This document shows, piece after piece, positions 1 through 35,284 of a stretch of 35,284 bases of DNA. The first letter of the stretch is position 1, and each line of letters begins with the position of its first letter. This stretch comes from Alphaproteobacteria bacterium (GTDB taxonomy: Bacteria > Pseudomonadota > Alphaproteobacteria > ATCC43930 > CGMCC-115725): the NCBI GenBank assembly GCA_019244535.1, contig JAFASL010000794.1:1-35284 (forward strand), in the 5' to 3' direction. A program made the position numbers and the translations under genes. Under the pieces are notes generated by a model that was given only the letters and a program-made list of their open reading frames with translations, searched no databases and was not told the origin of the DNA.

Positions 1-1279
1 TGGCGCCGACCGCAAATGGCAACCCGACGCCCATCGTCCCAAAGGGTCCCGAATTGAGCCGGTGGCCGGGGACGAAGGTCGGGATCGATTGGCGGCCGAA
101 ATTGAGGATTTCCTGCCCGTCGACGGTGAGGATCGCCTCGCGCTGCATGAAGTTCTTGACCTCCTCGCAGAGCCGCAGCGGATGGATGTCGCCGTCGGTC
201 GGGTAGTTGCCGCCGGCGCGCAGCCGCTTTTTTGCCTCGCCATCGGCCAGTTTCTGGCGCCACGGCTGGAAGCGGTCGGCGGTCTTCGCATCGACCGCTT
301 CGCACAATTGCTGCAGCACCGACTTGCAGTCGCCGACGACTGGAATGTCGATGTTGCGCGCCGAGTTGCCCATCTCCTCGGGGTCGATGTCGATGCGCGC
401 GACTTTGGCGTTGGGGCCAAACCGCGGCGGCAAGGCGTGGCCGATGACATAATTCGTGCGCGTGCCGAGGATGATGATCAGATCGGCTTCGCGGAACGCG
501 TCGTTGCGCATCGTGAGATAGGCAAAGGGATGGTCGTCGGGGAGGACGCCGCGCCCTTGCGGGGTCGTGTAGAACGGGATGCCGGCCTTTTCGACAAACG
601 CCCGCATCTCGTCCCAGGCATGCGACCACAACACGCCGCTGCCGGAGACGATGATTGGCTGGCGGGCGCTGCCGATCGCGTCGACGAGTGCGTTTAATGC
701 CTTTGGCTCGGCGTAGGGGCGCGCCCTGACGATCGGGCGGCCGCAGTAGCTCCAATCGACTTCCACCTCGTCGACCTTGGTGTAGAGCACGTCGCCCGGG
801 AAATCGAGATAGACCGGGCCCGGCTTGCCGTTCAGCGCTGTCTGGAACGCGAAATTGATCTGCTGCGGCAGGCGCTTCAGATTGTGCACGCGGTCGGCGT
901 ATTTGACCCAACCATCGAATGCCTTGACCTGGTCGATCTCCTGGAAGACCTGGCGGCCGAACTGGCTGATCGGGCTCGAGCCGCCGAGTGCGACGACCGG
1001 GCAGCAGTCGATCAGCGCATTGGCGAGCCCGGTGCCGAGATTGAGCGCGCCGGGACCGCTCGCCCCGATGCACACGCCCGGCCCCTGCGTCACCCGCGCA
1101 TAGGCCTGCGCCATATACGCCGCACCCTGCTCGTGGCGGGTGTCGATCAACCGGATGCCCTCCTTGATGCACTCCGACTCGACGTCGAGCATCGGCCCGC
1201 CCATGATGTAGAAGATGTCCTTCACGCCTTGCGCCTTCAGGCACCGGGCGACGATCTCATTACCTGTCACTTCCGCCAT
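1..1279 (-). CDS. Thiamine-diphosphate enzyme, oxalyl-CoA decarboxylase / 2-hydroxyacyl-CoA lyase type (partial)
   Basis: The 3' end lies beyond the left edge; about 426 residues are visible. The protein begins MAEVTGNEIVARCLKAQG, the N-terminal pyrimidine-binding domain of ThDP enzymes, with the cofactor-activating Glu at about residue 50 in DTRHEQGAAYMA, then a GASGPGALN loop. A central Rossmann-like domain follows (IIVSGSGV, IIILGTRTNYV, ARIDIDPEE). The visible end (VDGQEILNFG, GPFGTMGVGLP) is the start of the diphosphate-binding domain; the GDG...N metal motif is off the edge. ATG at 1279 has an AGGAGG-type ribosome site (1286-1292) about 6 nt upstream. Such enzymes decarboxylate oxalyl-CoA or cleave 2-hydroxyacyl-CoA. 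The family III CoA-transferase encoded just upstream on the same strand supports an acyl-CoA substrate, but acetolactate-synthase-like paralogues cannot be excluded. Family is secure; substrate is inferred. Confidence 0.88.
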   Translation of the reverse strand, partial: MAEVTGNEIVARCLKAQGVKDIFYIMGGPMLDVESECIKEGIRLIDTRHEQGAAYMAQAYARVTQGPGVCIGASGPGALNLGTGLANALIDCCPVVALGGSSPISQFGRQVFQEIDQVKAFDGWVKYADRVHNLKRLPQQINFAFQTALNGKPGPVYLDFPGDVLYTKVDEVEVDWSYCGRPIVRARPYAEPKALNALVDAIGSARQPIIVSGSGVLWSHAWDEMRAFVEKAGIPFYTTPQGRGVLPDDHPFAYLTMRNDAFREADLIIILGTRTNYVIGHALPPRFGPNAKVARIDIDPEEMGNSARNIDIPVVGDCKSVLQQLCEAVDAKTADRFQPWRQKLADGEAKKRLRAGGNYPTDGDIHPLRLCEEVKNFMQREAILTVDGQEILNFGRQSIPTFVPGHRLNSGPFGTMGVGLPFAVGA

Positions 1280-1314
1280 TTGCGTTCCTCCTAGTTCTGC
1301 TTGCGCTCAGCGTT

Positions 1315-1420
1315 GCCCCTCACCCTCCCGCGGAGCCTGTCCTCCGGCCGCGCTTCGCGCGGACCCGGGGACGGGTCCCTCCCTCTCCCCGCGAGCGGGG
1401 AGAGGGCTGGGGTGAGGGGC
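1315..1420. repeat. Palindromic interspersed repeat, copy A
   Basis: A 106-bp element fills most of the 148-bp gap between the CoA-transferase and the ThDP enzyme. Its ends are a perfect 11-bp inverted repeat, GCCCCTCACCC (1315-1325) and GGGTGAGGGGC (1410-1420). Inside are three more palindromes: 1348-1362 (6-bp arms), 1361-1378 (7-bp arms) and 1381-1406 (12-bp arms with a 2-nt centre). Translated, it gives the LTPALSPLAGRG / LPLPASGERAGVRG strings often seen when proteobacterial intergenic repeats are over-called as ORFs. A copy with the same termini lies inside sucB and a related copy lies before sucA. It could also act as a transcript-processing or partial termination structure between the two genes. 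Confidence 0.85.
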
Positions 1421-1427
1421 GCTCTCG

Positions 1428-2642
1428 TTAAATCACGCCGTCCTTCTTCAGTGCGTCGACGTCGCCGGGGCTCATGCCGAGCCAGTCGCCGAAGACCTCT
1501 GCGCAATGCTGACCCAAGAGCGGTGCCGGTTCGAGCTTAGGGGTGCGGCCGTCAAAGCGCACCGGCCAGCACGGCATCTTGAAGGGGCCGGTCGGATGGT
1601 CTGCGATCTGCAAGATGCCGCGCTCGGTAAAGCTCGGCTCGTTCATCAATTCCATCGTGTCGAGCACCGCCCCTGCCGGCACACCGGCGGCGCCGATCAG
1701 GCGCATCGCCTCGTGCTTGTCGCGCCGCTTTGTCCAATCGGCGACCATCGCGTTCACTTCTTGGATGCGCTCGCCGCGGGCCTGCGCGGTCTCGTAGCGC
1801 GGGTCGCCGATCAGGTCTTCGCGGCCGAGCAGCTTGAGCAGACGGTGCCAGTGATCCTTCTGGCGGGCGAAGACGTAGATCCAGTCGTTGGCGCCGCCCG
1901 GCGCGCAACGGAAAATCCCCGATGGCGCCGTGTTGCTCCGGTTGCTGTTGCGCGGCGCCGCCCGGCCGAGCACCGCCTGGGTCTGAAACGCGAAGCGGAT
2001 GTAGTGCAGCATCGCGTCCTGCATTGCCACCTGCAGACGCCTGCCCTGGCCGGTGGCACGGCGCTCGTAAAGTGCCCCGAGAATGCTGATAGCCATCGTC
2101 ATGCCGGTGCCGGTGTCGCCGAGCGAAACCCCGGGCCTGATCGGCGGGCCGTCAGGCTCGCCGGTGATGCTCATCGTGCCGCCTGCAGCCTGCGCGATCA
2201 TGTCGAAGGCGAGGTTCTTCTCGTAAGGGCTGCCCTCGCCGAAGCCCTTCACCTGGGCGTAAATGATGCCCGGGTTCAGCGCCCGGATCGCCTCGTAGCC
2301 GAGGCCCAGCCGCTCGATTGTGCCAGGCGCCATGTTTTCGATCATCACATCGGCCTTCTTCGCCATGTCCTTGACCAAGGCTAAGCCGCGCTCCGACTTC
2401 AGATTGACGGTGACCGACTTTTTGTTGGCGTTGAATTCGAAAAAATAGAACGAGTCGGGGCTGCCGGGAGGGCCGGCGAAAGACGTCCGGCCGGGCTCGC
2501 CGCCGCCCGGGTTCTCAACTTTGACGACCTCGGCGCCAAGCCAGGCCAGCGCCTCGGTGCAGGAGGGGCCGGCTTCGAATTGCGTCAGGTCGAGCACTCG
2601 AACGCCGGAGAGGCAATTGAGAGGCGCGCTGTTTTCCGTCAT
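1428..2642 (-). CDS. CaiB/BaiF (family III) CoA-transferase
   Basis: About 404 residues, the usual length of formyl-CoA:oxalate CoA-transferase relatives, which move CoA between carboxylic acids through a covalent aspartyl intermediate. The N-terminus has the family signature GVRVLDLTQFEAGPSCTEAL with LGAEVVKVENP; ENMAPGTIERLGLGYE and IYAQVKGFGEGSPY follow. The catalytic Asp is in SLGDTGTGMT, about residue 176 from the chosen start. ATG at 2642 is preferred: GGAG lies 9 nt upstream. A TTG three codons earlier (2651) would leave that GGAG almost touching the start. It is the first gene of a likely two-gene unit with the ThDP enzyme, although a palindromic repeat separates them. The pairing recalls oxalate catabolism (frc-oxc), but CoA donor and acceptor cannot be read from sequence. 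Confidence 0.9.
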   Translation of the reverse strand: MTENSAPLNCLSGVRVLDLTQFEAGPSCTEALAWLGAEVVKVENPGGGEPGRTSFAGPPGSPDSFYFFEFNANKKSVTVNLKSERGLALVKDMAKKADVMIENMAPGTIERLGLGYEAIRALNPGIIYAQVKGFGEGSPYEKNLAFDMIAQAAGGTMSITGEPDGPPIRPGVSLGDTGTGMTMAISILGALYERRATGQGRRLQVAMQDAMLHYIRFAFQTQAVLGRAAPRNSNRSNTAPSGIFRCAPGGANDWIYVFARQKDHWHRLLKLLGREDLIGDPRYETAQARGERIQEVNAMVADWTKRRDKHEAMRLIGAAGVPAGAVLDTMELMNEPSFTERGILQIADHPTGPFKMPCWPVRFDGRTPKLEPAPLLGQHCAEVFGDWLGMSPGDVDALKKDGVI

Positions 2643-2703
2643 AAGGGCCAACTCCGATCAAACCTGGTGGGCAGCACGATACCGCACCGGCAGAGGCACT
2701 CCA

Positions 2704-3648
2704 ATGGCGAGCAATCAAACGAGCGTCTTTATCGATGGCGAGGCCGGCACAACTGGGCTCGGCATCCGAAGGAGGCTCGAAGCGGTGCCCGAGATAGTCC
2801 TGCGCAGTTTGCCCGCGGCGCAGCGCAAGGACCCATCAGCGCGGCAGGACCTGATGGCGGCGTGCAGCCTCGTTGTGTTGTGCCTGCCGGATGATGCGGC
2901 GCGAGAGGCGGTTGTGCTGGCCGAAGCATTGGGCGACGACTCGCCGAAATTGCTCGACGCCAGCACCGCGCATCGGGTCGACCCCGAATGGACCTATGGC
3001 TTCCCGGAGATGGAAGGCGATCAGCCCGGGAAGATCGCTGCGGCCCGCAAAGTCAGCAATCCCGGCTGCTATCCCACCGGCGCCATCGGTCTATTGCGCC
3101 CGCTCGTCCTAGCGGGGCTCGTCCCGCCCGATTACCCGATCACGATAAATGCGGTCAGCGGCTATTCGGGCGGCGGCAGATCGGCGATCGAGGTGCATGA
3201 TCGCGATCGCGGCCCGGCTTTTGAACTCTACGCACTCGGTTTGGAACATAAGCATGTGCCCGAGATCGAGCGTTTCGCGGGACTGTCGCGGCGGCCGATA
3301 TTCGTGCCCTCGGTCGGGCACTTCCGGCAGGGCATGCTCATCTCGATACCGCTCTACCTCGATGAGCTGCCCGGTAGGCCCACGGGCACCCGTTTGAAAG
3401 AGGCGCTGCACGCCTTTTACGAGGGCTCGGAATACGTGACGGTCGCGGTAGGCAACGAGGCGGGCAAGGTCGAGGCAGAGGCGCTCAATGACACCAACCG
3501 GCTCGAGCTCTACGTCTGGGCCAACGAGGCGCGCCGCCAAGCGGTGCTCGTCGCGCGTCTCGACAATCTCGGCAAAGGCGCGTCCGGCGCCGCCGTGCAG
3601 AATTTACGGCTGATGCTGGGTCTCGACGCTCGGCCCGAGCCGACCTAG
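2704..3648 (+). CDS. argC: N-acetyl-gamma-glutamyl-phosphate reductase, short (type 2) form
   Basis: 314 residues, matching the short ArgC class. The enzyme reduces N-acetylglutamyl phosphate with NADPH to the semialdehyde, the third step of arginine synthesis, in the cytoplasm. The N-terminus carries a dinucleotide-binding loop (FIDGEAGTTGLGIRRRL). The active-site Cys is C122 in VSNPGCYPTGAIGLL, and the second catalytic residue is H206 in PSVGHFRQGM; SGYSGGGRS (about 152-160) is also a family signature. An upstream in-frame extension exists but lies over the divergent CoA-transferase start, so ATG 2704 is chosen; its ribosome site (AGAGG) is weak. The gene is divergent from the CoA-transferase with a 61-bp gap, and its stop is 1 bp from the stop of the convergent MFS gene, leaving no room for a terminator. 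No other arg gene is in the window. Confidence 0.95.
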   Translation: MASNQTSVFIDGEAGTTGLGIRRRLEAVPEIVLRSLPAAQRKDPSARQDLMAACSLVVLCLPDDAAREAVVLAEALGDDSPKLLDASTAHRVDPEWTYGFPEMEGDQPGKIAAARKVSNPGCYPTGAIGLLRPLVLAGLVPPDYPITINAVSGYSGGGRSAIEVHDRDRGPAFELYALGLEHKHVPEIERFAGLSRRPIFVPSVGHFRQGMLISIPLYLDELPGRPTGTRLKEALHAFYEGSEYVTVAVGNEAGKVEAEALNDTNRLELYVWANEARRQAVLVARLDNLGKGASGAAVQNLRLMLGLDARPEPT

Positions 3649-3649
3649 G

Positions 3650-4942
3650 CTACAGCCTTTCGGCAATCGGGGCGAGGGTGGGTCCGGGGGTGGGTGGCGC
3701 TGCCTCGTCTAGGCTCTGGAGGCTGCGGCCGCGGGTTTCGGGCAAGAGCAGCAATGTGACGATCATAATCACCGAGGCGAAGGCGCTAAAGAGCGCGATC
3801 GTCGCGCCGAGCGGCAAGCTCTCGCTGACAAACCCAACCAGGGTCGGAAGAAACGACCCGAGCGCCCGGCCTCCATTATAGCAAAAGCCTTGGGCGGTGC
3901 CGCGCACTCCGGTCGGATAGAGCTCCGTCATGAACGGGCCCATCGGCGGGAATTTCATCAGGAAGACCGTGAACAGCGGGACACCGACAAGCAAAAGCCC
4001 GGTATTGCCCATCGGCACAAACATGTAGACGAGGATCATCACGAGGGAACCCACCGCCGACCACATGAAGGTCCATTTCCGGCCTATCGCGTCGCTCAGA
4101 TAGGAACCCAGCAGAAACCCGAAGAGTGCGCCCAGGATCTGCACCAGGAGGAAACCTCCGGTGGTAGTGGCAGACAACCCGCGCACCGTGCGCAGGTAGG
4201 TCGGCATCCAGAGGCCGAGGGCATAGCCGCCGCCCTGGGCGCCGGCGACCATTAACGTGACCTTCACCGTGGTCCACAGATACGATCCCCGAAAAGCCGC
4301 GAACAGGTGGCCGAGACCCACCGCCGGGCCGGTGCTGCGCCGCGACCGGAAGAGTTCGGGCTCATCGATATGCCGGCGGATCCAGAAGACCAGAATTGCC
4401 GGCAGCAGACCGATTGCGAACAGAACCCGCCACGCGATCGCTTCGGGTAGAAAGGCGTAAAGGGCGGTGTAGACGAGGGCCGAGACGCCCCAGCCCACGG
4501 CCCAGCCGGTCTGGACGATCCCGACGGCGCGGCCGCGGTATTTGTCGCGAATTACCTCGCCCATTAATACGGCGCCGGCTGCCCATTCGCCGCCAAAGCC
4601 GAGCCCGTGCAATGCCCGTAAGACGAAGAGCTGCTCGAAATTCTGTGCGAAGGCGCACAGGAACGTGAAAACCGAATACCACAGGATCGTGATCTGCAGC
4701 ATGCGCACCCGGCCGAACCGGTCGGCCAATGTGCCGGAGAACCACCCTCCCAAGGACGAGATCAGCAATGTCACGGTCCCAATGAGACCGGCTTCGCCGC
4801 GCGACAGACCCCAAAGCGCGATCACCGTCGGGATCACGAAGCTGTACATCTGCACGTCGAACGCATCGAGCGCCCAGCCGCCAAAACAGGCGCCCATCGT
4901 TCGACGCTCTTTTGCGTTCAGTTCACCAAACCAGGCTAGCAC
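3650..4942 (-). CDS. MFS transporter, metabolite:H+ symporter type
   Basis: About 430 residues from GTG 4942, with alternating hydrophobic segments consistent with the 12-helix MFS fold. Loop 2-3 has the MFS signature GTLADRFGRVRM (about 70-81). RALHGLGFGGEWAAGAVL (from about 109) is typical of the sugar / aromatic-acid / metabolite symporter group, and helix 1 has the WALDAFDVQMYSFV pattern seen in aromatic-acid:H+ symporters. GTG 4942 is preferred because a strong GGGGAGGG site sits 6-7 nt upstream; an upstream in-frame GTG at 5044 would add 34 residues (SAVGSLIRWPLLLGELL) without a good ribosome site. It is the next minus-strand gene after infC, 194 nt downstream, and converges with argC. 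The substrate is unknown, probably an organic anion. Confidence 0.87.
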   Translation of the reverse strand: MLAWFGELNAKERRTMGACFGGWALDAFDVQMYSFVIPTVIALWGLSRGEAGLIGTVTLLISSLGGWFSGTLADRFGRVRMLQITILWYSVFTFLCAFAQNFEQLFVLRALHGLGFGGEWAAGAVLMGEVIRDKYRGRAVGIVQTGWAVGWGVSALVYTALYAFLPEAIAWRVLFAIGLLPAILVFWIRRHIDEPELFRSRRSTGPAVGLGHLFAAFRGSYLWTTVKVTLMVAGAQGGGYALGLWMPTYLRTVRGLSATTTGGFLLVQILGALFGFLLGSYLSDAIGRKWTFMWSAVGSLVMILVYMFVPMGNTGLLLVGVPLFTVFLMKFPPMGPFMTELYPTGVRGTAQGFCYNGGRALGSFLPTLVGFVSESLPLGATIALFSAFASVIMIVTLLLLPETRGRSLQSLDEAAPPTPGPTLAPIAERL

Positions 4943-5136
4943 CGCTCCCTCCCCGATGGTTCTGTGCAGCAATGTCCCGATCAAAAGTTCCCCGAGGAGC
5001 AGCGGCCATCGGATCAGAGAGCCGACTGCGGAGCCCGACTGCACAGGCTATAACGCCTTTTCATCGCCGAACTGCAACCTTCCCGACCGATCGCGTCAGA
5101 TCGCCCGGTGCAGGCACCTCGCTGGCGCCGGCTAGA

Positions 5137-5673
5137 CTATTTTGGCGACATGACCATGGTCATTTGCCGGCCTTCCATCCGCGGCATTGGTTCGACCTTG
5201 GCGATTTCGTCGAGGTCGCCCCTGACCCGCATCAGCACATCCATGCCCAATTCCTGATGCGCCAGCTCACGCCCGCGGAACCGCATGGTTACTTTGACCT
5301 TATCGCCTTCTTCGATGAACTTCGTCATGCTGCGCCGTTTTACCTCGTAATCGTGGTCATCGATGCTCGGGCGCAGTTTAATCTCTTTGACCTCTATGAT
5401 TTTCTGCTTCTTTCGCGCCTCATTCTTCTTTTTCTGCTCTTCGTACTTGTATTTGCCGAAATCGAGGATTTTACAAACTGGGGGGTCCGCATTGGGCGCT
5501 ATTTCGACGAGATCGAGACCGACATTCGCGGCCATCGTGAGCGCTTCGCTGCGCCCGACAACACCCACCATCTGGCCACGCTCGTCGACGAGCCTTACGC
5601 GCGGGACACCGATCTCGTCATTGATCCGGGGCCCCTCGCGGGTGGGAGTTAGGTTCATTGGCGGTCTGGGTAT
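5137..5673 (-). CDS. infC: Translation initiation factor IF-3, predicted AUA start
   Basis: Binds the 30S subunit, blocks premature 50S joining and checks the start-codon-anticodon pair. The ORF shows the IF-3 N-domain opening ([20 protein letters not shown]), the linker ([20 protein letters not shown]) and the C-domain ([43 protein letters not shown] at the end). The first ATG (5658) lies 21 nt from the nearest ribosome site. An in-frame ATA at 5673 sits 6 nt after AAGGAG (5680-5685) and adds IPRPP, so 178 residues are predicted. Rare start codons on infC are a known feature that lets IF-3 repress its own synthesis. It follows thrS by 51 nt, the classic pair, but rpmI and rplT do not follow. 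Family is certain; the start is inferred. Confidence 0.95.
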
Positions 5674-5685
5674 GTAAATCTCCTT
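5671..5685 (-). promoter_or_regulatory. infC ribosome-binding site and AUA start codon
   Basis: On the minus strand AAGGAG (5680-5685) is followed by six bases and then ATA (5671-5673), in frame with the IF-3 ORF. No ATG, GTG or TTG lies at proper spacing: the first ATG is at 5658. This geometry decides the infC start and implies feedback control through IF-3 discrimination against non-AUG starts. Confidence 0.7.
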
Positions 5686-5724
5686 TGTCGATTGAACGGC
5701 TAGTCCGGAAGGACAATGAAACGG

Positions 5725-7656
5725 TTAGGAAGACGATGGAACCGCCGCTTCCCGCTTCAATCTAGCAACGGCCTCGCCGAGCGCAAGATCTTCCTGATCC
5801 TTGCCGCCGAGCCGGCGCAACGCAACCGATCGGTTTGCTGCCTCGCGCCGCCCGACGACCAGCATGACCGGGACTTTGGCGAGGCTGTGCTCGCGCACCT
5901 TATAGGTGATCTTCTCGTTTCCGCTGTCGAGCTCCACCCGCAGTCCCACCTCGGCACATTCGCGAGCAACCTCGGCCGCATAGTCTGCTGCCTCCGCGGA
6001 TATCGACGCGACCACAATCTGCACGGGCGCGAGCCACAACGGGAACCGGCCCGCGTAATGCTCAATCAGCACGCCGATGAAGCGCTCGAGCGAGCCGAAG
6101 ATCGCCCGGTGGAGCATCGCCGGACGGTGCCGTGCGCCGTCCTCACCGACATAGCTCGCATCGAGGCGCTCGGGCAGAACAAAATCAAGCTGCAACGTGC
6201 CGCATTGCCAGTCGCGGCCCAATGCGTCGCGCAGCACGAATTCGAGCTTGGGTCCGTAAAAGGCGCCTTCGCCGGGGTTAAGAGCGTAGCTTAGGCCAGC
6301 GGCTTGGACCGCGTCGCGCAACGCCGCTTCGGCGCGGTCCCAGACTTCATCCGAGCCGGCACGCACCGGAGGCCGGTCGGCGAATTTGATCGCCACGTCA
6401 TCGAAGCCGAAATCCCGGTAGACCGACAGCAGCAAATTGCAGAAGGCGATCGATTCCGCGGTGACTTGATCCTCGGTGCAAAAAATATGCGCGTCGTCCT
6501 GCGTAAAGGCTCGGACCCGCATGATACCGTGTAAAGCCCCGGACGGCTCGTTGCGGTGACAACTGCCAAACTCCGCAAGACGCAGCGGCAATTCGCGATA
6601 GCTATGCAGCCGGTTGCGGAAGATCAGCACATGCCCCGGGCAGTTCATCGGTTTTAGCGCCAGAACCTTGTCGTCGCGGCTTTCCGCAATGAACATGTTC
6701 TCGCGAAATTTCTCCCAATGTCCTGACGCTTCCCACAAGCTGCGATCGAGCAATTGAGGGCCTTTGACTTCGAGATAACCGGCCTTGTCGAGGCGCATGC
6801 GCAGGTAATTCTCGATGATGCGGAACAGCTTCCAGCCTTTCGGATGCCAGAACACGCTGCCGACCGCCTCCTCGCCGATGTGGAAGAGGTCGAGTTCGCG
6901 GCCGATGCGCCGATGGTCGCGGCGCTCCGCTTCTTCGAGTTGAAAGAGGTACCGGTCGAGCTCGCTCTGATCGGCCCAGGCGGTGCCGGAGATGCGTTGC
7001 AGTTGGGCATTTTTCGGATCGCCACGCCAATAGGCGCCGGCGACGTTCATCAGCTTGAAAGCCTGGCCGAGATGACCCGTGGAAGGCAGGTGCGGTCCGA
7101 CGCAAAGATCGATGAAGTCGCCTTGCCGATACAGGCTGATCCCCGCGCCGTCTGGGATTTCACCGATATACTCGGCTTTGTAGGTTTCCTCGATGCTGCG
7201 AAAATAAGAGATCGCTGCGTTGCGATCCCAGATTTCACGCGTGATCTTCTCGTCGCGTTTGACGATCTCGCGCATCCGCGCTTCGATCTTTTCGAGATCT
7301 TCGGGTGTGAACGGCTCGCTGCGGGCGAAGTCGTAATAGAACCCGGTTTCGGTTGCCGGCCCGAAGGTCACTTGGGTATCAGGGTAGAGCTCCTTGACCG
7401 CCTCGGCCATTACATGGGCAGCATCATGCCGGAGGATCTCCAACCCCTCCGGGCTATCCCGGGTGACAATAGCGATCGAAGCATTGTGATCGATTACGGT
7501 CGCGAGGTCGCGCACCTGGCCGTCGACCCGGACGGCAACCGCCGCTTTCGCCAGACCCCGTCCGATCGCCGCCGCGATTTCGCCGCCGCCGACCGGACCG
7601 GCAAATTCCAGGCGCTTGCCGTCGGGCAGGGTCACGGCGATCTTGTTTTCACTCAT
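5725..7656 (-). CDS. thrS: Threonyl-tRNA synthetase
   Basis: 643 residues, close to the E. coli enzyme. It charges tRNA-Thr and hydrolyses mischarged Ser-tRNA-Thr. Order of domains: TGS (about 1-63, [13 protein letters not shown]); second additional/editing domain with H77 and H81 (RHDAAH) and C185/H189 (LCVGPH); class II catalytic core from about 245 with zinc ligands C339 (MNCPGH), H390 (DDAHIF) and a later His in [10 protein letters not shown]; motif 2 in [18 protein letters not shown]; motif 3 in [14 protein letters not shown]; anticodon-binding domain from about 540. ATG 7656 is chosen; a GTG lies directly before it. The nearest Shine-Dalgarno (AAGGAA) is too far for standard use, but a three-codon ORF (ATG TAT CGG) ends in TGATG overlapping this start and could couple translation. 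It lies 54 nt after the glycosyltransferase and 51 nt before infC, a likely operon. Confidence 0.97.
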
Positions 7657-7713
7657 CACCGATACATAACATTTCCTTGGTGATTTCTCAGCCTCGGCCG
7701 AACCCGTTCGGTA

Positions 7714-8913
7714 TTACTGGGCCGCTGCGTCGATTTCGGCCGATTGCCCAAACAGCAGCTCTTCATAGACGGAGATTGTGCGCGCGCACATAAGCTCGCG
7801 CGTAAATCCGGCTGCGATATTCGCGATTGCACGGCGCGCGAGTGCTTGCCGCTCGTCGGTTGTAAGCGACAAGGCTTCGCCGATCGCTGCGGCAAGAGCG
7901 GCCGGGTCGCGCGGTTGCACGAGCCAGCCGGTAACCCCCGGTACGACCGTTTCGCGCGCCCCGCCGTGATCGGTGGCGACCACCGGCCGGCCCATTGCTT
8001 GCGCCTCGGCGATGACGCGGCCGAACCCCTCCGGGTTGCGCGACGCCGAGACGACCGTATCGGCCAGCATGTATGCGGCGGGCATGTCCCGGCACTCCCC
8101 GACGATACGAAAATGGCCGGCGAGCCCGCGTTCCCGAATCGCGCCTTCGAGTTCGTGACGAAAACCGCGGCGCTGCTCGGCGCCGACAAGAACACAGCAG
8201 ATGTCGGGTCGGCCGAGCTTTGCGACCGCCGCTGCGAAATCCAAAGCGCCCTTCCACCGCGTCAACCGGCCGGGAAGCATTACGACCGGCACCCCATCGG
8301 GAAGACGCCATTGCCGGGTGAGGTCGATGATCCGTTGCGCGCCGACCCGGTTTGGATCAAAGATCGCGAGATCGACCCCACGCGGAATTGTTCTCAGCCT
8401 CTCGGGCCCGATCCCATAGGTGCTGGCAGCGTGGTCGGCGACAAAATCGGAAATCGCAATTACCCGGTCGCCTCGCGCCATCACGGAGTTGTAGCGCATC
8501 TTCAGCGCAGTACGAGCTCCATAGGCATTATGAAACGTCGTCACGAAGCGGCACCCGGTCGCACGCGCAGCTGCCCATACACTCCAGGCGGGGGCACGAC
8601 TTCGGGCATGAACGATGTCGATGGGGAACTGTCGGATCAGGCGCACCAGTTTGGTGGCGTTGCGCCGCATCACCACCGGGTTTTTCGAGGCCAGCGGTAA
8701 GGTCAGATGTTTCACGCCGGCTCGGGAAATGTCGCGCTCCAACGGACCGCCAGCCGACGCGACGTAGGCGCTCCAGCCTGCTTCGATCAAGGCGCCCGCG
8801 ATTTCGACGGTGCCGCGCTCGGCACCGCCTGAGACGAGGCGGGGAAGGATCTGCAGCACTGCCGGGGGGCGCCCTGTCGCTGCGGCGGGAGGAATGCTAG
8901 CCTCGATACTCAT
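7714..8913 (-). CDS. GT4-family glycosyltransferase (GT-B fold)
   Basis: 399 residues, the normal length for a two-Rossmann GT-B enzyme. The N-terminal acceptor domain has VLQILPRLVSGGAERGTVEIA and IVHARSRAPAWSVWAAA. The C-terminal donor domain starts near 205 (VVMLPGRLTRWKGALDF) and carries the GT4 EX7E signature in ASRNPEGFGRVIAEAQAMG, followed by PVVATDHGGARETVVPGVTGW. Such enzymes transfer a sugar from a nucleotide sugar to lipid A core, exopolysaccharide or another glycan at the inner membrane; donor and acceptor cannot be read here. No signal peptide or membrane segment is seen. ATG 8913 has only a weak ribosome site. It starts 21 bp from the divergent hydrolase and is followed by thrS on the same strand; the functional link to translation genes is probably only positional. 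Confidence 0.9.
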   Translation of the reverse strand: MSIEASIPPAAATGRPPAVLQILPRLVSGGAERGTVEIAGALIEAGWSAYVASAGGPLERDISRAGVKHLTLPLASKNPVVMRRNATKLVRLIRQFPIDIVHARSRAPAWSVWAAARATGCRFVTTFHNAYGARTALKMRYNSVMARGDRVIAISDFVADHAASTYGIGPERLRTIPRGVDLAIFDPNRVGAQRIIDLTRQWRLPDGVPVVMLPGRLTRWKGALDFAAAVAKLGRPDICCVLVGAEQRRGFRHELEGAIRERGLAGHFRIVGECRDMPAAYMLADTVVSASRNPEGFGRVIAEAQAMGRPVVATDHGGARETVVPGVTGWLVQPRDPAALAAAIGEALSLTTDERQALARRAIANIAAGFTRELMCARTISVYEELLFGQSAEIDAAAQ

Positions 8914-8934
8914 TCCGCTTTGCCGAAAACTCCG

Positions 8935-9690
8935 ATGCGATCGTTCGCCAATCTAACACGCGATGATGGTGCAACAATCGCGTACCACCGAACCGCCGGG
9001 TCGAGCCCCGGGGTCGTGTTTCTCGGCGGCTTCGGTTCCGACATGACCGGCACCAAGGCGCTCTATCTCGAGGATTATTGCCGCCAGCGCGGGCGGGGCT
9101 ATGTCCGTTTCGACTATTTCGGGCACGGTGCGTCTAGCGGCGATGCGACGCTCGGCACGGTCGGCCGCTGGGCGCAAGATGCCCTCGCTGTTCTCGATTC
9201 GCTGACCGAAGGGCCGCAGGTTCTGGTCGGGTCAAGCATGGGTGGTTGGATTATGCTACTAACCGCGCTCGCCAGGCCGGCGCGGATCCATGCGCTCGTC
9301 GGCATTGCAGCAGCGCTGGACTTCACCGAGGACCTCCTCTGGCCACGGCTCGATGCCAACCAGAGGGAGCAATTGCGCGATACCGGGGCGGTTACCTTGC
9401 CTTCCGAATACGATCCTCACGGCTACACCTACCGGTTGGGCCTCTTCGAGGACGGCAAACGGCACCTGGTGATGCGCCGAGCGATCGATCTCGATTGCCC
9501 CGTGCGGCTGCTTCACGGAATGAGTGATGGCTCTGTCCCGTGGCAGACCAGCTTGACGCTCGCCCAAAACCTCGGCAGCCGCGATATCGTCCTTACCCTG
9601 GTCAAAGATGGCGACCACCGGTTATCGGGCGACGCCGACCTCAAACGGCTCGGCCGGGTTCTCGACGAACTGATCGAATCGAGCGGCTGA
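8935..9690 (+). CDS. Alpha/beta hydrolase
   Basis: 251 residues from ATG 8935; a TTG at 8920 would add five. A single alpha/beta-hydrolase domain. The oxyanion-side loop is VVFLGGFGSDMTGTKA, the nucleophile elbow VGSSMGGW (Ser about 101), the acid DGSVPW (Asp about 198) and the base KDGDHRLSG (His about 228), so the triad is intact. YVRFDYFGHGASSG is typical of the ABHD10 / short-chain esterase-thioesterase branch. No signal peptide, so cytoplasmic. Neither candidate start has a visible Shine-Dalgarno and the divergent glycosyltransferase begins only 21 bp away, so the mRNA may be leaderless or the promoter may lie inside the neighbour. The stop is 7 bp from the convergent S9 peptidase. Substrate unknown. 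Confidence 0.87.
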   Translation: MRSFANLTRDDGATIAYHRTAGSSPGVVFLGGFGSDMTGTKALYLEDYCRQRGRGYVRFDYFGHGASSGDATLGTVGRWAQDALAVLDSLTEGPQVLVGSSMGGWIMLLTALARPARIHALVGIAAALDFTEDLLWPRLDANQREQLRDTGAVTLPSEYDPHGYTYRLGLFEDGKRHLVMRRAIDLDCPVRLLHGMSDGSVPWQTSLTLAQNLGSRDIVLTLVKDGDHRLSGDADLKRLGRVLDELIESSG

Positions 9691-9697
9691 TCGCGTC

Positions 9698-11686
9698 CTA
9701 TGCGCCTCGGAACTCCAGTTTCTGATCCGTCAGAAAGGTGGCATAGAAATAGAGTTCCGCATCGAGCGCCCGCTTGATGTTGTCGGCCCGGCGGAAGCCA
9801 TGCTGCTCGCCGTCAAATAGCAAATAAAGAAACGGAATGTGTTGTCGGCGCAGCGCCTCGACCACGGCCTCGGCCTGTTGCGGCGGCACTACCTTGTCTT
9901 CGGCGCCCTGAAAAAAGGCGACCGGCACAGCAAGAAGCGCAGCACTGTGGATCGGTGACCGACCGACATAAAGATCCCTGCGTTGGGGATAGGGTCCGAT
10001 CAGGCCGTCCAGATAACGTGACTCGAATTTGTGCGTATCTTTGGCCAGCGCTTCCAAATCGCTGATCCCGTAATAGCTCGCGCCGGTCTTGAATCCCTTG
10101 CGGAAGGTGAGCGCCGCCAATGTCGTGTAGCCGCCTGCGCTGGCGCCGCTGATCGCCCATCGGTCAGCTGCCACGCGTCCGGTTTGCGCGAGATGTCGAG
10201 CGCCGTTGACGCAATCGGCGACGTCGACGATGCCCCAATTCCCTTGCAGCCGCAGCCGGTACTCGCGGCCATAGCCGGTGCTGCCGCCGTAGTTGACGTC
10301 GAGAACGGCGAAGCCACGGCTCGTCCAATACTGCGTTCCCCAGCTGAGCGTCGGAGACGCGGCCGCGGTCGGTCCACCGTGGCAATGCACCAGCAGCGGC
10401 GGAAGTTTGTCGGCGGGCGGCGTAAAATCGCAATTTTGCGGCGGATAAAACAAACCATGAGCCTGCAACCCGTTGTCGGTGTCGAATGTCACCGGCTCCG
10501 GGACGGACAGGTACCCGCGATAAGCTTCGACATCCCCGCTCGTGGACCCCTTCAGCGTCTTTGTCTGTCCCGATCCGAGATCGATCTCGACCAACGCCGC
10601 AGGGCTGGTCGGCGAGCCTCCGGTGAAGTAGACCCGGTCCGCGCTCGCGCGGACGAAGGACATATCCTCGTACTCGGTACGGATGGGATGCGCTTCGAGC
10701 GAGCCGAGGTCGATGGCGCTCATTCGGTGAACGCCGTCCTGAATATAGCTGCAAACCAGTCGGCTTGCCGACATGAACGCAAAGGTCGACAGCCGGAACA
10801 CCCACTGCGCTCTGCCGAATTCCGCCGCGAGAGGATATACCGGCTCGATTGACGGCGAAATATCCAGCGTGTCAACGCGGGCCCGGAACAGGTTCCACCA
10901 TCTGCCATCGAGTGAGTTCTGGCAGCGGTCGGAGACGAAATAAAGTATGCCATCCGGTGACCATTCCGGTTGGAAAACCGACTCGTCGTCACCGCCGGCG
11001 ACCAGCCGCTTGCGGCCGACAGAACCATCGGCCGTGCACTCGGCCACCCATAATTCACACCCGACCCAGGGCATATTCGGGTGGCTCCATTCAAGCCATG
11101 CGAGCTTGCCGGAATCCGGGCTAAGGCGCGGTGCCGCGTAAAAATCCCGTCCCGACTCGAGCACGCGGGGCGGCTGGGGTCCCTCGAGCGGAATTTCTAC
11201 CAAGGCGTTCACCGGCTCCGGCGCGGCGGCTGTGTGGTCCTCACGAACCCAAATCATCCGTCCTCGCCGGGCGTCCATTACGCCGTCCGCGTAGCGCAAT
11301 CCTCTCGGACAAGCGGGGTCGGGGGTGATTGCAACGGGTGTCCCTCCCGGCTCCTGGCGATAGAGGCGCTGGTCGGCATCGTTGCAAAAATAAATGAGGC
11401 CATCGCTGACCAGGTAGGAGCCGCCGCCATATTCGTGGACGCGAGTTCGTACATTGAAGGTATTTTCGCCGGCGCGCGCCGGCCGAGGAGTGACGTCTGT
11501 CAGACTGGCATCTGCGGCGCAGCGGACGATGACCGAGCGACCATTCTCCTGCGGCCGCGATTCCAGCCAATAGATATCGCTGCCATCAAGGAGGATGCCG
11601 CTGAGCCCGATCGTGGACGCGACGATCAGGTCGGAGGTAATCGGAGAGGACCAGGAACCGTAAGGCGCTGTCCGCGGATTGCGCAT
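9698..11686 (-). CDS. S9 family serine peptidase (prolyl-oligopeptidase / acylaminoacyl-peptidase type)
   Basis: 662 residues. The N-terminal about 400 residues look like a TolB/WD-like beta-propeller (APRLSPDSGKLAWLEWSHP, FQPEWSPDGILYFVSDR). The C-terminal alpha/beta-hydrolase domain starts near 405, with HCHGGPT as the oxyanion region. The catalytic Ser is about 516 in WAISGASAGGYTTL, Asp about 597 in FQGAEDKVVPP and His about 629 in FDGEQHGFRRADN. The family cleaves short peptides; the propeller limits access. No signal peptide, so probably cytoplasmic. ATG 11686 has GAGG 6 nt upstream and is preferred to GTG 11692. A promoter-like TTGCTG-N17-TATAGC (11750-11778) lies upstream, back to back with the rimP promoter. 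Exact specificity (DPP, AARE or oligopeptidase B type) is not resolved. Confidence 0.93.
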   Translation of the reverse strand: MRNPRTAPYGSWSSPITSDLIVASTIGLSGILLDGSDIYWLESRPQENGRSVIVRCAADASLTDVTPRPARAGENTFNVRTRVHEYGGGSYLVSDGLIYFCNDADQRLYRQEPGGTPVAITPDPACPRGLRYADGVMDARRGRMIWVREDHTAAAPEPVNALVEIPLEGPQPPRVLESGRDFYAAPRLSPDSGKLAWLEWSHPNMPWVGCELWVAECTADGSVGRKRLVAGGDDESVFQPEWSPDGILYFVSDRCQNSLDGRWWNLFRARVDTLDISPSIEPVYPLAAEFGRAQWVFRLSTFAFMSASRLVCSYIQDGVHRMSAIDLGSLEAHPIRTEYEDMSFVRASADRVYFTGGSPTSPAALVEIDLGSGQTKTLKGSTSGDVEAYRGYLSVPEPVTFDTDNGLQAHGLFYPPQNCDFTPPADKLPPLLVHCHGGPTAAASPTLSWGTQYWTSRGFAVLDVNYGGSTGYGREYRLRLQGNWGIVDVADCVNGARHLAQTGRVAADRWAISGASAGGYTTLAALTFRKGFKTGASYYGISDLEALAKDTHKFESRYLDGLIGPYPQRRDLYVGRSPIHSAALLAVPVAFFQGAEDKVVPPQQAEAVVEALRRQHIPFLYLLFDGEQHGFRRADNIKRALDAELYFYATFLTDQKLEFRGA

Positions 11687-11749
11687 GACCACCCTCTATG
11701 CGATCAGTTCACTCCGATTGCAGTGTCTACGCATAGCAGAGAAGTCATC

Positions 11750-11778
11750 GCTATAGGCGACAGATCGAATGACAGCAA
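11750..11778 (-). promoter_or_regulatory. Candidate promoter for the S9 peptidase
   Basis: On the minus strand, TTGCTG (11773-11778) is separated by 17 bp from TATAGC (11750-11755), a reasonable sigma-70-type pair, 64 bp before the peptidase ATG. Its -35 box is only 5 bp from the -35 box of the plus-strand rimP promoter. Confidence 0.5.
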
Positions 11779-11783
11779 AGCCC

Positions 11784-11811
11784 TTGCAGGGTTGCGCCGC
11801 TTCCCTATATG
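11784..11811 (+). promoter_or_regulatory. Candidate promoter of the rimP-nusA-infB operon
   Basis: CTTGCA/TTGCAG (11784-11789) is followed after 15-16 bp by CTATAT / TATATG (11805-11811), close to the alphaproteobacterial housekeeping pattern (CTTGAC ... CTATAT). The start of transcription would be near 11817, just before two leader hairpins and about 140 nt before rimP. Confidence 0.6.
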
Positions 11812-11825
11812 GTGAATTTCCATAA

Positions 11826-11879
11826 GGTCCGACTTGCGGACCGCATCGCGGGTGGGCCGATGGCCCACTTTTTGTTTTG
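11826..11879 (+). terminator. rimP leader: tandem hairpins with intrinsic terminator (attenuator)
   Basis: The first hairpin is GGTCCG (11826-11831) pairing with CGGACC (11837-11842). The second has 7-bp GC-rich arms, GTGGGCC (11852-11858) and GGCCCAC (11862-11868), with a 3-nt loop, and runs straight into TTTTTGTTTT. This is a textbook Rho-independent terminator placed between the promoter and the first gene of the operon. Terminator-bearing leaders upstream of rimP are known in proteobacteria; assignment to that RNA family is by position and form only. Confidence 0.8.
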
Positions 11880-11958
11880 GCAAGCGGTCTTCGGGGAAGC
11901 ATCGTACTCTTTCCTTCAGCCGCGCCGATCCGCAGAGCTAGGAGGCATCGGGGCTCTC

Positions 11959-12489
11959 TTGGTGGACACCAACCTCATCGCGCACGCGATCGAGCCGTCG
12001 CTCGAGGGGATGGGTTATCGGCTCGTCCGGGTGGTCATCACTAGCGGCAGGCGGCCCACATTGCAGGTCATGGCCGAGCGGCTCGACGACGAGGCGATGA
12101 CGGTTGAGGACTGCGCGCAAATCAGTCACTCGGTCTCCGCCATTCTCGACGTCGCAGACCCGATTGTCGGCGCCTATATGCTCGAGATCAGCTCCCCCGG
12201 GATCGATCGCCCACTGGTTCGTGCCGAGGATTACGATCGGTTCAGCGGGTTCGAAGCGAGAATCGAGCTGAGGAGGCCAGTCGAGGGACGCAAGCGCTTT
12301 CGCGGCCGCCTGATCGGAACCTTGGCCGAAAGTGTGCGTCTGGCCACCGAAACCGGTGAGGTTAGACTGCCCCTCTCGGATGTGGCGCGGGCAAAGCTCG
12401 TCCTCACCGATGACCTGATCGGTGCGTCGCGGCGCGGACCATCGCAACCTCCCCTGCCGCAACCGGCCGACAGGTCCCAAACTCACTGA
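11959..12489 (+). CDS. rimP: Ribosome maturation factor RimP
   Basis: About 176 residues. RimP binds the 30S subunit during late assembly. The N-terminal domain reads HAIEPSLEGMGYRLVRVVI, MTVEDCAQISHSVSAILD and YMLEISSPGIDRPLV; the SSPGIDRPL signature is diagnostic. The C-terminal SH3-like domain follows (RIELRRPVEGRKRFRGRLIG). The frame is open upstream to 11809, but that region overlaps the leader terminator and cannot all be coding. The likely start is TTG 11959 or GTG 11962, 13-16 nt after a strong AGGAGG (11940-11945); neither spacing is ideal, so the start is uncertain by a few codons. It is the first gene of rimP-nusA-ylxR-infB-rbfA-truB-rpsO-pnp and is probably controlled by the leader attenuator. 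The basic, Pro-rich tail is not conserved. Confidence 0.93.
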   Translation: MVDTNLIAHAIEPSLEGMGYRLVRVVITSGRRPTLQVMAERLDDEAMTVEDCAQISHSVSAILDVADPIVGAYMLEISSPGIDRPLVRAEDYDRFSGFEARIELRRPVEGRKRFRGRLIGTLAESVRLATETGEVRLPLSDVARAKLVLTDDLIGASRRGPSQPPLPQPADRSQTH

Positions 12490-12510
12490 TGCACTGACTT
12501 CGAGAACAGG

Positions 12511-14061
12511 ATGGAAAGCATCGTCACCTATGCGCGCCCGGAACTGCTTCAGGTCGCCGATACCGTGGCGCGGGACAAAGGAATCGATCGCGACGAAGTT
12601 TTGGACGCCATGGAGCAGGCGATCCAGAAGGCGGGCCGCTCCAAATACGGCCAGGAATACGATATTCGCGCCGAAATCGACCGGCAAAGCGGAGAGATCC
12701 GGCTGCTTCGGTTTCGCGAAGTGGCCGATGTTGTCGAGAACGAGGCTACGCAGATCCCGCTGAGGGATGCTCAGAGGTTGAACCCCGAGGCGGAGGTTGG
12801 CGACTTCATTACCGACCCGCTGCCGCCGATCGATTTTGGCCGCATTGCCGCGCAAACGGCAAAGCAGGTGATCGTCCAAAAGGTTCGTGACGCCGAGCGT
12901 CAGCGCCAATTTCTTGAATTCAAGGATCGCGTCGGCGAGATCGTCAACGGCCTCGCCAAACGGGTCGAATTCGGTAATGTCGTCGTCGATCTCGGTCGGG
13001 CGGAGGCGATGCTGCGGCGCGACGAACTGCTGCCGCGCGAAAGCTTTCGCCAGGGGGAGCGAGTCCGCTCCTTTGTTTACGACGTCCGCCAGGAGCCGCG
13101 GGGTCCACAGATTTTTCTGTCGCGGACCCACCCGCAATTCATGGCCAAGCTGTTCGCCCAGGAAGTGCCGGAAATTTACGACGGCATAATTGAGATAAAG
13201 GCGGTGGCGCGTGACCCGGGCAGCCGCGCCAAAATCGCTGTCATCTCACGGGACAGCGGCATCGATCCGGTCGGCGCCTGCGTCGGCATGCGGGGCAGCC
13301 GCGTCCAGGCGGTCGTTGGCGAATTGCAGGGTGAAAAGATCGATATCATTCCGTGGTCGCCCGATCCGGCCACCTTCGTGGTAAATGCCCTCGCCCCGGC
13401 AGAGGTCGCCAAGGTGGTGATGGACGAGGAGCAACGCCGTATCGAGGTGGTCGTGCCCGACGATCAGTTAAGCTTGGCGATCGGCCGACGCGGACAAAAT
13501 GTCCGCCTCGCCTCGCAGCTTACCGGATGGGATATCGACATTCTGACGGAGGCCGAGGAATCCGAACGGCGGACAGAGGAGTTCCGCAGCCGTAGTCAGA
13601 TGTTTATCGACGCTCTCGACATCGATGACGTAATCGCCCATCTGCTGGTTACCGAAGGGTTTACCTCGCTCGAAGAGGTGGCGTACGTGGCGTTGGCGGA
13701 TCTTGCGGATATCGAAGGGTTCGATGCCGATGTCGCCGCGGAGCTGCAGGAACGCGCGCGCGTGTCTCTCGAACGCCGGGATCGGGAGTATGAGGAACGG
13801 CGCCGGGAACTCGGAGTCAGCGACGCGCTTGCCGAACTTGAGGAATTGACGCCCGGAATGCTCGTCGCTCTTGGCGAGAACGGGATAACCACCCTCGATG
13901 ACTTCGCCGACCTGGCGAGCGACGAGCTCGTCGAACTGCTTGAAGGCTCCGACAAAGGGGGCAAGCTCGATCTCGATGTCGCGAACGGCCTGATAATGCG
14001 GGCAAGGGCGCACTGGTACGAGGACGAGGCAGCGCCGGCCAAAACCGGCGTCCCGGAGTAG
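12511..14061 (+). CDS. nusA: Transcription termination/antitermination factor NusA
   Basis: 516 residues. NusA binds RNA polymerase and nascent RNA, and modulates pausing, termination and antitermination. Domains in order: N-terminal RNAP-binding domain (about 1-125, EVLDAMEQAIQKAGRSKYG); S1 domain (about 135-200, NVVVDLGRAEAML, GPQIFLSRTHPQFMAKLF); two KH domains (about 200-345, GACVGMRGSRVQAVVGEL and LSLAIGRRGQNVRLASQL with GxxG loops); then two C-terminal acidic helix-hairpin repeats (about 365-495), as in proteobacterial NusA. ATG 12511 lies 21 nt after rimP; the upstream site is weak (AACAGG), so it may be translated by coupling. A product of the same operon could in principle act on the terminator in the rimP leader, giving feedback; that is inference. 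Confidence 0.97.
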   Translation: MESIVTYARPELLQVADTVARDKGIDRDEVLDAMEQAIQKAGRSKYGQEYDIRAEIDRQSGEIRLLRFREVADVVENEATQIPLRDAQRLNPEAEVGDFITDPLPPIDFGRIAAQTAKQVIVQKVRDAERQRQFLEFKDRVGEIVNGLAKRVEFGNVVVDLGRAEAMLRRDELLPRESFRQGERVRSFVYDVRQEPRGPQIFLSRTHPQFMAKLFAQEVPEIYDGIIEIKAVARDPGSRAKIAVISRDSGIDPVGACVGMRGSRVQAVVGELQGEKIDIIPWSPDPATFVVNALAPAEVAKVVMDEEQRRIEVVVPDDQLSLAIGRRGQNVRLASQLTGWDIDILTEAEESERRTEEFRSRSQMFIDALDIDDVIAHLLVTEGFTSLEEVAYVALADLADIEGFDADVAAELQERARVSLERRDREYEERRRELGVSDALAELEELTPGMLVALGENGITTLDDFADLASDELVELLEGSDKGGKLDLDVANGLIMRARAHWYEDEAAPAKTGVPE

Positions 14062-14079
14062 GCGCGACGGCCAGCATCG

Positions 14080-14738
14080 ATGATGCCGCCGCGGGTCGAT
14101 GTGACAGGGGGCGCCCCGCGGCCGGGCCGCTCCGCCGCTGCATCGCTACAGGCGAGATCGCCGAGCGTGCGCGGTTGTTGCGGCTGGTTATAGGACCCGG
14201 CGGAGAGCTGGTGCCGGATTTGGCGTCCGGGCTGCCTGGTAGGGGGCTATGGGTGACGCCGCGTCGCGATGTAGTCGAACGGGCGATCACCAAACGGTTG
14301 TTTGCGCGCGCCGCGCGTGCGCCGGTTATCGTGTCGCCTGGATTTGCAGATCGCATAGAAGGCTTGCTGGCACAGCGCTGTTGCGATGCAATCGGCCTCG
14401 CCCGGCGCGCCGGTCTCGCCTTCGCTGGCTTTGAGAAAGTCTGCGAGGCTATGCGTGCGGGAAAAGTCGGCCTCTTATTATCGGCAATAGACGGAGCCGA
14501 GGCCGGACGTGGCAAAGTTCGAGCGCTCGGGGCGGAGCTGCCGGTCGTACGAGTGCTGACCGCAGCCGAGATGGGCGGGGTATTTGGGCGCGATCATGTG
14601 GTACATGTAGCGCTAAGTGCTGGTCGGCTGAGCCGCCGGCTGCTCGATGACGCAGAAAAGATGGCCGGCTTTCGCTCGGGAGCGGTGGTCGATCGAGGCG
14701 CGACACCCGCCGTGGCCCGGCGGGGTCCAGGACGATGA
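14080..14738 (+). CDS. YlxR (DUF448) / L7Ae-like RNA-binding fusion protein, N-terminus unresolved
   Basis: The conserved YlxR part reads PLRRCIATGEIAERARLLRL then GPGGELVPDLASGLPGRGLW. From about codon 60 downstream (CDAIGLARRAGLAFAGFEKV, GKVGLLLSAIDGA) it is an L7Ae/YlxQ-like domain, the fusion common in alphaproteobacteria. It lies in its usual place between nusA (18 nt before) and infB (15 nt after). Problem: the frame encoding LRRCIATGEI (from about 14124) has no ATG or GTG in the intergenic region, and its first TTG (14175) falls inside the conserved domain. ATG ATG at 14080-14085 is in the neighbouring frame and would join if one base were added near the GGGGG run at 14107-14111. So there is a one-base deletion (assembly error or mutation), a recoding event, or a non-standard start. 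Given coordinates include the shift and are not a multiple of three. Confidence 0.75.
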
Positions 14739-14753
14739 CAGTATTGGATCGAG

Positions 14754-17396
14754 ATGAGCAACGCGAACGAGCAAGAGCAGAGCGGGACGGAACAAGAACA
14801 GAAGCGGCCCCTGACACTTGGCCGTAGTGGCGGCAGGCTGGAGCTTCGGAAGCCGGTCGAGACGGCGCAGGTGCGCCAGAGCTTCTCGCATGGGCGCTCC
14901 AAGACCGTAACAGTCGAGGTCCGCAAAAAGCGCACGATTGCCCCGGGTACACAAGAACCGGGACGGGCCGAGGCGGCTACGGTGGTTGCCAGAGAGGCGG
15001 AGCCGCCGGCGGGGACGATGGTCGAACCGGCGCGGCGCACCGTGGTCCTGCCCCGCGCGTTGACCGCTGAGGAAAAGGCCGGTCGGGCTCGCGCCGTGCA
15101 GGAGGATGTCCGCAGAGCCGCCGAAGAAGCCCGCCGGCGCGCTGCCGCGGAAGCGGACCGGCGGCGCGAGGAAGCAGAGCGTGCGGCCGAGGAGGTGCGC
15201 AAGAGAGCCGAGGAAGAAGCCCGCAGAAAAATCGAGGAAGAGGAGGTCCGAAACCGCGCCGAACAGGAAGCGCGCAAGCGCTCGGAAGAAGAAGCACAAC
15301 GGCGCAAGGAGGAAGAAGCACGGCGCGAAATTGCCGAACGCGCCGGCAAGGCGGCGGCCGCGAAAGTCGCGGCGCTGGCTGCGGCGGGTAAGGTCAGTGT
15401 CCCGATCGAGGAAGAGGAAGAGCCAGTCGCAGCGCCCAGGCGCGGCGCCCGGCCGGAGGTCAAGCGGCCGGCGACTCCGGTGCGCCGCGACGAAATGCGT
15501 CGTCGGGCGGGCAAGCTCACGGTGACCCGCGCCCTAACCGATGAGGAAGGAGAGCGCGTGCGCAGCCTGGCTTCGGTTCGCCGGGCAAGAGAGCGCGAGC
15601 GGCAGCGGTTGCATCATGGTGATCAGGAGCAGATCAAGGTCCTTCGCGAAGTGGTCATCCCGGAGACGATTACTGTTCAAGAGCTGGCTAACCGCATGGC
15701 CGAGCGGGCTGCCGACGTGATCAAGTCGCTGATGCGCATCGGAGTGATGGCGACAATCAACCAGGTCATCGATGCTGATACCGCCGAACTCATTGTGACC
15801 GAGTTCGGACATCGCTTGCGGCGTGTGTCGGAGGCGGACGTCGAGATCGGCCTGCGCGGCGAGGAGGATGATCCCGGCTCGCTCGAGCCGCGCGCACCGG
15901 TGGTTACCGTGATGGGCCATGTCGATCACGGCAAGACCTCGCTGCTAGACGCGTTGCGCGAGACGGATGTTGCAGGCGGCGAGGCCGGAGGCATCACGCA
16001 GCATATCGGCGCTTACCGGGTGAGCCTGCGCAGCGGCAAGCAGATCACTTTTATCGACACTCCCGGCCATCAGGCATTCACTGCGATGCGTGCGCGGGGC
16101 GCCAATGTGACGGACATTGTGGTGCTTGTTGTGGCAGCCGATGACGGAATCATGGAGCAGACCGTCGAGGCGATCCGCCACGCCAGGGCCGCGCAGGTGC
16201 CGATTATTGTCGCGATCAACAAGATCGATCGGCCCGACGCGAAGCCGGACCGCGTCCGGCAAGAGCTGCTGCAGCACGAGCTGGTTGTAGAGCAACTCGG
16301 CGGCGAGGTGCTTGACGTCGAGGTATCGGCCCTGAAAAAGATTAATCTCGACAAGCTCGAGGAGGCGATCTTATTGCAAGCCGAGCTGCTCGATCTCAAG
16401 GCCAACCCGAAGCGCTCCGCGGAGGGCGTTGTGCTCGAGGCCAAGCTTGAGCGCGGGCGTGGTGCGGTCGCAACGGTACTCATCCAGCGTGGCTCGTTGC
16501 GCGTCGGCGACATTTTTGTGGCGGGCAGCGAATGGGGCCGCGTGCGCGCGCTGCTGGACGACCGCGGACAAAACCTGCGCGAGGCGGGCCCCTCGACACC
16601 GGTCGAGGTTCTGGGGCTCAACGGAACACCCCTTGCGGGCGACGATTTCATCGTCGCGGAAAACGAGAGCCGTGCGCGCGACATTGCGGATTTCCGACAG
16701 CGGCGGCGGCGCGATGCCACTACAACGTCGGGCGCTCGCGGGACTCTCGAGCAGATGTTCTCTCAAATCGCGGCGGGTGTGGCGAAAGAGTTGCCGGTTC
16801 TCGTCAAATCGGATGTCCAGGGTTCCCTGGAGGCGATTGTTGGTTCGCTTGAAAAGCTCTCGACCAGCGAGGTCTCGATCCGCGTGCTGCACTCAGCCGT
16901 CGGCGGCATCAACGAGAGCGACGTAATTCTCGCTAAGGCGTCGGAAGCGGTGATCATCGGGTTCAACGTCCGCGCCAACCCGCAGGCGCGGGAGCTCGCG
17001 CGACGCGACGGCGTAGAAATCCGATATTACTCGATCATTTACGATCTGATCGACGACATGCGCAAAGCGTTGTCCGGACTGCTGGCGCCGACACTGCGCG
17101 AGCGGCTGCTCGGCAACGCCTCGATTCGAGAGGTGTTCAACATCACCAGGGTTGGCAAAGTCGCCGGCTGTATGGTGACCGAGGGTAGCGTCCGGCGTGG
17201 GGCAAAAGTACGCCTCTTGCGCGATAACGTCGTCATTCACGAGGGTTCACTGAAGACCCTAAAGCGCTTCAAGGAAGAAGTCCGCGAGGTCAATCAAGGC
17301 TACGAATGCGGCATGGCCTTTGAAAATTACCAGGACATCCAGACGGGGGACGTCATCGAGTGCTTTGAGGTGGAGGAAGTGGCGCGTGCCTTGTAA
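14754..17396 (+). CDS. infB: Translation initiation factor IF-2
   Basis: 880 residues. This GTPase delivers fMet-tRNA to the 30S P site and promotes subunit joining. The N-terminus has the alphaproteobacterial IF-2-associated segment ([20 protein letters not shown]). A long Glu/Arg/Ala-rich charged helix follows (about 105-205) and then the IF2_N domain (about 305-360, [20 protein letters not shown]). The G domain has G1 GHVDHGKT (388-395), [11 protein letters not shown]3 DTPGH (435-439) and G4 NKID (489-492). Domains II, III and IV follow ([59 protein letters not shown]). ATG 14754 is 15 nt after the ylxR stop with only a weak GGATCGAG upstream. It is complete and in its canonical operon position. 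The charged helix is simple in composition and its length varies widely among species. Confidence 0.98.
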
Positions 17397-17448
17397 TCCT
17401 CCGAGCTCTTGGACCGGACCCGGCACGCGAAACGCCGCAGAACTGTGA

Positions 17449-17895
17449 ATGGTTAAAAGGCGGCGCAGCCGACAGCAGCCAAAACTCGGCGGGGCCGAAT
17501 ACCACGCCAGCCAGCGACAGCTCCGGGTCGGGGAGGAACTGCGCCATGTGCTGGCTAGAATTCTACGCGACGGAGAATGCCGCGACCCGGCGCTCGACGA
17601 CGCGAGCATAACCGTCACCGAAGTGCGGTTGAGCCCCGATCTGCGCAGCGCGACGGCGTTCGTCATGCCGCTCGGGGGTGCGAACGCGGCGGAAGTGGTC
17701 GCGGCTCTGAGGCGTTGCGCCGTTTTCCTCAAAGGGGTTCTCGCGCGGGAGGTTCAGCTGCGCAACACACCGAACCTTATCTTCGCGCTCGATGGTTCCT
17801 TCGATGAGGCCGCCAGAATCTCAGCCTTGTTGGCGAGGCCCGAAGTAGCGCGTGATCTCGAGCCGCACGCACCTAGTCCCAGGAATGAGTGTTGA
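17449..17895 (+). CDS. rbfA: Ribosome-binding factor A
   Basis: 148 residues. RbfA is a KH-fold factor that binds immature 30S near helix 1 of 16S rRNA and is needed for its final processing. The signature runs RQLRVGEELRHVLARILRDG near the N-terminus, then ITVTEVRLSPDLRSATAFVMP and a basic end of the domain (LAREVQLRNTPNLIFALDGS). An Arg-rich leader (MVKRRRSRQQPKLGG) precedes the domain. ATG 17449 lies 52 nt after infB; no clear ribosome site is seen. The 3' end overlaps the truB start by 7 nt (GTGTTGA), which suggests coupling. Order infB-rbfA-truB is canonical. Confidence 0.95.
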   Translation: MVKRRRSRQQPKLGGAEYHASQRQLRVGEELRHVLARILRDGECRDPALDDASITVTEVRLSPDLRSATAFVMPLGGANAAEVVAALRRCAVFLKGVLAREVQLRNTPNLIFALDGSFDEAARISALLARPEVARDLEPHAPSPRNEC

Positions 17896-18794
17896 CCGGT
17901 AAGAGCGGCGCTGACGGGTGGCTGATTATAGACAAGCCGTTCGGCCTGACCTCGAACCAAGTCGTCCGGGCGGTTCGCCGGTGCTACGGCGGAAAAGTTG
18001 GTCATGCAGGCACTCTCGATCCGCTCGCGACGGGTGTGCTCCCCATTGCGGTCGGCGAAGCGACTAAAACGGTTGCCTACGCGATGAACGGGTGGAAGCG
18101 TTACCGCTTTCGGATCCGTTGGGGCGTCGCGCGCGCAACGGAAGATTGCGAGGGCGAGGTCACCGGGAAATCCCGGGTGCGGCCGCGCCACGAGGAGATC
18201 GAGGCGATCCTGCCTAGGTTTATCGGCACGATCATGCAGCGGCCGCCGGCATACTCGGCGATTAAGATCGATGGGTGCCGGGCCTACAAGCTGGCGCGAA
18301 GCGACAAGCCGCCGGTGCTGGCCGCTAGGCCAGTCGATATCGCCGAGTTGCGGCTTGTAGCGATGCCCGATCGCGACCATGCCGATTGTGAGGCGCTGGT
18401 CGGAAAGGGGACGTACATACGCGCGCTGGCCCGCGATCTCGGTGCTGCGCTCGGGACGCTTGCCCACGTAGCAGCGCTGCGCCGTCTTTCGGTCGGGCGC
18501 TTCACGGAAAGCCAAGCAACGAGGCTGGATTTACTCGCCGAGCGTGTGCATATAGCAGCGGATTGCGGATTTCTGCTTCCGATCGAGACAGGGCTGGACG
18601 ACATCCCGGCTTTGGTCCTGACGGGAGCAGAAGCCGCTCGGCTGCGTAACGGGCAGAGCGTGATGCCGTCGGAGGCTGGTCTTAACCGGCTGAAAGAATG
18701 CGCAGTGATTGGCGCTTGGCACGACCAAGCCCTGATTGCGCTGGCCCGGGTGGAAAACGGCCGCATTCGCCCGGTGCGAGTCATCAATCGTTGA
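17889..18794 (+). CDS. truB: tRNA pseudouridine(55) synthase
   Basis: About 301 residues from GTG 17889; TTG 17892 is the next possible start. TruB makes pseudouridine 55 in the T loop of tRNAs. It starts [20 protein letters not shown] and carries the catalytic Asp (D44) in [60 protein letters not shown] and [16 protein letters not shown] are further family motifs. The C-terminal part (about 235-301) resembles the shortened PUA-like TruB C-domain. The start lies inside the rbfA 3' end, with AGGA at 17881-17884. The stop (18792-18794) overlaps the ribosome site of rpsO, consistent with a continuous operon. Confidence 0.97.
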
Positions 18795-18807
18795 AGGAAC
18801 CAGATCG

Positions 18808-19077
18808 ATGTCGATCACTGCCGAACGCAAGCAGGCGCTCATCACCGAATACGGTGCTAAGGAGGGCGATACCGGGTCAGCGGAGGTCCAAGTCGCCATC
18901 TTGAGCGAGCGGATTCGCAATTTAACGACTCACCTCTCGACCCATAAGAAGGATTTCCATTCGAGACGAGGCCTGCTCGTAATGGTCGGCCAGCGGCGTC
19001 GGTTATTGGATTATCTGAAAAGATCGAGCGTGCAGCGTTACGAGACCTTGATCGGCCGACTGGGGTTACGACGCTGA
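18808..19077 (+). CDS. rpsO: 30S ribosomal protein S15
   Basis: 89 residues, exactly the family length. A primary 16S rRNA-binding protein of the platform. It begins [20 protein letters not shown] with [16 protein letters not shown], then [19 protein letters not shown], and ends with a basic [20 protein letters not shown] segment. ATG 18808 is preceded by AAGGA (18794-18798) with 9-nt spacing; a longer in-frame extension from 18736 overlaps the end of truB and is rejected. It stands between truB and pnp as in most proteobacteria. Autoregulation through the mRNA leader is known in E. coli, but the 13-nt truB-rpsO gap here leaves little room for a separate pseudoknot. Confidence 0.98.
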
Positions 19078-19265
19078 GCCCGTTTGCATGCCCAATTCGA
19101 CCGACACGCCCGTCGCATGCACACGGCGTGCGGACGAATTGTCCGGTAGATGTTTATCGGCCGTGCGGCGTTGCGACGCTGCCGTGCTTGTTCAGTCCGA
19201 CGGTCGAGGCGCCCTTATGCGCCCAGCCAGACTGTCGCCCAAAGTTCCCAAAAGGATGACACCGA

Positions 19266-21413
<2,148 letters not shown>

Positions 21414-21466
21414 AAACGTCGGATGCCGGGCGGGACGGTCACTTGCTTCCCGCGATTATCGCGCCG

Positions 21467-22330
21467 ATGGTGCCGCACCCGCTGTCTGCCTTATCCAGGA
21501 CTTTAAGGAGAGGCGATCAGACCAAAATCGTCCTCCCACCCGTAATCGGTCACCGCGGCGCCGCCGGATATGCGCCTGAAAACACGGCGGCCGGTTTTCG
21601 CAAAGCCGCTGCGCTGGGCTGTTGCTGGGTCGAATTCGATGTCCGGTTGACCTCCGACAACCAGCCGGTTTTGCTGCACGATAACCGGTTGGAGCGAACC
21701 ACCGACGGGCGCGGCAAAGTTAATGCGAGGTCGTTCGCCGCGATCCGGCGCCACGATGCCGGGAGTTGGTTGCATCCGTCCTTCGCCAGGGAGCGCGTGC
21801 CGAAGCTGGCGGAGGCGCTTGCTCTTCTCGTCGAACTCGGGCTCGGCGGCAACATCGAACTGAAAGCTGCTCGTGGAAGAGCAGCGGAGACCGGGGCGCT
21901 GGTTTCCTCTTTGCTCGCTTCGAATTGGCCAGACGATCCGGCCCGGCTGTTGATCTCCAGCTTTCAGCCCGTCGCCCTCGCCGCAGCGCGCGATCACGCG
22001 CCACGCGTTCCGCGCGGGATCCTGTTCCGCCGGATCCCAAAGAACTGGTTTCGGATTGCGGCCAAGTTGGGCTGCGCCACTATCCATGCAGACCAACAGC
22101 GCCTTAGTGCGGCCGTCGTGTCGGATATCCGCCAGGCGGGTTATCCGTTGCTCGCCTATACCGTCAACGATCGCGCCAGAGCGCAGACTTTGTTCGATTG
22201 GGGGGTGACATCGGTGTTTTCCGATGTTCCTGATCGCCTGCAAGGCGTCGCGGCCGGCGGCGGCAGTTGTCCGGTGATGGTCGCGAACCGCGCCTCGGCC
22301 GCAGCTCCGCGGCAGGAGGCAATCTGGTGA
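21467..22330 (+). CDS. Glycerophosphodiester phosphodiesterase family protein
   Basis: About 287 residues from ATG 21467; a TTG at 21443 is an alternative, and neither has a clear ribosome site. GDPD enzymes cleave glycerophosphodiesters to glycerol-3-phosphate and an alcohol. The TIM-barrel signature is complete: VIGHRGAAGYAPENTAAGF (His 29, Arg 30, Glu 39), VEFDVRLTSDNQPVLLHD (Glu 56, Asp 58, His 71), then a later ELKAARGRAAE and LISSFQPVAL, with PLLAYTVNDRA and VTSVFSDVPDRLQ at the C-terminus. No convincing signal peptide, so probably cytoplasmic. It follows pnp by 53 nt. Its stop overlaps the next gene's start as GTGA (22327-22330), indicating translational coupling with the oxidoreductase. 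The biochemical link between the two is not obvious. Confidence 0.92.
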   Translation: MVPHPLSALSRTLRRGDQTKIVLPPVIGHRGAAGYAPENTAAGFRKAAALGCCWVEFDVRLTSDNQPVLLHDNRLERTTDGRGKVNARSFAAIRRHDAGSWLHPSFARERVPKLAEALALLVELGLGGNIELKAARGRAAETGALVSSLLASNWPDDPARLLISSFQPVALAAARDHAPRVPRGILFRRIPKNWFRIAAKLGCATIHADQQRLSAAVVSDIRQAGYPLLAYTVNDRARAQTLFDWGVTSVFSDVPDRLQGVAAGGGSCPVMVANRASAAAPRQEAIW

Positions 22331-23724
22331 AACCGCTCCATCCATTGGTAATTTCCGGGCGGGAGGTCCTGCCCCTCGTGGAAGGCGGCAAGGGTATCTC
22401 GGTTTCGAACGGCGAAAGCTCCGGCGCCTGGGCGGCAACCGGGGGTGTCGGCACGTTCTCGGGTGTTAACGCGGACAGCTACACCGAAAGCGGAGATCCG
22501 ATACCGCAGATCTATCATGGGCGGACGCGCGTGGAGCGGCACGAAGAACTCGTCGCTTACGCGGTCGCCGGCGGCATACAGCAAGCGCGGGTGGCTCACG
22601 AGCGCTCCAATGGCGAGGGCCGCATCCACATGAATGTATTGTGGGAAATGGCGGCAGCCGAGCGCGTGTTGCACGGCGTGTTGGAGGGGGCGAGGGGTCT
22701 CATCCATGGCGTCACCTGCGGTGCCGGCATGCCCTACAAAATCGCCGAAATCTGCGCGCGGTACGGGGTGCATTATTACCCGATCGTGTCGTCGGGCCGG
22801 GCGTTCCGGGCATTGTGGAAACGGGCCTACCACCGGTTTCGCGATTGGCTCGGCGGCGTGGTTTACGAAGATCCCTGGCTCGCCGGGGGTCACAACGGCA
22901 TCACCAACAGCGAGGACCCACAGAGCCCCGAACCTCCCTACCCGCGGGTTTGCGAGTTGCGCAGCCTAATGGTCGATTTCGGACTGGCCGAGACGCCGAT
23001 CTTTATGGCGGGCGGGGTCTGGTATTTGCGCGAGTGGGCCGACTGGATCGGCAATCCCGAACTCGGCCCGATCGCCTTCCAATTCGGAACCCGGCCGCTC
23101 CTTACTCAAGAGAGCCCGATTTCCGATGCATGGAAGCGTAAATTGCTGACCTTGGGTGAGGAAGACATCTACCTCAACCACTTTAGTCCCACGGGCTTCT
23201 ATTCCTCCGCTGTGCGCAACCGGTTTCTCGACGAGCTGCAGCAACGGTCGGAGCGCCAGGTCGCCTATGCGATCGAGCCGGTGGGTGAGCACATCGCCTC
23301 GTTCAGCGTTGGTCCTCGCGGCCGTATCGTCTACCTGACGGCGCAGGACAAACTATCGGCCGAGCGCTGGGTCGGCGAGGGGTTCAGTGAAGCCCTGCGC
23401 ACCCCCGATTCGACGCTCATTTTTGTGACGCCGCAAAAGGCGTTCGACATCCGCACCGACCAGATCGGCTGCATGGGCTGCCTCAGCGCATGCCAGTTCT
23501 CCAATTGGGCGCAGAACGAGCCGCGCTCGACCGGGAGAAAAGCCGATCCTCGTAGCTACTGCATCCAGAAGACATTGCAGGCGATCCGTCATTCCGACGA
23601 GGTCGACAGCCAGTTGATGTTCGCGGGACACAACGCCTACCGCTTCGCCTCGGACCCGTTCTATGCCAACGGGTATGTGCCCTCTGTGCGCGAGCTCGTC
23701 GAACGCTTGCAAACCGGCGATTGA
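22327..23724 (+). CDS. Nitronate monooxygenase-like FMN oxidoreductase with C-terminal Cys cluster
   Basis: 465 residues, longer than the roughly 320-370 of typical nitronate monooxygenases. The opening ISGREVLPLVEGGKGISVSN and GTFSGVN resemble the FMN TIM-barrel of the NPD/FabK group. Further signatures: GARGLIHGVTCGAGMPYKIA, YYPIVSSGRAFRAL, GGVVYEDPWLAGGHNGITNS (His 189 in AGGHNG matches the catalytic-base motif) and FMAGGVWYLREWADWI. The C-terminal part has C382, C385 and C389 (GCMGCLSACQFSNW) and another Cys near 412, a pattern able to hold an Fe-S cluster, as in dienoyl-CoA-reductase-type enzymes. GTG 22327 has AGGAGG (22314-22319) 7 nt upstream and overlaps the GDPD stop. It probably oxidises or reduces a small organic substrate with FMN; true activity is unknown. 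Confidence 0.8.
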   Translation: MKPLHPLVISGREVLPLVEGGKGISVSNGESSGAWAATGGVGTFSGVNADSYTESGDPIPQIYHGRTRVERHEELVAYAVAGGIQQARVAHERSNGEGRIHMNVLWEMAAAERVLHGVLEGARGLIHGVTCGAGMPYKIAEICARYGVHYYPIVSSGRAFRALWKRAYHRFRDWLGGVVYEDPWLAGGHNGITNSEDPQSPEPPYPRVCELRSLMVDFGLAETPIFMAGGVWYLREWADWIGNPELGPIAFQFGTRPLLTQESPISDAWKRKLLTLGEEDIYLNHFSPTGFYSSAVRNRFLDELQQRSERQVAYAIEPVGEHIASFSVGPRGRIVYLTAQDKLSAERWVGEGFSEALRTPDSTLIFVTPQKAFDIRTDQIGCMGCLSACQFSNWAQNEPRSTGRKADPRSYCIQKTLQAIRHSDEVDSQLMFAGHNAYRFASDPFYANGYVPSVRELVERLQTGD

Positions 23725-24101
23725 GCCGATTAAGCATCGAACCGCTCCCGATTTTCTCGCGGGACCAGCGAGGGCCAGGTCGACAGCGGTGGTCTGCGCG
23801 CCCGCGCGCGCGTTGACCAGGATGCCGAAAAATACCCCTAGTTTGGGATGCTTCTAAGGAGTTGACTCGGCCTGCGGGTGCTGTCCATTATCCGTCATCG
23901 CTTCGGCTCGGCCGCATTTCCGCGACCGCCTCGTTCCAAAGGACATCGAGCGGACGGATGGCGTATTCTCACATCGAGCGACCTGCGGAGGCCCTTGCGG
24001 TCTCGCGGAGAGAGGGAGGATCCGGGCTCGGCTCCTTCCCCGGCCAAACCACGATGCAATGATCAGCGTGTGATTCACCAACACAAGGAGGAGACCTAAA
24101 G
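23725..24101. other. 377-bp intergenic region before the DUF1800-DUF1501-NHL genes
   Basis: No protein-coding signal was recognised; short open frames on both strands lack family features. The region holds a possible small hairpin (CTCGC 23756-23760 with GCGAG 23768-23772), a run of alternating GC (about 23797-23813), a promoter-like pair near 23862-23891 and the ribosome site of the DUF1800 gene at 24085-24091. If the promoter is real, the leader would be about 200 nt. Confidence 0.6.
23862..23891 (+). promoter_or_regulatory. Candidate promoter for the DUF1800-DUF1501-NHL genes
   Basis: TTGACT (23862-23867) and CATTAT (23886-23891) are separated by 18 bp, five and four matches to the sigma-70 boxes. 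It is the best promoter-like pair seen in the long gap before the DUF1800 gene. No experimental or comparative support. Confidence 0.35.
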
Positions 24102-25505
24102 ATGGCACACCAGGATGACATCGCTCTGATGGCGCACCTGATGCGCCGTGCTGGCTTTGGCGCGGGCCGCGACGAGCTCGAAGAGCGAGTAAAGAAGGGC
24201 TACGAGGCGACGGTCGAGGAGTTGCTGCATCCCGAAACGCAGCCCGAGGTCGACGCATACACCTTATTGCGCTATCAGCCGGCATCGCTGTTGCCGGGCG
24301 GGCAGCCGCCGATGGGCAACGTCAATTGGATGTACTATCTGGTCAATACTCAGCGGCCGCTTGAAGAAAAGATGGCGCTGTTCTGGCATCATGTCTTCGC
24401 CACCGGCAATTCAAAGGTCGACAATTACGACCAACTGCTGGAGCAGATCAATCTGTTCCGTGAAAAGGGCATGGGCAACTACCGCGAGCTGTTGCTCGAC
24501 GTCGCGAAAAACCCGACGATGATCTTCTGGCTGGACAACCAGCAGAACCATGGCACCGCGGTAAACGAGAACTGGGGCCGCGAGCTCCTCGAATTGTTCA
24601 GCCTCGGTGCCGGGAACTACACCGAGAAGGACGTGCGGGAATGCTCGCGGGCTTTCACGGGATGGACCTTTGAGACCAAGATTCCGCGCGCGCCGTATGG
24701 CCGGTTCCCGTGGAAATTTGAATATCGCCCCGAAGACCACGACGACGGCGAGAAAGAATTTCTCGGTCACAAAGGCCGATTCAACGGCGAAGACATCATA
24801 GACATCGTCGTGCAGCAGCCGGCTTGCGGCAAGTTCATCTGCCGCCACCTCTACAACTTCTTCGTGGCGGACGAGCCTCAGGTGCCGGCCTGGCCGATTG
24901 AGCCGCCGCAAGACCAGAAGGCCATCGACACTTTGGTCGGGGCGTTCCGCGATGCGAAGTTCGACATGAAGCCCGTGTTGCGCACGCTGTTCAACTCGGA
25001 CTTCTTCAAGAACGCCCGCTTCAAGCATATGAAGTCGCCGGCCGAGGTCGTGGTCGGCACGTTGCGATTGGTTGGCGGTCATGAGCTTCCGAAGCCGGGC
25101 ATCGGCGAGCTGTCGATGCAGCCCACTTATATGGGCCAGGATCTGCTCAATCCGCCGTCGGTCGAAGGCTGGCATACCGGTAAGGAGTGGATCAACAGTG
25201 GCTCCTTGATGGCGCGCATCAACTTCGTTGCGGAGAAGGTTGGCGACACATCACTGCCGGGCGTCCAAGCAATCATTGGCCGCTTGAAGCAGCGTGGCTC
25301 GCTCAGCCCCGAGCAGCTCGTCGATGGCTGTCTGGACCAGATCGGCCCAGTCGAGGTTGGTGCCGACACCAAACAAGAGCTGACTTCACAGGCCAAGGAA
25401 TGGGGCCAGATCAGCTGGGACAACGGCAACGCGCAAATTGCCGATCAGCGAGTTGCTCAAATGCTGCAGCTGATTGCCGCCACCAGAGAGTATCAGTTCG
25501 GCTAA
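24102..25505 (+). CDS. DUF1800 family protein
   Basis: 467 residues. It opens with the DUF1800 pattern DIALMAHLMRRAGFGAGRDE, followed by LEEKMALFWHHVFATGNSKV (the WHxHF-like block), GNYRELLLDVAKNPTMIFWL, NENWGRELLELFSLGAGNYT, DVRECSRAFTGWTF, KFICRHLYNFFVADE and FKHMKSPAEVVVGTLR; DLLNPPSVEGWHTGKEWINS is near the end of the domain. All main blocks of the family are present. The molecular role of the family is unknown; it is usually paired with a DUF1501 gene, as here. No signal peptide or membrane segment is seen. ATG 24102 has a strong AAGGAGG (24085-24091) about 10 nt upstream. The DUF1501 gene follows 34 nt after the stop. The family call is firm; function is not known. Confidence 0.92.
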   Translation: MAHQDDIALMAHLMRRAGFGAGRDELEERVKKGYEATVEELLHPETQPEVDAYTLLRYQPASLLPGGQPPMGNVNWMYYLVNTQRPLEEKMALFWHHVFATGNSKVDNYDQLLEQINLFREKGMGNYRELLLDVAKNPTMIFWLDNQQNHGTAVNENWGRELLELFSLGAGNYTEKDVRECSRAFTGWTFETKIPRAPYGRFPWKFEYRPEDHDDGEKEFLGHKGRFNGEDIIDIVVQQPACGKFICRHLYNFFVADEPQVPAWPIEPPQDQKAIDTLVGAFRDAKFDMKPVLRTLFNSDFFKNARFKHMKSPAEVVVGTLRLVGGHELPKPGIGELSMQPTYMGQDLLNPPSVEGWHTGKEWINSGSLMARINFVAEKVGDTSLPGVQAIIGRLKQRGSLSPEQLVDGCLDQIGPVEVGADTKQELTSQAKEWGQISWDNGNAQIADQRVAQMLQLIAATREYQFG

Positions 25506-25539
25506 GACGCAGACTTAGTACGCAAGGAGGAACTAAGCG

Positions 25540-26679
25540 ATGCCCGAAACACAGACTGCGCAGAAAGACCCGGTTATAGTTGTTCTGCAACTGACCGGTG
25601 GAAACGATTACCTGAACACCGTGATCCCCTACAACAATCCGTTGTATCGCGACAACCGGAAGGCGGTCGGGATTCCTGACAACCAGATCATGCACCTCGA
25701 CAAGGACTACGGCATCCCGCACTACATGGCGCCGTTGAAGCAGTTCTGGGATGACAACAAGCTGGCCATCCTGCACGGCGTCGGCTGGAAGGAGTCGCCG
25801 CGGTCCCATTTCCGGGCCATGGACATCTGGCACACCTGCGAGCCAATCAAGGTCGGAACCGAAGGATGGCTCGGGCGCGTGGCGCGCGAATTCGATCCCA
25901 AGAAGGAAAACGTCGTCACAACCGTCAGCTTCGGGCCGAGCCTGCCGCGCTCGCTGGCAGTGCCGGGAGTGCCGGTGGCGTGCGTGGCCGGCCCGCTCGA
26001 GAAATACGGCTTCTTGCCCACCATCCAAGGCGAGCAGCGCAAGCAGGTCCTCGAGCGCTTTGCGGCCATGTACAAGCCGGCAATCGGCACCGGCCCGGTA
26101 ATGGATTATATGGCCGATACCGGCATCGACTCCCTGAAGGGCGAAGACATCCTTAAGGTAGCACCGCAGAAGTATTCGTCGACGGTGCAGTATCCCAACA
26201 CGCCGATCGCCCGTAAGCTCAAGGGCATCGCGCAAACCCATCTGGCCGATTTGGGCAGTCGCATTTTCTACTGTGACCACAGCACCTTCGATACCCATGC
26301 CGGTCAGAACCCGGGTCACCAGAATCTATGGACCGCGGTGACCGAGGGTGTCGATGCCTTCATGAAAGACCTGCGCGAGCACGACCACGCCGACAACGTG
26401 ATCTTGCTGATGTTCTCGGAGTTCGGTCGTCGCGTCCGCGACAATGGCTCCGGAACCGATCACGGCGCCGGCGGCGTCGCCTTCGTCCTCGGCGAGAAGG
26501 TCAAGGGCGGCCATTACGGTGAGATGCCCTCCCTCAAGCCAGAGCATCTGGTCCAGGGAGACCTCAACCCGAACATGGACTTCCGCAGCGTCTACTCGAC
26601 GATCCTCGATAAGTGGCTGAAGCTCAATCCGGCCCCGATCGTCAACGGCACCTTCGAGCAACCGGCCTTCCTGCACTGA
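25540..26679 (+). CDS. DUF1501 family protein (alkaline-phosphatase/sulfatase-like fold)
   Basis: 379 residues. Family blocks: VVLQLTGGNDYLNTVIPY (N22, D23), LHGVGWKESPRSHFRAMDIW (S89, H90), YCDHSTFDTHAGQNPGHQNL (D251, H253), LMFSEFGRRVRDNGSGTDHG (E294, D307, H308) and AGGVAFVLGEKVKGGHYG. The conserved Asp/His positions fit a metal-dependent hydrolase-like centre. Many DUF1501 proteins have a Tat signal peptide; this one starts MPETQTAQKDPVIVVLQL with none, so it is predicted cytoplasmic unless exported with a partner. AAGGAGG (25524-25530) lies 9 nt before ATG 25540, inside a possible weak stem (CTTAG 25514-25518 with CTAAG 25533-25537). It sits between the DUF1800 and NHL genes. Substrate and reaction unknown. 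Confidence 0.92.
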   Translation: MPETQTAQKDPVIVVLQLTGGNDYLNTVIPYNNPLYRDNRKAVGIPDNQIMHLDKDYGIPHYMAPLKQFWDDNKLAILHGVGWKESPRSHFRAMDIWHTCEPIKVGTEGWLGRVAREFDPKKENVVTTVSFGPSLPRSLAVPGVPVACVAGPLEKYGFLPTIQGEQRKQVLERFAAMYKPAIGTGPVMDYMADTGIDSLKGEDILKVAPQKYSSTVQYPNTPIARKLKGIAQTHLADLGSRIFYCDHSTFDTHAGQNPGHQNLWTAVTEGVDAFMKDLREHDHADNVILLMFSEFGRRVRDNGSGTDHGAGGVAFVLGEKVKGGHYGEMPSLKPEHLVQGDLNPNMDFRSVYSTILDKWLKLNPAPIVNGTFEQPAFLH

Positions 26680-26696
26680 CGCCAAGTTAGCGGTCC

Positions 26697-26728
26697 CCCT
26701 TTCCTGCGGCGCGAGCCGCTGGAAAGGG
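26697..26728 (+). other. Long stable hairpin with GCGA tetraloop between the DUF1501 and NHL genes
   Basis: CCCTTTCC-T-GCGGC (26697-26710) pairs with GCCGC-T-GGAAAGGG (26715-26728): 13 base pairs broken by one T-T mismatch and closed by GCGA, a GNRA-type loop. No long U-tract follows (TTCGAATAGG), so it is more likely an mRNA stabiliser, processing site or weak terminator than a full intrinsic terminator. It would separate the first two genes from the NHL gene at RNA level. Confidence 0.75.
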
Positions 26729-26777
26729 TTCGAATAGGTCGGACAGTAATCAGAGAGAATCAGAGAGGAGGAGCGCT

Positions 26778-27884
26778 ATGCCGCTCACAACGGTTCAGGA
26801 AGGACGAGTGTATGATTGGAGCCATGCTGTCGGGCGCAACGCCGCCCGCGGCCCGGGCTTCAACTACGTGCAATCGATGTGCCTCGGTAAGAACGGTTTT
26901 CTCTATGCCACCAACCGTGGCAACGAGAACAATTTCGGGATGCACGTCAATAAGGTGCAGCTCGGCAGAGGTCCCGGTGAAGAAGAACATATCGCCGACT
27001 TCTTCGAATACGGTGAAGGCGACGGCAAGTGTACTTGGCCGTTTGGTATCGCGGTTGACGACAATTACGATGTGTACGTATCGGACGACTGGACGAACAC
27101 AATCTCGGTGTTCGACAGCGCCGGCAACTTCCTGCGGAAGTGGGGCAAGCCCGGCAGCGGTGACGGTGAGCTAAATCGCCCGGCCGGTCTGGCGGTCGAG
27201 AAGAACGGCAACATCATCGTCGTCGACAGCGGCAACAACCGCCTCCAGGTGTTCAAGCCGGACGGGACGTTTGTCGGCAAGTGCGGCGGCACGGGCAGCG
27301 GCGATGGTCAGTTCAACCAGCCATGGGGCATTACGCTCGACAAGGATGGCAACATCTACGTCGCGGACTGGAAGAACCATCGGGTGCAAAAGCTGTCCCC
27401 GGAAGGCAAGTTCCTGATGAAATTCGGCCAATATGGGAAGGTCGAGGAGCCCGAGGGCTCGTATGCTGTGACCATGTTTGGGCCGTACGTCGCGGCACAG
27501 TCGGAAACCGCCGGTTATCCGAAGCCCGGCACCCTCAATCACCCGACCGATGTTGCGGTAGATCCCGATGGCGACATCTATGTGACCGATTGGGGCAACC
27601 ACCGGGTTTGCGTGTTTGACTCCGAAGGCAGGCCGATCTGCAATCTGATCGGTGATGCTCAGGTCTTGTCGAAGTGGGGCCAGCAGACCGTCGACGCCAA
27701 TCCCGACATGGCGAAGGCGCGCCGCCGTGTGAAGAGCCTTGAACCGCAATACCGCTTTTGCTTTCCGACGGCGGTAGAGTTCGATCCGGCGACCGACAGC
27801 GTCATTGTCGCGGATAGCCAGCGCAACCGGCTGCAAATATACAAGAAAGTCCGCGATTACAGCGACTTTCAGGCGAACCTGTAA
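26778..27884 (+). CDS. NHL-repeat beta-propeller protein
   Basis: 368 residues made almost entirely of NHL-type blades. Clear repeats are at about 87-123 (WPFGIAVDDNYDVYVSDD), 133-169 (RPAGLAVEKNGNIIVVDSGN), 181-217 (QPWGITLDKDGNIYVADWKN), 254-290 (HPTDVAVDPDGDIYVTDWGN) and 329-356 (FPTAVEFDPATDSVIVADSQ), and a weaker one at about 30-60. NHL propellers are binding scaffolds; some are lyases (the peptidyl-amidoglycolate lyase type), but nothing here proves catalysis. No signal peptide. ATG 26778 has GGAGGAG directly upstream; the preceding bases contain a short direct repeat (ATCAGAGAG). It follows the DUF1501 gene by 98 nt with a large hairpin between. Shared orientation and the same strong ribosome-site style suggest one functional unit with DUF1800 and DUF1501, but that is inference. 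Confidence 0.9.
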   Translation: MPLTTVQEGRVYDWSHAVGRNAARGPGFNYVQSMCLGKNGFLYATNRGNENNFGMHVNKVQLGRGPGEEEHIADFFEYGEGDGKCTWPFGIAVDDNYDVYVSDDWTNTISVFDSAGNFLRKWGKPGSGDGELNRPAGLAVEKNGNIIVVDSGNNRLQVFKPDGTFVGKCGGTGSGDGQFNQPWGITLDKDGNIYVADWKNHRVQKLSPEGKFLMKFGQYGKVEEPEGSYAVTMFGPYVAAQSETAGYPKPGTLNHPTDVAVDPDGDIYVTDWGNHRVCVFDSEGRPICNLIGDAQVLSKWGQQTVDANPDMAKARRRVKSLEPQYRFCFPTAVEFDPATDSVIVADSQRNRLQIYKKVRDYSDFQANL

Positions 27885-27897
27885 AAGGCTAAAAACT

Positions 27898-27924
27898 CTC
27901 CCGCCCCTGGGAACGGGGCGGGAG
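27898..27924 (+). terminator. Hairpin after the NHL gene, possible terminator
   Basis: CTCCCGCCCC (27898-27907) pairs perfectly over 10 bp with GGGGCGGGAG (27915-27924) around a 7-nt loop, 13 nt after the NHL stop codon. No U-tract follows on the plus strand; an A-run (AAAAA) lies before it, so it would look like an intrinsic terminator only for minus-strand transcription. It probably ends or protects the mRNA of the NHL gene. Confidence 0.6.
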
Positions 27925-27992
27925 GGCCGCAGGTTAGCACCCTGACCGTGCGCGAACAGCCGGCCGGTTCGGCTTGATCGCAATAAAGTTGT

Positions 27993-28020
27993 TTGGTTTC
28001 GCGATGACTCTGCCTATATT
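27993..28020 (+). promoter_or_regulatory. Candidate irr promoter
   Basis: TTGGTT (27993-27998) and TATATT (28015-28020; also CTATAT one base earlier) are 16 bp apart. Transcription would begin about 7 bp downstream, at or within a base or two of the irr ATG (28027), so the mRNA may be leaderless; no Shine-Dalgarno precedes the ATG. Confidence 0.45.
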
Positions 28021-28026
28021 TGTCGG

Positions 28027-28446
28027 ATGACGACTTCCGCCACAACTTTGGCCCTGCGGCGTTTGCGCGCCGCGAATTTGCGGCCTACGCGCCAGCGCGT
28101 GGCACTGGCGCGACTTTTGCTCGAAAGCGGGGAACGTCATGTGACCGCCGAGCAACTGCACGGTGAGGCGCTAGCCGCGGGAATTCGGGTATCTCTTGCG
28201 ACTATTTACAATAGTCTTCATCAATTCACCGACTCCGGACTTCTGCACGAGGTCGTTGTCGAACCCGGCCGCTCGTATTTCGATACGAACACCTCCGACC
28301 ACCACCATTTTTTTTGCGAAGTAACCGGGAAGTTGCAAGACATCCCCGGCGAAGACCTCACGGTGACAAGCCTGCCGATGCCTCCTCCAGGCACCGAAAT
28401 CAGCCGTGTCGACGTCATCATTCGGGTCCGCCCAGAGGGCGCGTAA
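28027..28446 (+). CDS. irr: Fur-family iron response regulator Irr
   Basis: 139 residues. Irr is the alphaproteobacterial Fur relative that represses or activates iron and haem genes when iron is low; its stability or activity follows haem status. The winged-helix part reads NLRPTRQRVALARLLLESGE, RHVTAEQLHGEALAAGIRVS and LATIYNSLHQFTDSGLLHEV. The dimer/metal part has SYFDTNTSDHHHFF with the HHH run (92-94) that marks Irr rather than Fur, Zur or Mur. There is no N-terminal haem regulatory Cys-Pro motif, as in many non-Bradyrhizobium Irr proteins. ATG 28027 lacks a ribosome site and lies 7 bp after a TATATT box. Remnants of an iron-sulfur gene and a DUF3501 gene follow, so it may once have stood beside iron-regulated redox genes. 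Confidence 0.92.
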   Translation: MTTSATTLALRRLRAANLRPTRQRVALARLLLESGERHVTAEQLHGEALAAGIRVSLATIYNSLHQFTDSGLLHEVVVEPGRSYFDTNTSDHHHFFCEVTGKLQDIPGEDLTVTSLPMPPPGTEISRVDVIIRVRPEGA

Positions 28447-28562
28447 ACCCTGCTTCGGGTCGGCTCGCCGCGCCGATCAAATTTTCCGGCTGTTGATGCT
28501 CTCTCTCCCGCGTCTGATCATACCAGGATTGGCCTGACTGCTCCCTGAGTTGCACCTCTGCG

Positions 28563-28619
28563 TTTATTAAATCATTCTAATCTATTGAAGCCGTCCCCCG
28601 GCACCTAAATCAGGTGCCC
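28563..28619. promoter_or_regulatory. AT-rich ICE-like motif and palindrome between irr and the Fe-S remnant
   Basis: An AT-rich stretch (28563-28580, TTTATTAAATCATTCTAA) contains a TTCTAA half-site and an imperfect upstream partner, resembling Irr-type iron control elements. Just downstream GGCACCT (28600-28606) and AGGTGCC (28612-28618) form a 7-bp hairpin with an AAATC loop, and flanking CC/GG extend it with a bulge. Role is speculative. The rest of 28447-28673 shows no gene. Confidence 0.3.
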
Positions 28620-28673
28620 GGGATCGCCGCGATTAACCGCCCCTGTTTCCAGATTCAATGTGAAGTAGCGGCA

Positions 28674-29222
28674 ATGAGAGAGGGCAGTCTGGAAGCCCGA
28701 CGCGGCACCGCATCGAGTGGGAAGATCCCGGACTTTACCGAAGCCGAAATGCGCCGCATCTTCGACATCTGTCACACCTGTCGGCGATGCTTCAATTTGT
28801 GCGGCGCATTCCCTCGTCTATTTGATCTAATCGACAATTCGGAAAGTGGCGAGCTCGATACGGTGGTGCCGGCCGACTACCAGAAGGTCGCCGACGCCTG
28901 CAGCCTGTGCGACAATTCGAGTGGCCGTTAATCCTTTCAGAGCACAGGCCGATCGAAAAGTTGGCGAAGGCCACTTTTCGACATAACAGGGATTCGCCCC
29001 TGGTCTGTCGGCACTCGACGGAGGCGTCACGGTTCAAATCGTCTGCCACGCGCGGGCGGAGAATATGGGGCAAAAAGCCGGCGAGATGCTCCGATTGCTT
29101 CCGCAGGCCGAAATCGCCCTGATCGAGCGCTGCTCGGGTCATGGCGGCTCCTGAGGCGTGCTCAAGGGCAACTTCGAGACCGCGTTGAAGGTGGGACCTC
29201 CGGAGCCCGAGCAATTGCCGGG
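28674..29222 (+). pseudogene. Remnant of a GlpC/HdrD-like [4Fe-4S] protein gene
   Basis: The 5' piece (28674-28931, ATG 28674) reads MREGSLEARRGTASSG then MRRIFDICHTCRRCFNLCGA and FPRLFDLIDNSESGELDTV, the start of the heterodisulfide-reductase-type iron-sulfur proteins that sit with rubrerythrin and DUF3501 in alphaproteobacteria. It reaches the second cluster (ADACSLCD) and ends at once in NSSGR and TAA. The 3' piece resumes near 29017 in another frame as GGVTVQIVCHARAENMGQKA, AGEMLRLLPQAEIALIERCS and GHGGS, then TGA (29152-29154) where the family has Trp, then GVLKGNFETALKVG. The central region, several hundred residues in intact relatives, is missing. The 86-codon 5' ORF may still be translated, but with one complete cluster motif at most it cannot do the original job. 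Confidence 0.8.
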
Positions 29223-29306
29223 CTTCGACCACCCGATTACGGGTATATGGCGCTTCTGCCGGAGCCGGTGCGCATCGCACTGGGCGAGGATTTCGATTTG
29301 AGGTGA
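29223..29306 (+). pseudogene. 3' remnant of a DUF3501 gene
   Basis: After a junction near 29200-29222 the sequence reads GFDHP, then, after a one-base shift, DYGYMALLPEPVRIALGEDF and DLR before TGA (29304-29306). This matches the C-terminal end expected of DUF3501 proteins, whose gene normally follows the Fe-S gene represented by the neighbouring remnant. Everything upstream in DUF3501 (roughly 160 residues) is absent, so a deletion fused the ends of two adjacent genes. The following 29307-29405 shows nothing recognisable apart from a small stem (GCCCCG 29387-29392 with CGGGGC 29401-29406) at the lpdA stop. Confidence 0.65.
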
Positions 29307-29405
29307 AGTCGCCGCGGCGTGCAAGCGTGCAATGGTGCTTAGCGAGTTCGGCAAGCGCAACAGTCGCCGTTCACGCTGGCCACCGCGCCCCGGGTGTGTG
29401 CGGGG

Positions 29406-30803
29406 CTAGATATGAATTGCCCGCCCGTCGGCTGCGAGCGCGGCCTCCTTCAGGGCTTCACTCAATGTCGGATGGGCGTGGCAGGTACGCGCAATGTCCT
29501 CGGCCGAAGCGCCGAATTCCTTGGCCAGCGCCCCTTCGGCGATCATCGTTCCGGCGTCGGGACCGATGATGTGCACTCCCAACACCCGATCGGTCTCGCT
29601 CTCGGCGAGAATTTTGATGAAACCCTCGGTATAGCCATTGGTCCGGGCGCGCGGATTGGCGCTAAACGGGAACTTCCCGGTGCGGTAGGAGACCCCGGCC
29701 GCCGCGAGCTCCTCCTCGCTCTTGCCGACCGAGGCGACTTCAGGCCACGTGTAGACGACCGAGGGAATGGCGTCGTAATCGATGTTCGGTTTTTGCCCGG
29801 CAAGGCGTTCGGCGATCGCAATGCCTTCCTCCTCGGCTTTGTGCGCTAGCATCGGGCCTCGGATCACGTCGCCGATTGCATAGATGCCTGGGATGTTCGT
29901 CGCAAAGCCGTCATCTACTAAAACCCGACCGTGTTCGTCGCGCGCGACACCGACGGCCTCGAGACCGACGCCTTCGGTGTAGGGACGCCGGCCGACGCAG
30001 ACGAGCACCACATCCGCCGCCAGCATCTGCTTTTCAGCCCCTTCGAGTTCCAGGTTCAGCGCGTTTCCCACTTCGCTGACACCGACGACTTTTGTCCCGA
30101 GCCTGAATTCGATCCCCGATCGGGCGAATACCCGCTGCAAAGCCTGTCCGAGCTCTCGATCCATATTTGGCACGACATGATCGAGGAGTTCGACAACGGT
30201 GACTTTGGCGCCGAGTCGCTGCCATACCGACCCCAGCTCTAGTCCGATATAACCGCCGCCGATTACCGCGAGCCGTTCCGGCACGTGGTTGAGCGAGAGC
30301 GCGCCGGTCGACGACACGATGCGCTGCTCATCGATTTCGATGCCTCGCAACGGCGTGCTTTCCGAGCCTGTAGCGATGACGATAGAGGCCGCCTCGATCT
30401 CCTGCATAGCGCCGTCGACGCCGGTAACCGCGATCCGCCCACGCCCGGTAATGCACGCCTTGCCCTTGAGCCAATCGACCTTGTTCTTTCGAAACAGAAA
30501 CTCGACCCCGCGTGTCAGCGCGGTGACCACCTTGTCCTTGCGGCTCATCATGGTGGCGAGGTCGAGCCCAACCTCGCCGACCATGACGCCGTGCTCGGCG
30601 AGCGCTTGCTTTGCCTCGGCAAACTTCTCGGAGGATTGCAGCAATGCCTTGGACGGGATGCAGCCGATGTTGAGGCACGTGCCTCCGAGGCTGCCGCGGC
30701 CCTCGACGCAAGCCGTCTTCAAGCCCAGCTGTGCCGCCCGGATCGCCGCAACGTACCCGCCCGGCCCCGCCCCGATGATCACGATATCGTACAGCTCCGG
30801 CAT
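29406..30803 (-). CDS. lpdA: Dihydrolipoyl dehydrogenase (E3)
   Basis: 465 residues. This flavoprotein reoxidises the dihydrolipoyl groups of the E2 subunit with NAD+. FAD-binding loop at the N-terminus (YDIVIIGAGPGGYVAAIRAA); redox disulfide C43/C48 in GGTCLNIGCIPSKALLQ; NAD-binding motif VIGGGYIGLELGSVWQRLGA; second FAD motif IYAIGDVIRGPMLAHKAEEE; interface domain with the catalytic pair H444 and E449 in HAHPTLSEALKEA. All key residues are present. ATG 30803 is 9 nt after the sucB stop with a weak GAG. As last gene of sucD-sucA-sucB-lpdA it most likely serves the 2-oxoglutarate complex. A small GC stem overlaps its stop codon. Confidence 0.97.
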   Translation of the reverse strand: MPELYDIVIIGAGPGGYVAAIRAAQLGLKTACVEGRGSLGGTCLNIGCIPSKALLQSSEKFAEAKQALAEHGVMVGEVGLDLATMMSRKDKVVTALTRGVEFLFRKNKVDWLKGKACITGRGRIAVTGVDGAMQEIEAASIVIATGSESTPLRGIEIDEQRIVSSTGALSLNHVPERLAVIGGGYIGLELGSVWQRLGAKVTVVELLDHVVPNMDRELGQALQRVFARSGIEFRLGTKVVGVSEVGNALNLELEGAEKQMLAADVVLVCVGRRPYTEGVGLEAVGVARDEHGRVLVDDGFATNIPGIYAIGDVIRGPMLAHKAEEEGIAIAERLAGQKPNIDYDAIPSVVYTWPEVASVGKSEEELAAAGVSYRTGKFPFSANPRARTNGYTEGFIKILAESETDRVLGVHIIGPDAGTMIAEGALAKEFGASAEDIARTCHAHPTLSEALKEAALAADGRAIHI

Positions 30804-30812
30804 AGCCGCGAC

Positions 30813-32036
30813 TCAAATTCCGAAGAGAATGCGAGAGGGGTCCTCGACGCATTCCTTGACGCGCACGAGGAAAGTCACCGCCTCGCGTCCATCTACAATG
30901 CGGTGGTCGTAGGATAGCGCGACGTACATCATCGGCCGGATCTCAACCTGGCCTCCCACTGCTACGGGCCGCCTTTCGATCTTGTGCATGCCGAGAATGC
31001 CCGCTTGCGGCGGGTTGAGGATCGGGGTCGACATCAGCGACCCATAGATGCCGCCGTTCGAGATCGTAAAGGTGCCGCCGGATAGCTCGTCAATTGCCAA
31101 TTTCCCATCGCGTGCCTTGCGCCCGTATTCCGCGATTGCCTTCTCGATCTCCGCGAAGCTCAGCCTATCGGCGTCGCGCACTACCGGCACGACCAAGCCC
31201 TGCTCGGTGCCGACTGCAACCCCGATGTCGTAATAGTTCTTGTAGACAATGTCGTCGCCATCGATCTCGGCATTGATCGCCGGCAACTCCTTCAATGCCA
31301 AAATGGCCGCCTTCACGAAAATCGACATGAAGCCGAGCCGCACGCCGTGCTTCTTTTCGAAAGCATCACGGTATTGCTCGCGGAGCGCCGTCGTCAGGCT
31401 CATGTCGATTTCGTTGAAGGTGGTCAGCATCGCGGCGGTGTTCTGGGCCGCCTTGAGCCGCTCGGCGATGCGCCGCCGGAGGCGGCTCATGCGGACCCGC
31501 ACCTCGCGCTGCTCAGCTGACGGAGCTGGTGAGGACGCGGCGGGCGCCGTTGTACGGACTGCGATCACGTCTCCTTTGGTGATCCGCCCACCCGGTCCGG
31601 TTGGCGCGACTGTGGTTGCGTCCAGTCCGGTTTCTTCGATCAGCTTGCGCACCGCTGGGCCGGAGCGCTCCAGCGCGGCGCGCCCCTCACCCCGACCCGC
31701 CCCCGGGCTATTGTGCGTTCGGCCCGCCGGGCTCTCAAGCTCGAAGGTTGCGGCCGAAGGAAGCCCGGGGGCAGTGCGAGGGTGAGGGGCTGCCGCAGCT
31801 CCATCGGCGATCCGGCCGAGCACCGCGCCGACCGGCACGTTGGTGCCCTCCTCGACGAGGATCTCGGCGAGGGTGCCGGCAACCGGTGCGGGAACTTCGA
31901 GGGTAACCTTGTCAGTTTCGATCTCGGCGACCGGCTCGTCGAGCGCGATCGGCTCACCTGGCCGCTTCAGCCACTTCGACACGGTTGCCTCGGTTATCGA
32001 CTCCCCGAGCGGCGGGACCTTGATCTCTGTGGGCAT
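30813..32036 (-). CDS. sucB: 2-oxoglutarate dehydrogenase E2 (dihydrolipoyl succinyltransferase)
   Basis: 407 residues. It transfers the succinyl group from the E1-bound intermediate to CoA. Lipoyl domain about 1-77 with the lipoylated K43 in [12 protein letters not shown]3/E1-binding domain about 124-160 ([31 protein letters not shown]); catalytic domain about 180-407 with the active-site His and Asp in [16 protein letters not shown]. The linker between lipoyl and binding domains (about 81-119) is unusual: [20 protein letters not shown], then [14 protein letters not shown], encoded by a 109-bp palindromic repeat (31682-31790) read in frame. Such linkers are normally Ala/Pro-rich and tolerant of insertions, so the enzyme should still work. 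ATG 32034-32036 is 6 nt after the sucA stop. Confidence 0.96.
31682..31790. repeat. Palindromic interspersed repeat, copy B, inside sucB
   Basis: This 109-bp element has termini GCCCCTCACCC (31682-31692) and GGGTGAGGGGC (31780-31790), identical to those of copy A (1315-1420). An inner 11-bp inverted repeat pairs 31699-31709 with 31762-31772. It is read through without stops and encodes about 36 residues of the sucB linker. The interior differs from copy A, so either they are diverged subfamilies or only the ends are conserved. Confidence 0.85.
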
Positions 32037-32042
32037 CGTCCT

Positions 32043-34802
32043 TCAGGCCGCGAGCGCCTCGGTAACGAGACCCGCCTGCTCCTCGACGTGCCGCTTGAAG
32101 AGCCCAGTCGCCGGTGAAGCTGCCTCGGCGCGTCCGGCAAAGCGCGGCCGCTTCGCTGCGACATCGACGCCGGCGAGGACCTGCTCGATGCGCCGGTCGA
32201 CAAAATTCCAGGCACCCATGTTCTGCGGCTCCTCCTGGCACCAGACGACTTCGGCGTTGCGATAGCGCTGCAATAGCGCGGCGAGCCCGGCGAAAGGAAA
32301 CGGATAGAGCTGCTCGATCCGGATTACCGCAACTCGGCGGTCGCCATTCTTCGCCCGCGCCTTTACGAGATCGAAATAAACCTTGCCCGTGCACAGCACG
32401 ACACGGCGCACATCATTGTCGGGTCCGATCGCCTCGGTTTCACCGATGATGCGGTGAAAGGATGTGCCCGGCTCCATCTCATCGAGGCGCGAAGCGATTT
32501 CCCTGGCGCGCAGCAGCGATTTGGGGGTGAAGATAACGAGCGGCTTGCGGAAATTGCGCCGGATCTGCCGACGCAACGCGTGGAAGTAGTTGGCCGCACC
32601 AGTCAGGTTGCAGACTTGGATGTTGTCCTCGGCGCAGAGCTGCAAATATCGCTCGATCCTTGCTGACGAGTGCTCAGGACCCTGGCCCTCGTATCCGTGC
32701 GGGAGCAGCATGACGAGGCCGCTCATGCGCAGCCATTTGGCCTCACCCGAGCTGAGAAACTGGTCGATGATGACCTGCGCGCCGTTGGCGAAATCGCCAA
32801 ATTGCGCCTCCCACAGCACCAGTGTGCTCGGATCGGCGAGGCTGTAGCCGTATTCGAACCCGACGACGGCGGCCTCCGAGAGCGGGCTGTCGATTATTTC
32901 GAACGGTGCCTGCCCCGGGCTGACATGATCGATCGGGACGTAACGCGCTTCGGTCTCCTGATCGACGAGCACGGCGTGGCGCTGTGAAAAGGTGCCGCGT
33001 CCGCTGTCCTGGCCGGACATCCGTACGTGAGTTCCCTCGGCGCATAGCGAGCCGATGGCCAAAGCCTCCGCGGTTGCCCAGTCGATCCCCTCGCCGGCAT
33101 CGATCGCCGCGCGTTTGGCTTTGAGTTGACGGGCGATCTTGGGGTTGAGCCGAAAGCCGTCGGGCACGGTCACAAGACCGCGACCGATCTCGCGCAGCTT
33201 GTCGGCGGCAATGCCGGTGTTGCCGCGCCGATCATCATCCGGCGCCTGTTCGAGCCCTGCCCAGGCGCCTTCGAGCCAGTCCGCCTTGTTCGGGCGATAG
33301 CTCTTCGCCGCCTCGAATTGCGCTTCGAGCTCTGCAATAAAACGGGCTGCAATCGCGTCGGCTTCGCCCTCGCGCAGCACACCTGCCTCGTCGAGCCGAC
33401 CGGCGTAGATCTGCCGCGTCGTCGGGCGGCGCGCAATCGTGCGGTACATCAAGGGCTGCGTAAACGCCGGCTCGTCGCTCTCGTTGTGCCCGTGCCGCCG
33501 GTAGCAGAACAGATCGAGCACCACATCCTTGCGGAATTCCTGCCGGAATTCCACCGCGATGCGGGCGACTTCGACAACCGCTTCGGGATCGTCGCCGTTG
33601 ACGTGAAAGATCGGCGCCTGGACGCCCTTGGCGACATCGGACGGATAAGGGCTCGACCGGGCGGCGGACGGGGCCGTTGTAAAGCCGATCTGGTTGTTGA
33701 CGATGATATGGATCGTGCCGCCGGTGCAGAAGCCGACGAGGTCCGATAATTCCAGGGACTCGGCAACGAGGCCTTGTCCGGCAAACGCGGCATCGCCATG
33801 CATCAGAATACCGGCCACCCGGGTGCGTTCACTGTCGCCGCGCTGTAGCTGTTTTGCCCGAACCTTGCCGAGCACGACTGGATCAACCGCCTCCAGGTGC
33901 GAGGGGTTGGCAGCCAACGAGAGGTGAATCGTTCGGCCGTCCACCTCGCGATCGCCCGAGGTGCCGAGGTGGTATTTGACGTCGCCTGAACCATGGACGT
34001 GCTCAGGGTTGGTGGAATTGCCCTGAAATTCGGAAAATACCGCGGCAAATGGCTTGCCGACAAAGTTGGCCAGCACGTTGAGGCGTCCGCGATGCGGCAT
34101 GCCGATGACGAATTCGCAAATGGCGAGCTCGGCGCCGCGGTGCAGGATTGCTTCGAGCGCCGGCATCAGCGATTCGGCGCCCTCGATGCCGAACCTTTTA
34201 GTGCCGGTGTAACGCCGGTCGAGAAACCGCTCGAAGGTCTCGGCTCGGGTCAGGGTTCGGAGAATTTCTTTTTTTATCCCGGCGGACAGCGCCGGACGGC
34301 TCTGCGGCTTTTCAAATTTTTCCTGGATCCAGGCGCGCTCGGCCGGTACCTGGATGTGCATGTACTCCGCGCCTACCGTGCCGCAATAGGTTTTGCGCAA
34401 GATCGCAATGATCTCGCGCAACGTGGCGCGCTCGCGCCCGAGCAGATTGTTGATGAAAATCTCACGGTCGAGGTCGGCCTCGGTAAAGCCATAGCTGCGG
34501 TAGTCGAGCTCGGGATAAGGTCCCCGTTTCTCAAGGCCGAGGGGGTCGAGATCGGCTTCGAGATGCCCGCGCACGCGGTAGGCGCGAATGAGCTGCAACG
34601 CCCGTATCGAGTCGGTGGTGGCCCCGCGCAGGGCCTCGGGCTCGACCGCAATCGTCGAGGCGGTGTGGTCCTCCTCGATTTCCGAAAAGAAGCGGCGCCA
34701 GCTCTCGTCGACGCTCTGCGGGTCATCGAGAAACCGAGTGTAAAGATCGGCGATAAAGCCGGCATTAGAGCCAGTTAAAAACGTTGCATCTGTTACGGCC
34801 AT
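32043..34802 (-). CDS. sucA: 2-oxoglutarate dehydrogenase E1 component
   Basis: 919 residues from ATG 34802. E1 decarboxylates 2-oxoglutarate with ThDP and passes the succinyl group to SucB. The N-terminal E2-binding segment reads FLTGSNAGFIADLYTRFLDD; then QLIRAYRVRGHLEADLDPLG and EFVIGMPHRGRLNVLANFVG; the ThDP/Mg site is in ILMHGDAAFAGQGLVAESLE and IIVNNQIGFTTAP; VVLDLFCYRRHGHNESDEP and the pyrimidine-domain EAQFGDFANGAQVIIDQF follow; the C-terminal block is CTGKVYFDLVKAR, EQLYPFPF and EEPQNMGAWNFV. The frame is open to a further ATG at 34931, but those 43 extra residues (ARALPLPASGGRVRVSA) are translated repeat sequence, so the shorter start beginning MAVTDATFL is chosen; its ribosome site is weak (GGTGA). 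sucB follows after 6 nt. Confidence 0.97.
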   Translation of the reverse strand: MAVTDATFLTGSNAGFIADLYTRFLDDPQSVDESWRRFFSEIEEDHTASTIAVEPEALRGATTDSIRALQLIRAYRVRGHLEADLDPLGLEKRGPYPELDYRSYGFTEADLDREIFINNLLGRERATLREIIAILRKTYCGTVGAEYMHIQVPAERAWIQEKFEKPQSRPALSAGIKKEILRTLTRAETFERFLDRRYTGTKRFGIEGAESLMPALEAILHRGAELAICEFVIGMPHRGRLNVLANFVGKPFAAVFSEFQGNSTNPEHVHGSGDVKYHLGTSGDREVDGRTIHLSLAANPSHLEAVDPVVLGKVRAKQLQRGDSERTRVAGILMHGDAAFAGQGLVAESLELSDLVGFCTGGTIHIIVNNQIGFTTAPSAARSSPYPSDVAKGVQAPIFHVNGDDPEAVVEVARIAVEFRQEFRKDVVLDLFCYRRHGHNESDEPAFTQPLMYRTIARRPTTRQIYAGRLDEAGVLREGEADAIAARFIAELEAQFEAAKSYRPNKADWLEGAWAGLEQAPDDDRRGNTGIAADKLREIGRGLVTVPDGFRLNPKIARQLKAKRAAIDAGEGIDWATAEALAIGSLCAEGTHVRMSGQDSGRGTFSQRHAVLVDQETEARYVPIDHVSPGQAPFEIIDSPLSEAAVVGFEYGYSLADPSTLVLWEAQFGDFANGAQVIIDQFLSSGEAKWLRMSGLVMLLPHGYEGQGPEHSSARIERYLQLCAEDNIQVCNLTGAANYFHALRRQIRRNFRKPLVIFTPKSLLRAREIASRLDEMEPGTSFHRIIGETEAIGPDNDVRRVVLCTGKVYFDLVKARAKNGDRRVAVIRIEQLYPFPFAGLAALLQRYRNAEVVWCQEEPQNMGAWNFVDRRIEQVLAGVDVAAKRPRFAGRAEAASPATGLFKRHVEEQAGLVTEALAA

Positions 34803-34847
34803 CGAGTCACCGGATGATGGCGGATCCCAATCAACACGAGTCGCCGA

Positions 34848-34980
34848 AACCCTAACCCTTCCGCCGCTTGCGGGGAGAGGGAGGGCCCGCGCCGAAGGCA
34901 TGGGAGGATGAGGTGATTGGCGCCGGGTCACAGCGCATCAGCGCCACCCCCCTCACCCTACCCTCCACCGCGCGCGGGTG
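34848..34980. repeat. Repeat copy C, diverged or composite, between sucD and sucA
   Basis: It fills much of the 217-bp gap before sucA. 34848-34915 contains the 16-base core GCGGGGAGAGGGAGGG, which also occurs on the minus strand of copy A, flanked by CCCTAACCCTT and GGATGAGGTG, degenerate versions of the terminal repeats. A second, partial end (CCCCTCACCCTACCCTCC) lies at 34950-34968, near the 3' end of sucD, suggesting two abutting fragments. Read on the minus strand it gives LPLPASGGRVRVS, the same peptide string as copy A. Confidence 0.7.
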
Positions 34981-35019
34981 AAGAGGAAAGAAGTAATATA
35001 GGCGTCGATAGGCCCGCAG

Positions 35020-35284
35020 CTAACCTTTGAACACATCGCGCATTGTCGTGCCGATGGCGGCGGGCGACTCGGCGACCACGACGCCGGCTCGGCGCAATGC
35101 CTCCATTTTGTCGCCGGCGCCGCCCTTGCCGCCTGCGATGATCGCACCGGCATGACCCATCCGCCGGCCCGGCGGCGCCGTACTGCCGGCGATGAAGCCG
35201 ACGACCGGCTTTTTGCGGCGCGTCGACTTCAGAAAGTCCGCACCGTCTTCCTCGGCGGTGCCGCCGATCTCACCGATCATGACG
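35020..35284 (-). CDS. sucD: Succinyl-CoA ligase alpha subunit (3' end)
   Basis: Only the C-terminal about 87 residues lie in the window; the 5' end is beyond the right edge. The visible part reads [37 protein letters not shown] and [20 protein letters not shown]. The His in GHAGAI is the one transiently phosphorylated during catalysis. The enzyme makes succinate plus ATP or GTP from succinyl-CoA. It is the first visible gene of the sucD-sucA-sucB-lpdA order, with sucC expected just outside. The C-terminus ([16 protein letters not shown]) is complete. Confidence 0.95.

Follow-up and report, generated by a model that had tools for sequence, protein, structure and literature searches.

The closest described relative of the locus studied here is the Tat-exported DUF1800/DUF1501 pair that adjoins bacterial chitin synthase genes, where the two genes are discussed as members of a conserved operon and the DUF1501 protein carries the Tat signal (PMC5122149). 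Our literature search turned up no function for DUF1800/DUF1501 pairs, and DUF1501 was present in 38 of the 142 genomes sampled in the class. The locus lies in a 35,284-nt stretch of alphaproteobacterial DNA (contig JAFASL010000794.1; hereafter, the window) and has in common with the exported pair the same two families, the usual position of DUF1800 beside DUF1501 and the same invariant residues. It differs in the lack of a signal peptide, in a larger number of cysteines, in the presence of a third gene encoding an NHL protein and in forming a clade of its own. Since the pair itself has been described, while a search of a partial library retrieved no description of an NHL-linked form, this signal-less trio is a genuine, previously undescribed version of the known DUF1800/DUF1501 pair.

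All three genes are read from the forward strand. The DUF1800 gene (24102–25505) encodes 467 amino acids and exceeds the gathering score of PF08811 at full length (339.8 bits against a cut-off of 26.1; profile positions 1–418 of 419). The product of the DUF1501 gene (25540–26679; 379 amino acids) likewise exceeds the gathering score of PF07394 (87.8 bits, cut-off 27), with a best stretch limited to profile positions 233–343, and aligns over its full length with other DUF1501 proteins at 23–34% identity. The third gene (26778–27884) specifies an NHL-repeat beta-propeller of 368 amino acids (PF01436, 146.8 bits, cut-off 20). The genes are separated by gaps of 34 bp (DUF1800/DUF1501) and 98 bp (DUF1501/NHL), and a Shine–Dalgarno sequence precedes each start on the forward strand: AAGGAGG at 24085–24091 and at 25524–25530, and AGGAGG at 26766–26771. 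The preliminary description of this DNA had reported three same-direction neighbours of these families, with strong AAGGAGG-like ribosome sites and a 377-bp upstream region; the open reading frames, the Pfam scores and the length of the non-coding region 5′ of DUF1800 (23725–24101) bear this out. It had also described the group as framed by a GC-rich hairpin. Such a hairpin exists at 27898–27924 (minimum free energy z-score of −2.1), but its orientation is wrong for a terminator of the trio: a T-run follows it only in the minus-strand reading, so that it does not qualify as a canonical terminator for these genes and was rejected in that role. Further downstream, also on the forward strand, lies irr (28027–28446), which encodes IrrA, an iron regulator of the Fur family (NF045678, 208.4 bits against a cut-off of 150) and the proposed regulator of the neighbouring trio.

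None of the three proteins has an N-terminal extension or a hydrophobic stretch, and the same holds across their homologues, which confirms the earlier claim that the trio is devoid of signal peptides. To place this observation, 62 DUF1501 proteins were compared; most sampled loci came with flanks of about 1.5 kb, so that an NHL gene farther away would be missed. Within this set, the NHL-linked DUF1501 proteins begin directly at the core domain and the twin-arginine signal of the exported pair is absent from the trio protein, whereas nearly all the others have a Tat-like N-terminus with its RR motif and hydrophobic segment. The latter include two paralogues from the genome of the window itself (L002 and L003); one exception among the proteins that are not linked to NHL (L043) is without a clear signal. 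In a maximum-likelihood tree of 56 rows, from which L042 and L074 were left out, the 14 NHL-linked DUF1501 proteins form one clade with 100/100 support, apart from the 42 others. They also contain more cysteines than the exported proteins (a mean of 3.9 as compared with 0.8, the p-value being only indicative because the rows are related), and this richness, as read from the sequences, fits a reducing compartment. Taken with the missing signals and the separate clade, it speaks for a DUF1501 protein that stays in the cytoplasm. The absence of export signals is peculiar as far as DUF1501 is concerned, but not for DUF1800: at L003 a signal-less DUF1800 adjoins a Tat-type DUF1501, so that a DUF1800 without a signal is by itself uninformative.

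The preliminary description had named a lack of conserved linkage between NHL homologues and the pair as the result that would refute it; the linkage data came out in its favour. A DUF1501 scan of species genomes gave 15 loci, further loci were obtained by searching 61 relatives with the NHL protein, and all three proteins were mapped onto the collected loci, linkage being judged where the contig was long enough. At every locus with sufficient contig (L015, L017–L028 and others), the order is DUF1800–DUF1501–NHL on one strand, without exception. The homologues are 79–94% (DUF1800), 73–96% (DUF1501) and 66–90% (NHL) identical and are spread over several families of Alphaproteobacteria, scattered in soil and water. 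Within the clade of the window, the flanks are largely common and comprise an NMO-like gene, irr and rubrerythrin. In contrast, they are unrelated at loci from Acetobacteraceae, Hyphomicrobiaceae and other groups (L021, L023–L027), so that the linkage is not merely the result of shared ancestry of the region. Judging from this gene order, the three genes form a conserved unit and would be inherited together as a single operon. Its distribution is nevertheless patchy: NHL matches were found in 10 of the 61 relatives at an E-value of 1e-30, two of 385 genomes of the class are conspicuous (that of the window and G159), and the trio is missing from some genomes of the same genus, which indicates that it is dispensable. 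A plasmid search with the NHL protein returned only a Chloroflexota propeller with no DUF genes around it.

A divergent relative (L060/L065, genome G159) came from the DUF1501 genes sampled in the class with the Pfam model. Its DUF1501 protein is signal-less and 49% identical to that of the window. At L065 an NHL gene precedes DUF1501, the order being swapped with respect to the trio; the encoded protein is 32% identical to the NHL protein of the window over nearly the full length and has in common with it a C-terminal non-repeat insert, which follows the pattern W..N..A.ARxR...EP in the trio type of NHL protein. DUF1800 was not found in the contig of L065 or elsewhere in G159; the shortness of this contig and the 5% contamination noted in the genome record make this weak evidence of absence. 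When 299 genomes were searched more widely with the NHL protein of L065, no match appeared at an E-value of 1e-60. The linkage of NHL to a signal-less DUF1800/DUF1501 pair holds at every testable homologous locus, and since the signal-less DUF1501 proteins linked to NHL form one clade, the new cytoplasmic system suggested in the preliminary description is, at least in this part, a sound reading; the complex put forward there, with the propeller holding the DUF1501 enzyme, is putative. The cytoplasmic location of the three proteins is inferred from their sequences.

A sequence search of the PDB with the DUF1501 protein gave nothing significant (best E-value of 0.64). The AlphaFold2 model, computed from a shallow alignment, reached a pTM of 0.75 and a mean pLDDT of 66.6, and is weak around residues 98–107 and 298–307, near the presumed active site. 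When this model was compared with the PDB using Foldseek, the best structural matches all came from the alkaline-phosphatase superfamily: sulfatases, the lipoteichoic acid synthase LtaS and a phosphonate monoester hydrolase (E-values down to 1.6e-4, probability 0.99, TM of about 0.4 on a model of moderate quality). The predicted fold of DUF1501 would accordingly be of the alkaline-phosphatase/sulfatase type, and the hydrolase-like character attributed to the protein beforehand is backed by these enzyme matches. Eight residues that are invariant across divergent DUF1501 proteins are kept in the trio (D23, S89, H90, D251, H253, E294, D307 and H308) and are putative metal or active-site residues; this polar set includes, with S89, a serine in the region usual for the nucleophile. 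In the model, D23, D251 and E294 would sit at the tips of predicted strands or close to them, an arrangement known from the alkaline-phosphatase superfamily, in which acidic and histidine residues occupy such positions. The resemblance has its limits, since DUF1501 is only about 10% identical to members of that superfamily and the C/S-x-P-x-R motif of sulfatases is not seen in the alignment. Five of the eight residues (D251, H253, E294, D307 and H308) had been singled out earlier as a metal site; they are indeed invariant, but for that very reason they are features of the DUF1501 family and not special to this locus. DUF1800 was modelled as a helical protein (pTM 0.63); its PDB sequence search gave nothing significant and its Foldseek search against the PDB no match with an E-value under 1.

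The nearest NCBIfam model of the NHL protein is ScyF (NF035926), the scytonemin-associated NHL protein. The two resemble each other in having an NHL propeller and a similar length. The score of 152.1 bits is, however, well below the cut-off of 350, and membership in ScyF was rejected; in addition, the ScyF model is described as PEP-CTERM, that is, exported, whereas the trio protein has no visible signal peptide.

Two features absent from the preliminary description are an Irr-box-like promoter element upstream of the trio and the neighbouring irr gene. Candidate operators were scored against the Irr-box consensus palindrome, TTTAGAANNNTTCTAAA, which has 14 fixed positions. A verified Rhodobacter Irr site, TTAGAAATATTCTAGA, fits TTTAGAANNNTTCTAAA (PMC6956336). 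Upstream of DUF1800, the palindrome TTTGGGATGCTTCTAAG (23842–23858, forward strand) agrees with the consensus at 11 of the 14 positions and is a predicted operator, although a match of equal quality turned up in 21 of 100 shuffled versions of the window. The pattern with a one-base spacer found no match. The case for an Irr box lies instead in its conserved position among related genomes, the sequences of which are not independent: in 7/7 upstream regions of the clade of the window, the best match is found at −254 to −282 with scores of 10 to 13, as opposed to scores of 8 or less in 6/6 outgroup regions. Across the 16 loci scanned, eight sites reach at least 11/14; six of these belong to trio promoters, and the remaining two precede rubrerythrin genes (L015 and L017). 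Rubrerythrin-like genes are documented targets of Irr (PMC3413700), and the alphaproteobacterial Irr regulon comprises mbfA/rubrerythrin, ccpA and isc-suf according to the available text of PMC3413700 and PMC6956336. The trio resembles members of this regulon in having an Irr-box-like palindrome at its promoter and irr and rubrerythrin close by; it differs in that the same text mentions neither DUF1800 nor DUF1501 among the Irr targets. Four bases after the palindrome begins a sigma-70-like promoter, TTGACT-18-CATTAT (23862–23891, forward strand), and six out of seven homologous upstream regions retain its TTGACT hexamer; by itself, the scan for the sigma-70 consensus does not do better than chance. 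Part of the 5′ leader is conserved within the clade, but folding revealed no convincing covariation (the covariation term being positive), and a search of the 386-bp upstream stretch against Rfam returned no family. Taken together, the sequences suggest that the trio is probably under the control of Irr, be it positive or negative, in the lineage of the window and in response to iron or heme status.

In the outgroup loci, neither irr nor an Irr-box-like site was found. An OxyR-like LysR gene lies 5′ of the trio at L024 and L027, which represent two other lineages, amounting to two of the five outgroup loci with enough upstream sequence. At L024 a peroxiredoxin gene is found downstream of the trio, and at L027 an open reading frame upstream of it is weakly rubrerythrin-like (37.9 bits, cut-off 200). 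Other lineages may thus use an OxyR-like regulator for the trio. That Irr would act in one lineage and OxyR-like proteins in others points to a function connected with iron or peroxide stress.

We consider it about an even bet (probability roughly 0.5) that the trio is a cytoplasmic enzyme module, made of a DUF1800/DUF1501 pair without export signal and an NHL partner, and controlled by Irr in the lineage of the window. Alternatively, the trio might be an ordinary pair that is still exported, by an unrecognized route or by riding with a Tat substrate, the NHL protein being a third exported part. The signal-less DUF1800 next to a Tat-type DUF1501 at L003 makes hitch-hiking conceivable in this family, and the ScyF model closest to the NHL protein describes exported proteins. 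We nonetheless hold export to be improbable, since the absence of a signal on any trio protein in any homologue leaves no carrier within the operon, and the cysteine-rich DUF1501 contrasts with its exported relatives. Only slightly less improbable would be that the NHL protein is a generic propeller, merely co-transcribed and without functional tie to the DUF pair. NHL repeats do occur in many unrelated settings, and the gap 5′ of the NHL gene (about 67–153 bp among the loci) is larger and more variable than that 5′ of DUF1501. Mere co-transcription is, however, difficult to reconcile with an exceptionless linkage across families with different flanks and with an adjacency that is kept, in swapped order, in a relative whose DUF1501 is only 49% identical.

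The DUF1501 and DUF1800 proteins might also be non-catalytic; the operon would then code for an assembly that is structural or sequesters metal, for instance to handle iron under the control of Irr, and the retained ligands would do no more than bind metal. The predicted Irr control, the irr and rubrerythrin genes nearby, the failure of DUF1800 to match any solved structure and the variable flanks, which point to no evident substrate, would all suit such an assembly; we regard it as unlikely given that the family-invariant polar residues, including the serine at the presumptive nucleophile region, are kept and that the structural matches of DUF1501 are enzymes. A further doubt concerns regulation only and is compatible with the rest of the preferred reading: the Irr link could be a coincidence of neighbourhood and the palindrome a chance match or an unrelated promoter element. 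This is a possibility of some weight, because the box and the adjacency of irr are confined to one clade and a match of such quality is not rare by chance over the whole window. On the other hand, the position and dyad of the site are kept in all seven upstream regions, behind upstream genes that differ (irr in L017–L019, where it lies 5′ of the trio and not 3′ as in the window; the NMO-like gene in the window, in L015 and in L029), and beyond the trio promoters comparable sites were found only ahead of rubrerythrin in the loci scanned.

If the trio is indeed a cytoplasmic enzyme module, a pair that is usually exported by Tat would have lost its export signal and gained an NHL propeller as partner. 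DUF1501 would most likely be the catalytic component: a hydrolase or transferase that depends on metal and, to judge from its modelled fold, belongs to the alkaline-phosphatase/sulfatase superfamily, its predicted substrate being an intracellular phosphate or sulfate ester. DUF1800 would be its usual helical partner, the propeller would probably dock or recognize the substrate or hold the enzyme, and Irr would probably set transcription by iron or heme status in the lineage of the window. It is tempting to go one step further and to see here an iron- and peroxide-responsive cytoplasmic system, in which a formerly exported enzyme and an NHL protein under Irr/OxyR-type control carry out an intracellular reaction new to enzymology; this extension remains tentative, and we doubt rather than favour it. 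DUF1800/DUF1501 pairs are widespread, and the trio is a small, slowly evolving, self-contained and apparently cytoplasmic version of them with a candidate regulator. The absence of an export signal, the defined partners and a predicted condition of expression, iron status, make it a practical way into the function of the pair.

The gene at 22267-23724 in the window, whose position upstream of the trio is kept across the clade, encodes a 485-aa protein that nitronate monooxygenase/FabK-like models matched weakly (34 bits versus 28). The presumed 5′ leader of the trio (23858-24101; ~200 nt) is conserved in part within the clade, as GGCTCGGCCGCA..CCGCGACCGCC..GGACGGATGGCGTA; it matched no Rfam family and showed no clear covariation. 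On the other side of the trio, a 105-aa ORF (28614-28931) is similar to the N-terminal part of a GlpC-like iron-sulfur protein of 458 aa, which is intact in the compared locus L017 (10237-11613). The ORF seems to represent a truncated GlpC-like protein or, alternatively, an assembly break at that point.

A DUF1501 on an Acidobacteriota-labelled contig (L016; JAGWQP010000376.1) shares 91% identity with the alphaproteobacterial DUF1501, and this contig is probably mis-binned. In L028 (1307-2412 and 4445-4765), a frameshift splits DUF1501 and a second NHL fragment follows; this copy is possibly decaying or misassembled.

DUF1800–DUF1501 pairs also adjoin a ThyX-like ORF in two predicted viral contigs, IMGVR_UViG_3300008259_004660 (L067/L073) and IMGVR_UViG_3300032293_001788 (L069/L072). 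A further pair, in L074, is more divergent than these two, in both of which DUF1501 retains a Tat-like N-terminus (TRREFLK/TRKEFIK).
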